A stretch of DNA of 62,216 nt, from IMG/VR virus record IMGVR_UViG_3300046357_000001, positions 1 to 62,216 of that record, one strand, 5' to 3'. This stretch comes from a virus. The translations under genes were made by a program, and so were the position numbers. Positions 1 to 62,216 of this stretch are shown here, piece after piece; position 1 is the stretch's first letter, and each line of letters begins with the position of its first letter. The notes under the pieces were generated by a model. That model searched no databases. It saw only the letters and a list, made by a program, of their open reading frames with translations, and had not been told where the DNA came from.

Positions 1-309
1 ATCCAAGAGTTGCGCAACATGGGCATACCGGTGCAGGAGTTCAGCCCGTCCCGTGGCAACGACAAAGTTGTCCGTGTAAACGCCATTGCGGACCTGTTTG
101 CGTCTGGGACTGTGTGGGCACCGGACACGCGCTGGGCACGGGAAGTGATTGAAGAAGTGGCGTCGTTCCCGAACGGCGACCACGACGACTATGTGGACAC
201 GACCAGTCAGGCCCTCCTAAGATTTAGACAAGGGGGCTTCATTTCACTAGAATCGGACGAACGCGATGAACCGAAGATGTTCCGCCGCCGCACCAACGCC
301 TACTATTAA
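1..309 (+). CDS. Large terminase subunit, C-terminal fragment (contig-end copy)
   Basis: This is the last 102 codons of the large terminase, cut by the start of the window; the reading frame is open from base 1 and ends with TAA at 307-309. It matches the C-terminus of the full gene at 60404-61942 except for one residue near the end (RRTNAYY here, RRTHAYY there) and several silent changes. It carries the last acidic nuclease motif (GDHDDYVD). It is not a separate gene: the window runs past one genome unit, so the same locus appears at both ends. Confidence 0.95.
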   Translation: MQELRNMGIPVQEFSPSRGNDKVVRVNAIADLFASGTVWAPDTRWAREVIEEVASFPNGDHDDYVDTTSQALLRFRQGGFISLESDERDEPKMFRRRTNAYY

Positions 310-587
310 GGACACTTCATGGCATTCGACAAAGCACTTACCCAAGCCCCTATGGGCATCGACGCACTCGCACAAGACGAGGAGCCAATCGAGATCGAAA
401 TTGTTGATCCCGAAGAAGTCAACATTCACGCAGGCGACTTGGAGATCAGCATTGGCAAAGAAGAAGAAGACGGCGACGAAGGCTTCAATGACAACCTCGC
501 CGAGTACATGGACGAAGGCGCCATGCAGTCACTGGCTGGTGAGCTGTCCGGTTCAATCGACCAAGACAAGGCCAGCCGCAAAGACTG
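1..587. repeat. Contig-end overlap, left copy (diverged from 61634-62216)
   Basis: Bases 1-587 correspond to 61634-62216, covering the end of the terminase gene and the start of the portal gene. The copies are not identical: there are scattered substitutions, a one-base length difference just before the portal start, and one codon more in the left portal copy (three Glu versus two after GK). A packaged terminal repeat would normally be identical, so this looks like assembly through a circular or permuted genome from a population with two alleles. Subtracting the overlap gives a genome of about 61.63 kb. Confidence 0.85.
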
Positions 588-2766
588 GGAGAAAGCGTAC
601 ACCGAGGGTTTAAAGCTGCTGGGGCTTCAGTACGAGGAACGCACAGAACCTTGGAATGGTGCCTCCGGTGTGTTCCACCCCATGATTACCGAGGCTGTGG
701 TGCGCTTTCAGAGCGAGACCATCACGGAGATGTTCCCAGCCGCGGGGCCAGTGCGTACCAAGATCGTCGGGAAAGAGACCACCGAGAAGAAAGAAGCCGC
801 CAAGCGCGTTCAGGAAGACTTGAACTATGAGCTGACAGAAGTCATGCGCGAGTTCCGCCCAGAACAAGAACGTATGTTGTGGTCGCTGCCAGCTACGGGT
901 TCAGCGTTCAAGAAGGTGTACTACGACCCCAGCCTCGGCCGCCAAGTGTCGATGTTTGTGCCGGCCGAGGACATCATCCTGCCTTACGGCACGACCGACA
1001 TGGACACTTGCTACCGCCTGACGCACGTCATGCGCAAAACAGCGAACGAGATCAAGAAGCTCCAGCAAGCGGAGTTCTACATTGACATCGAGCTTGGCGA
1101 AGCTACCAAGGAACAGACGGACATCCAGAAAGCCAAGGACAAAGAGACTGGCTTCAGCGACATCGACGACGATCGCTACACGCTCTTGGAGATTCACGTT
1201 GACTTGGACCTCGAAGGTTACGAGGACGTGGACGGTGACGGCGAAGAGACAGGCATTGCCTTGCCTTACGTTGTGACCATGATTAAAGGCACAAACGAGA
1301 TTCTGGCCATTCGCCGTAACTGGAAGGAAGAAGATGACCTCCGCCTCAAGCGACAACACTTCGTCCACTATCAGTACATCCCGGGTTTTGGGGCCTATGG
1401 CTTCGGTCTGTTCCATCTCATCGGAGGCTTCGCCAAGTCAGCGACGTCAATCATGCGTCAATTGGTGGACGCTGGAACGTTGTCTAACTTGCCCGGCGGT
1501 CTCAAGTCACGGGGACTTCGCATCAAAGGTGATGACACTCCGATTGCACCGGGTGAATGGCGCGACGTAGACGTTGGTTCGGGCAACATGCGCGACAGCA
1601 TCTTACCGCTGCCTTACAAAGAACCAAGTTTGGTGTTGTCTGGCTTGCTGGACAAGATTGTGGAGGAAGGCCGTCGCTTCGCTGCATCCGCAGACATGAA
1701 GGTGTCGGACATGTCCGCCCAAGCCCCCGTGGGTACAACCCTTGCCATCCTTGAGCGCCAGCTGAAGATCATGACGGCTGTGCAGGCCCGTTTGCACTAC
1801 GCGTTCAAGCAAGAATTGCGCCTGTTGTCGACAATCATTCGCGATTACACAGACCCTGACTACGATTTCGAGCCAGAAGAAGGTAAACGTACGGCCAAAC
1901 AGTCCGACTACGCGTGCTGCGACATCATTCCGGTCAGTGATCCCAATGCTGCAACCATGTCACAACGTGTTGTGCAGTACCAAGCGGTCATTCAAATGGC
2001 CCAGATGGCGCCTGACATATATGACTTGCCTCAGCTGCACCGCAACATGTTGGAGGTGTTGGGCATCAAGAACGCCGAGAAGCTGATCCCATTGGCCGAA
2101 GACATGAAGCCGAAAGACCCGGTGTCCGAGAACCAAGAGCTGCTTAAGTGCGAGCCAGCCAAGGCATTCTTCCACCAAGACCATAAGTCCCACATTGCTG
2201 TGCACCAAGCAATGATGCAAGACCCAACGGTTATGGCGATCATTGGCCAGAACCCCAAAGCCCAGCAGATCATGGCTGCGGTGTCGGCACATTTGGCCGA
2301 ACACGTTGGCTTCCAGTACCGTCAACAAATCGAAATGCAGTTGGGTATGCCTTTGCCAGCAGACGACCAGCAGTTGCCACCACAAGTTGAAATCTCCTTG
2401 TCAGGCATGTTGGCACAAGCCGCACAGCAAGCCTTGGCACAAAACCAAGCGCAAGCCGCTCAACAGCAGGCACAGCAACAAGCTCAAGACCCGCTCGTGC
2501 AGATGCAGCAGCAAGAGTTGGCTATCAAGCAGCAAGAAGCCCAGACAAATGCTCAGAAAGTTCAGGGCGATTTGCAGCTCAAGCAAGCCGATTTACAGAT
2601 CAAGTCACAGGCTCTGACGGCCAAGACATCGTTGGAAGCGGCCAAGATCAAAATTTCTCAAGAACAACTGTCTTCCAAGACAAAACTTGACGGCATCAAA
2701 GCCGCGTCCGAAATCTATGCTTCCGATCGTCAACTAAACCAACCACGAGGTAATAACACCAAATGA
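319..2766 (+). CDS. Portal protein
   Basis: An 815-residue protein directly downstream of the large terminase, the classical portal position, and of the length seen for podovirus-type portals. The dodecameric portal forms the DNA entry vertex of the capsid and docks the terminase. The first ~75 residues are very acidic. The middle contains portal-like mixed alpha/beta sequence, and the last ~120 residues are a Gln/Ala-rich region that probably forms coiled coil or the barrel helix. The ATG at 319 is preceded by AAGGA (308-312). The stop overlaps the next start by 4 bases (ATGA). A second, partial copy with a different N-terminus lies at 61951. Identification rests on position, size and general sequence character. 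Confidence 0.9.
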   Translation: MAFDKALTQAPMGIDALAQDEEPIEIEIVDPEEVNIHAGDLEISIGKEEEDGDEGFNDNLAEYMDEGAMQSLAGELSGSIDQDKASRKDWEKAYTEGLKLLGLQYEERTEPWNGASGVFHPMITEAVVRFQSETITEMFPAAGPVRTKIVGKETTEKKEAAKRVQEDLNYELTEVMREFRPEQERMLWSLPATGSAFKKVYYDPSLGRQVSMFVPAEDIILPYGTTDMDTCYRLTHVMRKTANEIKKLQQAEFYIDIELGEATKEQTDIQKAKDKETGFSDIDDDRYTLLEIHVDLDLEGYEDVDGDGEETGIALPYVVTMIKGTNEILAIRRNWKEEDDLRLKRQHFVHYQYIPGFGAYGFGLFHLIGGFAKSATSIMRQLVDAGTLSNLPGGLKSRGLRIKGDDTPIAPGEWRDVDVGSGNMRDSILPLPYKEPSLVLSGLLDKIVEEGRRFAASADMKVSDMSAQAPVGTTLAILERQLKIMTAVQARLHYAFKQELRLLSTIIRDYTDPDYDFEPEEGKRTAKQSDYACCDIIPVSDPNAATMSQRVVQYQAVIQMAQMAPDIYDLPQLHRNMLEVLGIKNAEKLIPLAEDMKPKDPVSENQELLKCEPAKAFFHQDHKSHIAVHQAMMQDPTVMAIIGQNPKAQQIMAAVSAHLAEHVGFQYRQQIEMQLGMPLPADDQQLPPQVEISLSGMLAQAAQQALAQNQAQAAQQQAQQQAQDPLVQMQQQELAIKQQEAQTNAQKVQGDLQLKQADLQIKSQALTAKTSLEAAKIKISQEQLSSKTKLDGIKAASEIYASDRQLNQPRGNNTK

Positions 2767-2960
2767 TCCAAGACTTCGCACGCGTACTGCGCGAACAAGT
2801 ACGCACCGATATGAACAATTATGCTGACGACCTCGCAGGCGGGGTGTGTCAGGACTTTAGCCAGTATCAAAAACTCTGTGGGATTATTCAGGGTCTAGCC
2901 CTTGCAGAGCGTTACATCATCGACCTTGCAACGAAAGCGGAGAAAGCAAATGACAACTGA
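2763..2960 (+). CDS. Small conserved-type protein after portal
   Basis: A 65-residue, helix-rich protein (IQGLALAERYIIDLATKAEK near its end), with the start overlapping the portal stop as ATGA and its own stop overlapping the next gene by 11 bases. The tight translational coupling in the packaging/head module argues that it is real. It contains no motif I can name. It may assist portal or head assembly, but that is only inferred from location. Confidence 0.75.
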   Translation: MIQDFARVLREQVRTDMNNYADDLAGGVCQDFSQYQKLCGIIQGLALAERYIIDLATKAEKANDN

Positions 2961-3399
2961 AACCCTGTCAGGATTAATCCTGCCCCCGGGCATCGCCCTA
3001 CCAACCCACATTCAACCTATGGAAACACCGGAAGAAAGTGCTGACGACGAAACCAAAGCTGGAGCACTACCAACACCAACAGGTTGGAAGATTCTCTGCG
3101 TGGTCCCCGAAGTGGATGCGAAACTCGCGGGCACAACCCTCGACTTAGTTCGTGACACGGCCTCAATGCGTGGTGAAGAGCACGGCACAACCGTGTTGTT
3201 TGTCTTGCGCACAGGACCAGACGTGTACAAAGACACTACCAAGTTCCCCACAGGCGCTTGGTGTAAAGACGGTGACTTCGTGCTCGTGCGTACATATACC
3301 GGTACGCGTTTCAAGATTTTCGGTAAAGAATTCCGCCTGATTAACGACGATCAAGTGGAAGCTGTTGTTATGGACCCCCGCGGATTAACCCGCGCATAA
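2950..3399 (+). CDS. GroES-like co-chaperonin (Cpn10 fold)
   Basis: A 149-residue protein. After a ~40-residue Pro-rich leader, residues ~42-145 follow the GroES plan: GWKILCVV (strand 1), a loop region with RDTASMRGEEHG where GroES has its mobile loop, a middle segment with GDFVLVRTYTG (compare GD-VIFNDG), then FRLINDDQVEAVV, matching the GroES ending VLIMSESDILAIV. Phage GroES homologues (such as T4 gp31) partner with the host GroEL to fold the capsid protein, and this gene lies just before scaffold and capsid genes, which fits. ATG at 2950 is chosen over an upstream in-frame start because it follows the previous gene's end closely. The family call is by motif order only. Confidence 0.6.
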   Translation: MTTETLSGLILPPGIALPTHIQPMETPEESADDETKAGALPTPTGWKILCVVPEVDAKLAGTTLDLVRDTASMRGEEHGTTVLFVLRTGPDVYKDTTKFPTGAWCKDGDFVLVRTYTGTRFKIFGKEFRLINDDQVEAVVMDPRGLTRA

Positions 3400-3408
3400 G
3401 GAGCAAAG

Positions 3409-4344
3409 ATGTCTGAATACAAGTTCCCAGACGAACTCGAAGACACGTCTGTTCAGGTAACAGTGGATGATGGCGACATCGAAGTCGAGATCATTGACGA
3501 CACCCCTGAAAAAGACCGTGGTCGTAAACCGCTTGAAAAAGCAGTGGAAGACCCCTCGGAAGAGGAGATCGAGTCGTACTCATCCAACGTGCAAAAGCGC
3601 ATTAAGGATTTGACACATGCCCGCCACGACGAGCGCCGTGTCAAAGAAGCCACCATGCGTGAGAAGCTCGAGCTTGAGAACCTCACCAAACAACTGATCG
3701 CAGAGAACCGTTCTTTGCGTCAAAACGTCAACACAGGTGCTGAGCACTATGTGGCCCAATCGAAGGCTATGGCCGAGACTGAGCTTGACAAAGCCCGCCG
3801 TGAATACAAGATCGCACAGGAGTCATTTGACTCTGACGCCATCCTTGCAGCACAAGAAGCCTTGTTGGATGCCAAAATAAAAGTGGAAGATGCGAAAAAG
3901 TTTCGTCATACCCCTTTACAAGTGGAATCTGATGAGGTACAAACGACTCATCGCGAACCCGAACGCGTACAACCAGACGAAAAAACCTTGCGCTGGCAAG
4001 CTAAAAACCAGTGGTTTGGAAGCAATGGGTTCGAAGAAGTTACCAGCTTTGCACTAGGGCTGCATCAAAAACTAGTGAACTCCGGGACTGACCCAAGGTC
4101 AGACGAGTATTTCGAGCAGATCAATGCTCGCGTGAAGTCCAAGTTCCCCGAAGTTTTTGGGGACACTGAAGACACGTCATCTAACGGTGCGTCCTCCAGA
4201 AAACCTGCTTCCGTCGTAGCCCCTGCCACAAGATCGTCGGGGGCTAAAAAAGTCCAACTGACGACAACCCAGCTCGCGCTGGCTAAGAAATTTGGATTGA
4301 CCCCTCAGCAATACGCTGTACAAGTAGCAAAACTGGAGAACTAA
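3409..4344 (+). CDS. Capsid scaffolding protein
   Basis: A 311-residue, highly charged protein with an acidic N-terminus (~60 residues), a long predicted coiled coil (residues ~60-170, many Glu/Lys/Arg/Ala heptads) and a basic C-terminal tail after residue ~255 that could bind the capsid protein. The last residues (LTPQQYAVQVAKLEN) are helical. Position between the portal-side genes and the major capsid gene, and the elongated helical composition, are typical of head scaffolds, which template procapsid assembly and are then removed. The start has a good Shine-Dalgarno sequence (AAGGAGCAAAG before ATG). Confidence 0.8.
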   Translation: MSEYKFPDELEDTSVQVTVDDGDIEVEIIDDTPEKDRGRKPLEKAVEDPSEEEIESYSSNVQKRIKDLTHARHDERRVKEATMREKLELENLTKQLIAENRSLRQNVNTGAEHYVAQSKAMAETELDKARREYKIAQESFDSDAILAAQEALLDAKIKVEDAKKFRHTPLQVESDEVQTTHREPERVQPDEKTLRWQAKNQWFGSNGFEEVTSFALGLHQKLVNSGTDPRSDEYFEQINARVKSKFPEVFGDTEDTSSNGASSRKPASVVAPATRSSGAKKVQLTTTQLALAKKFGLTPQQYAVQVAKLEN

Positions 4345-4345
4345 G

Positions 4346-4798
4346 ATGACTGCAAACCGTACCCCTCGTGATCTCGTGTCACGCGATAAAAATGCTCGTG
4401 CTGTATACGTACCGCCGACATCTCTGCCCGACCCAACACCAGAGCCCGGTTACGCGTATCGCTGGATTGCGACACACGTAGTTGGAAAAGCTGACCACCC
4501 GAACGTGTCCCGTAAGATGCGCGAAGGTTGGGTGCCGGTAAAGGCAGAGGACCATCCAGAACTGCAATTGTTCGGTGATGCCGGAACAGGCAATGTGGAA
4601 ATTGGCGGACTCATGCTTTGCAAGATGTCTGTCGAACAAGCGAAAGCCCGTGACGACTATTACGCCAATCAAGCGCAGAACCAGATGGATTCAGTGGACA
4701 ACCACTTCATGCGAAACAATGATCCACGTATGCCTCTTTTTGCGGAACGCAAGTCCACATCAAGTCGCGGCAGTGGTTTTGGTTCAGGTTCTAAGTAA
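4346..4798 (+). CDS. Head-module structural protein, unknown role
   Basis: A 150-residue protein starting one base after the scaffold stop. The N-terminus is Pro-rich, the middle has YRWIATHVVG, and the C-terminus ends in a Ser/Gly-rich tail (SSRGSGFGSGSK). Genes in this position of related aquatic phages are usually labelled virion or head proteins; nothing in the sequence identifies an enzymatic role. The location between scaffold and decoration protein suggests a head component. Confidence 0.75.
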   Translation: MTANRTPRDLVSRDKNARAVYVPPTSLPDPTPEPGYAYRWIATHVVGKADHPNVSRKMREGWVPVKAEDHPELQLFGDAGTGNVEIGGLMLCKMSVEQAKARDDYYANQAQNQMDSVDNHFMRNNDPRMPLFAERKSTSSRGSGFGSGSK

Positions 4799-4813
4799 AC
4801 AAGGAGTCCTTAA

Positions 4814-5437
4814 ATGGCATCTACCGCTTCTCCCTACGGCCTTCGTGCCGTCAATGAGTTGGGTGGCCTACCTTATGCAGGTAGCACTCGCTCTTTCCCC
4901 ATCACGCCTGCCGGTTACGGCACTAACATTTTCAACGGCAGCGTTGTTTATGTGGGCACTGATGGTTATTTGCAACTGGTGACTGGCACTGGCGCTGATG
5001 GTACGACTAACTCGTTCCCCGGCTCAGGTACTTTGACTGGCGCTGTTGGCGTTTTCGTCGGCTGCTCTTATGTCAACGCACAAGGTCAGACACTGTTTTC
5101 GCAGTACTACCCAGCTAACGCTTTGAATGCCGTGGCCCTCGTTATTGATGACGACCGTACCGTGTTCCAAGTGCAAGCTAACGGCGCTGTGGCTCAAGCC
5201 AAACTGGGCGAGAACACTTTCTTTGCTGCTGCTCAAAGCACTAGCACTGGTTCTACAACCACTGGTAACTCCACTTCTGCTGTGACAGCTACCACCATCG
5301 CTACAACTGCTGCTTTCCGCGTGGTTGGTTTCGTGAACATGCAAGGTTTCTCTGTTGTTGGCGACAACTTCACAGACATCTTGGTTAAGTTCAACCCCGG
5401 CTACCACAGCTATAGCAACGCCGTCGGCGTGGCATAA
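4814..5437 (+). CDS. Capsid decoration-type protein
   Basis: A 207-residue beta-rich protein, low in charge and rich in Ser, Thr, Gly, Ala and Val, with a Ser/Thr linker near residues 135-165 (STSTGSTTTGN). It lies directly upstream of the major capsid gene, a common position for head decoration or stabilisation proteins, and has a strong ribosome-binding site (AAGGAGTCCTTAA before ATG at 4814). The codon pattern resembles the capsid gene, consistent with high expression. Role assigned from position and composition. Confidence 0.65.
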   Translation: MASTASPYGLRAVNELGGLPYAGSTRSFPITPAGYGTNIFNGSVVYVGTDGYLQLVTGTGADGTTNSFPGSGTLTGAVGVFVGCSYVNAQGQTLFSQYYPANALNAVALVIDDDRTVFQVQANGAVAQAKLGENTFFAAAQSTSTGSTTTGNSTSAVTATTIATTAAFRVVGFVNMQGFSVVGDNFTDILVKFNPGYHSYSNAVGVA

Positions 5438-5450
5438 GGAGTAATTACAA

Positions 5451-6383
5451 ATGGCTATTTCACGCGCACAACTGCTCAAAGAATTGCTTCCCGGCCTGAA
5501 CGCTTTGTTCGGCATGGAGTACGCACGCTACGGCGAAGAGCACAAAGAAATCTACGAAACAGAGAAATCTGAGCGTAGCTTCGAAGAAGAGACTAAGTTG
5601 GCCGGCTTCGGCGCTGCTCCTGTTAAAAACGAAGGTTCTGCCATCGCTTTTGACAACGCACAAGAAGCCTTCACAGCTCGTTACAACCACGAGACCATCG
5701 CTCTCGGCTTCTCCATCACTGAAGAAGCAGTTGAAGACAACTTGTACGACAGCCTGTCTGCTCGCTACACCAAGTCTTTGGCTCGCGCTATGTCTTACAC
5801 CAAGCAAGTTAAAGCTGCCTCCGTTATCAACAACGGTTTCAGCGGTAGCTACTTGGGTGGTGACGGCGTGTCGTTGTTCGGTGTTAGCTCTGGCGGTAGC
5901 CGCGTGGGTCACCCACTGGTTAACGGCGGCGTCAACTACAACAGCCCATCTACTGCTGCTGACTTGAACGAAACTTCGTTGGAAAACGCTGTTATTCAAA
6001 TCGCTCAGTGGACCGACGAACGTGGTCTCTTGATCGCTGCGATGCCTAAGAAGTTGATTATTCCATCGGCCCTGCAATTCGTTGCAACCCGCTTGTTGGA
6101 AACCAGCCTCCGCGTTGGTACAACCGACAACGACATCAACGCTATCAAGAACAACGGTTCTATCCCTGAAGGTTACGCAATTAACCACTTCTTTACCGAT
6201 ACAAACGCTTGGTTCTTGACCACAGACGTGCCTAACGGTTTGAAGCATTTCGAGCGCTCGCCATTGACTAACTCAATGGATGGAGACTTCGATACCGGGA
6301 ACGTGCGTTACAAGGCCCGCGAACGATACAGCTTCGGCTGGTCGGATCCGCTCGGAATGTTCGGTTCTGCTGGTTCTAACTAA
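5451..6383 (+). CDS. Major capsid protein
   Basis: A 310-residue protein with HK97-fold-like organisation: an N-terminal helical arm (LLKELLPGLNALFG), a segment rich in Glu/Lys that could be the E-loop (residues ~25-60), then the GFSITEEAVEDNLYD helix, typical of the spine-helix region in capsid proteins, and a C-terminal beta-rich domain ending in the ERYSFGWSDPLG motif. A strong Shine-Dalgarno sequence (AAGGAGTAATTAC) precedes the start, and an intrinsic terminator follows at 6410, marking the end of the head operon. No N-terminal protease-cleaved delta domain is evident, so a separate scaffold is expected and is present. Confidence 0.9.
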   Translation: MAISRAQLLKELLPGLNALFGMEYARYGEEHKEIYETEKSERSFEEETKLAGFGAAPVKNEGSAIAFDNAQEAFTARYNHETIALGFSITEEAVEDNLYDSLSARYTKSLARAMSYTKQVKAASVINNGFSGSYLGGDGVSLFGVSSGGSRVGHPLVNGGVNYNSPSTAADLNETSLENAVIQIAQWTDERGLLIAAMPKKLIIPSALQFVATRLLETSLRVGTTDNDINAIKNNGSIPEGYAINHFFTDTNAWFLTTDVPNGLKHFERSPLTNSMDGDFDTGNVRYKARERYSFGWSDPLGMFGSAGSN

Positions 6384-6409
6384 GCAAACCCACTAACCAT
6401 GCGGTTTAA

Positions 6410-6433
6410 GGGCTCCTTCGGGAGCCCTTTTTA
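6410..6433 (+). terminator. Intrinsic terminator after major capsid gene
   Basis: A perfect 7-bp stem GGGCTCC / GGAGCCC with a TTCG tetraloop (6417-6420), followed by TTTTTA. It is a textbook Rho-independent terminator placed 26 bases after the capsid stop. It would reduce read-through into the GIY-YIG gene. Confidence 0.9.
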
Positions 6434-6436
6434 CTT

Positions 6437-6467
6437 TTGTTACTTTGTATCGCACATCATGTATACT
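6437..6467 (+). promoter_or_regulatory. Possible promoter for the GIY-YIG gene
   Basis: TTGTTA (6437-6442), 19 bases, then TATACT (6462-6467) preceded by TG. The spacing is slightly long, but the element lies between the capsid terminator and the start at 6500, where a mobile gene would need its own promoter. Weak evidence. Confidence 0.3.
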
Positions 6468-6499
6468 ACGTATTCCCTAGCTTTATACCGGAGATACAA

Positions 6500-7315
6500 A
6501 TGGCCGTCATATATCAAATCACCAACATGGCAAACGGCAAGTACTACATCGGTAGTGCAGAGTCTTTTGCACGTCGTGAGTGGCAGCACAAATACGACCT
6601 TAAACGCAATGCACATAAGAACCCTCGCCTACAAGCTGCGTGGAATAAGTACGGCGCTGACGCGTTTGTTTTTGAAGTGCTTGAGGAAGTTCAAGAAGGT
6701 GTTTCGCAGTTACAGGTCGAAGATATGTACCTTGTGCAGCACGTAGGAAAGCAGGAGTGCTACAACATTAATGCAAGTGCCGAACTGTCGCGGCTAGGTA
6801 TAAAACATACGCAAGCGTCAAAGGACAAAACAAGCGCCAGTCGCAAAGGAAAAGCCGCAGGCGCAGAGCACTACCGCTATGGTCAAACTGTCTCACCCGA
6901 GGTCCGTGAAAAGATAGGTGACACACAGCGCGGCGTACCCAAAGGACCACGTACCTTCACCCCAGAGGGCTTAGAACGAGCTAGGGAGAACATGAAGCGT
7001 AATGCCAAGGAGCAGCTACCCGCAGACTTCCAAGTGGTACACGCTAAGTTTCCTGTTGAAGTTCAAAACAAATACGACTTCAGCAACGCCCAGTACCTTG
7101 GGGCGTTGGTACGTATTGAGGGGGTATTTTGTGAGCAGCATGGCATATTCTCTCAGTACGCAGCACGGTTCCGAAAAGGGGCCGGTTGTCCAGAATGCGG
7201 AGCTGTTCTTCGCGCCGGATCAAAGAAGGCTCAAATGAAAGAAGCATGGGCTGATCCGTCGGAGCGAGAGAAAATGCTTGCGGCCCGCAAAAAGAAGATT
7301 GCCCCCGCTGTTTGA
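6500..7315 (+). CDS. Freestanding GIY-YIG homing endonuclease
   Basis: A 271-residue protein with an N-terminal GIY-YIG nuclease domain: VIYQI (residues 3-7) and YYIGS (15-19) form the signature, with Arg25 and Glu74 (VEDMYL) as the likely catalytic pair. Residues ~100-165 hold repeated DNA-binding modules of the NUMOD3 type (short Ser/Lys/Gly-rich segments). The C-terminal region (~208-242) has CEQHG and GCPECG, a zinc-binding module of the kind seen at the end of homing endonucleases (DUF723-like). ATG at 6500 has GGAG just upstream; an in-frame start at 6437 overlaps the promoter region and is less likely. It sits between the capsid terminator and the next structural gene, as expected for an invading element that cuts capsid-region DNA of relatives lacking it. 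Confidence 0.92.
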   Translation: MAVIYQITNMANGKYYIGSAESFARREWQHKYDLKRNAHKNPRLQAAWNKYGADAFVFEVLEEVQEGVSQLQVEDMYLVQHVGKQECYNINASAELSRLGIKHTQASKDKTSASRKGKAAGAEHYRYGQTVSPEVREKIGDTQRGVPKGPRTFTPEGLERARENMKRNAKEQLPADFQVVHAKFPVEVQNKYDFSNAQYLGALVRIEGVFCEQHGIFSQYAARFRKGAGCPECGAVLRAGSKKAQMKEAWADPSEREKMLAARKKKIAPAV

Positions 7316-7327
7316 TTAGTGTATATT
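7299..7327 (+). promoter_or_regulatory. Promoter-like element before structural operon
   Basis: TTGCCC (7299-7304), 17 bases, then TATATT (7322-7327) preceded by TTAGTG. It overlaps the end of the GIY-YIG gene and points to the structural genes from 7415. The same TTGCSC box and TTAGTG-TAYAYT box occur before the small terminase gene (59725-59754). Confidence 0.5.
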
Positions 7328-7349
7328 CAATGCACTCCGGAAACCCCCG

Positions 7350-7392
7350 GCGTATCAAACAGGTCCGGCTGACTTCATGCAGATTGATACGC
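7350..7392 (+). repeat. Inverted repeat / RNA hairpin in leader
   Basis: Nine-base arms GCGTATCAA (7350-7358) and TTGATACGC (7384-7392) enclose a 25-base loop containing CCGGCTGACTTCATGC. There is no T-tract, so it is not a standard terminator. It lies in the 5' leader of the 7415 gene, between the promoter-like element and the ribosome-binding site, and could stabilise the transcript or act in translation control. Confidence 0.6.
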
Positions 7393-7414
7393 TTTAAGCA
7401 TGTAAGGAAAAATC

Positions 7415-7903
7415 ATGGCTACTTCGACTACCCAATCAGTCTGGCGTTCAGGCGGCGGCGACACAACTAAAACAGCTTACGCTGGCTCTATGTTGATGGT
7501 TGCTGACTTCTATTTCAGTGGCGCAGCCGTTGCTAGTACCGCAGTTCAAAAGTCCAGCACGGACACCGCAGCAGTGGTCTTGCCTATGGGCGCAATCGTT
7601 ACTTCGATCCAGACCAACGCAGCTATCACTGGCGGAACAACTCCTACGTTCGATATGGGTTTTAACCTGTACACCGCAGGCACAGCCAGCCCCGCCACTC
7701 TGATTAACGAAGGTCTGGGCACCACTGCCAAAGCTAACGTTACTTGGGAAACTTCTACAGCTGGTACAAGCCTTGGTGTTGTCATGTCTGCTGTAGACAT
7801 GGTTAAGATTACTGGCAGCGTGGGCGCTTCTGCGGGCACCGGCGGCACCGTTGCCGGCCGTATCGTTTACTACGTTCCAACAAACGGCGCGTACACAGCT
7901 TAA
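7415..7903 (+). CDS. Virion structural protein, beta-rich
   Basis: A 162-residue protein rich in Ala, Thr, Gly, Val and Ser with few charges, reading like a stack of beta strands (for example GGTVAGRIVYYVP near the end). AAGGAAAAATC precedes the start. It follows the capsid module and precedes other low-charge proteins, so a particle component is likely, but no family can be named. Confidence 0.7.
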   Translation: MATSTTQSVWRSGGGDTTKTAYAGSMLMVADFYFSGAAVASTAVQKSSTDTAAVVLPMGAIVTSIQTNAAITGGTTPTFDMGFNLYTAGTASPATLINEGLGTTAKANVTWETSTAGTSLGVVMSAVDMVKITGSVGASAGTGGTVAGRIVYYVPTNGAYTA

Positions 7904-7910
7904 TTGATCT

Positions 7911-7928
7911 CGGGGGCTTCGGCCCCCG
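7911..7928 (+). terminator. TTCG hairpin between structural genes
   Basis: A 7-bp stem CGGGGGC / GCCCCCG with a TTCG loop, just after the 7415-7903 stop. No T-run follows, so it may be a processing or stability hairpin or an attenuating, incomplete terminator. Confidence 0.6.
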
Positions 7929-7946
7929 CAATACAGGAGAGACAAG

Positions 7947-8696
7947 ATGGCGAATTTAGGCGTAATACGTTCAATAACGCAAGTAGGTACATACGAACCC
8001 TTTGAGCTTCAAGTAGCTCGTGGCCAGATTACGGGCCATGAAGTGGTCAACGTCTTTGGTTACGCATCTGCGGTCAGTACCAGCTTTGTGTCTATGTGGG
8101 AAAACAACGCTGCGTATGTGTTTCCTACTGTTGCTTCGACTATGGTTGTGTCTAGTAGCTCGGCTTCTGACACGGCAGTCAGCGTTCAAATCTTTGGCCT
8201 AGATGCAGACTACAACCGCATTACGGAAGTAGTTGCGTTGAACGGCACAAGTGATGTGGCGACAACAAAAGTGTATTGGCGCATCAACAACGTGATAACT
8301 ACTGTTGGAGCTGCTGTTGGAACCGTGTACGTTAAGAACGCAGGCGGCACGACCTATGCGCAAATTGCTATCGGCAGCGGTAAAACAAACATGTCTGTTT
8401 ACACTGTCCCTGCGGGCTACACAGCGTACATGACTCAGTTCGATGCATTCTCATCTACCTCGGTAACTTCTGGCGTATTTGCGACCATCAGAGCACTTAT
8501 TACAAGCTCCACAAACATCAGTAACGTCGTTATTGCCGCTCCGTTTTTAAACACTTTTGCGGTCACACGACCATACCCAAATGCAATTGTTGAAAAATCA
8601 GACTTTCAGTTGCAATGTAAATCTAGTGGCGCAGGCTTAGGCATCGGCGTTTTAGGCATCGGCGTCTTGATTAAAAATGCTTTGACGAGTTCTTAA
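7947..8696 (+). CDS. Virion structural protein
   Basis: A 249-residue beta-rich protein. The opening (GVIRSITQVGTYEPFELQVA) and internal segments such as MSVYTVPAGYTAYMTQF resemble phage particle proteins found between capsid and neck genes in aquatic podovirus-like phages. It has no catalytic motif. A Gly/Ile repeat (LGIGVLGIGVLI) is near the C-terminus. It has a good ribosome-binding site (AGGAGAGACAAG) and ends directly against the next start. Confidence 0.7.
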   Translation: MANLGVIRSITQVGTYEPFELQVARGQITGHEVVNVFGYASAVSTSFVSMWENNAAYVFPTVASTMVVSSSSASDTAVSVQIFGLDADYNRITEVVALNGTSDVATTKVYWRINNVITTVGAAVGTVYVKNAGGTTYAQIAIGSGKTNMSVYTVPAGYTAYMTQFDAFSSTSVTSGVFATIRALITSSTNISNVVIAAPFLNTFAVTRPYPNAIVEKSDFQLQCKSSGAGLGIGVLGIGVLIKNALTSS

Positions 8697-8945
8697 ATGG
8701 ACTTGATGATCTGGAACATCGTATTGTCTGCCGGTATGGGCCTTACTACATGGGTGCTCAAGGAGAAGTCTGATGAAATCAAACGTATCGGAATCCTCCT
8801 TAGCAAAACCCGCGAAGAAGGCGCTGAAAAGTACATCACCAAAACGGAAGTCCACGCGGACATTAACCGGGTCTTGGACAGGCTTGATCGCTTGGATGAG
8901 AAACTGGACCGACTTATGGAGAAGCACCATGCCCAGCAGCAGTAA
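8697..8945 (+). CDS. Small membrane-anchored coiled-coil protein
   Basis: An 82-residue protein with an N-terminal hydrophobic segment (residues ~4-20, IWNIVLSAGMGLTTWVL) followed by a charged helix that is probably coiled coil (RVLDRLDRLDEKLDRLMEK). Its start abuts the stop of the preceding gene and its end overlaps the next start by 17 bases. Function unknown. Confidence 0.7.
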   Translation: MDLMIWNIVLSAGMGLTTWVLKEKSDEIKRIGILLSKTREEGAEKYITKTEVHADINRVLDRLDRLDEKLDRLMEKHHAQQQ

Positions 8946-9318
8946 AAAGCAACACAATTTCATGGCCGCGATTGCACACTCGCCATCGTTTGCCAAGAAA
9001 GTAGGCGTCCCACAGTCCGTGGGGCAAGACTTCAGCAAAGCCGATAAAGGCAAGAAATTTTCAAAAGGTGGTGACACTATGGCTAAATTCGATCCAAAGT
9101 CCTTGTTCAAAGGCAAAGAGTCAATGAGTGAAGAACTCAAAGAAGCTAAAGCAATCAAGTCTGGCAAGATCAGCCCTATGCAGTATGCCAAGGGTGAGAA
9201 GTCTGAGCCTGTGAAAAAGATGGCTAAGGGCGGTTTTGTGCGTTCAGCTGACGGTGTTGCTTCTAAGGGTAAAACCAAGGGCACACAGGTCACCATGAAG
9301 CGCGGCGGCAAGTGCTAA
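8929..9318 (+). CDS. Lys/Gly-rich basic virion-associated protein
   Basis: A 129-residue, strongly basic protein (many KGK, KKM and KGG segments). ATG at 8929, inside the previous gene's end, is chosen because the sequence from MPSSSKKQHNF onward looks protein-like, whereas upstream in-frame residues are a shadow of the overlapping gene. Such basic proteins could bind packaged DNA or the capsid interior. The end (MKRGGKC) is followed by another basic protein. Confidence 0.7.
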   Translation: MPSSSKKQHNFMAAIAHSPSFAKKVGVPQSVGQDFSKADKGKKFSKGGDTMAKFDPKSLFKGKESMSEELKEAKAIKSGKISPMQYAKGEKSEPVKKMAKGGFVRSADGVASKGKTKGTQVTMKRGGKC

Positions 9319-9330
9319 GCTGAGACGATC

Positions 9331-9696
9331 ATGTTGGCCAGCCGCGGTATGGGGGCCGTCTCCCCCTCTAAAATGCCCAAGGGCAAAAAGGTTACCCGCA
9401 AGGATAACCCCAACGAGGTTGAGATGTACGCCGACGGCGGTAAGGTCAAGTCTCCAGCGTGGACACGCAAAGAAGGCAAGGCTGAAGCCGGCGGTTTGAA
9501 TGCCAAGGGGCGTGCCTCCTACAACAAAGCAAACCCCGGCAAGCCCGGTCTGAAGGCCCCACAGCCTGAAGGCGGCAGCCGCAAGGATTCGTTTTGCGCG
9601 AGGATGTCGGGGATGAAAGCTAAATTGACCGGAGAGAAGGCCAAGAAAGACCCGAACTCTCGGATCAATAAATCTTTGAGGGCTTGGAAGTGTTGA
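9331..9696 (+). CDS. DUF6321-like basic protein
   Basis: A 121-residue basic protein. Residues ~45-120 contain the pattern PAWTRKEGK...GGLNAKGRASYNKANPGKPGL and a closing RKDSFCARMSGMK...DPNSRINKSLRAWKC, which I recognise as the DUF6321 domain common in phages of aquatic bacteria. The biochemical role of this domain is not established; the setting suggests a virion component. The endonuclease gene that follows starts inside its 3' end. Confidence 0.75.
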   Translation: MLASRGMGAVSPSKMPKGKKVTRKDNPNEVEMYADGGKVKSPAWTRKEGKAEAGGLNAKGRASYNKANPGKPGLKAPQPEGGSRKDSFCARMSGMKAKLTGEKAKKDPNSRINKSLRAWKC

Positions 9697-10130
9697 GCGC
9701 TAAACGCACTTGGGGGCGAATCCCAAAATCGGCAGACGAGCACGGTAGATACCGTTGCAGTAAGTGCCACGAGTGGAAGCCGCCAGAGTTGTTTAATAAA
9801 AACAAAAACCAAGTGTCTGGGCTGAACTACGCATGTAAGGTCTGTGCAAAAGAAACCACGCGAAAGTACAATCTTCCGGCAAAATACGGCATTTCTTCGG
9901 CGCAGTTTGCGGAAAAGTTACTGGCCCAAGGTGGAAAGTGTGCTTGCTGCAATGTGTCTTTTGAATTTGATGGCAACCGTAACACACGTCCTTGTGTTGA
10001 CCACAACCACACAACCAACGAAGTGCGGGACTTGCTTTGTGGTAAATGCAATTTAGCTGCGGGTAATGTTGCGGACAGCTCGCTTAAAGCCAAGCAGCTC
10101 GCGGCGTATTTAAAAAAATGGAAATGCTAA
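9690..10130 (+). CDS. Endonuclease VII-like HNH homing endonuclease
   Basis: A 146-residue protein of the recombination endonuclease VII type: paired zinc-binding cysteines (RCSKC near the N-terminus and ACKVC about 30 residues later), then CVDHNHTTNEVRDLLCGKCN, the His-His-Asn nuclease core. In phage genomes such small genes lodged between structural genes are usually freestanding homing endonucleases rather than the true resolvase. GTG at 9690 is preferred (GAGGG 7 bases upstream); TTG at 9693 or 9684 are alternatives. Its last residues (WKC) echo those of the preceding gene, and it abuts the next start exactly. Confidence 0.82.
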   Translation: MLSAKRTWGRIPKSADEHGRYRCSKCHEWKPPELFNKNKNQVSGLNYACKVCAKETTRKYNLPAKYGISSAQFAEKLLAQGGKCACCNVSFEFDGNRNTRPCVDHNHTTNEVRDLLCGKCNLAAGNVADSSLKAKQLAAYLKKWKC

Positions 10131-11051
10131 ATGGCAAACACCTCTGGAACCGCTGGATTTAACCTAGACCTCACCGAACTGGTTGAGGAGGCGTTTGAAC
10201 GCGTCGGTTCAGAGCTGCGCACTGGTTACGACCTGAAGACCGCTCGACGGTCTCTGAACCTTTTGTTCGCCGACTGGGCGAACCGTGGCGTGAATATGTG
10301 GACGTTTGAGCAGGGCACGATTAACCTCGTGCAAGGCCAGAACACATACGCGCTACCCAACGACACCGTGGACCTGCTCGAACACGTGATTCGTACGCAG
10401 GCCAATAGCATTAGCAACCAAGCCGACCTGACCATCACGCGTATCAGTGTTTCTACCTATGCTACGCTCCCAAACAAACTGCAACAAGCCCGTCCAATTC
10501 AGGTATGGGTACAGCGTTTGGACGGCCAACAGTCAGACATAGGAGCTACGCTTGCATCAACAATCACCTCGACAGATTCCACGATTGTTCTTACCGACGC
10601 AACTGGACTACCGTCAACCGGTTTCATCAAACTTGATTCCGAGTTCATTCAGTACGGCTACATCACGGGCAACACTTTATACAACTGCTTCCGTGGCCAG
10701 AACAACACAACCGCAGCAGCTCACACCGCTGGTGCGGCCACATACTGGGCTCGCCTCCCTGCTGTAACCGTTTGGCCGACACCTGACAATGCTCAGCAGT
10801 ATCAGTTCGTGTACTGGCGTATGCGCCGCGTGCAAGATGCCGGTGGTGGTGTGAACGTCATGGACGTGCCTTTCCGTTTCGTGCCCTGCATGACCGCTGG
10901 CTTGGCCTACTACTTGGCGCTTAAAGTGCCCGGTGGTCTGGAGCGCTTGCAGGTCTTGAAGGCCCAGTACGATGAGGCTTGGGAGATTGCCGCAGGTGAA
11001 GACCAAGAGAAGGCAGCGATCCGGTTCGTGCCGCGTCAGATGTTCATCTAA
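10131..11051 (+). CDS. Head-tail adaptor / neck protein with inserted beta module
   Basis: A 306-residue protein. Its N-terminal region (residues ~12-60, LTELVEEAFERVGSELRTGY then LNLLFADWANRG) is helical and resembles the gp4/SU10-type adaptor proteins that dock beneath the portal. After residue ~138 comes a ~68-residue module (TSTDSTIVLTDATG...NCFRGQNNTTAAAHTAGAAT) that recurs in the 20640-22817 protein. The C-terminal ~95 residues return to adaptor-like sequence (YWRMRRVQDAGG...). Start follows directly on the endonuclease stop; the stop overlaps the next start (TAATG). Confidence 0.7.
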   Translation: MANTSGTAGFNLDLTELVEEAFERVGSELRTGYDLKTARRSLNLLFADWANRGVNMWTFEQGTINLVQGQNTYALPNDTVDLLEHVIRTQANSISNQADLTITRISVSTYATLPNKLQQARPIQVWVQRLDGQQSDIGATLASTITSTDSTIVLTDATGLPSTGFIKLDSEFIQYGYITGNTLYNCFRGQNNTTAAAHTAGAATYWARLPAVTVWPTPDNAQQYQFVYWRMRRVQDAGGGVNVMDVPFRFVPCMTAGLAYYLALKVPGGLERLQVLKAQYDEAWEIAAGEDQEKAAIRFVPRQMFI

Positions 11052-11440
11052 TGGGTAATCGTTTCTCCTCCGGCAAAAACAGCATCGCTGAGTGCGATCG
11101 CTGTGGCTTTCGCTTTAAGCTGACGCAGCTCAAGCGTGAGGTGGTGAAAACGAAGAACTACGAGCTCATGGTGTGCGGCCCTTGTTGGGACCCTGACCAC
11201 CCACAGTTGCAACTAGGTATGTACCCGGTTGATGACCCACAGGCCGTACGTAACCCACGTCCTGACCGCAGTTATGTGGCATCAGGGCTGCTGACCGATG
11301 GCTATCAAGGCCAAGGCAGTCGCATCATACAATGGGGCTGGAACCCTATTGGCGGCTCAAGCAGCTTTGATGCGCCATTAACACCAAATGACTTGATTGG
11401 TGTTGGCCAACTTGGTACACTTACTATATCAACGACGTAA
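11051..11440 (+). CDS. Small zinc-binding structural-module protein
   Basis: A 129-residue protein with a treble-clef-like set of cysteines: CDRC near residues 15-18 and CGPC near 42-45, a likely zinc site. The C-terminal half is Gly/Ser-rich (IGGSSSFDAP). The start overlaps the adaptor stop (TAATG). Likely a neck or tail accessory protein on the basis of location; exact role unknown. Confidence 0.75.
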   Translation: MGNRFSSGKNSIAECDRCGFRFKLTQLKREVVKTKNYELMVCGPCWDPDHPQLQLGMYPVDDPQAVRNPRPDRSYVASGLLTDGYQGQGSRIIQWGWNPIGGSSSFDAPLTPNDLIGVGQLGTLTISTT

Positions 11441-11450
11441 GGAGTCGAAC

Positions 11451-11639
11451 ATGACATTTAGAAAAGCAGCAGACGGTGTTACCAAATCAGGTAAGACTGA
11501 AGGTAAAAATCTTGGCGATAGCGGCCCAACCGTTTCCATCAAAGATGGCGGCAAGAGTTCCAAAGGTGGCAAAACTGATGCAGACATGCTCAAACTGGGC
11601 CGAGGTCTGGCTAAGATTGCAAATCAAAAGCGAGGTTAA
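11451..11639 (+). CDS. Small Lys/Gly-rich protein
   Basis: A 62-residue, basic, Gly- and Lys-rich protein (KSGKTEGKNLG, KSSKGGK). ATG at 11451 has a good Shine-Dalgarno sequence (AAGGAGTCGAAC), so the longer in-frame form starting at 11397 is rejected. It resembles the basic proteins at 8929-9696 in composition. Confidence 0.7.
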   Translation: MTFRKAADGVTKSGKTEGKNLGDSGPTVSIKDGGKSSKGGKTDADMLKLGRGLAKIANQKRG

Positions 11640-11640
11640 T

Positions 11641-11880
11641 ATGGCCAAAATCAACAATTTACCAGCAGCAACTTATGCTAAGCCTCACGGCCCCAATGCC
11701 AAAGCGACAAAGATGACAGACCCAAACACTTTGGCTGCCAATCAAATGACGCTTAAAACAGCTTGCCCACGCGTAAGCGCTGGCGATCCCGCACGTGATG
11801 ACGTCAAGACTTCGGGCATCAAAATCCGCGGTACAGGCGCAGCTACCAAGGGCGTAATGGCTCGCGGTCCAATGGCATAA
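11641..11880 (+). CDS. Small basic hypothetical protein
   Basis: A 79-residue protein beginning one base after the previous stop (ATG at 11641; GAGG at 11630-11633). Low complexity, rich in Ala, Lys, Thr and Gly, ending in RGTGAATKGVMARGPMA. Unknown; probably a particle component given its neighbours. Confidence 0.65.
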   Translation: MAKINNLPAATYAKPHGPNAKATKMTDPNTLAANQMTLKTACPRVSAGDPARDDVKTSGIKIRGTGAATKGVMARGPMA

Positions 11881-11883
11881 GAC

Positions 11884-12615
11884 ATGAACTACACCGAGTT
11901 GTTTAACACGATCAAGTCGTACTGCGAAAACGATTTCGCGGAATCGACGTTTACTAACCCCACAGGGGGCGTAACAGTCGTTGCAAGTTCGGAGCAAGTA
12001 AACCTGTTCATCCGTCAGGCCGAGCAACGCATTTACAACACGGTGCAGCCTCCAGTGCTGCGTAAGAACTTATACGGTTCGTTGTCCGCAGGTGAGAAAT
12101 ACTTGAACTTGCCTGATGATTTTTTAGCGGTGTACTCGTTGGCGGTGTTGACTGACCCAACGGCTGGTGTGCTTGATAGCCCGCAAGAGTTCTTGCTGAA
12201 CAAAGACGTTAGTTTCGTTCGCCAAGCATACCCAACACCGACAGATACAGGCTTGCCCAAGTATTACGCGTTGTTCGGTATGACTGTGGGCGACAACGTC
12301 CCCACCCCGTATAAGCAGTACTCTTTGATTGTTGGACCAACGCCAGACCTTGCGTACAGCGTTGAGCTGCACTACTACCACTACCCGCAATCTATTGTGG
12401 ACGTTGGCACATCATGGTTAGGCGATAATTTCGACTCCGTGCTGTTGTATGGTGCGCTGCTTGAGGCAATCGTGTTCATGAAGGGCGAAACGGACATTGC
12501 AACAATGTACAAAGCTAGGTACGATGACGCAATGGGTTTATACAAACAAATGGGTGACGGTAAAGAGCGTCAAGACGCGTACCGTTCTGGTCAAGTTCGA
12601 GTACCCGTGCAATAA
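11884..12615 (+). CDS. Phage adaptor protein (SU10-type head-tail connector)
   Basis: A 243-residue protein opening with YTELFNTIKSYCENDF and then VNLFIRQAEQRIYNTVQPPV, LPDDFLAVYSLAV and a helical C-terminus (LLYGALLEAIVFMKGETD). This arrangement matches the adaptor family of podoviruses such as SU10, which forms a ring between portal and tail. The tyrosine-rich YSVELHYYHYPQ strand lies in the middle. Together with the 10131 protein it makes up the neck. The family is assigned from recalled motif order. Confidence 0.75.
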   Translation: MNYTELFNTIKSYCENDFAESTFTNPTGGVTVVASSEQVNLFIRQAEQRIYNTVQPPVLRKNLYGSLSAGEKYLNLPDDFLAVYSLAVLTDPTAGVLDSPQEFLLNKDVSFVRQAYPTPTDTGLPKYYALFGMTVGDNVPTPYKQYSLIVGPTPDLAYSVELHYYHYPQSIVDVGTSWLGDNFDSVLLYGALLEAIVFMKGETDIATMYKARYDDAMGLYKQMGDGKERQDAYRSGQVRVPVQ

Positions 12616-12636
12616 CGGAATTTTTGGAGCATCACA

Positions 12637-13059
12637 ATGGCTATTACACAATCCCTTGCAACGAGCTTCAAAGTTCAGCTTTTGCAAGGCTCGCAAAACT
12701 TTTCAAGCGACACGTTTAAAGTTGCGCTGTTCACTTCTTCTGTAGTACTCGGCCCCACCACAACCGCGTACAGCACAGCAAATGAGATTTCCGGCGCTGG
12801 GTACACCGCTGGCGGTAACACACTGACGGTCTCTACCCCGCCCACATCTGGCGGCACTACGGCGTTTATCTCCTTTGCTAACACCTCATGGACAAACGCT
12901 TCGTTTACTGCTCGTGGGGCGCTGCTCTACAACGCCACAAATGGCAATGCCTGTGTGGCAGTGTTCGACTTCGGCGCAGACAAAACGGTAGTGGCCGGTA
13001 CGTTCACCATCACTTTCCCTGCTGCTGACGCAACAAGCGCCATCATCCGTATTGCTTAA
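12637..13059 (+). CDS. Small beta-rich tail/virion protein
   Basis: A 140-residue protein with FKVALFTSS near residue 30, ISGAGYTAGGNTLTV, then ISFANTSWTNASFTARGALLYN. This pattern recurs in phage structural proteins lying before tail fibre genes. It is uncharged and beta-rich, with a good ribosome-binding site (TTTTTGGAGC). A tail-tip or fibre-base role is inferred. Confidence 0.7.
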   Translation: MAITQSLATSFKVQLLQGSQNFSSDTFKVALFTSSVVLGPTTTAYSTANEISGAGYTAGGNTLTVSTPPTSGGTTAFISFANTSWTNASFTARGALLYNATNGNACVAVFDFGADKTVVAGTFTITFPAADATSAIIRIA

Positions 13060-13071
13060 TCGGGAGTCAAC

Positions 13072-14697
13072 ATGGCACTTGTTCTTAATGATCGCGTTTT
13101 AGAGACCTCTACCTCAACAGGTACAGGTACTTTTACGCTGGCTGGAGCCCCAAGCGGATTCCAGTCTTTCTCTGCCGGTATCGGTAGCAGCAACACGACG
13201 TACTACTGTATCGTCAATAGCAGCGCGGATGAGTGGGAAGTGGGTCTCGGTACTCTGGATTCGGGTGCCACCGTGCTTACGCGCACCACTGTCTACCAAT
13301 CGTCTAACAGCAACAACGCTGTGACCTTTACGGCGGGCGTGAAGAACGTCTTCTGTACATACCCATCCAGCAAGTCTGTGAACTTGGACCCGGGCGGTTT
13401 CCTGACTTTGGGTACGCCAAGCGGTACGACGTTCACAAACTCCCTTGCTCAGTTTTACGCAAACGTTAACAGCTATGCGCAGTTGCTCTTACAAAACACC
13501 AATGCGGGAAACGCGGCATCTACTGACCTAGTGCTGACTGCAGACACTGGCACAGACACTAGCAACTACTTTGATTTTGGTATCAACAGCTCTACGTACG
13601 CAGACCCGGCATACACTGCTGTTGGGCCTGTAGATAGCTACGCAATTGCTTCGGGTGGAAACTTAGCCATCCTTGCTAGCACCTCCGGCAAGTCGATTAA
13701 GTTCTTCCAAGGCGGCACGCTGGCGGCAAATGAAGTTGCTCGTTTTGCTCCAACTACGAACAACGTGCTGATTGGCACTACCGCTGACACTGCGGGTGTT
13801 CGGTTGAAAATTGTTGGTGGTTCAGCACAAGTGGCGGGTGTGATTGAGTCGACTTCTGGCGGATTCAAGTTCCCCAACGGCCAAATACAGACTGCGTCCG
13901 TGCAGCCTACCCAAGTCACTGTTGGCTTGGGCGGTGTAGGCGCGGTTGTGCAGTCATACAACTACTCGTTCCGTGACGCCAGTGCAAACACATCGAGCAT
14001 TATCAACATGGCCCCTACAGCAAAAGCCGCTAATACGGTGATTGCGCTTGGTACGACCGCTGGGGGTTCTTCCTACACAACGGGCACGTACTACAACGTG
14101 CCGTTGACTGGTGGCACAGGTTCCGGCTTGGTCGCATCGTCCATCACTGTGGCAGTAGGTGCTGTGACTTCGGTCAACCTATACAACGTGGTCGGTGCTT
14201 TTGCTAACGGCACAATTGTTGGCGGTTCTGGATATACCAACGGTACGTACTTCAACGTGCTTTTGACCGGCGGTTCTGGTACAAGCGCTACCGCTACTTC
14301 CGTTACCGTATCCGGCGGCGTCGTGACTTCGGTGGTTATTGCCGCCACAGGTACAGGTTTTAACTACCTTGCTGGCGATGTGCTGACAGCCTCTACGGCA
14401 ATTCTCGGCGCAGGTTCTGCGTTTACATACACCTTAGCCGCAGTTGCAGGCGCTACGGCATCAGGCTCTGGGTATTCTTACGGCGATACGCTGTCTGCTG
14501 CGGCAGCTTCTATCGGCGGTACTGGTTCTGGTTTTTCTAGCCCTGTCGCTTTGCTGTCGGGTGGCGGGGATGAACTGGAAATGGACGGACTGAAGGTAGC
14601 GGCGTCTTGCACGACAGCCGGTATCATCAACATCTACATCGACGCAAGCCCCGGATACATTGCCGGCGGTCGCACTTTTGCTTACACTCTCGGTTAA
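13072..14697 (+). CDS. Tail fibre-like protein with repeated beta modules
   Basis: A 541-residue protein. The N-terminal ~110 residues (VGLGTLDSGATVLTRTTVY... then GVKNVFCTYPSSK) look like the particle-binding head domain of phage fibres. Residues ~330-520 contain three related modules of the form GGS-YTTGTYYNVPLTGGTG...VTSV, each with Gly/Thr-rich strands, typical of receptor-binding or fibre shafts. No chaperone-cleaved peptidase or lyase motif is visible. Start has GGGAGTCAAC upstream. A receptor-binding role is inferred. Confidence 0.75.
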   Translation: MALVLNDRVLETSTSTGTGTFTLAGAPSGFQSFSAGIGSSNTTYYCIVNSSADEWEVGLGTLDSGATVLTRTTVYQSSNSNNAVTFTAGVKNVFCTYPSSKSVNLDPGGFLTLGTPSGTTFTNSLAQFYANVNSYAQLLLQNTNAGNAASTDLVLTADTGTDTSNYFDFGINSSTYADPAYTAVGPVDSYAIASGGNLAILASTSGKSIKFFQGGTLAANEVARFAPTTNNVLIGTTADTAGVRLKIVGGSAQVAGVIESTSGGFKFPNGQIQTASVQPTQVTVGLGGVGAVVQSYNYSFRDASANTSSIINMAPTAKAANTVIALGTTAGGSSYTTGTYYNVPLTGGTGSGLVASSITVAVGAVTSVNLYNVVGAFANGTIVGGSGYTNGTYFNVLLTGGSGTSATATSVTVSGGVVTSVVIAATGTGFNYLAGDVLTASTAILGAGSAFTYTLAAVAGATASGSGYSYGDTLSAAAASIGGTGSGFSSPVALLSGGGDELEMDGLKVAASCTTAGIINIYIDASPGYIAGGRTFAYTLG

Positions 14698-14711
14698 CTA
14701 AGGAGCTTCAA

Positions 14712-15392
14712 ATGGCTATCATTCAATCAGGTGCTAACAGCACAGTTCTTCAAACAGTGGACCCAACAATGACAGCGGCGCACATTTCTGTGCGTCCTTC
14801 AGAGTGTTTGGGTGCATACGAGATGGGCGTTACGTCTGGCGTGTACACTCTCGCCGCCGCAGGGTCTACCGCCTTCTCGTTCCGCTGGGCTCCCGCTACA
14901 AGTACAAACCTATGCTTGATCCGCCGGATTGAGATTGGCTTCTCCACAATCACAGCGTTTACCACTGCGCAGTCTTTGCAGTTCTCTTTGCAGGCTGCGC
15001 GTCAATGGACAGCTAACGATACGGGCGGTTTAACTGCTGCGTTTACGCAGACCAACACTGGTAAATTGCGCACTACGATGCCTACATCGGCTTTTGCTGG
15101 TGGTGGTCAAATCATGATCGCTAACACCGGCGCTAACACTGCGGGTACACGTACCTTGGACACTCAAGCCATGGCATTTGTAAACGGCACATCGACAACC
15201 GTTGGTACTACTATGCCAGCCACACCGATTTACCAGCACCAGACTGGCGACTACCCGATGATTCTTGCAGCTAACGAAGGCTTCATTATCAACAACGTGC
15301 AGACTATGGCCGTTGCGGGCGCTATCAACTTGTACGTAAACGTCGAGTGGTTTGAGCTGGCGGCTACTACCGGCAACGCAATCGCTTACTAA
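14712..15392 (+). CDS. Beta-rich virion/tail protein
   Basis: A 226-residue protein of low charge (FSFRWAPATSTNLCLIRRIEIGF, then LYVNVEWFEL near the C-terminus). ATG at 14712 follows AAGGAGCTTCAA, so the longer in-frame form from 14607 is rejected. It follows a fibre-like protein in the same operon and ends before a TTCG hairpin. Probably part of the tail or capsid surface. Confidence 0.7.
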   Translation: MAIIQSGANSTVLQTVDPTMTAAHISVRPSECLGAYEMGVTSGVYTLAAAGSTAFSFRWAPATSTNLCLIRRIEIGFSTITAFTTAQSLQFSLQAARQWTANDTGGLTAAFTQTNTGKLRTTMPTSAFAGGGQIMIANTGANTAGTRTLDTQAMAFVNGTSTTVGTTMPATPIYQHQTGDYPMILAANEGFIINNVQTMAVAGAINLYVNVEWFELAATTGNAIAY

Positions 15393-15396
15393 AAAC

Positions 15397-15412
15397 GGGG
15401 GCTTCGGCCCCT
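15397..15412 (+). terminator. TTCG hairpin
   Basis: Stem GGGGC / GCCCC with a TTCG loop immediately after the 15392 stop. A T-run is absent (CTCTCG follows), so termination would be partial. It is the third TTCG hairpin placed after a structural gene in this phage. Confidence 0.55.
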
Positions 15413-15429
15413 CTCGTTGAAAGGCACTC

Positions 15430-15654
15430 ATGTTTGGTTTAGCTCCATTTGCCGGCGCTCCGTTTTCGAGTGCCTTACAGTTCACATCCACAGTACCTGT
15501 GACGGGTTTCGCCGCCACTGCGCAGTTGGGTGCTTTGGGCCTACAAAGCGGTATCAGCTTAACTCTAGCGGGTGTTGGGGCGACTGCCTCTTTAGGTACC
15601 TTAAATGCCAACAAGGGCCCAGTGACATGGACATCGGTAATCACGGCGCAATAA
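15430..15654 (+). CDS. Small structural-module protein
   Basis: A 74-residue protein (MFGLAPFAGAPFSS...), rich in Ala, Thr, Gly and Leu, with GTLNANKGPVTWTS near its end. Its start lies 18 bases after the hairpin with GAAAGG upstream. An overlapping frame starting at 15417 is judged a shadow because of its Arg/Cys/His-rich composition. Unknown function. Confidence 0.65.
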   Translation: MFGLAPFAGAPFSSALQFTSTVPVTGFAATAQLGALGLQSGISLTLAGVGATASLGTLNANKGPVTWTSVITAQ

Positions 15655-15655
15655 G

Positions 15656-15877
15656 ATGAAACAGACAACCCCTACACGTATTCTTGAAGACGGAACCATC
15701 GAACCTGCGCACGAGGTGGAGGTCGTCTGTTCGCATTGTCAAGACCCAGTGAGCCAAGAAGAATCGCAGACTGGTGTTTGCACGTCTTGTGGACAGCCGT
15801 GGGCTCCTTCGCAGAGCGTCAATGTGTTTGCCTCCTCGCTCCCTTCGCTCACAGTAGACGTATTCAAATTCACATAA
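15656..15877 (+). CDS. Small zinc-ribbon protein
   Basis: A 73-residue protein with CSHC (residues ~25-28) and CTSCG (~43-47), a zinc-ribbon-like pair of knuckles, followed by a hydrophobic C-terminus. It starts one base after the previous stop. The role is unknown; similar small zinc proteins accompany fibre genes in related phages. Confidence 0.7.
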   Translation: MKQTTPTRILEDGTIEPAHEVEVVCSHCQDPVSQEESQTGVCTSCGQPWAPSQSVNVFASSLPSLTVDVFKFT

Positions 15878-15886
15878 AGGGGCGAC

Positions 15887-16705
15887 ATGTCTTCAGGATT
15901 TTCACCCGACTTACGTATCGAACTCATCGGCACCGGCGACCAAGCCGGTGTATGGGGCGCTACGACCAACACAAACCTAGGCACCGTTCTTGAGAGCGCG
16001 ATTGCAGGTTACCTCTCTGTCAGCGTTGTTGCAGCCGCACAAGCGCTTGTTGCGGAGTACGGTACGGCCGATCAGGCGCGGTATGCGGTCATTGCATTTA
16101 CCACCCTTACCGGTGCAAACTTTGCGGTGTACGCCCCACCAAGCCCTAAGATGTATGTTATTTACAACACAACGGCGTATACGGCGACGGTCTACAACTC
16201 GACCCTGCTAGGCGACACTACTGCGGCAGGTACAGGCGTAGCCGTCCCCGCAGGTAAGGTAATGACAATTTGGAGCGACGGCACAAACTTCGCCCCCCAA
16301 AACACCCACCTAAACGCCCCGACGTTTACATCCCTCGCTTTAGGCACACCGGTCTCAGGTACGCTGACAAATGCCACAGGCTTGCCTATTTCTTCCGGTG
16401 TTGTCGGTCTTGGTACTGGAGTTTCTACTGCATTGGGTTTGAACGTCGGTAGTGCTGGCGCTCCAGTGGTAAACGGCGGGAGTTTGGGCACACCATCCTC
16501 CGGCGCATTGACAAACTGCACGTTCCCTATCCTGAACCAAAGCACAACTGGCACTGCTGCAGGGCTTTCCGGCAGTAACTGGACTGTGACACTCTCGGGT
16601 ACAAAAATTTACTTTGCTTTTGGTGGGGTAAACAAAGCATCCATCGACAGTTCAGGTAACTTGGTTGTGGTTGGCAACGTGACTGCCTTTGGCGCTATTA
16701 CGTAA
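15887..16705 (+). CDS. Tail fibre-type protein
   Basis: A 272-residue protein that opens with LRIELIGTGDQAGVWGATT, a signature I associate with the N-terminal domain of phage fibre or baseplate-distal proteins. A beta-rich region with YVIYNTTAYTATVYN follows, then a Gly/Thr/Ser shaft ending in DSSGNLVVVGNVTAFG, a common fibre C-terminal pattern. AAAGGGGCGAC precedes the start. A host-recognition role is inferred. Confidence 0.75.
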   Translation: MSSGFSPDLRIELIGTGDQAGVWGATTNTNLGTVLESAIAGYLSVSVVAAAQALVAEYGTADQARYAVIAFTTLTGANFAVYAPPSPKMYVIYNTTAYTATVYNSTLLGDTTAAGTGVAVPAGKVMTIWSDGTNFAPQNTHLNAPTFTSLALGTPVSGTLTNATGLPISSGVVGLGTGVSTALGLNVGSAGAPVVNGGSLGTPSSGALTNCTFPILNQSTTGTAAGLSGSNWTVTLSGTKIYFAFGGVNKASIDSSGNLVVVGNVTAFGAIT

Positions 16706-16713
16706 GGTGCGCT

Positions 16714-17706
16714 ATGACACTTCCTGTTTTCGGTAACCCTTTATCGCTGGCTCAGATTCAGACGGAATTTGGCGGCGTAACCCCTGCTAGCCTCGACGCA
16801 TACTACGCAGGCGGCGTTAATGTTGTGGCGGGCACGGTCGGCTATCCGAACGGTGGCGGAGCGGTGAACATCCCTTCTGCGGGAACCATTTCAATCAATT
16901 CCTTTTTCGGCGCACGTAAAGCTATTTCCGCGACAGGCGGAACCATCACGACTATCGGCGGCTACCGCTATCACGTGTTCACCGCGAGTGATACGTTCGC
17001 CGTCACTGCTGCATCTACAGGTGCGACTATCGAGGTCTTGGCTGTCGGTGGTGGCGGCTCAGGAGGCAACAAACGTGGCGGCGGTGCCGGTGCGGGGGGT
17101 GTGATCTATAACAGCAGTGTGGGTATTGCTGTAACGGCCTATCCTGTGGTGGTTGGCGCTGGTGGTGGCGTGAACGGCGGTGAATCGGCCAACGGCAGCA
17201 ACGGTAACCCCTCAACTTTTAACACTAGCTCTGTGATTGCGGGCTTTGGCGGCAACGGCTCTGGTTGGGGCGGTTCTGGCGGCGCAGGCGGAGTAAATAA
17301 TGGTAACGGCGGCGGCGGCTGTAACGTGGGTTCGGGCGGTGCAGGGACGCGCCCCGCTGGTGCGGGTAGCGGCGCAGGCTTTGCGGGCGGTTCAGTTGTT
17401 TCCTTGTACGGGTGCGCAGGCTCTGCCACTTGCGGCGGTGGTGGTGCAGCGGCGGCGGGTACAAACGGTGGTGATGCGGCTGCTGGTGGCGCTGGTACTA
17501 CTGCATATAACGCATGGGGCACTGCTGCTGGATTTGCTACAACGCTGTCTACGGGCGGTCGCGGCGGTGCTACTTGCGGCGGCTCAAACGGCGTAGCTGG
17601 AGGCGCTAACACTGGCGAAGGCGGATGGGGCGGCGATGGTTCTTCCGCAAACACCGGCGGTCAAGGCGGTTCTGGTATCGTCGTAGTCCGTTACGCATAC
17701 CCATAA
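16714..17706 (+). CDS. Glycine-rich tail fibre/adhesin protein
   Basis: A 330-residue protein. The N-terminal ~60 residues (LSLAQIQTEFGG...INSFFGAR) are typical of glycine-rich phage tail proteins, residues ~70-110 lead into VLAVGGGGSGGNK, and the rest is a glycine-rich domain with many GG and GSG repeats ending in GGSGIVVVRYAYP. This C-terminal strand is the hallmark of the glycine-rich adhesin type found at fibre tips, where variable loops contact the host surface. The base composition is locally G-rich, giving long antisense Pro/Ala-rich frames that are not genes. Confidence 0.82.
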   Translation: MTLPVFGNPLSLAQIQTEFGGVTPASLDAYYAGGVNVVAGTVGYPNGGGAVNIPSAGTISINSFFGARKAISATGGTITTIGGYRYHVFTASDTFAVTAASTGATIEVLAVGGGGSGGNKRGGGAGAGGVIYNSSVGIAVTAYPVVVGAGGGVNGGESANGSNGNPSTFNTSSVIAGFGGNGSGWGGSGGAGGVNNGNGGGGCNVGSGGAGTRPAGAGSGAGFAGGSVVSLYGCAGSATCGGGGAAAAGTNGGDAAAGGAGTTAYNAWGTAAGFATTLSTGGRGGATCGGSNGVAGGANTGEGGWGGDGSSANTGGQGGSGIVVVRYAYP

Positions 17707-17714
17707 GGATAGAC

Positions 17715-18137
17715 ATGGCGCACTTTGCAAAAGTTGAAAATGGCGTTGTTACGCAAGTCATTGTCTCTGGACAAGGTTTCATCGACGCGGGCTTTGTGGG
17801 CGACCCTAAAGATTGGGTACAAACAAGTTTTAACACGCGTGGTGGTTTGCACTACGGGGCCGACGGACTGCCCGACGGCGGGGACGCATTGCGCAAGAAC
17901 TTCGCATGTGTGGGGTACACCTACGATGCAGGCTTAGACGCGTTCTACGCCCCGTCTCCGTACCCTAGCTGGGTGCTGAACGAAGACGCCTGCTTGTGGG
18001 AACCGCCTATTCCAAAACCCGCTGATTTCAACGACTACCCAGAAATTGAAAAGTACCCTTCATGCCCCCTGCCCGGCGACTACAAAGACTACATTTGGGA
18101 TGAGCCTACCTTGTCATGGGTAGAGTTGGGCTGGTGA
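17715..18137 (+). CDS. Conserved fibre-associated small protein
   Basis: A 140-residue protein starting MAHFAKVENGVVTQVI, then YTYDAGLDAFYAP and PSWVLNEDACLWEPP, and ending YIWDEPTLSWVELGW. This Trp/Tyr-rich pattern occurs in many phages directly behind fibre genes; it could be a minor tail protein or fibre chaperone, but the function is unproven. ATG at 17715 has AAGGATAGAC upstream. Confidence 0.7.
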   Translation: MAHFAKVENGVVTQVIVSGQGFIDAGFVGDPKDWVQTSFNTRGGLHYGADGLPDGGDALRKNFACVGYTYDAGLDAFYAPSPYPSWVLNEDACLWEPPIPKPADFNDYPEIEKYPSCPLPGDYKDYIWDEPTLSWVELGW

Positions 18138-18138
18138 T

Positions 18139-18825
18139 GTGCCGATAGGAACCGCTCTCTTCGCCGCGACTACGGCGTTTCAGCTTGTAAAGGAAGGCTG
18201 TGCGCTGTACAAAGAAGTGAAGGGGGTAGCTGGTAACGTCAAGCAGATTTACGACGAGATCAACGGGCAGTTTGCAGGTAAGAAGGTTTCAAAGGCGCAG
18301 GCTGCTGAGATCACGAAAGAGAAGAAGCGAGTCGAGGAAGTTGCGAAAGCCGACCCCACTGATGTGGTGTTTAAGATCGGCGATAACCTTGGCTTGATGT
18401 TTGATGCGTTTGATACGCTTGAGGCCATATTCTGGCAGCAGGAGCGTGACGCAAAGAAAGTGCAGAGTAAGGATGTTTCGTTAAAGCGGATGGCACTCAA
18501 ACGGATACTGATTCGGAACAAGTTGCAGTCAATGCATTCCGAGATTAAGCACCAGATGATTTACGAATCACCGCCTGAGTTGGGGTCGTTGTGGTCTGAC
18601 TTTGAGGCGATGCGAGACAAGATTGAAGCCGAGCAGAAGACGGCACGGGAGATTCAGGAACACGAAGACGAACTTGAGTTAAAGCGCAAAGATGCGCTGA
18701 TGCGTGAGGCTCGGGATATGTCAATTGATGCAGGTGTGGCGTTTGCTGCTTTACTTTTTCTTGGATGGATAATGTGGCAAATAAAAGTTCAAACGGCAGC
18801 ACGGGCGTCTTTCTGGGTCACTTGA
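18139..18825 (+). CDS. Coiled-coil protein with C-terminal membrane segment
   Basis: A 228-residue protein from a GTG start two bases after the preceding stop. Residues ~45-200 are charged and helical with long coiled-coil stretches. Residues ~202-220 (VAFAALLFLGWIMWQIKV) form a transmembrane segment. It lies at the head of the lysis region and overlaps the next gene by 61 bases. It might be a membrane-associated accessory of lysis, but no known family is recognised. Confidence 0.65.
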   Translation: MPIGTALFAATTAFQLVKEGCALYKEVKGVAGNVKQIYDEINGQFAGKKVSKAQAAEITKEKKRVEEVAKADPTDVVFKIGDNLGLMFDAFDTLEAIFWQQERDAKKVQSKDVSLKRMALKRILIRNKLQSMHSEIKHQMIYESPPELGSLWSDFEAMRDKIEAEQKTAREIQEHEDELELKRKDALMREARDMSIDAGVAFAALLFLGWIMWQIKVQTAARASFWVT

Positions 18826-18965
18826 TGGTGCTTGTTGTGTTGGTTGTCGTCCTTGCCTTTTCGTTTATCTCATACGTAGAAACCCTATGGATGAAAGAAG
18901 AGATCAAGAAAGAAGCTCGTGAGCTACGTCGGCTCAAGGAAGAATTGAAGAAGGGACTGAAATGA
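18765..18965 (+). CDS. Small single-TM protein with charged tail
   Basis: A 66-residue protein: a hydrophobic segment at residues ~17-38 (LGHLMVLVVLVVVLAFSFIS) followed by a highly charged helix (EEIKKEARELRRLKEELKKG). It lies in the lysis gene cluster and its stop overlaps the next start as ATGA. A regulator of the holin or an extra membrane component is possible; that is an inference. Confidence 0.65.
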   Translation: MDNVANKSSNGSTGVFLGHLMVLVVLVVVLAFSFISYVETLWMKEEIKKEARELRRLKEELKKGLK

Positions 18966-19180
18966 AATGGTTGCTACTGTTCGCTGCCTTTGTAGCATTC
19001 ATCCTGATGGCTGGGTGTGAAGACCGGTATCGGTACACTTGCCAGAATCCTGACCACTTCGGCGATGCTGAGTGCCAGAAGCCGCGTTGCCAGTTCACAC
19101 AGACTTGCCCCGAATATCTTGTAGCCCCAGTCTTGGAGAGAAAACTTGAACCACAACCCGCTGCCTCGGCTGACCGCTGA
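18962..19180 (+). CDS. Small lipoprotein in lysis cassette
   Basis: A 72-residue protein with a signal sequence (MKWLLLFAAFVAFILMAGC) ending in a lipobox-like LMAGC, so Cys19 would be lipidated. The mature part holds five further cysteines (including CQNPDHFGDAEC and CQFTQTC) suited to disulfides in the periplasm. It may be an outer-membrane lysis accessory, separate from the Rz1-type gene at 19752. The start overlaps the previous stop (ATGA). Confidence 0.7.
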   Translation: MKWLLLFAAFVAFILMAGCEDRYRYTCQNPDHFGDAECQKPRCQFTQTCPEYLVAPVLERKLEPQPAASADR

Positions 19181-19607
19181 AGAATTTGAGTCCCGCATCT
19201 GGGGCTTTGTCGTTGTCCTTGTCTCGCTGATCTTGGCGGGCATTGTGTTTGCCCTGCTCTATTCTGTGACGTTCGTGGTGCAGCCGATCAAGTCAATGGC
19301 CCCCATCGACATTGCTTACACAAAAATGCTCAATGACATCGTGCTCTTGATCGTTGGCGGTATCGGTGGTGTGATGAGCAAGAAGGGCGTGCAAGCCGTA
19401 GCCCACGCGATGTCAACTCCTGCGGTAAACCCCTGCCCCCCGACTACATACACTCCCCCCGTTTCTTCTGGCGCTTTACCTGTATGGGTGAATCCTGCTT
19501 TGGATGAAACATGGGTGCCCGGCCCTCCACCTACTACAGCCCCTGAACACTTGGAGTCCGACGATGTCCGATCTGAAATCGCAGCAGCACGGGCTGAGCC
19601 AAAATGA
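19146..19607 (+). CDS. Holin candidate (two TM segments)
   Basis: A 153-residue protein from a TTG start (GGAGAG lies just upstream at 19135). Two hydrophobic segments are visible, residues ~19-45 (FVVVLVSLILAGIVFALLYS) and ~66-78 (IVLLIVGGIGGV), separated by a short loop, followed by a Pro-rich cytoplasmic tail. It lies immediately upstream of the spanins and endolysin. Holins form the inner-membrane lesions that release endolysin. The assignment is from topology and position only. Confidence 0.6.
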   Translation: MNHNPLPRLTAEEFESRIWGFVVVLVSLILAGIVFALLYSVTFVVQPIKSMAPIDIAYTKMLNDIVLLIVGGIGGVMSKKGVQAVAHAMSTPAVNPCPPTTYTPPVSSGALPVWVNPALDETWVPGPPPTTAPEHLESDDVRSEIAAARAEPK

Positions 19608-20029
19608 TTCCAAGCCCTTGGATGATTCTGGGGTCTATCGCTGTCGCAATCAGTGCATATTTCTACGGCCACCATGCAGGCTATGCACAAAAGACGACGG
19701 AGGACGCCTTGGAAATTGCCCGTCTAAACGGGTTGATGGCACAAGCCAAGAATGAACAGGATGCCAAAGATGCTGAAACCAAACAAACTTTTGAAACTAA
19801 GCTGTCTGGCATTCTTGCTAGCCGCCCAAGGTTGTTCGTCCCCATCAGCCCCTCGGCTGGATGTTCCCCCGCTACCGCCAACGCTGGTCAAGCGAGAGCC
19901 GAACTTGACGGACAGACTGCTGAAGACCTTATCCGGATCGTCGCCGACGGCGATCGTGCCATCATCGACCTCAACTCCTGCGTCGACCGCTACAACCAAG
20001 TAAGGGACATTGCAAATGGTCAGCGTTGA
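19604..20029 (+). CDS. Rz: Rz-like inner-membrane spanin (i-spanin)
   Basis: A 141-residue protein with an N-terminal membrane anchor (residues ~6-22, WMILGSIAVAISAYFYG) and a periplasmic helical region, finishing with EDLIRIVADGDRAIIDLNSC and VDRYNQVRD, the ending typical of Rz-like proteins. Spanins fuse inner and outer membranes in the last step of Gram-negative lysis. Its start overlaps the holin candidate's stop (ATGA). The matching outer-membrane partner is encoded inside it in another frame (19752-20003). Confidence 0.85.
   Translation: MIPSPWMILGSIAVAISAYFYGHHAGYAQKTTEDALEIARLNGLMAQAKNEQDAKDAETKQTFETKLSGILASRPRLFVPISPSAGCSPATANAGQARAELDGQTAEDLIRIVADGDRAIIDLNSCVDRYNQVRDIANGQR
19752..20003 (+). 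CDS. Rz1: Rz1-like outer-membrane spanin embedded in Rz gene
   Basis: An 83-residue lipoprotein lying entirely inside the Rz gene, in the +1 frame. It has a basic N-terminus, a hydrophobic signal core (LSCLAFLLAAQGC) with a lipobox ending at Cys, and a Pro-rich mature part (SSPSAPRLDVPPLPPTL) followed by a polar helix. This is the classical embedded Rz/Rz1 layout. Alternative starts in the same frame are ATG at 19761 and 19770; either keeps the signal peptide. Confidence 0.82.
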   Translation: MNRMPKMLKPNKLLKLSCLAFLLAAQGCSSPSAPRLDVPPLPPTLVKREPNLTDRLLKTLSGSSPTAIVPSSTSTPASTATTK

Positions 20030-20612
20030 ACAACTCAAAAAACTAGGCATCGGCCCTCAATGGGTAGATGCACTGAACGAAACCTTTAACCGTTTCCATA
20101 TTGACACACCACGTCAGCAAGCTGCTTTCATCGGGCAGTGCGGGCACGAGTGCGGCAACTTCCGTATCTTGGAAGAGAACCTGAACTACAAAGCCGCCAC
20201 GCTGATGAAGCTGTGGGCTAAGCGTTTTCCGTCACTAGAGATTGCGAGTCAATATGCCGGAAACCCAAAGAAGATTGCCAATATGGTTTATGCCAGTCGC
20301 ATGGGCAACCGCGATGAACAATCAGGCGATGGATACCGCTTTCGAGGCCGTGGATGCATACAGCTTACAGGCTCTGCAAACTACTTTTACGCTGGCCAAG
20401 CGCTTGGCATTGACTTCATGTCCGATCCAGAACAAGTAGCTACCCCAAAGTTCGCTGCGCTGACTGCTGGCTGGTTCTGGTCTACGCATAACTGCAACGC
20501 TTTGGCTGAAGCTGCCGACTGGACTGGCCTTACAAAGAAGATCAACGGCGGGACTATTGGGCTAGACGACCGTATCTCCCACACCCACTTGGCGCTTAAC
20601 GTGCTTGCCTGA
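20016..20612 (+). CDS. Endolysin, GH19 chitinase-like lysozyme
   Basis: A 198-residue enzyme of the glycoside hydrolase 19 type that cleaves peptidoglycan. Visible motifs are FIGQCGHECGNF (the Glu in GHE corresponds to the GH19 acid/base), LNYKAATLMKLW, and YRFRGRGCIQLTG (GRG-IQLTG is a family signature), then AGWFWSTHNCN. No signal peptide is present, so export needs the holin. ATG at 20016 is used (AAGGGA at 20003), overlapping the spanin gene by 14 bases; a TTG at 20010 would add two residues. Confidence 0.9.
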   Translation: MVSVEQLKKLGIGPQWVDALNETFNRFHIDTPRQQAAFIGQCGHECGNFRILEENLNYKAATLMKLWAKRFPSLEIASQYAGNPKKIANMVYASRMGNRDEQSGDGYRFRGRGCIQLTGSANYFYAGQALGIDFMSDPEQVATPKFAALTAGWFWSTHNCNALAEAADWTGLTKKINGGTIGLDDRISHTHLALNVLA

Positions 20613-20639
20613 CACCACGCTTAGTGAGAAAATCCAGCC

Positions 20640-22817
20640 ATGCCTCTACAGAAACTCCAATTCCGCCCCGGTGTTAACCGAGAAGGCACAACCCTCGCCA
20701 ACGAGGGAGGCTGGTTCGACTGCGACAAGGTCCGGTTTCGTTCAGGGTTCCCTGAAAAGATTGGTGGGTGGGCGCTTGACACTGGCGGTTCTGCGGCTAG
20801 TTTGCAACCCCCTGCCGGCGCGTATTGGGGGGTTGCTCGTTCGATGACCAACTGGGATACCCTTGCTAGACAAAACTTGCTGGCCGTAGGCACCAATCTG
20901 AAATACTACATTCAAAACGGCCCTAATGGTCCGCTCTACGATGTCACGCCAATCCGAGACACTAACGTAAGTGTGCCCAACGTTTTCAGCACGACCAACG
21001 GTTCGACAACAGTACGGGTAACTGACCCCGGCCACGGCGCGGAGAACCATGACTTCGTTACGGTTTCTGGTGTCTCTGGTGCGGTCAACGGCATTCCTGC
21101 TGCGAGTCTCAACCAAGAGTTCCAGATTACGTACCTGAACTCGAACCAGTACAACATCATCGTTGGGGCTCCTGCAACATCTTCGGGCACTACGGGGACC
21201 GCCACCCTGACATACCAGATAAATGTAGGGTTGGACGTGTACACCTTCGCTACAGGTTGGGGTGCAGGTAGTTGGGGCGGCGTTGCTTCTGGGTCCGTGA
21301 CGGATACGCTAAACGGCTCCATCAACAGTAGCGCAACTTCTATTGCGCTGGCTTCCCCTGCCGGTTTTATATCCGCAGGCACTGTCGTTATTGACGCCGA
21401 GGCCGTCACATACTCAGGTATCGCAGGAAGTACCTTGACTGGTTGTGTTCGCGGCGTAAACGGTTCTATGGCCACAGCACATGCTTCTGGGGCTACTGTT
21501 ACGCAGGTTACGAGCTCGTTCTCTGGGTGGGGCACCTCGGCTAACTCTGGCGCCGTTGGACAGCAGCTGCGTCTTTGGAGCCAAGCTAACTACGGCGAGA
21601 ATTTAATCTTCAACCCCCGTAACGGGGCAATGTATTACTGGGACGTAAACGCCAACGTCAACACATTCGACCGAGCGGTTGAAATGAAGGCTGGAAATAT
21701 GGTAGGCGGGGCAGTGATGGATGCCACAACGCCGTCGCTTGCTTCTTTTGTTATGGTGTCGGATGCCTCGCGCTTCGTGATCTGTTTTGGGTGTAATGAC
21801 CCGACAGGCATGTATGCCACGACCGCGCAAGACCCCTTACAGATTCGTTGGTCTCAGCAAGAACAGTACTACACGTGGACCCCGGCGGCGACCAACCAAG
21901 CGGGCGATTACCGTTTGAGTAACGGCTCTCAAATTATTTCTGCGGTACAGACCCGCCAAGAGATTTTGGTGTTCACTGACGCGGCCGTGTACTCTATGCA
22001 GTACCTTGGCCCACCCTACGTCTGGGGCTTCCAGATCCTTGGCAGCAACATTTCTATCATGGGGCCTAATGCTGCTCAGACTGTCAACAACGTGACCTAT
22101 TGGATGGGTACGGACAAGTTCTACATGTACTCAGGCCGTGTCGAAACGCTCCCTTGCGCACTGCGCCAATACGTTTTTGACGACATCAATATGGACCAAG
22201 CGTTCCAGTTCTTCGCTGGTACGAACGAAGGGTACAACGAAATCTGGTGGTTCTACTGCTCACTCAACAGCACCGTGATTGACAAGTACGTAGTCTTCAA
22301 CCATCTTGAGCGCACTTGGTATCCCGGTACCATGAGCCGTAGCGCTTGGCTTGACAGCCCTCTCCGCACTCAACCTATGGCCACCCCCTACAACGGGCAG
22401 TTGGTGTACCACGAAACAGGTAATGATGACGGCACGACAACACCGCCAAGCGCGATCGTTTCCTACTGCCAGTCGTCCGACTTCGATATTGGTGATGGCC
22501 ACAATTTTGGCTTTGTGAGCCGCATCATCCCTGACGTCACATTTGATGGCTCGACTTCGGAGGCGCCATCACTCACATTCGGGGTACGCCCACGCCAGAA
22601 CCCCGGCGCTAACTACGGTATTGCAGACTACCCAGTGGTGACCAGCGGCAACAACTACTCCAATATCCGTGCATACAACGTACAACGCTTTACCGAGTAT
22701 GTTTACGTACGGGTTCGTGGTCGCCAAATGGCGTTCAAAATCAGCTCAAGTGACTTAGGCGTGTCGTGGCAGCTTGGCGCTCCCCGCCTCGATGTCCGTC
22801 CTGACGGCCGGAGATAA
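20640..22817 (+). CDS. Large neck/tail structural protein with inserted beta module
   Basis: A 725-residue protein starting LQKLQFRPGVNREGTTLANE, a pattern familiar from neck or tail-hub (stopper/needle-region) proteins of aquatic podovirus-like phages. It is beta-rich throughout (for example LVFTDAAVYSMQYLGPPYVW). Residues ~222-290 (INSSATSIALASPAG...CVRGVNGSMATAHASGATV) repeat the module found in the 10131 adaptor. The C-terminal 60 residues (FKISSSDLGVSWQLGAPRLD) resemble fold-closing strands. It may be the tail nozzle or a stopper; confirmation would need structural comparison. Confidence 0.65.
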   Translation: MPLQKLQFRPGVNREGTTLANEGGWFDCDKVRFRSGFPEKIGGWALDTGGSAASLQPPAGAYWGVARSMTNWDTLARQNLLAVGTNLKYYIQNGPNGPLYDVTPIRDTNVSVPNVFSTTNGSTTVRVTDPGHGAENHDFVTVSGVSGAVNGIPAASLNQEFQITYLNSNQYNIIVGAPATSSGTTGTATLTYQINVGLDVYTFATGWGAGSWGGVASGSVTDTLNGSINSSATSIALASPAGFISAGTVVIDAEAVTYSGIAGSTLTGCVRGVNGSMATAHASGATVTQVTSSFSGWGTSANSGAVGQQLRLWSQANYGENLIFNPRNGAMYYWDVNANVNTFDRAVEMKAGNMVGGAVMDATTPSLASFVMVSDASRFVICFGCNDPTGMYATTAQDPLQIRWSQQEQYYTWTPAATNQAGDYRLSNGSQIISAVQTRQEILVFTDAAVYSMQYLGPPYVWGFQILGSNISIMGPNAAQTVNNVTYWMGTDKFYMYSGRVETLPCALRQYVFDDINMDQAFQFFAGTNEGYNEIWWFYCSLNSTVIDKYVVFNHLERTWYPGTMSRSAWLDSPLRTQPMATPYNGQLVYHETGNDDGTTTPPSAIVSYCQSSDFDIGDGHNFGFVSRIIPDVTFDGSTSEAPSLTFGVRPRQNPGANYGIADYPVVTSGNNYSNIRAYNVQRFTEYVYVRVRGRQMAFKISSSDLGVSWQLGAPRLDVRPDGRR

Positions 22818-22819
22818 GC

Positions 22820-23152
22820 ATGGCCAGCAAAACATTCGTTGCCCCGCGCCTACCTGCTGCACCGGTTGAGTACAACCAGCAGTTCATGGACCAGCTGACA
22901 AACATCTTACGTCTGTACTTCACTCAGCTGGACAACCCGTCCCCTATGTTGGCGGCTTCTCAGAACGTTGGCTCCACAACACAGCCTGTAATTTCTGGTT
23001 TGACGTTTGCGCAACCAGACCCCGCTAACCCCGGGCAATCAAAGATCAGTTTGCCCACCCAAGCGGACCTTGCCAATCTTCGTTCAGGCGATGTTTACCA
23101 CGACACTTCCGGCGGCGTAGCTACTAGCTATCCCCTCCGCATCAAGGCATAA
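22820..23152 (+). CDS. Small structural-module protein
   Basis: A 110-residue protein, two bases after the previous stop. It begins with a helical part (YNQQFMDQLTNILRLYFTQLD) and ends with GDVYHDTSGGVATSYPLRIK. Small proteins with this LRLYF...Q.D pattern follow the large neck protein in related phages; role unknown. Confidence 0.65.
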   Translation: MASKTFVAPRLPAAPVEYNQQFMDQLTNILRLYFTQLDNPSPMLAASQNVGSTTQPVISGLTFAQPDPANPGQSKISLPTQADLANLRSGDVYHDTSGGVATSYPLRIKA

Positions 23153-23182
23153 TGTGCCCAACCCTAAATATACGAGGCAAAT

Positions 23183-24697
23183 ATGAGCCTGCACCACGCT
23201 GCACAACACTTAGCTGAACAAGGCCGCAACGGCGACTCCATGCTCGTTCACATGACACCTCATGAAGTGTCAGGACTGCAAACACTGCTGCAATCCAAAG
23301 GGCGTGATCTGACGGTCAACCCCCACACAGGACTGCCTGAAGCATGGTTTGGTAGCGATCTGGGCGGTTCGTTGTACGATTCTGCTAAAGGTATTACGAG
23401 CGGTATTGGCGGTGCGATACAAGACATGACCAGCTCCCCAATCGGTTCTATGCTTGTCGGTGCCGCGTTGGTAGCTTGCGGTGTCCCGCCTCAGTTTGCG
23501 GGTTTGGCTACCGGCGCAATGTCTTACGGGTCTGGTAACAGCTTCAAGCAAAGCGTTGGTAGTGGCCTAGCCGGTCAAGGCGGCGGTAGTATGGTTAACT
23601 CGGCAGGCTATGCCGGAGCACTGAACCCTTCGGATGCAGTGGCTGCTACTTCCCCGGGCGGAGCCGTCCCTGCCGCAGTGCCCGGCACACCTACCGTAAC
23701 TTCAGCCGACGTTTTAAACACAGCCCCAGTTACAGCCCCAGTTGACGTTTCGGGCGCAGCCCCAGTTACAGCCCCAGTTACAGCCCCAGTTACGGCCACA
23801 GCCGCCGCTCCTGTTTCTCAACTAACAGACAGACAGCTCATGAACAGCGCCGCAGGTTACGGCGAAGGCATGACAGGCGCTTCTACATATGACGCAGGTT
23901 TAGCCGCAGGTTCCGGCAGCGGTGCCGCAACACAAGCTGCTTCCAGTGGGTTTATGGATACTGCCAAAGGCTACTACGATGCCGCCGGTAAATGGGTTGC
24001 TGCAAATCCCGGTTACGCCATGATGGGTGCAGCGGGCGTTGGTGCTTTGGCAGGAGGCGCTGGAAAACAACCTACTGTAGACCCGGGGAATCCATACGAA
24101 GGCGCGTACATTCGTCCGTACACCTACGATCAAAAAACGGGCAAACTAACACAAATCACTCCTGTAAAAGCCCCCGTCAAAATAGCTCAAGGCGGCTTGC
24201 TGTCAATTGCTGGTGGCGGCCCCGTTGAACAAATGTCGAACCAGAATGCTGTTGGGGCTAATCAAAACTACCCAATGGCCGGCATCAACCAAGCAGCGTA
24301 CGCCACACCGTACCAGACCCCAATGAGCCAGAACGTGCTGACGGGTTCCAGTGATGTCGCGGTCGATCCATACACAGGTGAGCAGAAGTTCGCGGCTGGT
24401 GGCGGTATCTCTTCTTTGGGCGGCTACTCTGATGGGGGTCATCTGCTAAAAGGCCCCGGCGACGGAGTTTCGGATTCAATCCCTGCGACCATTGGCGACC
24501 GCCAGCCTGCACGTTTGGCTGACGGTGAGTTCGTCGTCCCTGCCCGTATCGTATCGGAACTGGGCAACGGCTCCACGGATGCTGGCGCACGTCAGCTCTA
24601 CAAAATGATGGAGCGCATCCAAACCGCACGCGGCAATACGGTAGGCAAAAATAAAGTAGCCACCAACACCCGTGCAGCAAAACATCTTCCAGCGTAA
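23183..24697 (+). CDS. Internal virion (ejection-type) protein
   Basis: A 504-residue, Gly/Ala-rich, low-charge protein with a helix-prone hydrophobic region near residues 75-115 (SMLVGAALVACGVPPQFAGL), a tandem Ala-Pro-Val-Thr repeat (residues ~180-206) and a C-terminal segment (DSIPATIGDRQPARLADGEF) that occurs at the ends of phage internal proteins. Position before two further long proteins and the giant 2905-residue one is like the internal core/ejection cassette of podoviruses such as T7 gp14-gp16. Exact role not proven. Confidence 0.7.
   Translation: MSLHHAAQHLAEQGRNGDSMLVHMTPHEVSGLQTLLQSKGRDLTVNPHTGLPEAWFGSDLGGSLYDSAKGITSGIGGAIQDMTSSPIGSMLVGAALVACGVPPQFAGLATGAMSYGSGNSFKQSVGSGLAGQGGGSMVNSAGYAGALNPSDAVAATSPGGAVPAAVPGTPTVTSADVLNTAPVTAPVDVSGAAPVTAPVTAPVTATAAAPVSQLTDRQLMNSAAGYGEGMTGASTYDAGLAAGSGSGAATQAASSGFMDTAKGYYDAAGKWVAANPGYAMMGAAGVGALAGGAGKQPTVDPGNPYEGAYIRPYTYDQKTGKLTQITPVKAPVKIAQGGLLSIAGGGPVEQMSNQNAVGANQNYPMAGINQAAYATPYQTPMSQNVLTGSSDVAVDPYTGEQKFAAGGGISSLGGYSDGGHLLKGPGDGVSDSIPATIGDRQPARLADGEFVVPARIVSELGNGSTDAGARQLYKMMERIQTARGNTVGKNKVATNTRAAKHLPA
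23721..23799 (+). repeat. Short tandem repeat encoding Ala-Pro-Val-Thr
   Basis: The unit CAGCCCCAGTTA (12 bases) occurs five times in two clusters separated by GACGTTTCGGG-type spacer, the last copies slightly changed. Translation gives the APVT repeats of the 23183 protein. Slippage-prone, likely to vary in number between strains. Confidence 0.8.
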
Positions 24698-24706
24698 GGA
24701 ACCGAC

Positions 24707-25789
24707 ATGGCAACCCCAACCACAGTAACGCAGTACCAAACGGCCGTAGCGCCGGAACTAGCGCCGTACGTACAACAGTCCCTTGGGTCACAAGCGGCAC
24801 GTACCTACAAATACGAAACCGACGCGAACGGTCAAACTGTTCTTGACGAAAGCGGCTTACCCAAAATTGCGGGTTTTCAAACAGCTCCGGTGTATACAGG
24901 GGAGCGCAACGCTGCTTTCCAAGACTTACAAAACCAGTCCTTTCAAGGTGCAAAAGACCTCGGTGTAAGCGGTACGTCGGTAAACGCCGCGCAGGGATTG
25001 CAGGGCTTGGCTCAACAAGCAGGCACCCTCAACTACCAAGGTACGCAGTACAACCCGCAAGACTTCCAAAGTCAAATGGGTGGGTACATGAACCCCTACT
25101 TGCAACAGTCGTTGGCTCCTCAGCTGGCTGAAGCAAACCGCCAATATGACATCTCGGGTCAAAAATCAAATGCTCAAGCGGTAGGTGCCGGTGCGTTTGG
25201 CGGTAGTCGCCAAGGTTTGATGGCTGCTGAAAACGAGCGCAACCGCAACATGGGCTTGAATAGCATCATTGGGCAGGGCTACAACACCGCGTTCAACAAT
25301 GCGCAGCAGCAGTACAACCAGACCAATGCGCTGAACACCAACCAACAACAGTTCGGTGCTAACTACCAGTTGCAAGGTTTGCAGGCCGGGCTGTCAGGTT
25401 ATGGAGCGTTGGGTTCACAAGGCCAAAACTTGTACAACCAGAACGTTGGCAACATCACGATGCAAAACCAGATGGGTACGCAGCAGCAGCAAAATGTGCA
25501 GAACATTGCGAACACTGACTACCAGACGTGGTTAGATAGCCAAAACTATGCGCAAAAGAACATGGACACGATGCAGAGCTACATTCGTGGCACCCCTATG
25601 AACACCGTGGGCAGCAGCACCACAGCCGCCGCCCCTTCAACCGCGTCTCAGATCGCAGGACTTGGCACCGCAGCTGCTGGTGCGTACGGTATGTACAAAA
25701 GCATGGGCAAGGCAAAGGGTGGAGCAATCAAAGCGAAAAAACCAGCGGCGGGTGGTCTAGAAGCCTTGGCCTTGTCCCAACTTGCTTGA
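24707..25789 (+). CDS. Internal virion / ejection protein
   Basis: A 360-residue, Gln/Asn/Gly-rich protein with long helical stretches (many QQ, NQ and YN pairs). It opens PTTVTQYQTAVAPELAPYVQ and ends with a Lys-rich tail (GGAIKAKKPAAGG). The N-terminal proline/tyrosine pattern and Gln-rich coiled coils are typical of ejection proteins that pass through the portal with DNA. The start follows AAGGAACCGAC. Lies in a run of four such genes. Confidence 0.7.
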   Translation: MATPTTVTQYQTAVAPELAPYVQQSLGSQAARTYKYETDANGQTVLDESGLPKIAGFQTAPVYTGERNAAFQDLQNQSFQGAKDLGVSGTSVNAAQGLQGLAQQAGTLNYQGTQYNPQDFQSQMGGYMNPYLQQSLAPQLAEANRQYDISGQKSNAQAVGAGAFGGSRQGLMAAENERNRNMGLNSIIGQGYNTAFNNAQQQYNQTNALNTNQQQFGANYQLQGLQAGLSGYGALGSQGQNLYNQNVGNITMQNQMGTQQQQNVQNIANTDYQTWLDSQNYAQKNMDTMQSYIRGTPMNTVGSSTTAAAPSTASQIAGLGTAAAGAYGMYKSMGKAKGGAIKAKKPAAGGLEALALSQLA

Positions 25790-25796
25790 GGAAAAT

Positions 25797-27278
25797 ATGC
25801 AGAATTCAATGACACCTTACCAGCCCGGTCCTAACGTAGACAGCACAACCGCGCTGTTGATCGGCATGAAACAAAAGGGCACGTTGCAGAGCTACGTTGC
25901 CTCACACCGAGGTACTCCCGAGTACCCTTCGTTGCTAGCGCTGGCTTCCAGCATCAACAATATCAGTGCTGCTAACCAAGCCGCCAAATACCAACAGCCG
26001 ACACAAACGGTGGCGGAGCAACGCTTGGCAGGTCTCGCGCCACAGCAACAACAAGCACTTCCTGAAAACAGCGGTATCGGCCAACTCCCCGCTGACAACC
26101 TCAAAGGTATGGCAGGCGGCGGCATCGTTGCGTTTGACGAAGGTGGTGAAATTCCTCGCTACTATGACGGCGTGCTGGTTAAAGACACAGATGTCAGATC
26201 TGCTTACGATAAGTGGATGGCTGCAAAACCCTCTTACTTTCAACAAGTAACCCCCACATCCGGCCCACGCGAAGCCGACGCTAAAGCCGAGTACGAGCGA
26301 GTGTTAAACGCTTACCATACTAGACCAAACGTAAGTCAACCGGGCGCTGCTATGGCCGTGGCACAAACGGCTGCGCCTATTTCAGATACAAAAGTTGCCG
26401 ATACGAAGGTTGTCGATAAAGGCAAAAAAGAAAAAGCAAGTGCCGACGTTCCTAGCGTTGTCTCAGCGGACAAAGGTCGCCCTGCGGTTAGCACTCCATC
26501 CGCTCCAGTAGCCGGATTAGACGCGTTGGCTACGGCCTACAAACAATCGACTCCAGAAGAGTTAATGAAGACCTCACGCACACTGGCCGCGGATGCCAAC
26601 AAAGAGTCCGAGGCGGCGTACAACCCCTACGCTGAGATGCTTCAAAAAGAACGCGCAGACTTAACTGCGCGTTCCAGTGACAACAAAAACATGGCTTTGC
26701 TCCGTGCCGGCCTTGGCATGATGGGTGGAACTTCTCAACACGCACTACAGAACATCAGCAAGGGCGGGCTTGAAGGCATGAATGCCTATCAAGAATCACA
26801 ACGTCTGGACGATGCATCCAAAAAAGCCTTGATGGGTTCCGAAATTGCCATGATGCAAGCCCAACGCGCAGAGCGTAGCGGCAACCACAAAGACGCCGTG
26901 GCAATCTTGGGTCAAGCGGAGCACAGCAAAGAGTTTGGTATTACCGCGGGTATGAAAGCACAAGAACTCAAGCAGACCGGCGCGTATCAACAAGGTATGG
27001 TGGATGTTTACAAAGGGCGTAACGAACTTCTTGGCTCAGGTAGCAAGCACGAAGAAAAAAAGATGGCGGAATACACCAAGATCCAAAACGCTGTTACAAA
27101 GCAGTTGGCCGGGGACACGGCTTATGGTATGTTGCCTGAAGCAAAGAAGGCTGCGTATGCGTCAAAAATGCTGCAAGAAGCTATTGCACGCAACCCTTTC
27201 TTGGCTTCAACAAATACAGGGTTTGTACCAAGTTCCGCAGCAGGATCCGTTAAAGGGGACTACGACATACAGCCGTAG
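25797..27278 (+). CDS. Internal virion protein (ejection module)
   Basis: A 493-residue protein (ATG at 25797 preceded by TTGAGGAAAAT; an in-frame TTG at 25782 would add five residues). Helical and Ala/Lys/Gln-rich, with a Gly-rich loop (MAGGGIVAFDEGGEIPRYYD) that often appears in the same kind of proteins, and a long coiled-coil segment near residues 250-420. It abuts the giant gene after a 97-base gap with no clear promoter. Role inferred from position. Confidence 0.7.
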   Translation: MQNSMTPYQPGPNVDSTTALLIGMKQKGTLQSYVASHRGTPEYPSLLALASSINNISAANQAAKYQQPTQTVAEQRLAGLAPQQQQALPENSGIGQLPADNLKGMAGGGIVAFDEGGEIPRYYDGVLVKDTDVRSAYDKWMAAKPSYFQQVTPTSGPREADAKAEYERVLNAYHTRPNVSQPGAAMAVAQTAAPISDTKVADTKVVDKGKKEKASADVPSVVSADKGRPAVSTPSAPVAGLDALATAYKQSTPEELMKTSRTLAADANKESEAAYNPYAEMLQKERADLTARSSDNKNMALLRAGLGMMGGTSQHALQNISKGGLEGMNAYQESQRLDDASKKALMGSEIAMMQAQRAERSGNHKDAVAILGQAEHSKEFGITAGMKAQELKQTGAYQQGMVDVYKGRNELLGSGSKHEEKKMAEYTKIQNAVTKQLAGDTAYGMLPEAKKAAYASKMLQEAIARNPFLASTNTGFVPSSAAGSVKGDYDIQP

Positions 27279-27375
27279 ACTTCGCTAGGTAGTTATGCCA
27301 AAATAAGCACACAGCGCCTCGGCCTGACCAGCTGGGGCGTTCCCACATCCAAGGTCCACACAATTTAAGATACAT

Positions 27376-30300
27376 ATGGCCAAGTACTTCCCTCTGCCCG
27401 ACGGTAACTCTATCAAAGTCCCAGATAGCATGACTTACCAAGAGGCAAGTGCATTAGCGCAGCAGGACTTTCCGGAACTTTTCAACGAAAAACCGAAAGC
27501 CAAAAAAGGGTTGATGGCGGACTTGGCGGGTAGTGCGCAGAACTTGATAAACATTGGGCGCACAGGTATTGGCGCTCTGACAGGCAACACAACTGCTGCC
27601 GCAGAAGCAGGCGCAGAACGTGCAAAAACCCTTGGTGAAAAGTACGAGTCTGGGTTCCAACCGCAAAACATTGCCGACAAGTGGAACCAAGGGGAGTATC
27701 TAGGCGCGGCAGGGGAGGCGTTGAGCCAAATCCCGTCAGCCGTAGCATCCATCGCTCCTTCTGTTGGTCAAGAAATGGGTTTAGCGGCCACTGGCCGTAT
27801 TGCGGGCGGTGCATTAGGTTCCTTAGCTGGCCCCGGCGGTACATTGATTGGTCAACAAGTTGGTCAGTACGCACTTCCCTTAGCGGTTAACTTTGTGCAA
27901 GCCTTGGGTAGCCAAGCGCAAGAAAAGATTGCAGCTCAAAAAGCAGCAGGCGAAAAACCAGACGTGGACGCCATGCAGCTCGCTCCTTATGCTGCGGGTA
28001 ATGCTGCCCTGAACTTGGTAGGCACCAAGATTGCTATGCCGAGCATCTTTAAAAAGGCAATTGGCCAAAAAGTTGCTGGCGAAGCCGCGGATGAAACCCG
28101 TAAAGCGTTGGTGGCCAACGCACTTAAAGTAGCAAATCGGGGTACATGGAACACAATCGGGCGCGGCGTTGGTGGGTTTGCTTTTGGTGAACTGCCTACC
28201 GAAGTCTTGCAAGATGTCCTAGACCGTGCTGCTGTTGGCAAACCTCTTGCAGATGACGACGCGCTTAAACAATACCGTGACACCACTTTCAATATGCTGC
28301 TGGCTTCCCCCTTGGGAGCTGGCTTCGGTGTACATCAACGCGCACAAGCACGAGATACTGTTGTCCAAGATGATGCGCTAAAACAACGTCAAGCAGATGC
28401 ACAGAACCGTCAACTTGCCAAGCAAGAAGCCGAACAAAAAGCCGCTGCCGAAGCACAGGCTGAAGCCGATCGCAAAGCTGACCCTGCCTATGCTGAGCAG
28501 TTCTTGCAGGATTACGAAGCTCGCCTTGCTGAGTTCCAAGGCATCAACACCAAAAAGTTGGGCAAGGACGCTACGTTTGAAGAACGTGAAATCCTCAACG
28601 AAAACAAAGCCAAAAAAGCAGAGCTTGGCGCACAGCTTTCTGCTGACACACAAGAGTACCGCCAGCTTAAAGGGCTCCACGAAGCAGCACAGAACGCCCC
28701 TGCCCAAGCAGAAATGTTCCCAGAGACCCGTGGTGGTCAAACCCCCGGGGCGCAGCAAGTTGCACAAGATGAACAGCAACGGGCACTGTACGGCCAACAG
28801 TCTGCTATACAAGTACCCGCAGCCCCCGCAGGCATGACGTCGCAACCCGCATTGCCAGAAACAGTGCCTGATTACCTACAGCAAGCACGTGCGCTAAAGA
28901 CCCAGATTGAACCGTTGCAAACTCAAATGCAACAGACGTCTGACTTGAACCGAAAACTTGCGTTGGGTAAACAACTCACAGACATCAACAGCGCCATAGT
29001 GGAAGCCGAGAAAGCTGCCAAGAAACAAGGCAAGTCTCCCCAAGACCAGATTAAAGCGTTGGCGTATCAAATGTCCGCCGCTGAGATCAACGGAGATCAC
29101 GAAGCACAGATAACCATTGCGCAAAAACTGCTGGCATTGGGCGTTACAGACCTGTCCAAGTTACCTCAAGCGTTTGACCTCAAAGCTACTAAAAAGCAAT
29201 TCTCTGAAACACAAGCTGAGTTTGATACGCGAGCAGGCGAAGCCATTGCTTCGGGTCGCGAAGGGAACCGCGCACAACAAAACAAGATTACGGCCGAAGC
29301 CGCCAAGCTCGGCAAGATTGGTGAGAACTATCAGCCTACCGGCGAAGAATACTCTCGTGATGCTCGTCAAGAACGCCAGACTCAGAACGAAATTTTGAAG
29401 ATGGAAGACCAAGCGGCCATGAACAAGGGCCAAACCGCACAATACACGTTGTTTGGTGAAGACACAGGCTCTCGTCCACAAGTTCGCACGGATGCTCAAG
29501 GCAACGTGAAAGAACTGCCCGGCAAAGATTTAACTTTCGGCACACCTCTGACAAGTAGCCAACGCTCAGGCACTGGCGCTTTGTCTACGAACACTCGCGC
29601 CCGCCTACAAGCCGCGTTGCAAATTGCCCAAGCTACAGGTAACCGCCAAGCCGTGTCTGATGCCGTTGCTGCCTTGAAGGATTTGAAAGCACGGGAAGAA
29701 GCCCAAGCTGGTGCTGGAGACCAAACGTACAACTTTGCTGAGTTAGAAAAAGCATCCGGCCAAAAGATGCCTGCTAACGTGGCGGCTCAGCAGAATGCTG
29801 CTGATGCCCGTGATACGGCTTACGCCAACGTTGTGGATCTTGTGTCCAAATACAACCAAGGCAAGGCTAAAAAAGAAGCTCTGGATAGAGCACGTGACTT
29901 CCTGATTGAGAATTTGGCCAAAGACATTGAGACTTCACGTGGCAAACCGCTGACTACTGCGGAACAGTTGCAAGTCCAAGACCAAGCCAACAAACTGTTG
30001 GACGAACTAATCGGGCGTTTTGGAGATACGCGCAACGTATCCAGTGTCGGTACTGGCTACTTCACTGCTGAGTCCAAAGGCCCCGGCTACCGTACATTTG
30101 CCAACCCCTACGCTGCCGCCATGTCGATTCAAGAAGGTCTGGACAACATCCGCAACAAGGGTGTTGAAGGTCGTTTAGGTTCGACCACGGTCGAGGCAAA
30201 GACTACCCCAACGGAAACCACACCAGCTATGGTGATGGATCAACTGCATCGCGTACTCAACGCGGACATCACGGATGCCGACCGTCAAACAGCTATCCAG

Positions 30301-33300
30301 ATCGCTGACAACTTGAAGGCACTTGCCAACAACAAAGAGTCTTTGGCGCTTGCATCTGACTGGTTGTACCAACTCAATACAGGCAAAGCACAACCAACAA
30401 CAGGTGCCGGTACTGGTAACCGCCGTACATACACGCCTGCGGAACAAAGCGCTCTGACAAAAGATGTTAAAGCATTGTTGGCTACGGCCGAGTTGGGTAA
30501 GCGCTCTGAGACCGAAGGCGGTAAGACTGCTATCCAAGAAGAACTGCCCGGCGTCGAAGCTGCCGGTACTGTGTTTGGTTCTCAGAAAGAGTTTGACGAC
30601 TACTTGGCCAGCGATGCGCTGGTTCAAATCCGTAAAGACCAAGGTCTCGTCACGCAAACCGTGTCGCGCCTGAAAGCTGTTGCTGCACCCTTTGCTAAGA
30701 AGGCTGAAGGTTTACGCGTTCAGTTGGCCTCTTTGCAAGCAAAGTATGCGGCCGCACAACAGGTGTCTGCGGATGAAGTTGATTTGGCCAAAGCCATGTC
30801 CGCCGAAGCTAAGGCAAACTTGAAAGCCGTGATCGATCGCCTTGATGCAGAACTGTGGCAACACCAAGAAGCCTATATTCAGGCAAGCATAACCTTTGGT
30901 TTCTCAGTTAAAACGGCTGAAGAACTTTCAGCCAACATTGAAGCAAATGCCCGCGACTATACGGAACCACAACGCAAAGCCTTGTCAGACTACCGTAAGG
31001 CAAAACGTGCATTGGCAAAAGAAGTAGCTAAAGACCCGCAGTCTTTGGTATGGCCAAGCGCGACGTTCAAAGAACGCGACGATTGGGTAAACGCCACTTT
31101 TGGCCAGCACCAGATCAACGTAATCAAGGCCCAAGCTGAAGTAGTACACGCAACGCAGACGTATCGTATGGCGATGGCTCGTAGCCAAACACAACAGTCC
31201 GTAGTTAAATTCCTTGATACTGACCTGAACTTGCAGATGCAGCTTCAAGGTGAGCTGGCCGAAATGGACCGCGCTGGAGAAAGTTTGTTAAACGCCGGTG
31301 TTGCCCTCGAGCTGGCCAAACAAAAACAAGATCGCAGTCACAAAAGCAAAAAGTCTTTGCAGTTGGCAACATCTGACATCAGTGCTGCTATGCAGATTGA
31401 ACAAGAAGCGTTGGCCGCTGCTCAAGGAAAACAAAACTTGGAGCTGGCCCAAATCAACGCAACTGCCACTGAGCTGGCCGCAGCAGAAGCCGAAGCCAAC
31501 AAAGCAGACACCCTTATTGAACGCCAGCGTAAGCAACGTGAGCGTGACCAAGAGACCTTGTATGCTGAAAACATTTACGACCGCGAAAAACGTGATCGTG
31601 AAGAGCGTCGTCTTGATAATGAGTCCCGTGCCCGCTTGGAGGGTATTCCCGGCCAGCGTTTGGACTTCTCTAAGCGTCGTGAGATGCTCAATGTTGTTGA
31701 CTCTTCGCGTGACGCTGAAGACCAGATCACTTTCAATATTGAAGACTCCAACCGTGCTTTGGATCAAATCAACAAGAACATCGAGCTGCAACAAACTGCT
31801 ATCGACAATGTGCAGGTCATCATCGGCGTACTCAAACCAAAGAAACGCTTAGGCACAAAACAAACTGTTGACCTTGAACACGCTGAGCGAAAGCTCCAAG
31901 ACGCAACCGCAGCTTTGGAGAAGAGCAAGCAGAGCAAGCAAGTTTTTGAACGTGCCATTGCTCGCAGCGAAAGCGCTCTTACTCGCCTGAACAAACGCGT
32001 GGAAGAAATTAGCAAGGCGTTCAGCAATGATGCAGAAGTGCAGAAAAAAATAAAGGCGTCTGCTACACGTCGTATTGCCAGCCGTGAAAACCAGCTGGAT
32101 ACGTTGTCTCAAAAGCTCAACAATATCCGTGACGATGAGGCCAACCGCCCAGAGCGCACAAAGATTCGCCACGAGATTGCCAAGAAGAAGCGTGAAATTC
32201 GTGACATTCGAGGCCAGATTGAGGGTGAACGTGGCTTGACGCGCACCGTGTTGCATATGCCTCAGGCCACTGTGGACCGTCTACAAACAATCGCGGACAA
32301 CACGGCTCTGCCTGAGACGGTGCGTAATGCCGCGGAAGCCAAGCTGAATTTACAAGCAGATTTGGACGAAGAAGCTAGCCTGACTCCAGTTGCTAAACCT
32401 ACCAAGGAAGACGAGTCTCAAGAAGCCGTAGCCGCACGCAAAGCACTTGGTAAACGCAAGCTCGGCCCCGTTGTAAAAGACGTTTACACAGGCAAGACTT
32501 CTCAAGCAGGAACAGTCAAAGGTCTTACAGGTAACCAAGCACTCAAGCAAACCATCAAAGGCGATGCGCTTCGTCAAGCGTTTGCTCGTATTGAGTACCT
32601 TGATGACTTGTATGAGCGTACTCAGGCAGCACTTGACCGTGCTACAGATCCAGAAAAGATCGCCAAGTTTAAGAGTAACCTGAGCACCATCGAAGCGGAC
32701 CGCAATAAAGCCGAAGCACACACAGACGGGTTTACCCCAATCGGTGTGGGCACTGACGCAACACAAGCAACCAGCTCTGTACAGACGCTTTTGAATAACG
32801 AAGGTAAGGATGCTTTGGCCGATGGCCGCACGCTTGACGTTTTGCGTAACATCATTGCTACTACTGACGTGCCCTTTATTCGTGAGAATGCCGAGAAACT
32901 ATTGGCGTTTGTGTCCCGTACGCGCATCATGTACTCGCCTGACATAACCGTCAACGGTGAGGCTGTGCCTGCTGCCTACAACGCCCAAGAAAATGCTGTT
33001 GGTGTGCGCCCGGGCTTCGAGTCTGAGTCCAACGTAGTCCACGAGCTGACCCACGCTGCAACCATGCGTGCGCTGGAAGGCCCAGAAGAAAAGCTCAACG
33101 CGGACCAGCTTGCAGCTAAGCGCGAGATTACCGGCATCTACAACCGCCTAACTGCTGATGGAACGCTCAAAGGGCAGTACGCGGCTAAAAACGTCAAAGA
33201 GTTTGTGTCTGAAGTGCAGTCCAACGCAGACCTGCGTAAGAAACTAGGTAGCGTCAAAATGTTTGGCTCTACCGCTCTGCGTAAAATCTTTGACGCAATC

Positions 33301-36093
33301 ATGCGCTTCGTTGGTATGAACCCTTCCTATGTGAAAACTGAAGAAGCCCAAGCCGTCATTGAGCGCCTGTACATGCAGTCTGGCAAGCTCGAAGGTGTGG
33401 CGGACTCTGCCAACATCTTTGCTCCTACTAAACCCAAGTACGGTTCAGAAAATGCTTTAACCGAGTTTGCTAAAAAAACCGTGTCTCAGCCAAAAGGTCT
33501 TAAAGAACGCTTAGGTAAGAACATAGCACTTGAAGCGGAAATGGAAATTGCTGACATGCGCGCTGCGGCTCGTGAAGTTCTCAATATTGGTTCCAAGTCT
33601 TTTAACAACGACCAGCAATTCACGCAGGCTATGGCCTCAATCCTCAAGGCCGACCAGTACATGCCGATGGTTAGCGCGTCGTTGGAGAGTGGGCCTCCTG
33701 AAATTTACGAAGATGCCAAGGGGTTGCGCCAAGTTCAAAGCTCGGGCAAAGATACTGCTATTGACGTGTTTAAAGCTGTTGAAAATGTCCCTGCTGGAAA
33801 TTCAGAAGGCAAGTTTGGTCTTTCGTCGGCGTACATGATTGCGCAACGTGCGACTAACAAAGGCCTGACAAAACTTGACTTGGGCAACCTTGGTGTTAAA
33901 GAGGGTGATCTCGAAGCTGCAATGGATGCGGCCAATGCAGACCCCAAGATGAAAGATGCGCTGGAAAGTGTCCGCGAAAAGTACAACTCTTACAACGCTG
34001 GACTCATTAAGTTCTTGGCCTCAACAGGCAAAATAACTAAAGCAACGGCTGAAAAGTGGTTGCAAGAGGGCGACTACGTGCCTTACTACCGCGTCCGTGA
34101 CGACGGTACTGCGGAGCTAGTGTTCGGTGGTGAAAAAACAATCACTATTGGCGACATCCGCCACCAACCGTACCTTGCTGAACTTGTAGGCGGAGAAACA
34201 AAAATCTTGCCGTTGAACGAGTCCATCATGCGTAACACCATGCTGATTGTTAAATCTGGTATGTCTAACCTTGCGGCCAAAGAAATGGGCTACGCAATGC
34301 AGATGCTTGGTAAAGGCGCTGGCCCTATTGACGCTAAGACGGGTTTAGCTACCAACAAAATGGCGATTAAAAAGGGTAAAAATCCCGGCGGCCCTAACAT
34401 TATTGTATTTGACCAAGAGCCAGACCCCAAAGACTCCAAGGACGACGGTCAACGCTACGTGCGTGTGGAAACTGAAGGAACCGTGGCAGAGGGTATCCCC
34501 ACCGCTTTGTTGGTGCGTAGCTTAGAAGGCGCACACTTGACGTTGCCTGCTTTCTTAAAGATTGGTGGTATTGCCGGTGACTTGCTACGCAAAGGCATTA
34601 CCCGTATGCCGCCGTACATCTTGCGCCAGCTCTACCGTGACCCAATGGCTGCATCGTTTACGGCTGGTTTGAACTACGGTCCATTCACGGCTGTGGTTAA
34701 GGCGGGTAAAGAGTTTATTGCGTCTAGCCGTGGCGAGAGCAAGACCAATGCGGAACTGATTAAAAAAGGTTTGGTGCAAAGTGGTATCTACACTGGCGAC
34801 CCAGACGATGTGTCAGCGTTTGCTTTGCAGTTGGCCAGCGGTAAAGGGCAAGGCACTGTCGATAGTTTCTTGGCTATGCTGGACCGCGCAGCCATCCGCG
34901 CTGACTCTGCAACACGTTCTTTGGTATACGACAACGCGCTTGCCAACGGTTTGTCCGAAGTCGAAGCCGACATGATGGTCATGGAGTCCATGAACTTCTA
35001 CAAACGTGGGCTGTCTCCAACCGTGCAGTACGCCAACCGTTTGATCCCGTTCATGAACGCACAGATTCAAGGTTTGAACGTGCTGTACAAAGCAGCCACT
35101 GGCAAGATGCCGTTCAACGAGCAACAGCAAATTAAGCGTAAGTTTTACAACAACGCACTTGTGCTGTTTGCTACGGGCTTTGCCTATGCAATGGCGATGG
35201 ACGACGATGAAACGTTCAAGAACGCCAAGCCTCGCGACAAGTACAGCAACTTCTTCGTGAACTTGCCCGGCGTTGATGAGCCTTTGAAGATTGCAATTCC
35301 ATACGAAGCTGGGTGGTTCTTCTCTGCGGCAGTAGCGGCAGTAGATGCGGTTAAAGCCGAGACCGATAATAAGCAACAGTTTGAAGCCATCCGCGATATG
35401 TTCTTAGGCGCTGTGCCCGGCTATAGCTCAAAGTTTGTGCCGCAAGCCGTCAAACCTTTGTTCGAAGTGTTCTTCAACAAGAGCTTCTTCTCAGGCAACA
35501 ACATCGAGTCAATGGGTATGCAGGGTAAGACTGCTGACCAACGCTACAACACCAGCACCACCGAAGGCGCGAAAATGTTGGCCAACGTATTGCCCGGCCT
35601 GTCACCCATTCAGGTTGACTACTTGGCCAAGGCGTACTTGGGCGCAGCGCCAATTCTGGCGTTGCAAGCTGCCGGTAGTTTGTTCGAGAAAGAAGGTGCG
35701 GTTGAAAAACCCGAAGCGCGGTTGTCACAGAACCCTGTGTTCGGTTCTATGTTCCAACGCACACATGGCGGGGCGGATGCGGACGTGGTGTTCAAGTTGG
35801 CGAACGAAGCTAAGCAAGCCAAGTCTTCGTTTGATAGCCTGAAGAAAAGCGGTGACCTTGGAGAAATGCAAGAGTTTGGGGAAACCCACCGCGAGGAGTT
35901 GGCAGCAGCTCCCGCAGCGGCAAGGTTCATATCCAATATGGGCAAGCTCAGAACTCAAGAAGAGCTAATTACCAACCGCGCTAACCTTACCGCCGCCGAG
36001 AAGCGCACGCGTATTGATGGTCTTGATGAAGCACGTCAGACTATCTCGAAGCAGTATATGCAAGCGATCAAGAAGATTGAGAGCCAGTTCTAA
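27376..36093 (+). CDS. Giant polyvalent internal protein with metallopeptidase motif
   Basis: A 2905-residue protein, the largest gene. Layout: an N-terminal YFPLPDGNSIKVPDSMTYQE segment; an Ala/Gly-rich helical region to ~residue 330; a very long, charged, coiled-coil region (~340-1750); a zinc-metallopeptidase motif HELTH at residues 1889-1893 followed by a Glu/Ala helix; then a C-terminal part (~2440-2750, with NRLIPFMNAQIQGLNVLYK) that matches the LPD38-type domain ending phage large polyvalent proteins. Such proteins are thought to be packaged and ejected with the DNA. The peptidase could process a virion or host protein. The final 26 bases overlap the leftward gene at 36068. Confidence 0.8.
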   Translation: MAKYFPLPDGNSIKVPDSMTYQEASALAQQDFPELFNEKPKAKKGLMADLAGSAQNLINIGRTGIGALTGNTTAAAEAGAERAKTLGEKYESGFQPQNIADKWNQGEYLGAAGEALSQIPSAVASIAPSVGQEMGLAATGRIAGGALGSLAGPGGTLIGQQVGQYALPLAVNFVQALGSQAQEKIAAQKAAGEKPDVDAMQLAPYAAGNAALNLVGTKIAMPSIFKKAIGQKVAGEAADETRKALVANALKVANRGTWNTIGRGVGGFAFGELPTEVLQDVLDRAAVGKPLADDDALKQYRDTTFNMLLASPLGAGFGVHQRAQARDTVVQDDALKQRQADAQNRQLAKQEAEQKAAAEAQAEADRKADPAYAEQFLQDYEARLAEFQGINTKKLGKDATFEEREILNENKAKKAELGAQLSADTQEYRQLKGLHEAAQNAPAQAEMFPETRGGQTPGAQQVAQDEQQRALYGQQSAIQVPAAPAGMTSQPALPETVPDYLQQARALKTQIEPLQTQMQQTSDLNRKLALGKQLTDINSAIVEAEKAAKKQGKSPQDQIKALAYQMSAAEINGDHEAQITIAQKLLALGVTDLSKLPQAFDLKATKKQFSETQAEFDTRAGEAIASGREGNRAQQNKITAEAAKLGKIGENYQPTGEEYSRDARQERQTQNEILKMEDQAAMNKGQTAQYTLFGEDTGSRPQVRTDAQGNVKELPGKDLTFGTPLTSSQRSGTGALSTNTRARLQAALQIAQATGNRQAVSDAVAALKDLKAREEAQAGAGDQTYNFAELEKASGQKMPANVAAQQNAADARDTAYANVVDLVSKYNQGKAKKEALDRARDFLIENLAKDIETSRGKPLTTAEQLQVQDQANKLLDELIGRFGDTRNVSSVGTGYFTAESKGPGYRTFANPYAAAMSIQEGLDNIRNKGVEGRLGSTTVEAKTTPTETTPAMVMDQLHRVLNADITDADRQTAIQIADNLKALANNKESLALASDWLYQLNTGKAQPTTGAGTGNRRTYTPAEQSALTKDVKALLATAELGKRSETEGGKTAIQEELPGVEAAGTVFGSQKEFDDYLASDALVQIRKDQGLVTQTVSRLKAVAAPFAKKAEGLRVQLASLQAKYAAAQQVSADEVDLAKAMSAEAKANLKAVIDRLDAELWQHQEAYIQASITFGFSVKTAEELSANIEANARDYTEPQRKALSDYRKAKRALAKEVAKDPQSLVWPSATFKERDDWVNATFGQHQINVIKAQAEVVHATQTYRMAMARSQTQQSVVKFLDTDLNLQMQLQGELAEMDRAGESLLNAGVALELAKQKQDRSHKSKKSLQLATSDISAAMQIEQEALAAAQGKQNLELAQINATATELAAAEAEANKADTLIERQRKQRERDQETLYAENIYDREKRDREERRLDNESRARLEGIPGQRLDFSKRREMLNVVDSSRDAEDQITFNIEDSNRALDQINKNIELQQTAIDNVQVIIGVLKPKKRLGTKQTVDLEHAERKLQDATAALEKSKQSKQVFERAIARSESALTRLNKRVEEISKAFSNDAEVQKKIKASATRRIASRENQLDTLSQKLNNIRDDEANRPERTKIRHEIAKKKREIRDIRGQIEGERGLTRTVLHMPQATVDRLQTIADNTALPETVRNAAEAKLNLQADLDEEASLTPVAKPTKEDESQEAVAARKALGKRKLGPVVKDVYTGKTSQAGTVKGLTGNQALKQTIKGDALRQAFARIEYLDDLYERTQAALDRATDPEKIAKFKSNLSTIEADRNKAEAHTDGFTPIGVGTDATQATSSVQTLLNNEGKDALADGRTLDVLRNIIATTDVPFIRENAEKLLAFVSRTRIMYSPDITVNGEAVPAAYNAQENAVGVRPGFESESNVVHELTHAATMRALEGPEEKLNADQLAAKREITGIYNRLTADGTLKGQYAAKNVKEFVSEVQSNADLRKKLGSVKMFGSTALRKIFDAIMRFVGMNPSYVKTEEAQAVIERLYMQSGKLEGVADSANIFAPTKPKYGSENALTEFAKKTVSQPKGLKERLGKNIALEAEMEIADMRAAAREVLNIGSKSFNNDQQFTQAMASILKADQYMPMVSASLESGPPEIYEDAKGLRQVQSSGKDTAIDVFKAVENVPAGNSEGKFGLSSAYMIAQRATNKGLTKLDLGNLGVKEGDLEAAMDAANADPKMKDALESVREKYNSYNAGLIKFLASTGKITKATAEKWLQEGDYVPYYRVRDDGTAELVFGGEKTITIGDIRHQPYLAELVGGETKILPLNESIMRNTMLIVKSGMSNLAAKEMGYAMQMLGKGAGPIDAKTGLATNKMAIKKGKNPGGPNIIVFDQEPDPKDSKDDGQRYVRVETEGTVAEGIPTALLVRSLEGAHLTLPAFLKIGGIAGDLLRKGITRMPPYILRQLYRDPMAASFTAGLNYGPFTAVVKAGKEFIASSRGESKTNAELIKKGLVQSGIYTGDPDDVSAFALQLASGKGQGTVDSFLAMLDRAAIRADSATRSLVYDNALANGLSEVEADMMVMESMNFYKRGLSPTVQYANRLIPFMNAQIQGLNVLYKAATGKMPFNEQQQIKRKFYNNALVLFATGFAYAMAMDDDETFKNAKPRDKYSNFFVNLPGVDEPLKIAIPYEAGWFFSAAVAAVDAVKAETDNKQQFEAIRDMFLGAVPGYSSKFVPQAVKPLFEVFFNKSFFSGNNIESMGMQGKTADQRYNTSTTEGAKMLANVLPGLSPIQVDYLAKAYLGAAPILALQAAGSLFEKEGAVEKPEARLSQNPVFGSMFQRTHGGADADVVFKLANEAKQAKSSFDSLKKSGDLGEMQEFGETHREELAAAPAAARFISNMGKLRTQEELITNRANLTAAEKRTRIDGLDEARQTISKQYMQAIKKIESQF

Positions 36094-36271
36094 AGAACCA
36101 GACTCCGATGAGGCCGTTGCGGATGCCGGGCGTAGCCCGAGCATCCAGCATCCTTAGTTTGATGGCTTCCTTTAGGCCAGCTTCACGGATGGCGGTGGTA
36201 TCAAGGCAGGGGATGAAAAACCCCTGCCCCTTCTCAGTCTGCTCCCAAGGATAGTGAATCGCGAGTTTCAT
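36068..36271 (-). CDS. Small conserved protein after primase gene
   Basis: A 67-residue protein translated leftward, overlapping the end of the primase-helicase gene by 38 bases and, tail to tail, the giant structural gene by 26. The central part (CLDTTAIREAGLKEAIKLRM) and the ending (IRNGLIGVWFFRTG) are conserved-looking; basic residues could bind DNA. It is the last gene of the leftward module. No function known. Confidence 0.75.
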   Translation of the reverse strand: MKLAIHYPWEQTEKGQGFFIPCLDTTAIREAGLKEAIKLRMLDARATPGIRNGLIGVWFFRTGSQSS

Positions 36272-39125
36272 CGTCCATGTCCGAGATACGACAGCTAACT
36301 TTCAATACCGAGACACGCATCTGCGGGCCTTGTGTACGCGCTGTCATGTTCTTCTTAGGCATATGGGACACCGCATACGTGCCAGCCAACTGCCGCTTGA
36401 AGTCAGAATACCCGAAACTCATGGAAGAGCAATACGCTTTGAGCAGTTGTTCCTCAATATAGAAGTCAACGTGGTCTGGCGTAAAGCCGTGCTCTACACG
36501 CCCCATGATCTGTGAACGCGTTGTGGACTTGTCCACTTCCCCGCCACGGCCCAGCTCCGCCAAGATGCTGCCAGCGTTCTCACGCACAACAATGAAGTGG
36601 CCGTAGTTCTCGCGGGTAAACGAGTTCAACACATCTTCCGCGCTACGAGCGTTCGACTTGATGCTGCCGCGCATACTAGCCAAGGCTTTCTTCAAGCACG
36701 CAATGATGGGCTTGCTCGGTACATGCACGATACCCAGTTCTTTGGCAATGATGCGCCCAGTCACGATGGTGGAGATGCCGGCCATCCAGAAACGCTCGTC
36801 GTTGGTAGCCCCGAACTCTTTGTACATTGCTTCGCCAGCTTCGCGCACCATGCTCTGCAAGCTGTCTGCGTGGTCAACCATGTACTGTGCAAAAAGGTAG
36901 CCAGCCACAGCGTAGTTCTGCTGCAACGATTTCAGGAGTTCGATCTCGTACGGTTCCCACTCAAGGACGCGTGTTGGGAGAAACTCGATCAAGCGGCGCA
37001 GCTCACCTTCGGATGAGTGCTTACGCCCCCCTGTCAGGCCATCGACCACATGCGTGTTGGAAGACATGATCGCGCAGGTCATCCACGTACTGTTGTTGAT
37101 ACGCTCTTTGTTGGCGCCAGACTCCATACGCTCCTTGCCGCGGCCCTCGGTCATATCCAGCAGGAACTCAGGCAACCACTCAAAGTTAGCGCGGTTCTTA
37201 CTTGTCAGCTCGTCAGTGATGAGTGGGTGGCTGTTTAGCAAACCAAGGCGCTGTTGCATGGCAACAGGCGAAGTGCTCTTACCTGTACGGTAATGAACTG
37301 GGTGGCCCCACACAGATGCGGCGGCTTCCAAAGCCAGTGACTTACCCGTACCTGACTCGGTGGAGCCCACGTGGTACGTCATGCCGTAGATGCCGGTGAA
37401 GCGCATAAGTGGAGCGCCCATACCCGCCAACATGATCGTCAAGTGCTCCCACATTTCTTTGCGTACGTACATCTGCATGACGTCGCGCCACGCTTCGATT
37501 GAGCCCGTTGGTTTGGTGTTGTTGACGATGTTCTCAAGGCCGGGCATAGGCACAGCCAGTGGGGGTTTACCCTTAGAGAATATCTTGCCAGCGAACACAT
37601 AAGTGTTGTCTGGTTGCCAGCCGTAGTTGGCGGGGACTTTGGTTGGTGCTTTACTTGTGCTTGCTTGCTCCACAGCTGCTCTCACATAATCAAATAGGTT
37701 TTTATCGTTACCGGAACCAAACGCCGCAATGATGTTTTGGTTAGCCAATGCCTTGACCGTTTCGTCTTTACTGACGATGGCCTTTTGGGACATGGTGATC
37801 GTCTCCGCGCCTTCAGGACGGATGCTCAACATGTGTACGGTGTGTTCACCGTTGTGCTTCAGGATGTCCACCACGAACAAGTCGTGAGGAACCACCATGA
37901 TTTGGCGCTTGCTCTTGTTGCCTTCGGTGTCTTCGTCTTCCTTCTCCATGAAAACACCACCACGCGCACCGTAGGCATAGCCTTTGGGTGGGGTAGGGCG
38001 AATAACCTTGTACACGTCTTCGTGGGCGGCATCAGGAATATGCACTTCAATCTCTTTGGCTTCGGTCTCGACCAAGACTTCGCGACCTAACGCGAGGGGG
38101 TTGGTGATCTTGCCGAAGTGTGAACACCCGTCACATACGCCGGGATTCTCGCTGTCAAACTTGACGCAACCGTACGGCCCTTTGATCTCATTCAGCTTCT
38201 GGTGCATACGCTCGTGCGTGTATGGGTGCAACTCCGTCAACCAGATCGCAGCCTTCTCACCGTCCGCGCAGGGCTTGGCAATACTCAACCAGCCGCGCCA
38301 CAGGGGTTCCATGCCGTCATCACTGGCGTTGTCCACGAAGTGCTTGAGCTGGGCGCACCCCTTGCCTGCATTGGTCACCTTCAAGATGCTCTTGAACATG
38401 GTCGTGCTGTTCTCCATGAGCTTCACGCCAGTAGCGGTAACAGGCGCGTTTGACGGACGCTGGCCGGGCAAGCTCAACGCGGAGGGTGTCGCTACTGCCG
38501 CAGGCGCAATACTCGTCAACTGGCTCACCACATGAGCCTTGAGAGTTTCGAAGTCGAATATGTCGCCCTCCACCTTTAGCTTTACAGGGCGTGGGGTTTC
38601 GTACTTCTCTTTGAAGTTCACGGTGTCAGGTATGCGTAAGACGCGAGCTGCGTCAGCAGTCACGGTCATGTCGATGCTCAGCTTCTGTTGCTTACACAGG
38701 CGCTTGAAGTTCTCGGCCAAGGGTTTCCACTCAGCGATCTCAACCGCTTCCGTGAAAGGCCAGTAGCAGTGCAAGCCACCACCAGACACAACGATCCACG
38801 GCGTGCCTAGCAAGTCCAACCCTGTCTCAGCAGTGAACGTCTTGAGCGCGAACGCAGCCTTCTTCATGGACTCGTAGCCGTCCATATCAATGAACAACGC
38901 CTTGATGTAGCGTGCGTTCTCGGCCTTACGCTTCTTGGCATTGTCGAATGTAGCCAATGCAAAAAACACATCGGTCTTCTGCTCCACCCAAGTGTCTACC
39001 TTGGGGTAAAAATCCTCCAAGTTCTCAACGAACAGGTGTTCTTTTTTCTTAGTTAGCTCTGCCGTACAGTACGTCCCGTGGCCCGGAGACGGCAAAACCA
39101 CCGCTAGGAATTCAAGCGGGTTCAT
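36234..39125 (-). CDS. Primase-polymerase / DNA helicase fusion
   Basis: A 963-residue replication protein. The N-terminus (residues ~60-200) has an archaeo-eukaryotic-primase-like core: FIDMDG (Asp80/Asp82), SGGGLHCYWPF (114-124) and RVLRIPDTVNFKEK. Residues ~320-336 hold a Cys/His cluster (C320, C331, C334, H336), probably a zinc site next to a PriCT-like linker. The C-terminal part (~370-963) is a DUF927-type superfamily 3-like ATPase with a Walker A GSTESGTGKS (587-596), a Walker B PLITDE (634-639) and an RRLIEF arginine motif. It would prime and unwind phage DNA ahead of the phage polymerase. It leads a block of replication genes. Confidence 0.88.
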   Translation of the reverse strand: MNPLEFLAVVLPSPGHGTYCTAELTKKKEHLFVENLEDFYPKVDTWVEQKTDVFFALATFDNAKKRKAENARYIKALFIDMDGYESMKKAAFALKTFTAETGLDLLGTPWIVVSGGGLHCYWPFTEAVEIAEWKPLAENFKRLCKQQKLSIDMTVTADAARVLRIPDTVNFKEKYETPRPVKLKVEGDIFDFETLKAHVVSQLTSIAPAAVATPSALSLPGQRPSNAPVTATGVKLMENSTTMFKSILKVTNAGKGCAQLKHFVDNASDDGMEPLWRGWLSIAKPCADGEKAAIWLTELHPYTHERMHQKLNEIKGPYGCVKFDSENPGVCDGCSHFGKITNPLALGREVLVETEAKEIEVHIPDAAHEDVYKVIRPTPPKGYAYGARGGVFMEKEDEDTEGNKSKRQIMVVPHDLFVVDILKHNGEHTVHMLSIRPEGAETITMSQKAIVSKDETVKALANQNIIAAFGSGNDKNLFDYVRAAVEQASTSKAPTKVPANYGWQPDNTYVFAGKIFSKGKPPLAVPMPGLENIVNNTKPTGSIEAWRDVMQMYVRKEMWEHLTIMLAGMGAPLMRFTGIYGMTYHVGSTESGTGKSLALEAAASVWGHPVHYRTGKSTSPVAMQQRLGLLNSHPLITDELTSKNRANFEWLPEFLLDMTEGRGKERMESGANKERINNSTWMTCAIMSSNTHVVDGLTGGRKHSSEGELRRLIEFLPTRVLEWEPYEIELLKSLQQNYAVAGYLFAQYMVDHADSLQSMVREAGEAMYKEFGATNDERFWMAGISTIVTGRIIAKELGIVHVPSKPIIACLKKALASMRGSIKSNARSAEDVLNSFTRENYGHFIVVRENAGSILAELGRGGEVDKSTTRSQIMGRVEHGFTPDHVDFYIEEQLLKAYCSSMSFGYSDFKRQLAGTYAVSHMPKKNMTARTQGPQMRVSVLKVSCRISDMDDETRDSLSLGAD

Positions 39126-39140
39126 AGTCGTCCTTGATTT

Positions 39141-39338
39141 TTATTTGAAGAGGTCGAGCTGGGCAGGGTCGATCGGGGGGAACTCGTCGTGTGGGGCCAG
39201 TGCCGTGAAGCGGCGCAGCAACTCGTACTGCCAATCCAAAGGCATACCGTTCACCTTGGCTATCTGGTGTGCGGCCATGTTGATGAGCTCGGTGTTGCTC
39301 AGGGTGCGAGGTTGTATATCTTGCATATTTTTCTCCAT
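39141..39338 (-). CDS. Small conserved protein upstream of primase
   Basis: A 65-residue protein ending PHDEFPPIDPAQLDLFK, with a helix-forming middle (LDWQYELLRRFTAL). This frame is chosen over an overlapping frame (39112-39354) that is Arg/His/Pro-rich and shadow-like. It overlaps the HTH gene by 40 bases. Function unknown. Confidence 0.7.
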   Translation of the reverse strand: MEKNMQDIQPRTLSNTELINMAAHQIAKVNGMPLDWQYELLRRFTALAPHDEFPPIDPAQLDLFK

Positions 39339-39577
39339 GCGTCGTCCGCATCACGGGCGCTCTGTAGTATTTTTAAAAGCAATTCGGCGCGTTCTTGATA
39401 GGCAGGGAAGATGTCCTTGCCCAAGAACCAGTTGTAGACAGTCTGTCGTGTCACGCCCAAGGATTTGGATACGCGCACAACAGAAAAGTCATGGTAGATG
39501 CACCAGCGGCCGAGTTGGTTGCCCAACGACTTCTGTGCGTCACCTACTTCGTTGATGAGTTTTTGTGAGTATGCCAT
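39299..39577 (-). CDS. HTH DNA-binding regulator
   Basis: A 92-residue protein with a helix-turn-helix: VVRVSKSLGVTRQTVYNWFLG fits the recognition pattern of Cro/CI or resolvase-like HTH domains (S-x-LGVTRQTVYNW). No metal or cofactor sites are seen. As the only clear small DNA-binding regulator in the early module, it is a good candidate to bind the operator-like repeats at 41315, 53634 and 59461. The link is an inference. Confidence 0.8.
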   Translation of the reverse strand: MAYSQKLINEVGDAQKSLGNQLGRWCIYHDFSVVRVSKSLGVTRQTVYNWFLGKDIFPAYQERAELLLKILQSARDADDAWRKICKIYNLAP

Positions 39578-39586
39578 TGGTTAGGT

Positions 39587-39658
39587 GGGGTACTCAGTGC
39601 ATCAGGGGGGCAGGTTCCCATAGGGATGACAATCCATTCCGTCAACAGTGAGTACCCC
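39587..39658. repeat. Long inverted repeat between SSB and HTH genes
   Basis: Ten-base arms GGGGTACTCA (39587-39596) and TGAGTACCCC (39649-39658) enclose 52 bases. The RNA from the leftward strand would form a stem-loop with a structured interior (short internal GGATTGTCATCCC element). There is no terminal T-run, so it is more likely a processing, stability or translation-control element between the SSB gene and the HTH gene than a terminator. Confidence 0.6.
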
Positions 39659-39667
39659 GAACTCTAG

Positions 39668-40642
39668 TTAGTCTTCGTCGTCCCAACCACCAACCACATC
39701 GGCCAGTGATTTCTTAGCTGGCACAGCGCTTGGGGCTTTCTCGGTCTTACGCACAGCTGGCTCGGCTTCGTCTTCCTCGGCTTCAGCCACTGGTGCTGGC
39801 TTGGCCTTGGCTTTTGCTTTCGGTGCAGGAGCCGGTGCGTCTTCCGCGTCTTCCTCAACCACAGGAGCAACGGCTGGCTTGGCTTTAGGAGCTGCGCCTT
39901 GCAATGCGTCTGCTGGCTTAGCGCCGTCAGTTGCGCCGACGTTCATCACGATGGCCTTGGCAGCATCAGGAGTCTTACCCTGCTCTTGGGCTTGGGTGTA
40001 CTCGTCGTCAGTCAACCAGCGCATAGCCTTGAAGTGAATCTTGGGAGCCTCGGCCTTGGTGTCGAACTTCATGCGGGTCACGACCATGCTGGGGTCAACA
40101 GACTGGGCGACCAACCAACGAGCGTAGGCTTGCAGGGGGCGGTTGTCGCCTTCTTCTTTGCCAAAGATCGATGTAGCTGGCAAGGCCAGTTGCATCACGT
40201 CGCCTTCGATGTCGTTAGCCAGAGCCACAGCCAAACGCTGTTGGTAACGGCAAGCACGGCTATTGCCAGTGCCTGAACCAGCGATGTTTTGCTCACAGCT
40301 CTCGCAAGTCTTAGACTGAGTGGCCTTGGCTTGTGGGCTAGGCTTGTCGCCGTCTTGTGACCAGCAGTCGGGTTGTGCGGCTGTCTCACCATCGTACTTG
40401 GCGGCGTAGAAGATACGCGACACTTTAGGTGCGGCCTTCACGATCACCACGTCAAGGAAGCGCTCGTCAATAGCGGCGATCTCTTTGCCCGAAGACATCA
40501 AGCGGAACACACCGCCCTTGATAGAGATGCGCTTGCCACCAGCTGCGCCACCACCGGCCAGAGCCTTAGCGATGTCAGACAGCTCGCCAGTACGGGCGAA
40601 TGAAGGGAGTTGTGCGGGGTTGAAAAGGGCTACGTTGCTCAT
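39668..40642 (-). CDS. Single-stranded DNA-binding protein
   Basis: A 324-residue protein. The core (residues ~40-215) has a KRISIKGGVFRLMSSGKE start and a four-cysteine cluster (C103, C123, C126, C140 region, CESCEQNIAG), likely zinc-bound. The C-terminal ~110 residues are a disordered Ala/Pro/Glu/Lys tail ending in GGWDDED, an acidic tip typical of SSBs that recruit replication partners. Located with replication genes. It coats ssDNA during phage replication. Family match is by architecture. Confidence 0.72.
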   Translation of the reverse strand: MSNVALFNPAQLPSFARTGELSDIAKALAGGGAAGGKRISIKGGVFRLMSSGKEIAAIDERFLDVVIVKAAPKVSRIFYAAKYDGETAAQPDCWSQDGDKPSPQAKATQSKTCESCEQNIAGSGTGNSRACRYQQRLAVALANDIEGDVMQLALPATSIFGKEEGDNRPLQAYARWLVAQSVDPSMVVTRMKFDTKAEAPKIHFKAMRWLTDDEYTQAQEQGKTPDAAKAIVMNVGATDGAKPADALQGAAPKAKPAVAPVVEEDAEDAPAPAPKAKAKAKPAPVAEAEEDEAEPAVRKTEKAPSAVPAKKSLADVVGGWDDED

Positions 40643-40872
40643 TTGGTTTCTCCTGTGATGAAAGCGTGGAATTGTTTTGCGTGGTCGATCAACTGTGCTG
40701 GCGTCAACATGCCGCCGTTGATCTTGTGATGGGCGAGGGCTTTCTCAAGTGCAGACTCGCGTCCCCACTGTGCCGCACGGATGGTGTCTACTTCTTGCGC
40801 TGTGGAAAACGCTTCGACTTGTTCCGCCGTTGGCTCAAGAATCTCTACGGTTGGTTGTTTCTTCGTTGTCAT
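40639..40872 (-). CDS. Small early protein coupled to SSB
   Basis: A 77-residue protein whose stop overlaps the SSB start (ATGA). Helical, with ATAEQVEAF-type N-terminus and a DHAKQFHAFI segment. No identifiable motif; position suggests an SSB accessory role. Confidence 0.7.
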   Translation of the reverse strand: MTTKKQPTVEILEPTAEQVEAFSTAQEVDTIRAAQWGRESALEKALAHHKINGGMLTPAQLIDHAKQFHAFITGETK

Positions 40873-40875
40873 AGT

Positions 40876-41286
40876 TTACTTAGCTGAAGGTTTGCGTACC
40901 GAAATGTCATACTCCGCATTGGAGTTCAGGCCGGGCGGTACGACCCCGGGGTTTTCTTCGAGGAACTGCTTCATGTTGGTCTGCGCGATGCGCTTCTCAA
41001 ACAAGTCCAGTGCATCATGTTCAGTGACGAAAGACTTGAAGCTGTCCCAGTCGGATGTGGAGTAGCGCGTCTTCACAGACAGCACCACGGTTCCTTGGTC
41101 CGTGCGCACAGATGTCACGCCGAGCGCTTGCATCTGTTCTTTCATTGCGGTCACGACTTCTGCTTGCTGTGCCTTGATGAGTTCGACTTGGGTGTCGTAC
41201 TCGCGGGTCAGTTCAGAAACGCGGTCGCGCATCTTACGGTAGATTTTGGCCAGCTTATCCAGCGGCACTAAAGTATCTTGGCTCAT
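40876..41286 (-). CDS. Conserved early protein, coiled-coil
   Basis: A 136-residue protein with an N-terminal helical region (IYRKMRDRVSELTREYDTQ), a short beta segment (TVVLSVKTRYSTSDWDSF) and a conserved-looking end (FLEENPGVVPPGLNSN). It is the first gene of the SSB operon, about 30 bases downstream of an operator-like site, with AGGAGAAGTAA before ATG at 41286. Function unknown; recombination or replication accessory is possible. Confidence 0.7.
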   Translation of the reverse strand: MSQDTLVPLDKLAKIYRKMRDRVSELTREYDTQVELIKAQQAEVVTAMKEQMQALGVTSVRTDQGTVVLSVKTRYSTSDWDSFKSFVTEHDALDLFEKRIAQTNMKQFLEENPGVVPPGLNSNAEYDISVRKPSAK

Positions 41287-41314
41287 TTACTTCTCCTATG
41301 AATTTGTTTTGTTG

Positions 41315-41330
41315 TGTCTAAGGTTGGACA
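41315..41330 (-). promoter_or_regulatory. Operator-like site A
   Basis: TGTCTAAGGTTGGACA, an imperfect 16-bp palindrome (arms TGTC/GACA). The same 16-mer pattern (TGTCTAANGNTGKACA) recurs at 53634-53649 and 59461-59476. It lies just after the -10 of the promoter at 41330-41357, a position suited to repression of the SSB operon. Confidence 0.6.
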
Positions 41331-41357
41331 GTGTACATGTTTTTATATGTTGGGCAA
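41330..41357 (-). promoter_or_regulatory. Promoter-like element for SSB operon
   Basis: On the leftward strand TTGCCC (41357-41352), 16 bases, then TACACT (41335-41330), preceded by TG. It reads into the 41286 gene start. The -10 overlaps operator-like site A. The TTGCCC and TGTACACT boxes match those before the small terminase and the 7415 gene. Confidence 0.5.
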
Positions 41358-41363
41358 CTCCTT

Positions 41364-43793
41364 TTAAGATTTAATTTCTGTGTCAAACAATTGGGTTAGT
41401 AGTGAGTGGTCACTAACCTTTGTTTCTAATGCTTTAAACATCTTTTTCTCAATCGGTGAGCCTTGGATGTGGATGACAGTCACTTTGTCGGACGTCTGTC
41501 CCTTGCGGTCAGCACGCGCACAACACTGCACATATTGCTCCACAGACATCAACGGACCGTAGAACACAACCGTGTCGGCAGCAGTCAAGGTAATACCGTG
41601 AGCAGATGCTTGGGGCTGCATCACAAGGACGCGTGGGTCTGGGTCAGTCTGGAACCTACGGATGATGTCACCACGCTTGGAGGCAGGCACGTCACCACGA
41701 ATCATCTCTGCGCTGATACCTTTCTTCAATAGGTAGTTGTGGATGTTGTCGATACTACTGGTGAACAACGCGAAGACCAATACCTTGCGAGTCGTCTCTT
41801 CCAAGATTTCCTCCAGTACCGCCAAGCGAGGCGCCGCATCAAACTCAACCACTTCACCGTTGTCGGTGTAGGCAGCGCCACAACTGATCTGCAACAACTT
41901 CGATACACCCGCCGCCGCATTGACTGCACTGATAGTCTCGCCGCCAGTTTGAATCAGCATACGGTCTTTCAAATGCTCGTAGTACTTCTTCTGTTGCGGC
42001 GTCATCGGCACTTCACGCGTCATCGTCACCACAGGTGGCAGGTCCAAGCATTCAGCCTTAGTGAAACGAATGGCGGGTTGTAACGCCTCGAACACTGTGT
42101 CTCCTGCGTTAGCCTTCGGAGCCCACTTGAACATAGTGATCTTGTTCAGTACTTTGTCGCGCCATGCTGTGTAGAACTTAGGTACGTTGGTAGGGTTGAC
42201 CAGCTTGGCCAGCCCATATGCGTCAGCAGGCGACTGTGATGCAGGTGTACCAGTCATCATCCACAACAACGTCTCAGGCTTGATGATGGATGCCAGCGCC
42301 TTCCAGCGCCGAGTAGTAACGGTCTTGTATGCGTTGCAGTTGTGTACTAACCAGTGATCCCCAACAAAGTAGTTAGGTGTTCCCGCAACTTCGAGGTTGT
42401 AGACAGCTTCACCGTCTGGGCATTCGATATGCGAAACACTTTCCACCCAAGCGTTTCCAGCTTGGTCTCCTTCTTCCGGTCTTGCGCTTGGCGTGCTGTC
42501 GCTGTATGACTCCCCCCGTCCACCTCCAGCCCTATCTTGAGGTGCGGCAATGCGAAGTCGAGCTTGTAGTTCGTAGGAAAGCCTTGCTGCCTCTTTCCCA
42601 ACGCTACGGGGTAGTTCCATACCCAACCCACAGGCAAGACCTTGGAAATCAAACACTCTGTTGGAGTCATCCCCGTGCCATTGCCGCCCCGCACCTTGGG
42701 TTTGAGCCCCAGCGCCTTTGCTGCCGCTGACAGTTTCGCTCGGTGTTCCGCAGTCTTTGGCCCCGAAGGTTTCCCCCGCTGCTCGTGTGGCATTTCGCAA
42801 AAGTAGCTCTTGCTGGGGTTCAGTAAGTGCCATCTCTTCCGTGCGCAGGATTTGGAGCAGGTCTGTCCAAGCGCCTTTTGGTACTTTTGCGCCCATGTGT
42901 ACCGGGATTGTGGAAAGTGGTACTCCTGCCCGCAAACAGGACAGTTCAAGACCAGATATAAGCCGTCTACCCGTAAGATTTTTGGCACACATCCATCCAG
43001 CGTCTGTGAAGAATGGGTGCTCTGGGGTGCACCGAATTGTTTTTCCGTTTCCAAGTTTGACCTCGACAATCTGTTTAGTGGTATTGCGTACAAGCCTGTT
43101 TATACCCATTACTCCGTCAGATGTCAAGACCTTATCCCCCATTTGCAGTTGTTCTATGGGCCGTCTACCTTGTGGGGTAGCCACCAAAGTCCCTGCTACA
43201 AAGCACTCATCAACGATAACCAGATCGAACTTGCCGTTGGCGTTTATCTCATCAGCAATTAAGTTCAAGCCTTCGTAGTTGGTAATGACGAACTCATAGT
43301 TCTGTTGCACCATCTCGATACGACGCGATGCTTGTGGGTGGTGGGCGATGATCGCGCTACGGTGAATGACGCTTGCGTTCAAGTCCTGCATCCAAGCTGA
43401 CTGCATGATCGACAACGGACACAGCACAAGGACTCGTCTCACTTCACCACGTGTCATCAAGTAGTCCGCGGCCCACAATGCTGAGAGCGTCTTGCCTGTG
43501 CCGGGCTCGCTAAACACGAATGCCTTGCGGTTGAGCGTTAGGAAAGATGCTGTATCAATCTGGTGTGCCATTGGCTTGTGACGGCCGGGCCAGTTATAGC
43601 GGCGTGTGATTGGTGAAGGTACGTCCTTCACCCCTAAGTTTTTAAGCACTCGACATTCGTCTAGTCCCCAGAAAACAGCTACCTCCGCAGACCCGTCTTC
43701 GTATTGCTCGACGACTTTGCTGCGGGGAATGACTGTGTACTTTTCTGGGTTTCTAGTTCGAAGGAGCAGCGCCTTGTCTTCGATGATTTCCAT
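41364..43793 (-). CDS. SNF2/DEAD-type helicase containing an intein
   Basis: An 809-residue precursor. Extein N-part: Walker A SEPGTGKT (95-102), VLVLCPLSIM motif Ia, NYE and FDLVIVDE at 190-196. The intein follows at Cys197 and ends at Asn485; the extein resumes as CNAYKTVTTRRWKAL, so splicing gives IVDECNAYK, the DEAH-box-like Walker B of SNF2-type helicases. Motif III MMTGTPASQSP and motifs V/VI (QPQASAHGITLT, QCCARADRKGQ) follow. The spliced enzyme would be 520 residues. Likely role: unwinding or remodelling in replication or recombination, next to RecB-like and HNH nucleases. GAGAGAAGCA precedes the ATG. Confidence 0.9.
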   Translation of the reverse strand: MEIIEDKALLLRTRNPEKYTVIPRSKVVEQYEDGSAEVAVFWGLDECRVLKNLGVKDVPSPITRRYNWPGRHKPMAHQIDTASFLTLNRKAFVFSEPGTGKTLSALWAADYLMTRGEVRRVLVLCPLSIMQSAWMQDLNASVIHRSAIIAHHPQASRRIEMVQQNYEFVITNYEGLNLIADEINANGKFDLVIVDECFVAGTLVATPQGRRPIEQLQMGDKVLTSDGVMGINRLVRNTTKQIVEVKLGNGKTIRCTPEHPFFTDAGWMCAKNLTGRRLISGLELSCLRAGVPLSTIPVHMGAKVPKGAWTDLLQILRTEEMALTEPQQELLLRNATRAAGETFGAKDCGTPSETVSGSKGAGAQTQGAGRQWHGDDSNRVFDFQGLACGLGMELPRSVGKEAARLSYELQARLRIAAPQDRAGGGRGESYSDSTPSARPEEGDQAGNAWVESVSHIECPDGEAVYNLEVAGTPNYFVGDHWLVHNCNAYKTVTTRRWKALASIIKPETLLWMMTGTPASQSPADAYGLAKLVNPTNVPKFYTAWRDKVLNKITMFKWAPKANAGDTVFEALQPAIRFTKAECLDLPPVVTMTREVPMTPQQKKYYEHLKDRMLIQTGGETISAVNAAAGVSKLLQISCGAAYTDNGEVVEFDAAPRLAVLEEILEETTRKVLVFALFTSSIDNIHNYLLKKGISAEMIRGDVPASKRGDIIRRFQTDPDPRVLVMQPQASAHGITLTAADTVVFYGPLMSVEQYVQCCARADRKGQTSDKVTVIHIQGSPIEKKMFKALETKVSDHSLLTQLFDTEIKS
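42339..43205 (-). mobile_element. Intein in helicase Walker B
   Basis: An 867-base, 289-residue intein (helicase residues 197-485). Block A is CFVAGTLVATPQGRRPIEQL (Cys1), block B has IRCTPEHPFFTDAGW (the TPEH motif with its His), block F/G is VYNLEVAGTPNYFVGDHW then VHN with terminal Asn, and the next extein residue is Cys. These are the residues needed for protein splicing. There is no in-frame LAGLIDADG or HNH domain. The ~150-residue middle (Gly/Arg/Asp/Ser/Gln-rich) is unlike normal folded sequence, because a nuclease gene occupies the DNA in another frame. Confidence 0.93.
42347..43054 (-). CDS. Homing endonuclease (Vsr/DUF559-like) overprinted in helicase intein
   Basis: A same-strand gene wholly inside the intein, in the +1 frame. 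A zinc-finger module is visible (CPVCGQEYHF, then CSKSC about 24 residues later), then a Lys/Arg-rich linker and a Vsr/PD-(D/E)XK-like nuclease: NYKLDFALPHLKIGLEVDGG (active Asp and Glu), QDRKKETKLETLGWKVFRI (Gln, Lys). The frame opens after a TAA at ~43106. TTG at 43054 is preferred (GAGG then 6 bases); TTG at 43093 is also possible. The stop (42347-42349) is 6 bases from the intein end, so blocks F and G are doubly coded. It would promote intein homing into helicase alleles that lack it. Confidence 0.85.
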   Translation of the reverse strand: METEKQFGAPQSTHSSQTLDGCVPKILRVDGLYLVLNCPVCGQEYHFPQSRYTWAQKYQKALGQTCSKSCARKRWHLLNPSKSYFCEMPHEQRGKPSGPKTAEHRAKLSAAAKALGLKPKVRGGNGTGMTPTECLISKVLPVGWVWNYPVALGKRQQGFPTNYKLDFALPHLKIGLEVDGGSHTATARQAQDRKKETKLETLGWKVFRISNAQTVKLSTTSKLREHLTTLLGITG

Positions 43794-43808
43794 TGCTTCT
43801 CTCTATCT

Positions 43809-44048
43809 TTATTTGTTATCGCCTTCGTTTGCTTTCTTGGCACGCAAACGCAAATTGCCCGGAGTTGTCTTACCACCCTTGCGCAGTGGCTTGATGTGGT
43901 CGATGTCCTTACCTGCGCGGTCGATACCCTTCTTGTCAAACAACTGGCGTGCGCGTTGGCGCTCGGATTGGTCAGACCCCGGACCGGACTTGCCGGTCTC
44001 TAGGTCACGTTTGTATTCTTTTGCGTAGTCGCGTTTGCGTGTTGCCAT
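43809..44048 (-). CDS. Small HNH-like endonuclease
   Basis: A 79-residue basic protein with IDHIKPLRKGG then TPGNLRLR, an HNH-like core (first His, then Asn) of the small phage HNH group, although the last His is not obvious. The Lys/Arg-rich N-terminus could grip DNA. Located between the helicase and the RecB-like nuclease. It may aid packaging or be a mobile gene. Start has a SD-like TAATGAAA; call is by motif. Confidence 0.65.
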   Translation of the reverse strand: MATRKRDYAKEYKRDLETGKSGPGSDQSERQRARQLFDKKGIDRAGKDIDHIKPLRKGGKTTPGNLRLRAKKANEGDNK

Positions 44049-44057
44049 GATTTACTT

Positions 44058-44720
44058 TCAGTGTTTTTTGTGGAACTCACAGCCAGTGCAAGGACACCAG
44101 CCGCAGAGCGGGGTACGTGTTGGATTCCATACATCGTTGTCGATGCACGAAGCGATACGGCTAACGCGTTCACGATACTTCCACCATTCGGAGTCCATCT
44201 CGTCAACGTTCATGCTGTGCTTAACCATATCATTCTTGACCACGAAGAGCAACGCTGAGTTGACCTTGCGGATGTGCGGGAAGTGCTTGAATACCATCAC
44301 TGACATGAGGCGTAGCTGGTCACGGTCTGGGTACTTGTTGTTACCCGTCTTGTAGTCCACCACCCATGCAGTCAGGTTCTCGTCATCAATGATGAGCAAG
44401 TCGGCTACGCCCCTCACCCATGCATCTTTGGCAAACCATTCAGTCGGTGTCAGGTCTTCCTTCAGTGTCATCTTGTACTCAGCCAACTTGCGGCCGGGCT
44501 TGTTGATGAGCGCATCGAGCGTGTCCTTAACAAACTCAAACTGCTTGGGCAGCGGTGTGCCCTCACCTACGTAGAGTTCGGCTGCCTTGTGCAGCTCGTT
44601 ACCGTAGCGCGTAGCCTCGGTCTCCACGAATGGGTGCATCTTCAGAATACGTGTGGCGTGATACTTCCGCGCACACTGCTCAAACTCCTTGAGCGATGAA
44701 TGTGACCATGATATTTTCAT
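44058..44720 (-). CDS. RecB-like PD-(D/E)XK nuclease
   Basis: A 220-residue protein. Motifs: WSHSSLKEFEQCARKYH at the start (helix with Cys), GNELHKAAE (conserved His), GVADLLIIDDENLTAWVVDY (catalytic Asp) followed by KTGNNKY (Lys), and a C-terminal cluster CGWCPCTGCEFH, like the Cys-rich iron-sulfur region of Cas4/AddB-type exonucleases. It probably acts in phage recombination or DNA end processing. Its start overlaps the stop of a truncated HNH gene (ATGA). Confidence 0.87.
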   Translation of the reverse strand: MKISWSHSSLKEFEQCARKYHATRILKMHPFVETEATRYGNELHKAAELYVGEGTPLPKQFEFVKDTLDALINKPGRKLAEYKMTLKEDLTPTEWFAKDAWVRGVADLLIIDDENLTAWVVDYKTGNNKYPDRDQLRLMSVMVFKHFPHIRKVNSALLFVVKNDMVKHSMNVDEMDSEWWKYRERVSRIASCIDNDVWNPTRTPLCGWCPCTGCEFHKKH

Positions 44721-45025
44721 AAGTTTCCTGCTGGGTGAAGAATTCGTTTTGCGGTTATGTAGGCAGCATGGGCTTCTTCGGCGGTATCAAAATATCCCAA
44801 GTGCTTTCGCTTCCCATCAACCTTGATGAAAGAAATAAAACGCTTGTGTCGTTTGTGCCAACTAGCGCCTAGTAGTTGCGTTGACTTGTTCTTCGGGCGG
44901 TACGCTTTTTGATTCTGTCCGTTCAACTTGTGGTTGGAAAGGCGTAGGTTCTTAAAGCGGTTATCAAGTGGGTTTCCGTTGATATGGTCAATCATTTCTG
45001 TAGGCCACACCCCCGTCTCAAACAA
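44717..45025 (-). pseudogene. Truncated HNH-AP2 homing endonuclease
   Basis: A 102-residue open frame from a TTG at 45025. It has IDHINGNPLDNRFKNLRL, the second half of an HNH nuclease, then an AP2-like DNA-binding domain (WHKRHKRFISFIKVDGKRKH, LGYFDTAEEAHAAY). The first half of the nuclease, including the HRL-type histidine strand that precedes WLFETGVWP, is missing; upstream in frame there is only KIVWLFETG after a TAA. It is probably a remnant of an invading HNH gene, unlikely to cut DNA. The AP2 part might still bind DNA. Confidence 0.75.
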
Positions 45026-45041
45026 CCAAACAATCTTTTAT

Positions 45042-45344
45042 TCAAAACCTCGCAGTCTGGATTGCTTTGGTCAGTCGGTTGGCAAAGCCAGTGACGAACC
45101 GTTCGTTTTTGTTTAAGGTATCCATCCCCATGTCCTCAAGGATGGCGTGTGTCAGCTCATGCCAGAACGTGTCCGCAATCGCTTCGGGCTTGTACACCCT
45201 GCCGGTCACGTTGCTACGTTGGCCTATCGTGATGCACTTGGTAGGGTAGTTGACATCCCCCATGCGCCCACGCTGGGCCATAGCCTCAACGATCTCAACC
45301 GAGTAGTGCTTATTGCCCACTCGAACTTTTCTTGGTAGCTTCAT
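45042..45344 (-). CDS. SprT-like zinc metalloprotein
   Basis: A 100-residue protein with an HELTHAIL zinc-peptidase motif (His, Glu, His), preceded by GRVYKPEAIADTFW and an N-terminal beta part (VRVGNKHYSVEIVEA). Small single-domain proteins of this kind occur in many phages and resemble SprT/minigluzincin families. It lies just downstream of DNA polymerase in the leftward operon. Substrate is unknown. Confidence 0.8.
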   Translation of the reverse strand: MKLPRKVRVGNKHYSVEIVEAMAQRGRMGDVNYPTKCITIGQRSNVTGRVYKPEAIADTFWHELTHAILEDMGMDTLNKNERFVTGFANRLTKAIQTARF

Positions 45345-45355
45345 TTGCTTTCTCC

Positions 45356-48217
45356 TTATTTCTTTGCTAACCCGTATCGTCTGTGTGCGCCACCGTCAGC
45401 GTCGAGCGGAATGCCCTTCAAATACTTTGGCTCCATAGTCATCTGCGCCAAGACCCAAGTCTTAGCGTCATCCACCTCTGCATCAGGCACAACCACGATC
45501 TGTTCATCATGCACTGTTCCCGCCACGAAGTACTTCTTCGAGGTTCTCAACATACCATCCGTCATCACGCATCTCGCTACGCCCTGCGTGACGTTGTTGG
45601 TAATCTTTCCAGCGTACAGTTTAGTCTCATCTGCGCCGTATGTCCACTGCACCCTACCTTTTTCATCCTTGCCACGCTTCAAGTCCGGATACAGCAAGCT
45701 CATGCCAGAGGGCAGCACGATCTCGCCCTTCTTAAACGTCAGGCATTTGTATGTGTATTCCTTGCCACCGAACAAGCTAGTCTCGATGAGCTGGCCGCAC
45801 ATGCCCCAGAAGTCCACAACAGGCTGCGCAGTCTTACGGTACTTGTCGATAATCTTCTTGGCCGCTAGGCAGTGGATGAGCAACTCTGCCTTGGTACAGA
45901 TGTGCGGTATCTCATTCATCTTTTCAACGAAGTCTTCATTGTCCAAGAACTTCTCAACGTCTTCCGCCGTGACGCCCAGTGCCTTGGCGAACTTTCGCTC
46001 GTACCGTACAGGTGGCGCACCCAAGAAGCCCACGAGGAGTTGAGACGCAAATGATGCCCAACCTAACCCATACCCGCAGTTGTGCACAATCAATGGCCCT
46101 GCGTCCGTCCGAATGGTGTATCTGTTACGCGGCCCTGCATAAGCGATGTCGTAGGTCTGCATTCTCTGCTTCAAGGGTTGCGATGCGGGTGCGTAGTTCG
46201 ACAACTTCTCGTGCGGTGATTTTGCGCTTGTTGGACATATTGACGCTGCGGTTGACGAAGCGAAGGTTGCTTGGTTCATAACCTCGGTTGTTGTCTGTCC
46301 TATCCAGTTGAAGTTCTGGTTTGTCCCACCCCTCAAGCCCAACGAGGTAACGTAAGAATTCAACACGGTTCGCAACCCATTCTGGGTAAACCGTAATTCC
46401 ACGCCCCCCATAGTCGGGGTACACGGAACTGTTCGGGTTTGTGCATCTGACGATGATGGCGCTGATTCTGTCCAAAAGTCGAGCACGATGCTTTCGATCA
46501 GGGCAAACAGCGAAATATCCTTTTCGTTCCCATCGAGTTTCAACAGCCTTTCTTTTAGCGCAGGCATCGCAGCGCGTAGTACGCCCTGCAACAATGTTAT
46601 ATCTATCGACAAACCCCGACCACCCGCAGGAGCACTGCACAACAGGATGGAATCCACCAGTTGTCTTGCGATCCCAGCGGAGGCAGGTAAGCTCGCCGAT
46701 GACAGCGCCGATTTCAAAAGGGAACGGTTTGCTAGGGCCTCTGACCACTCCACCCACCCCCGTTCCGTCAGAATTTCGTGGCCCGAAGTCGCGCTTACCC
46801 CCAGTGCTGTCAGCACTTCCTTTTCGCCTTGCGGCACTAACCCCTGATGACATACCCACTCCTCTCCATCCCATACCATATCCGTAGCCTGTACCCGTGT
46901 TATAGGTATCCAACCGCGTCTAGTCAACACAGGCGTGTCGGGGCCGAAGCACCCAAGTAAAGCGGACTTCGCTGACTGCCGAAGGTCGGGGTGTGACTCT
47001 TTTGACAGGCCCGGGATGTTGAACATCTGAGCGCCGAACTGTGCGTAGGGGTCACCGCCCGCGACGAAGATGCGTAGGAGTTCGTCGTATTCTGCCAGCC
47101 ATGCGAGAACCCGAGGCTCGATCTGCGATAAGTCGCCGACGACCAACTGATAGCCTTTCGGAGCCATGATAGCTTTGCGGAGAAACGAACCACGTTTGAG
47201 GTTTTGCATGTTGATGGCCGAACCTTTGCTTGCAGTCCACCGTCCCGTCGCAGCACCATAGTACGAGAGTGGTACAGGAAGCGTGCCCCGTCCGGCGATG
47301 TCGAGGAACCGTTGTGCACGAGTCCTCTCCGTGGTGGATTTAACTGAGAGCCTTGCTTGGCATAGTGCTTGAACATCTTCGTTGTCTCCGTTCAACATGG
47401 CTTGGAACATCGCATCGGTTTTGGCAAACGCGAAGTTAACACCCGTCGGATGCGGTGTCTTGGCCGTGGGTTTCTTTTTCTTGGTAGGTGGCTCGATGCC
47501 CACTAAGCGCAACGTCTCAGCGAAGCGCACGTTACTGGCCAAGTCCCCACCCATCACCTCAAGGCGGGCAAGCAAGGCTTCACGCTTCTCCTTCTCATCA
47601 TGCAAGGCATCGACCAACATGTTTTGATCCAGTACCAGCACGGGACGCGTGTACATCTTCAACGTCATGTCGATGAGTCTCAGCTCCTTTGCTGGATAGG
47701 ATGCAGCCAGCCTTTTGAATATTTCTTCGCACAGAAACACATCATGTTGGCAGTACTCAGCGAGTTCTCTTTCGAGCGTGGCGTCCAACTCGTGAACTCC
47801 ATTAGTTGAATATACGGCCGTGCCTTTAGCCGGGAGGCCGAAGTCGGTTGCCAGTTTCGCGAGGGAATTACCAACTTCCACGCCTCGTAAAGCTCGGCCC
47901 ATTGATAAGGTGTCGAAGATGAAGCAGGGGTGGATCTTGTACTTCCATTCGAGGATGGCCACATCGAACTGTGCGTTATGCGCGAGGATGGCCGTGTTGT
48001 CCCAGTCGAATGTCTGAAGGACTCGAGGTAGTTCATCTCCTCGATACCACTGCACAATTCCGTCGCTTCCGTATACATGGAGGCAAGCTCCGAATACTTT
48101 GAATCTATCATGGCGTATGTACTCCTCGGTTGTCATCTTCGATAGGGTGTAACCGCTAGCGGTGTCCCAGTAGGTTTCGTAGTCGATTGTTACGATCTGT
48201 TTAAAAGGTGCACTCAT
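45356..48217 (-). CDS. DNA polymerase I-type (family A) with an intein
   Basis: A 953-residue precursor. Residues 12-159 hold a DnaQ-like 3'-5' exonuclease: DYETY (12-16), NAQFD (81-85) and YCQHD (155-159). Polymerase motif A is DLSQIEPRVLAWL (from 362), motif B is RQSAKSALLG (413-422), then the intein, then CGYGLGWASF, motif C is VHDEQI near the C-terminus. The intein (423-713) is inserted inside motif B/the O-helix, a common site for polymerase inteins. The spliced enzyme would be 662 residues. It copies the phage genome. AGAGGAAGAAT precedes the ATG. Its 3' end adjoins the SprT-like gene. Confidence 0.93.
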   Translation of the reverse strand: MSAPFKQIVTIDYETYWDTASGYTLSKMTTEEYIRHDRFKVFGACLHVYGSDGIVQWYRGDELPRVLQTFDWDNTAILAHNAQFDVAILEWKYKIHPCFIFDTLSMGRALRGVEVGNSLAKLATDFGLPAKGTAVYSTNGVHELDATLERELAEYCQHDVFLCEEIFKRLAASYPAKELRLIDMTLKMYTRPVLVLDQNMLVDALHDEKEKREALLARLEVMGGDLASNVRFAETLRLVGIEPPTKKKKPTAKTPHPTGVNFAFAKTDAMFQAMLNGDNEDVQALCQARLSVKSTTERTRAQRFLDIAGRGTLPVPLSYYGAATGRWTASKGSAINMQNLKRGSFLRKAIMAPKGYQLVVGDLSQIEPRVLAWLAEYDELLRIFVAGGDPYAQFGAQMFNIPGLSKESHPDLRQSAKSALLGCFGPDTPVLTRRGWIPITRVQATDMVWDGEEWVCHQGLVPQGEKEVLTALGVSATSGHEILTERGWVEWSEALANRSLLKSALSSASLPASAGIARQLVDSILLCSAPAGGRGLSIDITLLQGVLRAAMPALKERLLKLDGNEKDISLFALIESIVLDFWTESAPSSSDAQTRTVPCTPTMGGVELRFTQNGLRTVLNSYVTSLGLRGGTNQNFNWIGQTTTEVMNQATFASSTAASICPTSAKSPHEKLSNYAPASQPLKQRMQTYDIAYAGPRNRYTIRTDAGPLIVHNCGYGLGWASFASQLLVGFLGAPPVRYERKFAKALGVTAEDVEKFLDNEDFVEKMNEIPHICTKAELLIHCLAAKKIIDKYRKTAQPVVDFWGMCGQLIETSLFGGKEYTYKCLTFKKGEIVLPSGMSLLYPDLKRGKDEKGRVQWTYGADETKLYAGKITNNVTQGVARCVMTDGMLRTSKKYFVAGTVHDEQIVVVPDAEVDDAKTWVLAQMTMEPKYLKGIPLDADGGAHRRYGLAKK
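46079..46951 (-). mobile_element. Intein in DNA polymerase A motif B
   Basis: An 873-base, 291-residue intein (residues 423-713). Block A is CFGPDTPVLTRRGWIPI (Cys1), block B has ATSGHEILTERGW (conserved His), and the C-terminal block has YDIAYAGPRNRYTIRT then GPLIVHN with terminal Asn, followed by Cys of the extein. No in-frame endonuclease motif is present. The central ~190 residues are Ser/Ala/Leu/Thr-rich and look unstructured, because the DNA encodes a nuclease in another frame. Confidence 0.92.
46125..46853 (-). CDS. HNH homing endonuclease overprinted in polymerase intein
   Basis: A same-strand gene wholly inside the polymerase intein, in the +2 frame. After a ~50-residue basic N-terminus come CSCGW and CDACAKRK (zinc knuckles), then the HNH domain: ISAIIVRCTNPNSSVYPDYG, YGGRGITVYPEWVANRVEF, then LQLDRTDNNRGYEPSNLRFV with the NRSVNMSNKRK ending of this HNH group, and a leucine-zipper-like tail. 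ATG at 46853 has a very strong Shine-Dalgarno sequence (GGAGAGGAG then 5 bases), though a TTG at 46913 is open too. It ends 46 bases before the intein end. A second, independent case of a nuclease nested out of frame in an intein. Confidence 0.88.
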   Translation of the reverse strand: MSSGVSAARRKGSADSTGGKRDFGPRNSDGTGVGGVVRGPSKPFPFEIGAVIGELTCLRWDRKTTGGFHPVVQCSCGWSGFVDRYNIVAGRTTRCDACAKRKAVETRWERKGYFAVCPDRKHRARLLDRISAIIVRCTNPNSSVYPDYGGRGITVYPEWVANRVEFLRYLVGLEGWDKPELQLDRTDNNRGYEPSNLRFVNRSVNMSNKRKITAREVVELRTRIATLEAENADLRHRLCRAA

Positions 48218-48249
48218 ATTCTTCCTCTAATACTGTCAAATGTTTTGGT

Positions 48250-48417
48250 TCATACCAGCTGCAAGTCTTTTCTTTTTTCTTTGAACACCCACAACTCAAG
48301 ACAAACTGGTGGGTACTTTGGGTCGGTGTTGTGCTTGATGCGCATGATGGTGCCGAACAAATCCTTGGGCAGGGGGCCAAAGGACTCGTGGGTGTAAACC
48401 AAGACGCCAACTTTCAA
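48250..48417 (-). CDS. Small early protein
   Basis: A 55-residue frame starting at TTG 48417, overlapping the stop of the next upstream gene (TTGA). The sequence (MKVGVLVYTHESFGPLPK..., then FGTIMRIKHNTDPKYP) looks like a short beta-barrel protein. An overlapping frame at 48201-48410 is Pro/Cys-rich and rejected. Ends 33 bases before the polymerase start. Confidence 0.5.
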   Translation of the reverse strand: MKVGVLVYTHESFGPLPKDLFGTIMRIKHNTDPKYPPVCLELWVFKEKRKDLQLV

Positions 48418-48707
48418 TTCATCATCTCCTTGGGCGGTGCGTCCAGTGTGTTCATGTCCATGAAGAAGGCTTGCAACTTCCCCAGCGTAAGGGCGGCTTC
48501 CAGTTCGCTACAGTTAACCGTAACAAGCGTTGTCCCTTCTTCTTCGTCTTTACTCATCACGATCACAGCACGGCGGTCTGGTTCTACGTAGCAGTCAATG
48601 ATCTTGCCTACTAGCATACGCATGTGGTCTCGTTGCTCTTGGCTGAGCTTGTCAATCTTGAGCATGAACTCAAGTGACTCTTTTGTTTTGCCTAGTGTGT
48701 CGCGCAT
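48414..48707 (-). CDS. Small early protein
   Basis: A 97-residue, helical, charged protein (KTKESLEFMLKIDKLSQEQR), ending DAPPKEMMN. ATG at 48707 follows ATGGAGAAGAACAA, inside the end of the VRR-NUC gene, and is preferred over the longer in-frame form from 48776. No known motif. Confidence 0.65.
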   Translation of the reverse strand: MRDTLGKTKESLEFMLKIDKLSQEQRDHMRMLVGKIIDCYVEPDRRAVIVMSKDEEEGTTLVTVNCSELEAALTLGKLQAFFMDMNTLDAPPKEMMN

Positions 48708-49003
48708 TTGTTCTTCTCCATAGTTAATAGTTCTTTGATGCTGTCCATGTTGTCTTCGTTGATAACGAACGCCCACCCATATGCCGCTTGGATACGCAAC
48801 AGCTCCCGCTCTTGCAGTGCTGTCGTCTTACCCTTGCCTGCCTTGCACTCGAACGCAACGAACTGCCCGTGGTAGCAACCAATGATGTCTGGTATACCTG
48901 CACGACCGAATCCGTTAGCAGGTGGCATGAAATGATAGACGCCCAAAGCATCAAGATGCTTACGCAGTCGGGCCTTAACTTTTGATTCAGGTGTTGCTGC
49001 CAT
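48692..49003 (-). CDS. VRR-NUC family nuclease
   Basis: A 103-residue protein containing GIPDIIGCYHGQFVAFECKA: Asp, Glu, Cys and Lys in the arrangement of VRR-NUC (the G-x-PD...E-x-K core), plus GKGKTTALQERELLRIQAAY. It belongs to the standalone phage VRR-NUC group, which cuts DNA structures such as junctions. Overlaps neighbours on both sides (16 bases at each end). Confidence 0.88.
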   Translation of the reverse strand: MAATPESKVKARLRKHLDALGVYHFMPPANGFGRAGIPDIIGCYHGQFVAFECKAGKGKTTALQERELLRIQAAYGWAFVINEDNMDSIKELLTMEKNKCATH

Positions 49004-49391
49004 TTGTTTTCTCCAGTGCTATTAAGAACAACAGGCAACAGCCTGCATGTGCAAGGTGAGACAAGCCGGTCTCGGAATCGTTGAGCTCCCCCTTGCTATG
49101 TGCAACAAGGTGACGAAAGGCTGCGGCCATGTATCGTGTCTCAGCGTTCTCAACCTTCTTCCAGTTGTCACGCGCATATTTCTTAGCGCCGAACTCTAGC
49201 ACTTTGACGACTTCCTCTACGCCGTCCCACGGTAGCAATGTGTAGTCGAGCTTGCCGCTGTCGAACTTCATGCCTTTGGTTTCAATCGGATCGGCCAGTT
49301 CAATAACCGCTTTGGATGCGAGCGCCAACAGGTCACGATCTCTGCTGGTCATTTCAGGGAACATATGTATTTGATTTGATGTCGGTATCAT
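48987..49391 (-). CDS. dATP/dGTP diphosphohydrolase-like protein (DUF5664)
   Basis: A 134-residue protein with KFDSGKLDYTLLPWDGVEEV, GAKKYARDNWKK and AAAFRHLVAHSKGELND, matching the DUF5664 group of MazG-like nucleotide pyrophosphohydrolases (EE.xxx and His/Asp metal ligands). It hydrolyses nucleoside triphosphates to monophosphates and could balance dNTP pools during replication. MazZ of phages with 2-aminoadenine DNA is a relative, but no PurZ gene is present here. AAGGAGTAGAAAA precedes the ATG. Confidence 0.82.
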   Translation of the reverse strand: MIPTSNQIHMFPEMTSRDRDLLALASKAVIELADPIETKGMKFDSGKLDYTLLPWDGVEEVVKVLEFGAKKYARDNWKKVENAETRYMAAAFRHLVAHSKGELNDSETGLSHLAHAGCCLLFLIALEKTNGSNT

Positions 49392-49395
49392 TTTT

Positions 49396-49560
49396 CTACT
49401 CCTTTGGTTGAATGGTTACTGTAACTTTCACTACGCCGTGGTCGGGGCTGTACCCCATAGCGTCTTTCTTCTTAGAGAGCAGCATGTACATCCCTGACGA
49501 AGTTCTTGCCAGTCTGCCTTTGTAGGTCACGGCATACATCTCTGTGCGTATGCGTTTCAT
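49396..49560 (-). CDS. Small early protein
   Basis: A 54-residue protein (MKRIRTEMYAVTYKGRLART...) with an AAGGAGACGGC site 5 bases before ATG 49560, overlapping the previous gene's stop (ATGA), and its own stop just before the next SD. The sequence is beta-rich with several aromatic residues. Unknown. Confidence 0.6.
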   Translation of the reverse strand: MKRIRTEMYAVTYKGRLARTSSGMYMLLSKKKDAMGYSPDHGVVKVTVTIQPKE

Positions 49561-50030
49561 GCCGTCTCCTTTCTTACGATAGGGCGCATACGTTTAGCTC
49601 GGTACTCGTGCGTCACGATGTCCATCGCTTTCTCCATGTCGATGACGGTGGTGTTGTCGAGTTGGGCTTCATGAATTTCCATGACTAAGTTCATAGCCGT
49701 GAGTTCCGTTGCCTTCAACACGAAGCGTTTGCTAGTCACGCCCCGCTTACCTACGTCATGCAGTGCGTCAAGCCCTGCCCGAATCTCGTCGGCCCAATCC
49801 GCACCTAGCTCTGGACGCAAGCGCATATACGCCTCGGCCATGTTGAATGCCCCGATGAGCACGTCAATATCTGCAATGGTAGCGTCCCCCTTGCGCAACG
49901 TTTCCATCGCGCTGTGGTTTCGTATGCGTAGTGTGGTGCTGTATGGCACAGAGTTAAACGCCTTGATACCGGACAGTACCCAGTTGAGGGCATCAACCCG
50001 CACGCCCTTCGGCTTATACTTTTTTCTCAT
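49557..50030 (-). CDS. Conserved early hypothetical protein
   Basis: A 157-residue helical protein (GVRVDALNWVLSGIKAFNSV at the N-terminus; GAFNMAEAYMRLRPELGADW in the middle). It recurs in early operons of related phages to my recollection, but its role is unknown. It overlaps the next gene as ATGA. Confidence 0.7.
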   Translation of the reverse strand: MRKKYKPKGVRVDALNWVLSGIKAFNSVPYSTTLRIRNHSAMETLRKGDATIADIDVLIGAFNMAEAYMRLRPELGADWADEIRAGLDALHDVGKRGVTSKRFVLKATELTAMNLVMEIHEAQLDNTTVIDMEKAMDIVTHEYRAKRMRPIVRKETA

Positions 50031-50097
50031 TTGATTTACTCATTGCTGTTATCTTTCGGTATGTAGAAGCCATTGCTCGTATGCCTGTTGTTGCTCA

Positions 50098-50793
50098 TCA
50101 TCCGTCAACCCATGTGCGTTGTTGTGGTGCGGTGTAGAGAGGAATCCAACCGTTTGTCATGTAAGTAGTGACAGGTGCTTGAAACCCGCTATAACCGTCA
50201 GGCCAATCAGGGTGCAACCACGCCACAGGCTTGTCGCACGTAGTGCTCCCCTGCTCTTGCTTTGGTTGATGGGCTTTTGTGTAGAGCACAGTCAAGTTTT
50301 TGGCTTTTGGATTGCTGTCAAAAAAGTGATAGACGTCTACGATCTTGTTTGTCCATGCGTCATTGGGAGTGCGTCCAAAATTTTCAGCAGTTAGTTTGTC
50401 TAATTCTTGTTCTGCAAGTTTCAAACAAACTTCGTGAATTTTTGCAGATGGCGGCGTGTTGAATGTGTTTTTGTATGTGCAGTCACACGCCCCTGCTGGA
50501 TACGCAGGCATATTGTGTACGGCGCAATCAGAGTCATGTGGGCAGCAACGCTTCACAGGCCCACCCAGTTGTTCGTTATCACTGCGCTGCTCATACAAAC
50601 CCAATCGCACATTCTCATCATGCAAGTCTTGTAGGTGTTGTTCTGCTAGTGCTTCTTCTAGGGCTTCGATGGCGTCGCGACATTGAACCACCTCATACAA
50701 CCCGCCTGAAATAGACGCCTCCATCACTTTTGGAGAATCATCTAAAACACCTTTCAACGCCTCAAGCGCCATCTTTAATGCTTCGTTGCTCAT
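50098..50793 (-). CDS. Early hypothetical protein, apparent C-terminal frameshift
   Basis: A 231-residue protein: ALKMALEALKGVLDDS and RDAIEALEEALAEQ helices at the N-terminus, then a Cys/His-rich part (RCCPHDSDCAVHN) and WLHPDWPDGYSGFQAPV toward the end. The annotated end, RTWVDG-stop, is unlikely to be the true terminus: the neighbouring frame continues GLTDDEQQQAYEQWLLHTER to a stop at 50049-50051, giving the common ending RTWVGLTDDE. A 1- or 2-base slip at about 50100 is the simplest reading. AAAAATG start follows a GGGAGACAG site. Confidence 0.7.
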   Translation of the reverse strand: MSNEALKMALEALKGVLDDSPKVMEASISGGLYEVVQCRDAIEALEEALAEQHLQDLHDENVRLGLYEQRSDNEQLGGPVKRCCPHDSDCAVHNMPAYPAGACDCTYKNTFNTPPSAKIHEVCLKLAEQELDKLTAENFGRTPNDAWTNKIVDVYHFFDSNPKAKNLTVLYTKAHQPKQEQGSTTCDKPVAWLHPDWPDGYSGFQAPVTTYMTNGWIPLYTAPQQRTWVDG

Positions 50794-50885
50794 TTTTCTG
50801 TCTCCCTCTGTGGAATGGTTGTTGTAATAAAGCGCACAGCAGTGTCGCCATCTTTGAGCAACACAGTTACTGTTGCGGCTTGCAA
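50790..50885 (-). CDS. Very small early ORF
   Basis: A 31-residue frame from TTG 50885 (MQAATVTVLLKDGDTAVRFI then TTTIPQRETEK), overlapping the next gene's start by ATGA. The beta-strand-like sequence is plausible as a small protein, but the start is uncertain and the start codon is weak. It overlaps the preceding gene in another frame. Confidence 0.35.
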   Translation of the reverse strand: MQAATVTVLLKDGDTAVRFITTTIPQRETEK

Positions 50886-51085
50886 GTCACTGCCGTATAT
50901 CTGTCTTCTCCATCAAAGTTTTCAATGTGTTCTTGCAGTTCTACGATGCGGGCTGTTTGACGCTCCAGCATTGCGTCTTGGTTGGCAATTTCTTTTTTTA
51001 ACCGTTCATTTTCTTCACGCAATTGGCGCAACTGAAAAAGCAAATCATTTTCTCGGCTCCATGCGGCAATGGTCGGGTCAGTCAT
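50867..51085 (-). CDS. Small coiled-coil early protein
   Basis: A 72-residue protein, mostly one coiled coil (QLRQLREENERLKKEIANQD, then LERQTARIVELQEHIENF). Overlaps the previous gene's stop by ATGA. Similar short coiled-coil proteins are widespread in early operons of phages; role unknown. Confidence 0.7.
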   Translation of the reverse strand: MTDPTIAAWSRENDLLFQLRQLREENERLKKEIANQDAMLERQTARIVELQEHIENFDGEDRYTAVTCKPQQ

Positions 51086-51390
51086 GTTTTATCTCCTATG
51101 CCGTGGGCGGCTTCGATGGCTCTGGCAAATGCTAAATCAAACTCATAGGTGGGCGGTGACTTGTTCCACTTCATGCGCTCACGGTCAAGAATCTGTGCAA
51201 TCTCATGGTATCTCAGAGGCTTGCGCTGTGTGTCATGCGATGTCTGGTCTAGCATCACAGTGCGTGCCAGTGCTTCGCACGTTGGGCATGGCTGTGCCAA
51301 AGCCAACATCTCTTGCACTTGGGTAGTAGAGGGCCACCAATCTGCATGGTATCCACAAAAGTCTCTTATTGCTTTTTCAGTTGGTGTCAT
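51082..51390 (-). CDS. Early hypothetical protein
   Basis: A 102-residue protein (MTPTEKAIRDFCGYHADWWP at the start; CPTCE in the middle; AFARAIEAAHGIG at the end). The CPTC pair may bind metal. Starts inside the stop of the preceding gene (ATGA). Function unknown. Confidence 0.68.
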   Translation of the reverse strand: MTPTEKAIRDFCGYHADWWPSTTQVQEMLALAQPCPTCEALARTVMLDQTSHDTQRKPLRYHEIAQILDRERMKWNKSPPTYEFDLAFARAIEAAHGIGDKT

Positions 51391-51524
51391 TTACGCCACC
51401 CACCTTTCTTAACGCCAACAGCCACACCAAACCAAGCAATTTCAGCCCATAGCTTATCGCCACGGCCAATAGCAACTGTTGGTAGTAGAAACCAAACGTC
51501 TGCGTGAAATCTTGTGTAAATCAT
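51387..51524 (-). CDS. Small membrane-type early protein
   Basis: A 45-residue protein (MIYTRFHADVWFLLPTVAI..., then AEIAWFGVAVGVKKGGW) with hydrophobic, aromatic segments suitable for membrane association. ATGA overlap with the upstream stop (51521-51524), and its TGA overlaps the next ATG (51388-51390). Too short to appear in ordinary gene calls. Confidence 0.6.
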   Translation of the reverse strand: MIYTRFHADVWFLLPTVAIGRGDKLWAEIAWFGVAVGVKKGGWRK

Positions 51525-51889
51525 TTCTTTTTCCCCTTTGGTGTTACGTTAGCTACCCCTGCCTTGCTGAACATGTGGAACTCAGTCACGGCCAATAGCT
51601 TTTTCTTCTTGGCTTCGAGGTCAGCACGCTTCTGCTCCACTGACGGCTCAGTTGGTGGGAATGTCGACATAGCCTTGATACCTTTTACGGTTGCGCGTGT
51701 CGCCGCTTTGATTCGCTTAGCGTTCTTCTCCCCGTTGACTCGTTGCACAGACTTGAGTCGCAGGTCGGTCATGAACTCGGGCATGTACGTTTTAATGTAG
51801 TCAGGGTGAAACGCGTTGATGGTTGGTGTTGGCATAAAGGCTTTCAGTACAAAACAATTTTGGATGGGGTCATAGGTAGACAGGCTCAT
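51521..51889 (-). CDS. Early hypothetical protein, basic C-terminus
   Basis: A 122-residue protein; residues ~45-105 are Lys/Arg-rich (KNAKRIKAATRATVKGIKAM), and it ends in PKGKKK, so it may bind nucleic acid. Starts with the usual ATGA overlap. No family recognised. Confidence 0.68.
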   Translation of the reverse strand: MSLSTYDPIQNCFVLKAFMPTPTINAFHPDYIKTYMPEFMTDLRLKSVQRVNGEKNAKRIKAATRATVKGIKAMSTFPPTEPSVEQKRADLEAKKKKLLAVTEFHMFSKAGVANVTPKGKKK

Positions 51890-52098
51890 ACGATGTCTCC
51901 TAGCGTTTCGTACAAGTCCCAGAACTCGTACTCGTCGGGGTGAATCAACGGGCGAGCAATCTCCACGAGTTTCGTTAACTGCGCAGCAGCTAACCCGCCT
52001 TGGTCGAAGCCTATCTCGTAGGCGTTGCTCATCACAGTGACCGTGTTCTCATCGCAGTTCGCACTGCGCAGTAGCCATACCATTTCGTTTTTAGTCAT
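51886..52098 (-). CDS. Small early protein
   Basis: A 70-residue acidic protein (MVWLLRSANCDENTVTVMSN..., then EYEFWDLYETLGDIV). Overlaps neighbours at both ends as ATGA or by 8 bases. Unknown. Confidence 0.68.
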   Translation of the reverse strand: MTKNEMVWLLRSANCDENTVTVMSNAYEIGFDQGGLAAAQLTKLVEIARPLIHPDEYEFWDLYETLGDIV

Positions 52099-52219
52099 TC
52101 AAAATCTCCAACGCGCATAGAAACGCAAACAAAATACCCACGAGGGCGACAACACCCGTACAAAGTACGAGCACCAGTAGTGCAATGTTATGCACGCTCT
52201 CAGTTGTTACAAGCTCCAT
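52091..52219 (-). CDS. Small membrane protein
   Basis: A 42-residue protein (from MELVTTESVHNIALLVLVLC) with one long hydrophobic stretch (IALLVLVLCTGVVALVGILF), hence a single-pass membrane peptide. Starts inside the end of the previous gene. A longer frame from 52309 has an upstream part that reads like a shadow. Possibly an inhibitor or anchor. Confidence 0.6.
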   Translation of the reverse strand: MELVTTESVHNIALLVLVLCTGVVALVGILFAFLCALEILND

Positions 52220-52404
52220 GCCGCACCCCCGCGATTGATACGTAGCTGAAACGACCACCCCCACACCAGCCCCCATGCAATGCAGATGCACCTGTCGATG
52301 TATCCCCAAGCCTCTGGGTCTTTGTTCCAGTTAGCTAGGCCGAACAATACGTACACAACAAGCATCATGATGGGGTACGCGATCAAGTCAATATAGTTTT
52401 TCAT
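52207..52404 (-). CDS. Two-TM small membrane protein
   Basis: A 65-residue protein with two hydrophobic segments (MMLVVYVLFGLANW, and CICIAWGLVWGWSF). Tight overlaps both sides. It could influence the host membrane early in infection. No family name. Confidence 0.65.
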   Translation of the reverse strand: MKNYIDLIAYPIMMLVVYVLFGLANWNKDPEAWGYIDRCICIAWGLVWGWSFQLRINRGGAAWSL

Positions 52405-52586
52405 GACGTCTCCTTAAAATTATCTACGGCGATACAGCCGCGCTCACGACAACCTTCGTCAAGGTCGGGCAAGAACGCATCTAGCGCGGTGTATAGCTTG
52501 TCCCGCAACATAGACGGCGCACCGTGATACAGCACGGCAATATTCATCAAGGTTTCCACCAGTGGTTTTGCTTGTTCGTATCTCAT
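52401..52586 (-). CDS. Small early protein
   Basis: A 61-residue protein (MRYEQAKPLVETLMNIAVLY...) with a helical N-terminus and C-terminal Cys residues. TTGGAGAACAGC precedes the ATG at 52586; the longer in-frame form from 52685 is rejected. Ends with an ATGA overlap. Confidence 0.65.
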   Translation of the reverse strand: MRYEQAKPLVETLMNIAVLYHGAPSMLRDKLYTALDAFLPDLDEGCRERGCIAVDNFKETS

Positions 52587-52777
52587 GCTGTTCTCCAAAA
52601 GTAAATTGCCAGTGCAACCCAACCGAACACGCCGATAGCAAAGAACACCTTGTCCTGCCAGCGTTGCTCGGGTGGATACCACCACTGTGCGTTTGCCACA
52701 TCATTGGGGAATGCTTCGTTCGTCGTGCGCGGGAAGCACCGTGCCGTAGGCCAGCCGTAGTTTTTATTTTGCATCAC
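52583..52777 (-). CDS. Small membrane-anchored protein
   Basis: A 64-residue protein, soluble N-terminus then a C-terminal hydrophobic helix (VFFAIGVFGWVALAIYFW). ATGA overlaps on both sides. Tail-anchored topology inferred. Confidence 0.65.
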   Translation of the reverse strand: MMQNKNYGWPTARCFPRTTNEAFPNDVANAQWWYPPEQRWQDKVFFAIGVFGWVALAIYFWRTA

Positions 52778-53604
52778 AGTGCTCCAAAAAGTTTTTGTAG
52801 GTATGCGTGTACAGCCTTGGCTTGCATCAGCGTGAGTAGATCAACCGTATCTTCTGGCTTCCATACTTGGTGTTGTTTGAACGTACCCATGCTTGCCTTA
52901 TGCCCGTCCACATTCGTAGCCAGCGAACCAATGCCTGCCGTCGCTTGTGCCTTGGCTACATCCTCTTCGGTGCGGCGCTTGACGACAACGAACTTATGTG
53001 CGGCCAATCGTTCCTGTGCTTCTTTGTTTTTCGCAATTTGCGCAAGCTCCTTATCCCTGCGTACCTTAGCGATGTTGTACGGGACGAACTCTGGGGCCGT
53101 GGCCACCACCCCCATGCCGTTGCTATCCTTCGCAAGCAAACCCACCACGATCATCTGATACACGAGCGAGGACACTGTGCTTTCTTTGAACCCGTGTTTA
53201 GCTAGTGCCTTAACGATCTCTATCACTTTCAAATGCGGGTTGTCGCGCACATAGTTGAATGTTTCGCGTGTGGCATTGTTTGATATGCCGAATAAATGTT
53301 TCTTAGTTGTTTCCATTACTTCACCTTTGATTTGTTTTTGTTCATCTACATCCCACGCATTGAGCGTGCTTTCTAACTGTGCCTTCTTCTCGATGGCCGC
53401 GCGTAGTTGTTCACCTAGTGCTGCTTGCATTTGCTGCTCCTGTTGTACATGTGGGTTATATAAAGGTTTTTTGTTTAAAAGTTTGTCAACTTGCTCTGGC
53501 TTGAGGATGTCCGCTCGCCCTACCTGTTGAACATGCTGCTTCTTGCTTGCCTTCAATCGGGCTTTTTTGTTTGCCTTGCGTAGTGCTTGGCTAGTTCTTT
53601 CCAT
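52774..53604 (-). CDS. Basic winged-helix-like early protein
   Basis: A 276-residue protein. The N-terminal ~90 residues are Lys/Gln-rich and probably coiled coil. Residues ~110-165 (TRETFNYVRDNPHLKVIEIV, then GFKESTVSSLVYQMIVVGLL) fit a winged-helix DNA-binding domain; a charged C-terminal part follows. As the first gene of a long operon downstream of operator-like site B it may be a transcription or DNA-binding factor. AGGAGAAGCAC precedes its ATG. Confidence 0.65.
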   Translation of the reverse strand: MERTSQALRKANKKARLKASKKQHVQQVGRADILKPEQVDKLLNKKPLYNPHVQQEQQMQAALGEQLRAAIEKKAQLESTLNAWDVDEQKQIKGEVMETTKKHLFGISNNATRETFNYVRDNPHLKVIEIVKALAKHGFKESTVSSLVYQMIVVGLLAKDSNGMGVVATAPEFVPYNIAKVRRDKELAQIAKNKEAQERLAAHKFVVVKRRTEEDVAKAQATAGIGSLATNVDGHKASMGTFKQHQVWKPEDTVDLLTLMQAKAVHAYLQKLFGAL

Positions 53605-53633
53605 GTGCTTCTCCTATCTTTAGTTTATTACAT

Positions 53634-53649
53634 TGTCCACCATTAGACA
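53634..53649 (-). promoter_or_regulatory. Operator-like site B
   Basis: On the leftward strand TGTCTAATGGTGGACA, matching TGTCTAANGNTGKACA. It is the second of three copies, and lies 30-45 bases before the 53604 start. It is preceded by an AACACT (-10-like) box, the same arrangement as in site A. Confidence 0.55.
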
Positions 53650-53665
53650 GTGTTAGTGATTACTC

Positions 53666-53932
53666 TCATTGCACCTCCCCTTTTGTATAGACCTTGTTCA
53701 ATGTATTCGCAGGGTCGTACACCAGCTTAATCTCTCGGCGCTCCACCATGTAGTCGAGCGCGGCCATCATCGTCCATGAGTCCCCTGTGATAGTTCGCGT
53801 TACCTTCTCGAACGTATACGCCCCGCCTGTGAACAGCAGACGCGCTGAGTTGTCGCGTAGTTTCATCAACAGCTCAACACCGTCCTCGCTGAACAGTTCA
53901 GGCCGCACATCTTCATACTTGTAATTACTCAT
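53666..53932 (-). CDS. Early hypothetical protein, winged-helix-like
   Basis: An 88-residue protein with RLLFTGGAYTFEKVTRTITG and WTMMAALDYMVERREIKLV, consistent with a small wHTH fold, i.e. DNA binding. AAGGAATGGT precedes the ATG at 53932. The upstream in-frame GTG adds eight residues with little sense. Confidence 0.6.
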   Translation of the reverse strand: MSNYKYEDVRPELFSEDGVELLMKLRDNSARLLFTGGAYTFEKVTRTITGDSWTMMAALDYMVERREIKLVYDPANTLNKVYTKGEVQ

Positions 53933-53959
53933 ACCATTCCTTTTTAAATTAAACACCCG

Positions 53960-55048
53960 TCACTCTTTGTACAACGTATCGAACACAGTGCATAGCAAAG
54001 TGGTGGCATCGTACGTCTTGGCCAAGTCCATCATCTTATCAATCACACCATCCGTCAGACGCCGCGCATCAAGAAACTTTACGGCTTGCTCAGGATCATC
54101 TGGGTACACCGACTCACCGACCATATAGAACAACTCATCCGTATACCCATCACGCGCATCCATCAGGGCGTAGCGTATGTCGTCCATCTCGAAGTCTTGG
54201 TCGCCATGCAACGCATCGTTGTACGTATAGGCGCCGTAGTCATACACCCCCGTACCCCACGACTTAACCTCGGACACCTTGGGGTCACGCTCAACAGGCA
54301 ACGTGTCCCAGTCGAACATCAGTATCGCCAAAGATAACGCTTGGAAGTGCGCCACATCAAGATACTCACGGTCTCCGTGCTCGTTGTAGTACCCCGTAGA
54401 GATGTTCGTACACTCAGGGATGTTGTCCACAAACTCGGCCGTATCCGTATAGACACCGCTGTCGTCAGTCGTGTACATCATGTAGTAGTCATCGCCATTG
54501 ATCGCACCTGCTAACGCTTGGCCGAACGTATCCGAACAGCACCGACCATATCCTTGATGTGTGATGACACTATCCGTACCCCTGCGGTCAAACGCAATCG
54601 CCCTATCGAACTGATCTAACAACTCGGGGTTGTACTTGGCTATGTGCTTAGCCCCAATGCCGCCACACTCCTCGCCCTGCGTGAACACATAGTAGCCAGC
54701 CACACCCTCGTGCATCATGTGCATGAGCAGAGCAACACCAGCACCATCATCCGCACCAAGGCATGAGTTGGGCGCGGCACGCCAGCTATGCGTCTTCTTG
54801 TTCTTCTCCTTGATGATAGGGTTCGCACCCTCGACACGATGCACAGTGTCCACATGCGCCACGAACAGCGTCTTGTGTAGTGCAGTGGTACGCGCATCCA
54901 CGTGCAGGTTGCCGCACGTATCCACCCACGTCTTCTCTTGCAAGTACTCAGGCACAGCAGTAGCTAGCCACTCTGTGAAGTCTGCGACACCTGCCCCACC
55001 ATGAGGGCGTTTAACGGACAGGGCGCGTTGTAATGTAGTCATCAACAT
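53960..55048 (-). CDS. M20/M28-type zinc peptidase or amidohydrolase
   Basis: A 362-residue protein with the two-metal peptidase signature: FVAHVDT (His65, Asp67), LGADDGAG (Asp100/Asp101), GEECGG (Glu126/Glu127), FDRRG and a C-terminal HGDREYLD segment. This is the M20/M28/M42 peptidase layout, in which the EE pair is catalytic. It probably hydrolyses peptide or amide bonds in the infected cell. Such an enzyme in a phage early operon is uncommon. The C-terminal 100 residues are acidic. The start is near a 3-base gap from the next gene. Confidence 0.8.
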   Translation of the reverse strand: MLMTTLQRALSVKRPHGGAGVADFTEWLATAVPEYLQEKTWVDTCGNLHVDARTTALHKTLFVAHVDTVHRVEGANPIIKEKNKKTHSWRAAPNSCLGADDGAGVALLMHMMHEGVAGYYVFTQGEECGGIGAKHIAKYNPELLDQFDRAIAFDRRGTDSVITHQGYGRCCSDTFGQALAGAINGDDYYMMYTTDDSGVYTDTAEFVDNIPECTNISTGYYNEHGDREYLDVAHFQALSLAILMFDWDTLPVERDPKVSEVKSWGTGVYDYGAYTYNDALHGDQDFEMDDIRYALMDARDGYTDELFYMVGESVYPDDPEQAVKFLDARRLTDGVIDKMMDLAKTYDATTLLCTVFDTLYKE

Positions 55049-55050
55049 AA

Positions 55051-56541
55051 TTATTCTCCAGTAGTTTCGTTTGTTGTTTCTTCTTCGTCATCAGTCTCAG
55101 GCTCAGGCGCGTGGTCGGGGTGATACTTCTTGCCGTCTACCTCGACAAACTCAACGTCATCGCTGTAATAGTTACCCGACCCCTCGCACAACCACGCGTT
55201 GTCCTCGTGGCACATCTCCCCATCGGCTAACTGCACAAGGTTGTCCCGCAACGCATACTCGTTGTTGTAGTCGTCGTAGCACACGCGCACATCATCGCAG
55301 TGGTAGTACTCCCCAGCGGACTCAACGTGAACCGCGTTATCCATCGTGCAGTAATCTCCGTCCTCTAACTGCACGATGTCGTTGTCACTAAGGTAGTCCT
55401 CGTCATAGGACTCATAACCAACCGACACCACTTGGTTATTATGTAGGTGGTAGTTGTTACCTCGACGACCCATCACATACGTATAGTTGTCGTCGCAACA
55501 GGGCTGACACACCATGTATTCGCCGTCCCTGCCTATCCAGCACTCATCCCCATTATCTACTCGAGCACCGCAGTCCTCACATGTCGAACAATTGTCATAA
55601 GCACACGTACCGTCTGTGCTCTCGCACCGATACTCACCACCATCGGTAACAACCAAGACCTTCTTGGAGTCCCGCGTGGTGATGTTCACGTTCTTGACGT
55701 TGCCGTCCAGATACGGAGCTACGGGTACGTCATGGCGACCACTGTAGTACGCCATCTCACAATCCTCCCAACTCCCCGCATGTGAGTAGCCCTGCTCTTT
55801 CAGCCACGCATTGAGCTGGTCGTCTGCCTGTGAGTAGCTAGAACTCCGCGAGGGGCGCAGGTATGTACGCACAAACAATTTCATATCGCCCCTGTCGTAC
55901 ACCAAGGCACGGCCAACAACCTCACCACCTTCCTCACGCATAGCCATACCCCAACCGAGAAGCGGGTCGTAGCATTTGTAAGGGTGGCTGTCGAGGTCAA
56001 CCTCGCCGCCGTCATTCCATCGCATACATGAGTGAGGGCCACGTTGCAACACATCCACCATCTCGGCCAGCGTCCACACTATCTTGCACCCCGTCACGCT
56101 GTACGCGGCCACTACGTTGCGCACCTCATGGTCAGGCAGTTGCGGGAAGTGGCGCGTTAAGTACTTACCAAGGCTAGTCACTGTCTGCAAGTCAACCTCA
56201 CCCTTCTTCTCGTTCTGGGTATACGCTACACGGTTGCGGTCTGACTCGGCCTGATGCGGGTACTCCATGACCAACTGTTGCCAGTCAAGCGGACGATAGT
56301 CACCGAGCAACTTATCCACCGCAGGGTGTAAGCGAAAGCGGTTCTGCAAGTTACTGTGCCACCGGTTCATAGGCGGTGTGTGTTGCACGAAGCCGTCGTT
56401 GTACGAGGACATAGTTCCATCGACATCCATGTATGCACGGAAGCGGTCAACGATCCGACTCACGCCCACACGCATTAGTTGCAGTGCGACATGCACATTG
56501 GTCTGCACATTCAAGGCTTCAAGTTTGTTTGTATTTTCCAT
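55051..56541 (-). CDS. Acidic Cys/Tyr-rich early protein with repeats
   Basis: A 496-residue protein. The N-terminal ~290 residues look globular (MNRWHSNLQNRFRLHPAV..., LPDHEVRNVVAAYSVTGCKI). The C-terminal ~190 residues hold repeated short cysteine and Asp/Tyr units (CSTCEDCG, then CCDDNYTYV, YHCDDVRVCYDDYN, CHEDNAWLCEGSG), suggestive of zinc or calcium binding, and an acidic tail. No known family. It starts 3 bases before the peptidase gene's 5' side and shares the operon. Confidence 0.75.
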   Translation of the reverse strand: MENTNKLEALNVQTNVHVALQLMRVGVSRIVDRFRAYMDVDGTMSSYNDGFVQHTPPMNRWHSNLQNRFRLHPAVDKLLGDYRPLDWQQLVMEYPHQAESDRNRVAYTQNEKKGEVDLQTVTSLGKYLTRHFPQLPDHEVRNVVAAYSVTGCKIVWTLAEMVDVLQRGPHSCMRWNDGGEVDLDSHPYKCYDPLLGWGMAMREEGGEVVGRALVYDRGDMKLFVRTYLRPSRSSSYSQADDQLNAWLKEQGYSHAGSWEDCEMAYYSGRHDVPVAPYLDGNVKNVNITTRDSKKVLVVTDGGEYRCESTDGTCAYDNCSTCEDCGARVDNGDECWIGRDGEYMVCQPCCDDNYTYVMGRRGNNYHLHNNQVVSVGYESYDEDYLSDNDIVQLEDGDYCTMDNAVHVESAGEYYHCDDVRVCYDDYNNEYALRDNLVQLADGEMCHEDNAWLCEGSGNYYSDDVEFVEVDGKKYHPDHAPEPETDDEEETTNETTGE

Positions 56542-56567
56542 TTGATTCTTTCATTTACATTTAAAAA

Positions 56568-56584
56568 CGGGTCACTGTGACCCG
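56568..56584. repeat. Palindrome CGGGTCACNGTGACCCG, copy 1
   Basis: Perfect 17-bp palindrome CGGGTCACTGTGACCCG between genes. Reading leftward it is followed by five Ts, so here it could also end transcripts. See copies at 57020, 58301, 58787 and 59268. Confidence 0.8.
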
Positions 56585-56612
56585 ACAGATGGGGACATAT
56601 GCCCCCACTACC

Positions 56613-56780
56613 TCAACCTGCTACCACCTCCTTCATCAACTGCAACCCTGTCTGGTTGGCTAGTGTCAGGATGAGCGCCATCGTCAGCTCATCGAACTCT
56701 ACGTCTGTCTGCACCTCTGGCTGTTGCACGAGCATGGCCACAACCTTGCCGTCTGCTGTCTTTATGATTACTGTTTTCAT
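56613..56780 (-). CDS. Small early protein
   Basis: A 55-residue protein (MKTVIIKTADGKVVAMLVQQ...), ending LMKEVVAG. The initial beta hairpin and following helix look protein-like. Its start overlaps the preceding stop by ATGA (56777-56780). A palindrome lies 29 bases past the stop. Confidence 0.6.
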   Translation of the reverse strand: MKTVIIKTADGKVVAMLVQQPEVQTDVEFDELTMALILTLANQTGLQLMKEVVAG

Positions 56781-56935
56781 GCTGTCTCTCCTTGTGTTGA
56801 TTCTTCGATTACCCTGAACTCAAGCTGTTCCCATTCCCCCCACCTGTACTCAGCGTCATAGTACGCGCCGTTGTAGCAACGTGGGTCGTTCAAGTGCAGT
56901 TGTTTACTGCGTGTCATCATTCCGTATGTCTGCAT
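56777..56935 (-). CDS. Small early protein, Tyr/Trp-rich
   Basis: A ~52-residue protein from ATG at 56935 (GGAGATAGAG upstream); the sequence LNDPRCYNGAYYDAEYRWGEW is rich in aromatic residues. Earlier in-frame starts (56947, 57010) are possible. Unknown function. Confidence 0.5.
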   Translation of the reverse strand: MQTYGMMTRSKQLHLNDPRCYNGAYYDAEYRWGEWEQLEFRVIEESTQGETA

Positions 56936-57019
56936 CTCTATCTCCATCGGCCAGTACAGGGAAGGTATGCGGCTTGGCCAGCTCCGCACACCCTTGGTGC
57001 TATGTAGCACCGAAAATCT

Positions 57020-57036
57020 CGGGTCACAGTGACCCG
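57020..57036. repeat. Palindrome CGGGTCACNGTGACCCG, copy 2
   Basis: CGGGTCACAGTGACCCG, downstream (leftward) of the 57043 stop. Perfect 17-bp palindrome. Confidence 0.8.
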
Positions 57037-57042
57037 TTATCG

Positions 57043-57207
57043 CTAAACACCCGTCACCCTTTGAAGAACCCCGCCAGCTTTCGCCCGCATTTGTGCTCGT
57101 CTATGACGCGATGCGCCCAGTAGTTGTGGGTTGCCCGACCTATCTCCATGCCGCGCCAGTGACCACACTTGGTAGTCGCATTCGGTATACCCGCATTGTC
57201 GTTTCAT
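57043..57207 (-). CDS. Small Arg/Cys-rich ORF, frame ambiguous
   Basis: A 54-codon frame from ATG 57207, overlapping the previous stop (ATGA). The neighbouring frame in the same stretch reads KCGHWRGMEIGRATHNYWAH and VIDEHKCGRKLAGFFKG to a stop, which is more protein-like. Either a frameshift or the wrong frame is annotated; the real product is uncertain. Confidence 0.4.
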   Translation of the reverse strand: MKRQCGYTECDYQVWSLARHGDRSGNPQLLGASRHRRAQMRAKAGGVLQRVTGV

Positions 57208-57935
57208 GATTCCTCCACGTTGTTGAAAAACCCATGCCACGTCACCGGCACGGCATCGCCTGCCTTCATGTCTGATATCCACACGATAGCCTGTTTGATG
57301 TTAGACACGGCGGTATTCGCTTGGTCTATCTTGTCGTAGATACCCGCCATTTCAGCGGCTTGCACCTTGCGTATGGCTACATCCAGCTCCTTATTGGTAC
57401 GCAAGGTCAGGCGTTCATGCAACCCCGCCCATAACGGCTTAGGTATAACCCGTTCGAAGGGTAGTTTCTTCTTGGCCTTGAGCTTGTAGGGTATGGCATC
57501 GAACATCTGCGCTATCGTTAGCTTCTTGGATGGGCTAAGCCAGTCCGTCCAGTGCGCCCCATTGTTTGGGCGATTGTTTGCCTTGGCTATTTGATAGGGC
57601 GTGAACGCTTGCTTGTGTTGTTCGAGGGTCATTTTGCCCACCAAATTGTCGAGGCACGCTATGTACGCACTCAGTGCAAGGTGTCTCTCTTTCGAGGCTT
57701 GGTACTTGAGCAACCCATAAACAACCTTGCGCTCGTACTTCAACGGCGACATCAACTCATCCCACATACGGCTGTGCTGATGATTCTTCCCGCGCTCAAC
57801 ACGCAACTCCGCTTTCTGCTCAGCAATGATGCGGATTATTTCCCCGCTTGCCATTGGTGGGAGCTTGCGTTTGAGCAGGTGGTTTCTTAGTTCATTTTCG
57901 GTGAGCTTCATGTAATGACGGTAGCGCAACTTCAT
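57204..57935 (-). CDS. Early hypothetical protein, helical
   Basis: A 243-residue protein with charged helices throughout (ENELRNHLLKRKLPPMASGE..., RTNKELDVAIRKVQAAEMAG) and VTWHGFFNNVEES at the end. An upstream ATG (57935) or the internal one at 57911 could be the start. It is preceded by an extended -10-like promoter at 57966. No family recognised. Confidence 0.65.
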   Translation of the reverse strand: MKLRYRHYMKLTENELRNHLLKRKLPPMASGEIIRIIAEQKAELRVERGKNHQHSRMWDELMSPLKYERKVVYGLLKYQASKERHLALSAYIACLDNLVGKMTLEQHKQAFTPYQIAKANNRPNNGAHWTDWLSPSKKLTIAQMFDAIPYKLKAKKKLPFERVIPKPLWAGLHERLTLRTNKELDVAIRKVQAAEMAGIYDKIDQANTAVSNIKQAIVWISDMKAGDAVPVTWHGFFNNVEES

Positions 57936-57965
57936 GATTAATCTTTCGCAGTGACAGGATGAGAC

Positions 57966-57974
57966 ATTTTAGCA
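57966..57974 (-). promoter_or_regulatory. Extended -10 promoter candidate
   Basis: On the leftward strand TGCTAAAAT (57974-57966), an extended -10 (TGnTAnAAT). A -35-like sequence is weak. It lies 31 bases before the 57935 start. Confidence 0.4.
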
Positions 57975-58300
57975 TGTAAAGTGTCCAGAGTATTCTTAGT
58001 GGCTACCAACCTAGACAGGCTGTGTGCCGCATAAACGCTTGGTTGTGTGGGTATACCGTCCTAGGTATCTATCGTTTTGAGAATGAGCCATTACCCAAAG
58101 ACAAAAAGAGCAAGGCTTACGGGAAAAGGCGGGCTTGTCCAGATATGAACATCCCCCTATATATAAATAGATTTAAAAAGATATATATATAGGACGCTTT
58201 TCGACGCTCGCCAGTGTTCATGCGGGGTGTGGCTTGTCTAGGTTGGTAGCCAGTTGGAATAATGACGGATACCCTCGGACAACCATCATTATTCCCGATT

Positions 58301-58317
58301 CGGGTCACGGTGACCCG
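58301..58317. repeat. Palindrome CGGGTCACNGTGACCCG, copy 3
   Basis: CGGGTCACGGTGACCCG, two bases past the stop (leftward) of the 58320 gene. Perfect palindrome. Confidence 0.8.
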
Positions 58318-58319
58318 AT

Positions 58320-58538
58320 TTACCACAAGGGTAGCTGTGCTGGCACAGCCTTCGACCAGCGCACGTAGTCAGGTTGGTCTTTGAACACGACGCCCATACG
58401 CTCGGGCGAGTGCCGCTTGAAGACGTATACGAGGCACTGTGTGCCGCCGTTGGGGTAGTAGTGTTGCACCCAGTAGTGGTGCGTGCCGATGGTGACTGCG
58501 CCTATGTCTTCAATGCGTGGGGCGTGTAGAGTTCGCAT
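58320..58538 (-). CDS. Small early protein
   Basis: A 72-residue protein, MRTLHAPRIEDIGAVTIGTH..., with VFKRHSPERMGVVFKDQPDY near the end. ATG at 58538 has AGGAGAATAACC upstream, so the longer His/Arg-rich in-frame extension from 58775 is rejected. Unknown. Confidence 0.65.
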   Translation of the reverse strand: MRTLHAPRIEDIGAVTIGTHHYWVQHYYPNGGTQCLVYVFKRHSPERMGVVFKDQPDYVRWSKAVPAQLPLW

Positions 58539-58540
58539 GG

Positions 58541-58714
58541 TTATTCTCCTGTGAATGTGAAAGCGGCGCAGAGGTTGACGCCTGCAGCTACGAGCATGGC
58601 TTGGTTTAGGTAGCCGTCCCCTTCGACGCCAATGATGATGAGGGTTGCGCCTAATAGCGCGGTGATGATTGATTGGATGCGGGTCATGGTGTAGGTTTGA
58701 GTGTGGTATGACAT
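58541..58714 (-). CDS. Small two-segment membrane protein
   Basis: A 57-residue protein (MSYHTQTYTMTRIQSIITAL..., LIIIGV, then GYLNQAMLVAAGVNLCAAF) with two hydrophobic stretches. GAAAG lies before the ATG at 58714. The half-site TTGGACA of the operator motif is at 58729-58736, just upstream. Role unknown. Confidence 0.55.
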   Translation of the reverse strand: MSYHTQTYTMTRIQSIITALLGATLIIIGVEGDGYLNQAMLVAAGVNLCAAFTFTGE

Positions 58715-58786
58715 AGGTTTCTTTCAGAGTTGGACAATATTTGAAACACCGCGAGACCCTCGCATTCAGAGCCACGCGGAGAATTT

Positions 58787-58803
58787 CGGGTCACAGTGAC
58801 CCG
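58787..58803. repeat. Palindrome CGGGTCACNGTGACCCG, copy 4
   Basis: CGGGTCACAGTGACCCG, one base past the stop (leftward) of the 58805 gene. Perfect palindrome. Confidence 0.8.
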
Positions 58804-58804
58804 A

Positions 58805-59176
58805 TTAGAGAGCTTTGATGACGGCGCGCTGCTGCGCGGCAGTCAGCTTGCCCATAGCCTTAATCATGGCTGCAACGGGGTCGTGTTCTTTCTTGGCACT
58901 GACGGCGCGGCGTGTAGTTCCAGCCATCATGTGCATCACGTCACGCACGACGGTCTTGGTTGTCTCGTATTTCTTGTGGCTAGAGTCGAGCGTAACCTTG
59001 CCATTGGCCTTCACATTGAATGATGCGCCGGTCTTGGCACATGCCCATTCGATCGTGACGTCACGGGCCGTCTCAAGCGTGTATCCTGCCTTATGCATAC
59101 CGTCTATAAGCGTGACGCGGCTATCCGCGAAGGTGTCGAGTACTTTGAATGCTTGGGTCTTGTTTGCGTTTGTCAT
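58805..59176 (-). CDS. Early hypothetical protein (first of leftward module)
   Basis: A 123-residue basic protein (FKVLDTFADSRVTLIDGMHK..., then KKYETTKTVVRDVMHMMAGT), ending KLTAAQQRAVIKAL. It is the most promoter-proximal leftward gene, so is probably expressed first; no family recognised. Confidence 0.68.
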   Translation of the reverse strand: MTNANKTQAFKVLDTFADSRVTLIDGMHKAGYTLETARDVTIEWACAKTGASFNVKANGKVTLDSSHKKYETTKTVVRDVMHMMAGTTRRAVSAKKEHDPVAAMIKAMGKLTAAQQRAVIKAL

Positions 59177-59267
59177 GGTGTTACCTATTGAGTTAAGTTA
59201 ATGCGGCAAGAGCTATCCCCTACCGCTAACTCTATTGTGTGGAAGGGGGAACTATGGCGTTATGAAT

Positions 59268-59284
59268 CGGGTCACTGTGACCTC
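59268..59284. repeat. Palindrome copy 5 (degenerate)
   Basis: CGGGTCACTGTGACCTC; the right arm has lost two matching bases. Lies upstream of the 59176 gene. Confidence 0.65.
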
Positions 59285-59460
59285 CACCACGGGGGTACAA
59301 CCCCTTTTAGAGGACGTAGGGCATTGCCGCCATAAACACTGTTTTGCAACCATCCTGAGTATTTCTGTAGTTCTTTATAACTAAGCCAATCCAGGACACC
59401 ACCCCCTATCAAAACTTTGCCCCTACCCAAAAAATTTCTAGAAAATTTAGAAAAACCTCG

Positions 59461-59476
59461 TGTCTAACGATGTACA
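59461..59476. promoter_or_regulatory. Operator-like site C
   Basis: TGTCTAACGATGTACA, third copy of the TGTCTAANGNTGKACA pattern. It overlaps TGTACACT (59471-59478), a box also found at promoters before 41286 and 59794. Located in the early control gap. Confidence 0.55.
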
Positions 59477-59574
59477 CTGTGGATGTCGGTGGCCAATGGA
59501 GAGGCTTGGCTTAAATGAGGAGCTGTTGGCAGCACGCGAAAGCGGAAAAGAGGAACTACCAGCCGACAACACCT

Positions 59575-59650
59575 TGGCATATAGCTCAGTTGGTAGAGCG
59601 CCGGACTGTTAATCCGTAGGTCCTTGGTTCGAGCCCAAGTTTGCCAGCCA
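59575..59650 (+). tRNA. tRNA-Asn (GTT)
   Basis: A 76-base cloverleaf: acceptor TGGCATA (59575-59581) pairs with TTTGCCA (59140 offset region, 59640-59646) with one mismatch; D-arm GCTC...GAGC; anticodon loop CTGTTAA with GTT at 59608-59610; T-arm CTTGG-TTCGAGC-CCAAG; the 3' GCCA is encoded (59647-59650). It lies just upstream of the small terminase gene. Phage tRNAs can supplement the host pool. Confidence 0.93.
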
Positions 59651-59660
59651 AACAAAAAAA

Positions 59661-59688
59661 AACCCCCGGCCATTTCTGACTGGGGGTT
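59661..59688 (-). terminator. Leftward intrinsic terminator
   Basis: On the leftward strand AACCCCC...GGGGGTT (arms 59688-59682 and 59667-59661) is followed by a run of Ts (complement of the A-tract at 59652-59660). It would stop leftward read-through toward the tRNA; rightward it lacks a T-run. Confidence 0.75.
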
Positions 59689-59724
59689 GAAGAGTCCGGA
59701 AAGACCCGTAGGAGAAGCAACAGC

Positions 59725-59754
59725 TTGCGCCGCCACCGGAAGTTAGTGTACACT
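59725..59754 (+). promoter_or_regulatory. Promoter-like element before terminase genes
   Basis: TTGCGC (59725-59730), 18 bases, then TACACT (59749-59754) preceded by TTAGTG. It is 40 bases from the small terminase start and shares boxes with the 7299-7327 element. Candidate late promoter. Confidence 0.5.
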
Positions 59755-59793
59755 CCGGCATCGGGTAACGCAACCCGCCCCCATTAGGAAAAA

Positions 59794-60435
59794 ATGCTGG
59801 ACCACTTGTTAGATTTTGAGCCCCCAGTGCACGAGCACTCGGCGAAGGCGGTTAAACCTTTGGAGAAGATTTCTCCCGAGGCGACACTCAATGCTCAAGT
59901 TAACACAACCGCTTGGCTCGAAAAGCTAGGCGTAGACGACGATGACAAGGCGCTCAAAGAAGCCAACGCCAAGGCTGCACAAAAAGTTTTTACTGCGTTG
60001 TCTACCAACGCATCCGTGACTGACACGAAAAATCAGCTCACCCAGATCAAGACGCCAGAGGCCGTGCGCCACTTGGTGGCTATGCTGTCAGCATACGATT
60101 GGGAGTTTGTAGAGCAAGCCAAGAACTTGCGCGGCATGGCCGTGGCAAAGATTCTTGAAGAGACGAACCATCCTGACGCCCGCATCCGGCTTAAAGCTCT
60201 GGACATGCTGGGACGCATCACGGAGGTGGCACTGTTCACGGAACGCATCGAGGTCAAGAAGACCGACATGGCCGACCACGAGATCGACGCTAGGATCAAA
60301 GAGAAACTCAACCGTTTCATGGGCGTAGTGGATGTCGAGGACGTGTACGAAAATCGCCCAGAAATCGACACGTCGGCGGAACATGTTGATAAGAACGACA
60401 CAAATGAACCTGAACAAGCTCAACCTGACGCCTAA
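59794..60435 (+). CDS. Small terminase subunit
   Basis: A 213-residue protein directly upstream of the large terminase, overlapping its start by 32 bases. Residues ~55-165 are helical and carry conserved-looking segments (AVRHLVAMLSAYDWEFVEQA, RLKALDMLGRITEVALF); the ends are acidic. Small terminases recognise the pac or cos DNA and regulate the motor. AGGAAAAA precedes the ATG at 59794. Identified by position and helical character. Confidence 0.8.
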   Translation: MLDHLLDFEPPVHEHSAKAVKPLEKISPEATLNAQVNTTAWLEKLGVDDDDKALKEANAKAAQKVFTALSTNASVTDTKNQLTQIKTPEAVRHLVAMLSAYDWEFVEQAKNLRGMAVAKILEETNHPDARIRLKALDMLGRITEVALFTERIEVKKTDMADHEIDARIKEKLNRFMGVVDVEDVYENRPEIDTSAEHVDKNDTNEPEQAQPDA

Positions 60436-61942
60436 AGAAGCGCAGGCTCTCCAGCTTGCACTGCCGTCGATGACGGTAGCGGAGAAAATCGAGCTGATGG
60501 ATATGCTGGAGGAACGCGAACGCCGCGCCTCGATGTACGGTGCCCGTGGGAACATGTTGGACTTTGCCAAGCACGTCTATCCCGGCTTCAAAGTTGGGCC
60601 ACAGCACAGAAAACTGGCCAAAATATTCCAAGATGTGATCGACGGCAAGAAAAAGCGCGTCATCATCAACATCGCGCCACGTATGGGTAAGTCTGAGTTC
60701 AGCTCATACCTGTTTCCTGCCTACTTTTTAGGCAATTTCCCCAACAAGAAGATCATCATGGGCACCCACACTGCGGGCTTGTCCGAGGATTTTGGCCGTC
60801 GGGTCCGTAACTTGCTGGGCACCGAGGACTACCGTGAAGTCTTTAAGAACACTGAGATTGCGTCCGACCAGAGCGCTGCTGGCAAGTGGTCTACAAGCGC
60901 TGGCGGTCAGTACTATGCTGCTGGTGTTGGGGGCGCTCTTGCTGGCCGTGGTGCTGACTTGTTCGTTATTGATGATCCACACTCGGAGCAGGACGTCAAA
61001 ATCAACTCGCGTCTAGCGTTTGACACTGCGTGGTCTTGGTTCCAGACTGGCCCGTTGCAGCGTCTGATGCCGGGCGGGGCGATCATCGTCATCATGACTC
61101 GTTGGTCGAAGCTAGACTTGACCGGCCGGTTGATCGAGTACCAGACCAAGAACCCCGAGTCTATACCTTGGGAGATCGTGGAGCTGCCGGCCATCCTGAA
61201 TGAAGGCACGGAGAATGAGAAGTCCCTCTGGCCGGAGCAGTGGCCGTTGGCCACATTGAAGGCAACCAAGGCCTCGATCGACCCGCAGTACTGGAACGCC
61301 CAGTACATGCAGCAGCCCACGTCTAATAATGCAGCGATCATCTCCCGTAAGAGCTGGCGCATCTGGGAGAGTGACGAACCGCCACGTTGCGACTACATCA
61401 TCCAGTCGTGGGATACCGCGTTCGAGACCAAGACCACATCTGACTACTCAGCCTGCACCACGTGGGGGGTCTTCTACAACGAGGAAGAGAACAACACGCC
61501 CCAAGTAATACTGCTGGATGCCTTCAAAGACCGCATGACGTTCCCCGACTTGAAAATATCGGCGCTTAAGCACTACAAAGAGTGGGAACCAGACGCGTTC
61601 ATTATTGAGAAGAAGGCATCCGGTGGCCCTTTGATCCAAGAGTTGCGCAACATGGGCATACCGGTGCAGGAGTTCAGCCCGTCCCGTGGCAACGACAAAG
61701 TTGTCCGTGTAAACGCCATTGCGGACCTGTTTGCATCTGGGACTGTGTGGGCACCGGACACCCGCTGGGCACGGGAAGTGATTGAAGAAGTGGCGTCGTT
61801 CCCGAACGGCGACCACGACGACTACGTTGATACCACCAGTCAAGCCCTATTAAGGTTTAGACAAGGGGGCTTCATTTCTTTAGAATCGGACGAACGCGAT
61901 GAACCGAAGATGTTCCGCCGCCGTACCCACGCATACTATTAA
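60404..61942 (+). CDS. Large terminase subunit (packaging ATPase/nuclease)
   Basis: A 512-residue motor protein from ATG 60404, overlapping the small subunit. Walker A APRMGKS (91-97), Walker B LFVIDDP (186-192, Asp190/Asp191) and coupling motif IVIMTRW (228-234) make up the ATPase. The C-terminal nuclease has SWDTAF (Asp337), FIIEKK (Glu402) and GDHDDYVD (470-476), an RNase H-like fold. It pumps DNA into the procapsid and cuts it. A second, partial copy with one amino-acid difference lies at 1-309. An upstream in-frame start (60332) is deeper in the small terminase gene and lacks support. Confidence 0.95.
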   Translation: MNLNKLNLTPKEAQALQLALPSMTVAEKIELMDMLEERERRASMYGARGNMLDFAKHVYPGFKVGPQHRKLAKIFQDVIDGKKKRVIINIAPRMGKSEFSSYLFPAYFLGNFPNKKIIMGTHTAGLSEDFGRRVRNLLGTEDYREVFKNTEIASDQSAAGKWSTSAGGQYYAAGVGGALAGRGADLFVIDDPHSEQDVKINSRLAFDTAWSWFQTGPLQRLMPGGAIIVIMTRWSKLDLTGRLIEYQTKNPESIPWEIVELPAILNEGTENEKSLWPEQWPLATLKATKASIDPQYWNAQYMQQPTSNNAAIISRKSWRIWESDEPPRCDYIIQSWDTAFETKTTSDYSACTTWGVFYNEEENNTPQVILLDAFKDRMTFPDLKISALKHYKEWEPDAFIIEKKASGGPLIQELRNMGIPVQEFSPSRGNDKVVRVNAIADLFASGTVWAPDTRWAREVIEEVASFPNGDHDDYVDTTSQALLRFRQGGFISLESDERDEPKMFRRRTHAYY

Positions 61943-62216
61943 GGACCACCATGGCCATCGACAAATCCCTGTACCAAGCCCCTGCGGGCATTGACTCTCT
62001 ATCGCAAGATGAGGAGCCGATCGAAATCGAAATTGTTGATCCCGAAGAAGTCAACATTCACGCGGGTGACTTGGAGATCAGCATTGGCAAAGAAGAAGAC
62101 GGCGACGAAGGCTTCAATGACAACCTCGCCGAGTACATGGACGAAGGCGCCATGCAGTCACTGGCTGGTGAGCTGTCCGGTTCAATCGACCAAGACAAGG
62201 CCAGCCGCAAAGACTG
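61634..62216. repeat. Contig-end overlap, right copy
   Basis: Matches bases 1-587, but with differences in the portal start and some silent changes. Together they show that the window runs around the genome once. Confidence 0.85.
61951..62216 (+). CDS. Portal protein, N-terminal fragment (contig-end copy)
   Basis: First 88 codons of a portal gene cut by the window end. Starts MAIDKSLYQAPAGIDSLSQD, versus MAFDKALTQAPMGIDALAQD in the left copy; then identical apart from one missing Glu. The change cluster at the extreme N-terminus marks an allele difference rather than a separate gene. Confidence 0.9.
   Translation, partial: MAIDKSLYQAPAGIDSLSQDEEPIEIEIVDPEEVNIHAGDLEISIGKEEDGDEGFNDNLAEYMDEGAMQSLAGELSGSIDQDKASRKD

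Follow-up and report, generated by a model that had tools for sequence, protein, structure and literature searches.

In the open papers searched, the precedents for homing-type nucleases encoded out of frame within a phage gene are a paper from 2025 on ShiLan, in which an out-of-frame HNH nuclease is located in a phage methylase gene (PMC11855218), and an announcement of a similar out-of-frame HNH nuclease in a methylase. For ShiLan, the authors did not detect splicing elements of inteins or introns, and the nuclease was described to have a non-ATG start and no detectable ribosome-binding sequence (PMC11855218). An intein with an out-of-frame nuclease was not encountered in the open papers searched. 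The ordinary layout is that of canonical mobile inteins such as PI-SceI, whose polypeptide includes the nuclease as one of its domains; it is also found for DUF559 nucleases, as in an archaeal UvrD helicase intein (L101:4822-7500, from a Methanosuratincola MAG) that carries such a nuclease in frame. In fractured genes, reportedly described by Dassa et al. in 2009, split inteins are found with Vsr-like endonucleases between the split parts. A further related nuclease, I-Bth0305I, is borne by a phage group I intron and thus by an element that is spliced as RNA.

The locus analyzed here is part of a 62-kb virus record of IMG/VR (IMGVR_UViG_3300046357_000001), whose entire length of 62,216 nucleotides is referred to as the window. 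A minus-strand ORF (43793-41364) encodes a SNF2/DEAD-like helicase of 809 amino acids that contains an intein of 867 nt or 289 amino acids (42339..43205, minus strand; Cys197 to Asn485 of the helicase ORF). The insertion point lies inside helicase motif II (...VIVDE^C...HN^CNAYK). The N-extein (43206..43793, minus strand) ends in this motif (...VIVDE) and matches the Pfam family SNF2-rel_dom (1.9e-18); the C-extein (41364..42338, minus strand) begins with a Cys at the +1 position, where empty alleles read DEANAYK, and matches Helicase_C (1e-14). The intein frame matches Intein_splicing (5e-12) and Hint_2 (1e-9), and a profile search of this frame detected no nuclease family, i.e. none of the in-frame nuclease domains characteristic of canonical large mobile inteins. 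The Pfam matches and the invariant motifs described below bear out two claims of the first-pass annotation, namely that the intein is intact from Cys197 to Asn485 with its splicing blocks and that it lacks an in-frame nuclease. A group I intron with a homing gene was considered as well and rejected, because there was no Rfam match up to an E value of 0.5 over positions 42200-43900. Directly 5' of the helicase, a small HNH-like gene (43809-44048, minus strand) shows a weak PHROG HNH match.

Shifted by one base relative to the intein frame, the same DNA contains an open frame between 43093 and 42347, whose match to DUF559 (6e-8) exceeds the curated cut-off. The TTG codon at 43054 is the most likely start of this putative gene (42347..43054, minus strand), which would then encode 235 amino acids in 708 nt including the TAG stop. 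The first-pass annotation had proposed a nuclease of 747 bases starting at TTG 43093 and ending 6 bases before the end of the intein; the measured gap is 8 nt, and the upstream start was rejected, as 6 of 13 close relatives contain a nuclease-frame stop downstream of it, at intein nt 136-145. Another candidate, TTG 42949 just 5' of the zinc knuckle, was dropped in favor of 43054, as the nuclease frame is under selection from approximately intein nt 219 onward and the codons forming GAGG and TTG at nt 141-153 are frozen. The stop codon (42347..42349, minus strand) is formed by the intein codons TTA GTA for Leu and Val of the terminal LVHN; the nuclease C-terminus and the terminal intein blocks share bases.

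The zinc finger and the Vsr/DUF559-like core noted for this separate +1-frame gene were both recovered. A zinc knuckle of the form C-x2-C, C-x3-C (42845..42949, minus strand) has four Cys that are invariant in 15 sequences and at least 90% conserved in 33, and it shows a match to the eL24 zinc finger (0.004). The active-site segment (42479..42559, minus strand) reads E-x-D-x3-H-x8-D with a preceding Asp; D131, E142, H148 and D157 are invariant, and D144 is at least 90% conserved. The AF2 model of the nuclease has a mean pLDDT of 84, and the best of its informative structural matches are to I-Bth0305I (3r3p, Foldseek TM 0.68 on target) and 3hrl (profile match, 3e-7). The protein thus has the catalytic signature and the predicted fold of an EDxHD/Vsr-like homing endonuclease.

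The locus resembles ShiLan in that a frame-shifted homing-type nuclease with a non-ATG start is located in an uninterrupted host ORF, is sporadically distributed and was missed by annotation. However, whereas the ShiLan insert has no splicing element, that of the window is recognizable as an intein and has invariant splicing motifs; the nuclease is of the DUF559/EDxHD type, placed in the +1 frame of a helicase and preceded by a conserved GAGG, in contrast to the HNH nuclease in a methylase. With fractured genes, the locus shares a phage-type host gene and a Vsr-like nuclease associated with an intein but not fused to it in frame; there, host gene and intein are reportedly split around a free-standing nuclease gene, whereas the window and all 80 relatives examined contain one continuous ORF with the nuclease overprinted. 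The Hint domain, the location of the nuclease between blocks B and F and a presumed homing cycle are common to canonical mobile inteins such as PI-SceI and the window, but the nuclease of the latter would be a separate protein from another frame. I-Bth0305I shares the catalytic fold and the E-D-H-D signature; unlike its intron, the window insert matches no RNA family.

The out-of-frame layout is conserved among relatives. A tblastn search against phage records detected the nuclease, at 30-33% identity, within the helicase genes of Vibrio phages (including CP-T1), Pseudomonas phage MR14 and Corynebacterium phage phi673, and in all eight annotated phage regions examined it was located in the +1 frame of an uninterrupted helicase-intein ORF. 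IMG/VR contains 13 close relatives at 70-76%, and among the best 80 loci of a profile search of this database the nuclease invariably occupied +1 relative to an open host ORF (80/80); neither in-frame nor +2 placements occurred. Canonical N- and C-terminal intein motifs are present in nearly all of these loci, a few being cut by contig ends. Together with a locus from a bacterial MAG (L102) that has the same layout, they make up a first family, which comprises 38 clusters at 70% and 16 clusters at 50% nuclease identity; the loci are related and mostly metagenomic, and p-values given here are nominal and overstate independence. Their host genes encode SNF2, ResIII and DEAD helicases, a terminase (L069) and helicase-methylases (L071, L072). 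An independent search with the splicing domain alone, in which the nuclease was not selected for, retrieved 38 loci with at least 54% identity, of which one is cut by a contig end; all 37 complete close relatives have a full-length, stop-free nuclease in +1, and an open intein frame accompanied by a nuclease with one stop was found only in the more distant loci L219 and L220 (46% identity). By all appearances, the double use of this DNA stretch is old, widespread in related phages and missed by genome annotation.

We interpret the locus as a dual-coding mobile intein, with a helicase precursor encoded in frame 1 and a homing nuclease gene in the +1 frame, and put the probability of this reading at roughly 0.88; every sequence-based test that was run points to genuine dual coding. 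Both frames are conserved and under selection, fold relationships and conserved expression signals are evident, the intein is sporadically distributed, and its divergence is discordant with that of its host gene; from these features we infer splicing, translation of the nuclease, its target site and homing. Frame 1 would give rise to a helicase precursor, from which the Hint domain (blocks A/B, residues 1-90, and F/G, residues 251-289) would excise itself by means of Cys1, T-x-x-H, His-Asn and the +1 Cys in motif II, yielding a working helicase; the ~157 residues between the Hint halves would represent a passive, disordered linker. Frame 2 (+1) would be an independent gene of ~235 codons that starts at the internal TTG after a GAGG ribosome-binding site and is probably transcribed from an internal promoter as well. 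Its product, a zinc-finger and EDxHD/Vsr-like homing endonuclease, would cut the intein-free motif II (DEA^N) in helicase genes, and the ensuing repair would copy the intein in and replace the Ala codon at +1 by a Cys codon.

Among helicases with 76-93% identity to the C-extein, 78 of 79 are devoid of the intein, with the sequence DEANAYK at this site (DES in one case). The +1 site (42336-42338 in the window) is occupied by Ala, once by Ser, in the empty alleles (L103-L181) and by Cys in intein-bearing alleles, and thus gain of the intein came with an Ala-to-Cys change. For 11 close loci, identity of the Hint domain is correlated with that of the nuclease (rho 0.58) and hardly with that of the exteins (rho 0.03); the window and L010, for example, share 88% identity in the Hint domain versus 55% in the exteins. 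If all pairs including distant loci are considered, the three correlations are similar (0.53-0.57; Hint-extein 0.56), and the signal of horizontal transfer therefore rests on the close set. Around the insertion site, identity between the window and its nearest empty allele (L103, with 93% C-extein identity) is flat, with no co-conversion tract visible in this comparison. Damaged nucleases in open inteins were also observed: the catalytic D144 is replaced by G in L016, and single stops occur in L219, L220, L262 and L266. Such copies fit a homing cycle, and the stop in L219 and L220 is as expected of a decaying copy. An alternative explanation is that the nuclease is expressed but has a main role other than homing, such as keeping out competing phages or regulating its own locus. 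Phage homing-type nucleases can exclude co-infecting phages, as is established for those of the T4 type. However, the absence of the host intein from most relatives, the discordant divergence of intein and exteins and the nuclease fold, which is that of a homing endonuclease catalytic domain, speak against this role as the main one, and we give this explanation a small chance.

Expression of the nuclease as a gene of its own is suggested by signals written into the intein coding sequence. In zero-based intein numbering, the start TTG lies at nt 151 (window position 43054), and a Shine-Dalgarno-like GAGG (43061..43064, minus strand) is found 6 nt upstream. Within the window's clade, Leu51 is encoded by CTT, which creates the TTG, in 25 of 27 loci (21% expected), and Glu48 by GAG, which creates the GAGG, in 27 of 27 (50% expected); over nt 151-256, a single nuclease-frame stop was observed in 30 loci versus 39 expected. 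Further upstream, a -35-like hexamer TTGACA (43122..43127, minus strand) with frozen synonymous codons is followed after 17 nt by a -10-like hexamer TATAAA (43099..43104, minus strand). By its conservation and position this arrangement (43127-43099) is a promoter-like element: TTGAC[AT]/TATAA[AG] or near variants are present in nearly all of the ~30 loci of the clade, and the motif is absent from distant relatives. A standard promoter scan reports nothing here; it requires a T at position 6, which TATAAA lacks. Synonymous diversity drops from 0.60 in block A to 0.23 in the promoter-like stretch (permutation p 1e-4), is 0.52 in the following gap, drops again to 0.18 at the Shine-Dalgarno-like sequence and start, and amounts to 0.48 in block B.

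The end of the nuclease gene shows a similar codon bias, as 50 of 58 distinct loci use an NTA codon for the intein Leu of LVHN versus 18% expected (nominal p=1.5e-29), and where Val or Ile occupies this position the codon is GTA or ATA. The nuclease stop is evidently built from these rare NTA codons. In two loci (L063:4893-5633, L072:4779-5849) there is no stop in LVHN, and the nuclease frame reads through the end of the intein and on into the extein that follows.

These signals also bear on the possibility that a +1 ribosomal frameshift inside the intein produces a Hint-nuclease fusion, with no internal initiation. Such a mechanism would be in agreement with the identical +1 shift in every locus of the first family and with the lack of protein-level constraint on the nuclease leader (nt 151-219), but the frozen GAGG and TTG codons in the window's clade and a promoter-like element upstream of the start speak against it. 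Moreover, in Vibrio and Pseudomonas phages the nuclease starts with an ATG just 5' of the zinc finger, in several of them with a GAGG-like sequence upstream and the frame closed further upstream, and the second family described below uses the other shift. We give frameshifting a small chance, too.

With respect to splicing, C1, T60xxH63, H288 and N289 are invariant in 32 relatives and represent the residues of a class 1 cis-splicing intein; the +1 residue is Cys or Ser in intein-bearing loci. The block B motif T-x-x-H (43017..43028, minus strand) overlaps the unconstrained nuclease leader. In the AF2 model of the intein frame, residues 1-90 and 251-289 form a Hint domain with a pLDDT of about 90, for which Foldseek reports matches to gp41-1 and other inteins (2lwy, 6qaz and further entries). 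Residues 125-250 are modeled with a pLDDT below 50, and the DNA overprinted by the nuclease would accordingly appear in the intein product as a passive linker. It has been proposed for the ShiLan insertion that the insert does not splice, and the helicase of the window might likewise tolerate its insert as an appendage. Yet the invariance of all splicing residues, the Hint fold, the insertion within a catalytic motif and the presence of Ala at the +1 site of empty alleles versus Cys or Ser next to an intein make this very improbable.

Per-frame selection was analyzed for the 13 closest inteins, which are all 867 nt long and aligned without gaps, with each substitution classed by its effect in both frames. 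Over nt 3-249, dN/dS is 0.13 (0.08-0.19) in the intein frame and 1.02 in the nuclease frame; in the core (nt 249-780), the nuclease frame is the more constrained one with 0.30 (0.24-0.38) versus 0.64 (0.51-0.81) for the intein frame; and over blocks F/G (nt 780-858), the values are 0.21 (0.08-0.50) for the intein and 0.56 (0.30-1.11) for the nuclease. Selection thus evidently switches frame along the element, from the intein only before the nuclease start to the nuclease in the core and to the intein over F/G, and the most variable codon position shifts in step with the frame under selection. Simultaneous constraint on both frames over F/G is only partly secured, because the interval for the nuclease reaches 1.11. 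In synonymous resampling, zero stops in the other frame were obtained in 0-0.7% (intein frame) and mostly 0-5% (nuclease frame), and the third frame contains 12-18 stops per close relative. An accidental open frame or a dead nuclease-like relic can practically be dismissed, for although chance open frames are possible with GC-rich DNA and an intein frame, and damaged copies exist in L219/L220 and L016, this view is contradicted by the matches to DUF559 and I-Bth0305I, by the per-frame selection tests, by a nuclease frame that stays open across 80 loci, in contrast to the many stops of the third frame, and by the frozen start and stop codons.

A second family came from distant matches to the splicing domain, among them inteins located near the C-terminus of the terminase large subunit. 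An HNH_3 nuclease (4e-15) that also has a zinc finger is encoded in the +2 frame of these inteins (L221-L252, L259-L338; e.g. L226:3404-3934, L323), and among the best 80 relatives this nuclease is nested in +2 in 77, two being cut by contig ends and one (L288) being free-standing. In these terminase inteins, which have a mean GC content of 35%, the intein frame contains no stops over the nuclease and the nuclease frame none except one each in L262 and L266, while the third frame has 9-34; the peak of variability shifts to the codon position that is silent in +2. In Acinetobacter phage Highwayman, the HNH match is located inside the terminase CDS and has no CDS of its own. Because nuclease, frame shift and host site all differ between the two families, the out-of-frame layout evidently arose at least twice.

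It seems rather likely, if somewhat less so than the dual-coding reading of the window itself, that mobile inteins have a regular third architecture, that of out-of-frame homing genes, in addition to in-frame fusions and split loci. This architecture would have arisen at least twice in tailed phages, with EDxHD nucleases in +1 where helicases and terminases have their ATPase motif II, and with HNH nucleases in +2 near the C-terminal end of terminases, and in the window's clade the intein would carry a whole nuclease cassette consisting of promoter, ribosome-binding site, start and stop. If so, many phage inteins that seem to be free of an endonuclease might be fully mobile, and disordered linkers could be by-products of overprinting. 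With this layout, fusion of the homing enzyme to the splicing domain is dispensable, which would permit separate timing and dosage and free the splicing domain from accommodating a folded nuclease, and the layout offers a natural route between free-standing and intein-embedded homing genes. The long same-strand overlaps (about 600-700 nt), available in many independent sequences, should be useful for studies of overprinting. Since the nuclease is annotated as a CDS in 0 of 9 annotated phage regions inspected (eight of the DUF559 type and the HNH of Highwayman), surveys that read the host frame alone are likely to undercount phage homing genes. Finally, two host ORFs (L067:3272-6670, L079:3044-6751) apparently contain two inteins each.

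Follow-up and report, generated by a model that had tools for sequence, protein, structure and literature searches.

Two genes of a viral genome, encoding a helicase and a DNA polymerase, were each found to be interrupted by an insert that is very probably a mobile intein whose homing endonuclease is a separate gene, overprinted on the intein in another reading frame. Comparison of relatives demonstrates, at the level of sequence, selection on both layers, avoidance of stop codons, conserved internal starts and a patchy distribution with precise empty sites. Splicing, independent translation, cleavage and homing are what we infer.

Genomic setting and the two host genes

The window (the whole stretch of DNA that was analysed, an IMG/VR virus record of 62,216 bases) contains portal, terminase and primase genes of phage type. 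The helicase is interrupted immediately 3' of its Walker-B/motif II (...VIVDE/, the slash here and below marking the insertion point) and the polymerase after ...SALLG/. Two inteins of 289 and 291 aa, at 42339-43205 and 46079-46951, had been proposed in a preliminary description, together with two unrelated nucleases encoded on the same strand, one Vsr-like in frame +1 and one HNH in frame +2; both proposals were confirmed from sequence, the nucleases by matches to DUF559 (6.2e-8) and PHROG_374 (1.4e-31). The near-equal length of the inteins had also been read as a sign of design, but this is not significant: lengths range over 281-298 or 289-294 aa within the two families and, within each, track nuclease size. 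Both inteins contain Cys1, a block B TxxH motif, a terminal HN and Cys+1, all invariant in alignments of their relatives. No in-frame nuclease was detected in either the helicase or the polymerase precursor by Pfam and profile searches, and an Rfam search of the region returned no match.

Freestanding HNH genes also occur in this neighbourhood. Between the two intein-bearing genes lies an HNH_3 and AP2-domain protein (44717-45025, minus strand, phrog_99, 2.3e-37), which may home independently or act as a collaborative-homing helper. Directly upstream of the helicase gene is a 79-aa HNH protein (43809-44048, minus strand, phrog_4590), the second freestanding HNH less than 1 kb from an intein gene.

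The helicase intein and its nested Vsr-type gene

The features of the helicase locus, all on the minus strand, are as follows:

41364..43793 (-), host gene 1, SNF2-family helicase ORF, 809 aa (SNF2-rel_dom 1.9e-18, Helicase_C 9.8e-15, phrog_62 3.7e-99)
42339..43205 (-), intein 1, 289 aa, CFVAGT...LVHN then Cys+1 (Pfam Intein_splicing 5.2e-11; intein_Nterm 8.3e-8; intein_Cterm 0.0054)
42981..43205 (-), intein 1 N-terminal splicing region, blocks A/B, TPEHPFF; host frame dominant
43061..43064 (-), GAGG Shine-Dalgarno-like site, 6 nt ahead of the TTG start, within the host-frame VEVKLG codons
42347..43054 (-), putative nested gene for a zinc-finger plus DUF559/Vsr-like (EDxHD-type) nuclease, 235 aa from a conserved TTG, frame +1
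42410..42586 (-), DUF559 nuclease core (Pfam 6.2e-8, residues 170-228 of the 248-aa ORF)
42339..42443 (-), intein 1 C-terminal splicing region, blocks F/G; shares its bases with the C-terminal end of the nested gene, with constraint on both frames

The nested ORF extends from 42347 to 43093 (minus strand, 248 aa, frame +1). For both inteins, the nested gene probably starts within the N-terminal half (at TTG 43054 in intein 1; at GTG 46859 or ATG 46853 in intein 2) rather than at the first listed TTG, because stops lie upstream in the nested frame of several relatives. Conservation of the internal start codons exceeds the demands of the host protein. At the helicase intein, the nested TTG overlaps a host Leu codon for which 20 of 22 loci use CTT, compared with 9.7% in exteins, and the Glu codon at the GAGG site is GAG in 22 of 22 loci, compared with 190/268 in exteins. 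In the alignment of relatives the host-frame residues C1, T60 and H63 are invariant, as are E159, H165 and D174 of the nested protein, with D161 near-invariant; we take these four nested residues to be those of the E-D-x-H-D catalytic motif. The nested protein has this motif within a DUF559/Vsr fold. When its profile was compared with the PDB, 3hrl was matched at 8.5e-9; the I-Bth0305I structure itself (3r3p) scored E 0.6.

The polymerase intein and its nested HNH gene

The features of the polymerase locus, again on the minus strand, are as follows:

45356..48217 (-), host gene 2, family-A DNA polymerase ORF, 953 aa (DNA_pol_A 4.2e-16, phrog_17 5.3e-65)
46079..46951 (-), intein 2, 291 aa, CFGPDT...LIVHN then Cys+1 (Hint-like halves in the AlphaFold model; inteins in Foldseek)
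46685..46951 (-), intein 2 N-terminal splicing region (pLDDT >90 at residues 1-80)
46859..46867 (-), GGAGAGGAG, purine-rich Shine-Dalgarno-like stretch ahead of the nested HNH starts, within the host DGEE codons
46125..46859 (-), putative nested HNH endonuclease gene, frame +2, 244 aa from GTG 46859 or 242 aa from ATG 46853
46218..46715 (-), HNH domain region (PHROG_374 match to residues 67-232 of the 262-aa ORF)
46184..46681 (-), intein 2 in-frame linker, predicted disordered, host aa identity 0.36, stop-free (AlphaFold, codon-position and stop counts)
46079..46183 (-), intein 2 C-terminal splicing region, containing the end of the nested gene; substitutions back at host position 3

No Pfam intein family matched the polymerase intein. 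Its host-frame AlphaFold model reached a pLDDT >90 at residues 1-80 and >=90 at about 260-286, with values <50, indicating a disordered linker, at residues 91-256. The leading Foldseek matches to this model were all inteins (DnaB, gp41 and RecA mini-inteins), so that a Hint fold plus a disordered linker is predicted. This supports the earlier description of the in-frame linkers as unstructured. Residues C1, T55, H58, H290 and N291 are invariant among relatives.

The ORF nested in this intein covers 46125-46913 (minus strand, 262 aa, frame +2) and matches the HNH family PHROG_374 at 1.4e-31. The nested protein was modelled with a pLDDT of 87. Foldseek gave only a weak PDB match to this model, PacI (E 0.3), and a PDB sequence search gave no useful match. 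Four cysteines, invariant in the alignment of relatives, appear to be zinc-binding. The canonical first catalytic His is missing from this HNH subfamily, in which LDRIDN replaces xDHxx. The third base that makes the nested ATG is A in 17/23 loci, against 6.8 expected; the strength of the Shine-Dalgarno sequence upstream of the start differs among relatives and is not conserved in all.

Selection on both reading frames

Three independent lines of sequence evidence, from stop codons, substitutions and start codons, indicate that the nested nucleases are more than chance. The stop test held the nested protein fixed, shuffled its synonymous codons and counted stops in the host frame. No host-frame stops were present in 65 Vsr-type loci (6.4 expected per locus) or in 28 HNH-type loci (3.9 expected per locus), which bears out the earlier proposal that the host frame is kept open; in a control set of 49 freestanding HNH relatives, 6.14 stops were seen against 6.15 expected. 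Conversely, a longest alternate-frame ORF as long as that observed arose in 0/3000 (Vsr) and 1/3000 (HNH) codon-shuffled hosts.

The codon-position pattern changes along each insert. Differences in the exteins and the N-terminal splicing blocks fall mostly at host codon position 3 (69% of them in the N-terminal splicing region of intein 1). Across the Vsr linker they shift to host position 1, which is position 3 of the nested frame. Across the HNH linker, host position 2, again nested position 3, differs at.58 compared with.19/.27 at the other positions, and this nested wobble rate is the same as that at position 3 of the HNH-type N-extein (.58). Differences return to host position 3 at the C-blocks of the HNH type, and blocks F/G of the Vsr type are constrained in both frames, with rates of.12/.10/.21 at the three codon positions. 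The switch was repeated in the Jerseyvirus and Kagunavirus phages (.10 vs.013/.041). These figures for stops, substitutions and starts are strong in direction but are not literal probabilities, and the locus counts overstate statistical weight because related sequences are not independent events.

A codon-shuffle check of the nuclease profile matches, which the preliminary description had proposed, was also run. Every real intein scored above all 40 of its own shuffles, but 59% and 79% of the shuffles for the two types still reached E<=1e-3. The test is weak because the host amino acids fix most bases of the alternate frame, and this poor null was replaced by the stop counts with their freestanding control and by the codon-position rates.

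Distribution in phages and bacteria

The layout appears to be widespread and little-noticed, being conserved in phage and bacterial genomes that number well above a hundred, and the nested proteins are deeply conserved (30-45% identity). With the Vsr profile, the nuclease was out of frame (+1) and inside an intein at 64 of 64 viral loci checked. These sites usually lie right after the DE of Walker-B/motif II in helicases and terminase-like ATPases. A second scan used only the intein C-block, as a subset alignment since the full C-block alignment was too diverse. It gave 79/80 loci with a Vsr-type nuclease in an alternate frame and 0 in frame, the remaining locus being truncated; this survey depends in part on the nested gene, which the C-block overlaps, and some contigs occur in both scans. 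Its hosts include clamp-loader-like LDE/CH sites, where inteins of 345-439 aa hide a Vsr-type nuclease (L232, L233, L249-L253, L261 and L265). Cultured Vibrio, Pseudomonas and Corynebacterium phages share the same Vsr-type nested layout. One of the 79, a helicase-site intein of 147 aa (L246), retains a weak Vsr-type remnant in the alternate frame (E 1.4e-5) and is likely a decay product turned mini-intein.

Bacterial genomes yielded 25 nested loci and 27 freestanding DUF559 genes. Hidden Vsr-type nucleases were seen in bacterial inteins of Planctomycetaceae, Roseicella, Azospirillum and Fimbriimonadaceae (L289, L291, L292 and L294), where the hosts are helicase-like proteins of 1000-2200 aa and the intein ends in SN/C, not HN/C. 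A nuclease-independent survey of PF14890 inteins in bacteria, to which two nuclease profiles were applied, found Vsr-type nested nucleases in 3/~22 Pseudomonadota loci, one of them eroded, and in 0/30 Bacteroidota loci; the Vsr-type nested arrangement is therefore a minority among cellular inteins.

The HNH profile retrieved 80 loci, of which 27 were polymerase inteins with the gene nested in +2 and 51 had no open host frame. The HNH is nested in Salmonella Jerseyvirus polymerases too. One further locus (L187, host 702-3932, nested gene 2959-3630) carries an HNH of another subfamily, in frame +1, at a distinct polA site ahead of the polymerase ENVTQA motif (GGKL/C...HN/CENVTQ), and is supported as an independent third configuration. 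Together with the conservation of the nested genes, it upholds the recurrence that the preliminary description had suggested. Another candidate, L189, was rejected as an upstream overlap of a DnaE-like gene.

The nested nuclease genes lack annotation in the records inspected. In that of phage Ent1 (L023), the helicase intein is annotated as containing an in-frame LAGLIDADG domain and the polymerase intein as splicing domains only; the HNH hidden in the latter is not annotated.

Empty alleles and mobility

Among cultured phages of Salmonella and Escherichia the same polymerase intein is found alongside precise empty alleles. Within Jerseyvirus and Kagunavirus, 404 records match the polymerase, 151 of them covering >=80%; in many others the match is split in two, with precisely the intein left out between the parts. 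The empty allele of S119 is 2,202 bp, compared with 3,099, with the junction GKA/CELG and 95.4% identity. In six intein-bearing phages of this set, 36% and 29% of third positions are different in the exteins, compared with only ~10% for the freest positions of the intein. Intein divergence is thus far below that of the exteins, and the intein is therefore younger than the genes it occupies. At the polymerase site of the window, the junction is spanned without an intein in 80 viral loci of 85-99% identity.

Divergence in the nested part is correlated with divergence in the splicing part (Mantel r.75 and.77), and in the polymerase group this association is tighter than that of either part with the exteins (.50 and.43). 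Across helicases, clamp-loader-like genes and terminases, the nuclease accompanies the intein at Walker-B sites.

Proposed mechanism and alternative explanations

Under the overprinting model, one frame would be read through in the helicase or polymerase precursor as N-terminal half, disordered linker and C-terminal half, and the intein would be removed by self-excision after translation. From a second initiation site within the N-terminal half, ribosomes would read the other frame to give a separate homing endonuclease, either zinc-finger DUF559/Vsr-type (+1) or HNH (+2). Alleles lacking the intein would be cleaved by this nuclease at the same site or close to it, with repair then copying the whole insert into the cut allele. 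The protein sequence of the linker could drift freely, the sole demand on it being the absence of stops.

It is extremely improbable that these are simply mini-inteins of a GC-rich phage bearing fortuitous long ORFs, with a nuclease likeness that is accidental or a relic. Weak profile scores do persist in codon-shuffled hosts, and for this reason a profile match alone is weak evidence. However, the nested frame has a wobble pattern of its own, and the codon-position pattern already refutes this explanation; conservation at 30-45% identity, nuclease homology at E 1e-31 and the outscoring of all 40 shuffles by each real intein also count against it. A programmed frameshift fusing the frames into one protein, in place of two products, is very unlikely: the frames do overlap on the same strand, but the internal start codons are conserved and nested-frame stops lie just upstream in several relatives. 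Somewhat less improbable, though still unlikely, is that the nested nuclease is selected for another role (e.g. marker exclusion) and that neighbouring freestanding HNH genes drive mobility by collaborative homing. Such genes are indeed nearby (44717-45025 and 43809-44048), and a freestanding HNH gene flanks the polymerase of phage KMB36; against this, the nested and splicing parts co-diverge as a unit and the nuclease remains with the intein at Walker-B sites across three kinds of host gene.

A further alternative concerns origin only and fits with the overprinting model of present function. The nested genes may derive from a compensated frameshift of a former in-frame endonuclease domain that gained its own start later, which we regard as a lesser but real possibility. 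The nuclease sits mid-intein, the usual place of canonical endonuclease domains, and the nested C-terminus ends at the intein C-blocks. On the other hand, no in-frame DUF559 or HNH version was present among the intein relatives surveyed, freestanding relatives exist and one offset is kept throughout each lineage. Capture of freestanding genes is hence a plausible origin, with the compensated frameshift as its main rival. Of the convergent capture previously put forward, the convergence in nuclease family, frame and intein lineage is supported, and the direction, from freestanding gene to insert, is plausible but less secure, the frameshift origin being still a rival.

Comparison with known systems

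On balance, we lean towards regarding these elements as an undescribed class, the "overprinted intein", with at least three origins (DUF559 in +1 at Walker-B sites, HNH in +2 in polA, and another HNH in +1 at a second polA site). Overlapping frames would supply separate proteins for splicing and for homing, the nuclease would be expressed independently of the essential host protein, and many phage inteins catalogued as endonuclease-free would be active mobile elements. Inteins without an in-frame endonuclease are usually termed immobile mini-inteins. Here, an intein lineage of this kind appears to maintain, under selection and in a different frame, a complete gene for a homing endonuclease, and the scoring of intein mobility and of the homing cycle would change accordingly. 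Overprinted genes would gain a natural, widespread example. The cultured Salmonella phages, with intein-plus and intein-minus forms ~95% identical, offer a directly testable system. In the literature searched, which stopped short of a 2025 preprint on non-canonical actinobacteriophage inteins, no intein was described that combines conserved splicing domains with an endonuclease encoded out of frame.

The closest published relative is the ShiLan domain, which places an HNH out of frame in phage methylases, together with the hidden HNH insertion of Pacc40 gp60 (Arsenault, Gosselin, Gogarten 2025, PMC11855218). The authors reported no intein splicing motifs and predicted that the insert stays in the protein (PMC11855218). 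Both systems have an out-of-frame HNH in a stop-free insert of a phage gene, a patchy and apparently homing distribution and a disordered in-frame peptide. Here, however, the hidden gene lies between conserved splicing halves with their fold, nucleases of a second family occur too, and insertion is in active-site motifs of replication/packaging ATPases and polymerases.

Group I introns with endonuclease ORFs likewise place a homing ORF in a spliced insert, but here splicing would be at the protein level, and because of this the host frame must stay open. A group I intron reading was rejected, there being no Rfam match in the region.

Fractured genes, reportedly described by Dassa and colleagues in 2009, are said to be split inteins with EDxHD/Vsr-like endonuclease ORFs and to have provided the first description of EDxHD/Vsr endonucleases. 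The nuclease superfamily is the same, and in both cases a separately translated nuclease would lie between splicing halves; in fractured genes the host gene and its intein are divided between two proteins, whereas here the host ORF is continuous, stop-free in 65+28 loci, and overlaps the nuclease gene. As a family of homing enzymes, EDxHD/Vsr endonucleases are already established (PMC3943268; PMC12350094).

Canonical large inteins, with in-frame LAGLIDADG or HNH domains, resemble the present elements in having a splicing domain with an endonuclease between blocks B and F, insertion at conserved sites and empty alleles. They differ in that the endonuclease here is an overlapping separate gene with its own start. 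Both kinds occur in phage Ent1, whose helicase intein is annotated with an in-frame LAGLIDADG and whose polymerase intein hides an HNH.

Follow-up and report, generated by a model that had tools for sequence, protein, structure and literature searches.

An out-of-frame Vsr-like nuclease gene within the intein of a viral SNF2-family helicase, a probable homing endonuclease

The SNF2-family helicase gene on the minus strand of a virus record of 62,216 bases (the whole stretch analysed, here called the window) very probably bears a mobile intein that is entangled with an out-of-frame homing endonuclease. In the helicase frame the insertion would give an intein of the class 1 type, made of two HINT halves and a long, probably disordered linker, which should excise itself from the Walker B site (DE^C) of the helicase. 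The +1 frame of the linker DNA and of block F would constitute a separate gene with an internal ribosome-binding site, and its product, a zinc-finger Vsr-like nuclease, most likely cuts helicase alleles free of the intein, after which the intein, along with the Cys+1 codon, would be copied in during repair; in empty alleles Ala stands at this position. We propose splicing, internal initiation, cleavage and homing here from the established behaviour of these families. The features are listed in Table 1.

Table 1. Features of the helicase gene, its predicted intein and the nested nuclease gene (positions in the window)
Feature	Position	Strand	Evidence
SNF2-family DNA helicase ORF (exteins and intein), 809 aa	41364..43793	(-)	PF00176 1.9e-18, PF00271 9.8e-15, phrog_62 3.7e-99
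Predicted intein, 289 aa, C1...HN	42339..43205	(-)	TIGR01445, PF14890, TIGR01443; HINT fold in model
Shine-Dalgarno-like GAGGT within intein V-E-V-K-L codons	43060..43064	(-)	
Nested Vsr-like (DUF559) nuclease gene, +1 frame of helicase, 235 aa; TTG start 43054-43052, TAG stop 42349-42347	42347..43054	(-)	PF04480 5.6e-8, start codon conservation, model pLDDT 84, I-Bth0305I Z 10.8
Intein block B TPEH motif	43017..43028	(-)	
Putative zinc finger of nuclease, CPVC ... CSKSC	42845..42943	(-)	C41, C66, C70 invariant, C38 at least 90% in 86 sequences
Nuclease catalytic-core motifs NYKLDF ... GLEVDGGSH	42506..42571	(-)	Y163, D166, E177, G180, H183 invariant in 86 sequences
Dual-coded stretch: intein block F (VYNLEVAGTPNYFVGDHW) and nuclease C-terminal helix region	42351..42404	(-)	
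Nuclease TAG stop, made from TTA|GTA (Leu-Val) of intein block G	42347..42349	(-)	
Intein terminal His-Asn, single-coded, outside nuclease	42339..42344	(-)	

The intein lies directly after the Asp-Glu of helicase motif II and is followed by a Cys at position +1 (42338-42336). Its splicing blocks are complete (CFVAGT at 43205-43188, TPEH, VYNLEV from 42404 and the terminal HN), giving the motif set of the class 1 type, that is, Cys1, the TxxH of block B, block F, the His-Asn of block G and Cys +1. Of the 48 aligned relatives, 44 matched TIGR01445 and 41 matched TIGR01443. In the structural model a HINT fold was formed by residues 11-90 and 261-290 (block-mean pLDDT 86-94, mostly ~90), and Foldseek matched the model to the gp41-1 intein (2.9e-7), MchDnaB-1 and Ssp DnaB. 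Residues 132-253 had a pLDDT below 50, and the same bases encode much of the nuclease. Motifs and model together indicate that the element is an intein of the class 1 type, for which splicing is predicted.

The nested gene was recognised by PF04480 (DUF559), which matched 79 of 79 aligned relatives. Candidate catalytic residues D166, E177, H183 and D192 were invariant across 86 sequences and D179 was present in at least 90% of them. The top structural match of the nuclease model was the homing endonuclease I-Bth0305I (3r3p), with a Z of 10.8 over 91 residues (Foldseek E 6e-3, probability 1.00), other matches being 3hrl (Z 10.4) and Vsr (1cw0, Z 9.8; 1vsr, Z 9.4). The alignments to I-Bth0305I and Vsr reached residues 234-235 of the model, whose last helix (residues 223-231) falls within the dual-coded bases. 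Mitoribosomal proteins were also found among the structural matches (Z 10.6 and 10.4). When the PDB was searched with the single protein only 3hrl was recovered (E 0.012), and a profile search gave 3hrl at 1e-8 and 3r3p only at E 1. By its structural matches, the model of the nested nuclease has a Vsr-like PD-(D/E)XK fold.

A search with the nuclease found 13 loci at 70-75% identity, and all 14, including the window, had an open helicase and intein frame with the nuclease in the other frame. The arrangement was present in seven of seven phage records (Pseudomonas MR14; Vibrio 104E43.1, CP-T1, 1.088.O, 159E43-1b and 1.194.O; Corynebacterium phi673), whose nucleases were only ~27-30% identical and in which the region was annotated solely as a single helicase or an unnamed CDS. 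Profile searches added 80 viral loci (the best 80 of 128 confirmed in viral contigs, some of them repeats) and 48 genome loci. A long host ORF, the same relative frame and an intein C-terminus were found in 108 of the 109 tabulated loci from the nuclease searches, in phages and bacterial genomes, and the relative frame was kept down to ~23-30% identity with catalytic-type residues invariant; the lone exception (L121) was a free-standing DUF559 gene. At another locus (L077) the host-frame intein ended in VHNS, but the nuclease frame ran far past the intein end, which violated the rule on end distance; both loci were left out of the set of 86. An intein-based search returned 80 loci, of which 39 were examined, the rest looking like contigs already in the set, and the nuclease was in the +1 frame in 39 of 39. 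No in-frame version of the nuclease was found among the loci of the nuclease searches or these 39. Alignments A4 and A5 contained 79 and 48 rows, respectively; A2 (86) and A3 (55) were used for conservation only.

That the second ORF might have arisen by chance was ruled out by counting stops in 86 non-redundant loci across the final 150 codons of the nuclease; these loci had been found by their nuclease and not by an open host frame. When nuclease-synonymous codons were shuffled, 644 stops were expected in the host (helicase-intein) frame and none was seen, whereas the third frame of the same loci contained 885 stops versus 677 expected. Both frames, each recognised by its domain matches, are real and kept beyond chance.

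According to the preliminary description, the bases of blocks F and G, including those of the terminal His-Asn, would also encode the end of the nuclease. This held for block F and the residues before block G: the host frame over 42404-42351 reads VYNLEVAGTPNYFVGDHW, while the nuclease frame over 42427-42368 reads SNAQTVKLSTTSKLREHLTT, followed by LLGITG to 42350. The dual coding of the terminal His-Asn had to be rejected, because the nuclease TAG comes before these codons, so that neither they nor Cys +1 are nuclease-coding. The overlap, which had been described as unusually strong at these bases, is real but not special to them, since it spans the whole nuclease and is common to a class of inteins. 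The nuclease stop was located exactly 8 nt before the intein end in 48 of the 86 loci, and in all 48 the host codon at that position was CTA, TTA, GTA or ATA; in 18 of the 86 the nuclease stopped earlier, 44 to 65 nt before the intein end. With the last nuclease helix over block F and the stop over the Leu-Val of block G, these bases answer to both proteins.

Silent-site diversity was analysed in 28 SNF2-family relatives, which share ancestry and in which the F/G region holds only 8-9 four-fold host-silent columns. Silent change proved to be suppressed in both frames, as the preliminary description had anticipated. Diversity at four-fold host-silent sites was ~0.63 in the exteins and 0.52-0.54 in the single-coded start of the intein, compared with 0.146 in the nuclease core and 0.23 in F/G (p=4.5e-6 for F/G versus exteins, 0.0016 versus single-coded intein), and diversity at nuclease-silent sites was 0.12 in F/G versus 0.51 in the nuclease core (p=1e-4). 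Parsimony counts on trees over 42348-42480 agreed, with 0.110 steps per leaf at 17 four-fold host-silent sites, versus 0.394 in exteins (p=1.6e-8) and 0.295 in single-coded intein (p=6e-4), and 0.107 at 20 nuclease-silent sites versus 0.269 in the nuclease core (p=2e-5). The exteins may have a deeper genealogy than the intein, a matter which the single-coded intein control (p=0.0016 / 0.0077) answers only in part. In the nuclease core the first positions of the host codons were the most variable (0.469) because they are the third positions of the nuclease, and the host protein there is linker-like; in F/G all three codon positions were slow (0.151, 0.142 and 0.262). Free change at host-silent positions, named beforehand as contrary evidence, was seen only outside the nuclease, where the valine at 42347, past the stop, is free again (GTA/GTC/GTG; diversity 0.66). 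The mutual constraint claimed for splice and nuclease residues was consequently upheld for block F and the residues that immediately precede block G, in which silent change was suppressed in both frames, and not for the catalytic His-Asn and Cys+1, which are outside the overlap.

Several host codons of low usage were fixed in F/G, namely Val GTT (25/25 and 24/24; usage 0.14), Pro CCT (28/28; 0.19) and Glu GAA (28/28; 0.31), which is explained by invariant Lys and Leu residues of the nuclease. These residues (K, L, L and L at 42392, 42389, 42377 and 42365) were invariant in the 28 sequences, mostly through such rare codons, and this argues against the nuclease residues in F/G being passengers, with a dispensable C-terminal helix and with silent suppression due to RNA structure, codon bias or similar causes. 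The weaker suppression in F/G than in the nuclease core, and the earlier nuclease stops of other lineages, would agree with such a dispensable end. Silent freedom, however, resumes right past the nuclease stop, and the confidently predicted last helix belongs to the region that aligns with I-Bth0305I and Vsr, so that we consider this reading unlikely.

The distribution of the intein fits homing, as judged from sequence comparisons. Among the nearest helicases by C-extein (the best 80 of at least 600 loci), 78 were intein-free, one had an intein and one was cut off; the empty site was of the DEANAYK type in 77 of the 78 and DESNAYK in the other, and the closest helicase among the matches listed, 93% identical, was empty. 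At the nucleotide level, inteins 93% identical were found in helicases only 58% identical (L037 and L040) and helicases 95% identical carried inteins 85% identical (L021 and L031), so the histories of intein and extein disagree. We also found one allele whose nuclease zinc finger is interrupted by a stop (L264 and L306) and another that had lost the nuclease core and kept a complete short intein (L296). Broken alleles of this kind fit an element in which the nuclease may be lost whereas the host frame must stay intact, and they suggest that the nuclease is dispensable in places.

A nuclease that is expressed and constrained could still serve another purpose than homing, for example defence against rival phages or DNA repair, with the intein moving passively. 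DUF559 proteins indeed have varied or unknown roles, and all 27 of the more distant loci (the 26 genome loci L123-L148, plus L121) had a DUF559 gene lacking intein motifs. The nuclease subfamily of the window, however, is solely intein-associated at the loci examined, its fold is nearest to a known homing endonuclease, and both the sporadic presence of the intein among close helicases and its near identity between the divergent helicases mentioned above are contrary to a passive role, which makes a non-homing function rather improbable.

Regarding the expression of the nuclease, GAGGTCAAACTTG directly precedes its coding region. The host Glu codon at GAGGT was GAG in 25 of 25 relatives, and the host Leu codon at the TTG start was CTT in 23 of 24 leucine rows, CTT representing 12% of extein leucine codons; the fixation of GAG and CTT in spite of the low usage of CTT implies that GAGGT and TTG are preserved. 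In other clades forms like GGAGG...ATG were found elsewhere within the intein. The best ribosome site over 84 loci had a mean energy of -6.6 kcal/mol versus -2.4 in host-synonymous shuffles, this signal being significant locus by locus in only 31% of the 84; the 84 are those of the 86 with a clear CxxC pair, and in three of them no candidate start was present. The nuclease therefore probably has its own internal ribosome-binding site, from which internal initiation would take place. The TTG preceded by GAGGT is the start best supported by the comparison of relatives. A start at 43093, given by a mechanical ORF listing, is unlikely because an in-frame stop occurs just downstream in six of the first 13 relatives. 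From the TTG to ~42985 the nuclease frame is open, yet its residues over block B vary freely, so that a constraint on this N-terminal stretch was rejected and the true start could be further downstream.

The same conserved site, GAGGTCAAACTT, might instead direct programmed +1 ribosomal frameshifting, which would yield a helicase-IntN-nuclease fusion and no free enzyme. In the known frameshift layout of prfB an SD-like stretch is followed by CUU, and a stop or slow codon is needed next. The prevalent CTT preceded by GAGGT, at which the frame would be switched, resembles this layout; here the codon following CTT is GGA and not a stop or slow codon. Furthermore, the position of the start differs among clades, and seven loci (L015, L016, L017, L106, L108, L115 and L122) have GAGG or AGGAG followed by ATG at the usual spacing, so that no shift is needed in them. 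For these reasons we regard frameshifting as distinctly unlikely compared with a separately initiated nuclease.

Finally, although homing endonucleases are known to decay after fixation and three loci (L264, L306 and L296) are broken, it is most improbable that the second frame is a sequencing artefact or the decaying relic of an endonuclease domain once in frame and shifted by an indel, which is contradicted by the shared relative frame in all but one of the 109 loci at identities down to ~23-30%, by the invariant catalytic-type residues and the strong constraint on the nuclease frame, and by the lack of any in-frame version among the loci examined.

We think it likely that the window belongs to an old and widespread class of mobile inteins that has escaped annotation, present in phages and bacterial genomes and mostly inserted in the helicase Walker B motif. 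In this class the homing enzyme would always be separate from the intein protein, being encoded by a +1 gene that has a ribosome site of its own and overlaps block F and part of block G; the class may be a missing link to split inteins. If so, one stretch of DNA can encode an intein and its homing enzyme as two separate genes, with an overlap that extends into a splicing motif, and inteins of ~300 aa without a visible endonuclease domain may be misread as mini-inteins with lost mobility. The class would also supply free Vsr-like nucleases predicted to recognise the DNA encoding the helicase Walker B motif.

Like canonical inteins with a LAGLIDADG or HNH endonuclease domain, the element would be mobile, occupies a conserved site of its host gene and has a nuclease between the N and C splicing blocks. 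In contrast with them, the nuclease is not in the intein polypeptide and is encoded by a separate +1-frame gene overlapping block F; a canonical intein was ruled out because the nuclease was always in the +1 frame at the loci examined. The fractured genes that Dassa et al. are said to have described in 2009 reportedly consist of split inteins whose halves are separated by a free-standing Vsr-like endonuclease. As in the window, the Vsr-like nuclease has a start of its own and is placed between the two splicing halves, N and C, but here the host frame is uninterrupted, which means that the intein is contiguous and should splice in cis. A fractured gene or split intein was ruled out, the host frame being open in 86 of 86 loci over the last 150 nuclease codons. 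If the proposed class is real, it has the gene order of fractured genes with host-frame stops purged, and one stop gained would convert one into the other, which would provide a concrete route between contiguous and split inteins. I-Bth0305I, the Vsr-like homing endonuclease that best matched the nuclease model, has weak sequence similarity (profile E=1); it is called a mobile intron protein in the PDB and does not overlap an intein.

In the open-access literature we found no report of a nested out-of-frame nuclease inside a real intein. The nearest precedent for a hidden out-of-frame homing nuclease is the ShiLan domain, which is not an intein; this domain and the Pacc40 gp60 insertion are hidden out-of-frame HNH endonucleases in phage methylases (PMC11855218). 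Like the window element, ShiLan is a stop-free in-frame insertion in a phage gene, sporadic in its presence, and in both the putative homing nuclease read from the shifted frame terminates where the insertion does (PMC11855218). ShiLan, on the other hand, has no splicing domain, is stated not to be an intein and encodes an HNH nuclease (PMC11855218), while the window has an intein with a Vsr-like nuclease and with splicing motifs in the overlap. Leaderless initiation was proposed for ShiLan because no ribosome site was detectable (PMC11855218), whereas the window has a putative internal ribosome site. An insertion of the ShiLan type was ruled out here by the DUF559 nuclease in 79 of 79 relatives and by the splicing motifs. 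A further parallel is STALEMATE, an engineered entanglement in which shifted frames of one sequence deliberately encode two proteins, including an endonuclease interrupted by an intein (PMC12455656). STALEMATE is synthetic (PMC12455656), whereas the entanglement described here is natural and widespread, so that the class, paralleling engineered entanglement, would be a natural test of how long one sequence can keep two functional proteins.

Two kinds of damage to the Vsr-like nuclease gene, which lies in the +1 frame of the intein, were found among the relatives. L296 (IMGVR_UViG_2900685891_000002, from position 3001) bore a short intein at the same insertion site. The core of its nuclease had been removed by deletion, pieces of both nuclease ends remaining in the +1 frame, and this locus is apparently a mini-intein derived from the class of inteins with an out-of-frame nuclease. 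L264 and L306, which represented one allele, had a stop codon within the putative zinc finger of the nuclease, near 3001-3350, and the host frame was still open.

At another relative, L077, the nuclease frame extended well beyond the end of the intein into the C-extein, so that the overlap there would include the host protein itself.

Other nuclease-type genes were localised upstream of the intein-bearing helicase in the window. The 79-aa protein gene immediately preceded the helicase, and the putative homing endonuclease gene, with a TTG start codon, was located a few genes upstream of it.

Nuclease-type genes upstream of the helicase
Feature	Position	Strand	Pfam match
Small HNH-type protein, 79 aa	43812-44048	-	PF01844 2.1e-4
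PD-(D/E)XK nuclease	44061-44720	-	PF12705 4.7e-19
Putative homing endonuclease of HNH plus AP2 type, free-standing	44720-45025	-	PF13392 1.3e-8, PF00847 1.3e-5

Copies from bacterial genomes (L113-L119, L115 excepted) were contained in very large ORFs (1,640-2,215 aa), and their inteins ended in VSNC or VHNC. Four intein relatives (L063, L270, L289 and L293) lay inside genes whose flanking residues, judged by eye only, resemble those of the large subunit of terminase, suggesting that the intein element may have switched host genes.
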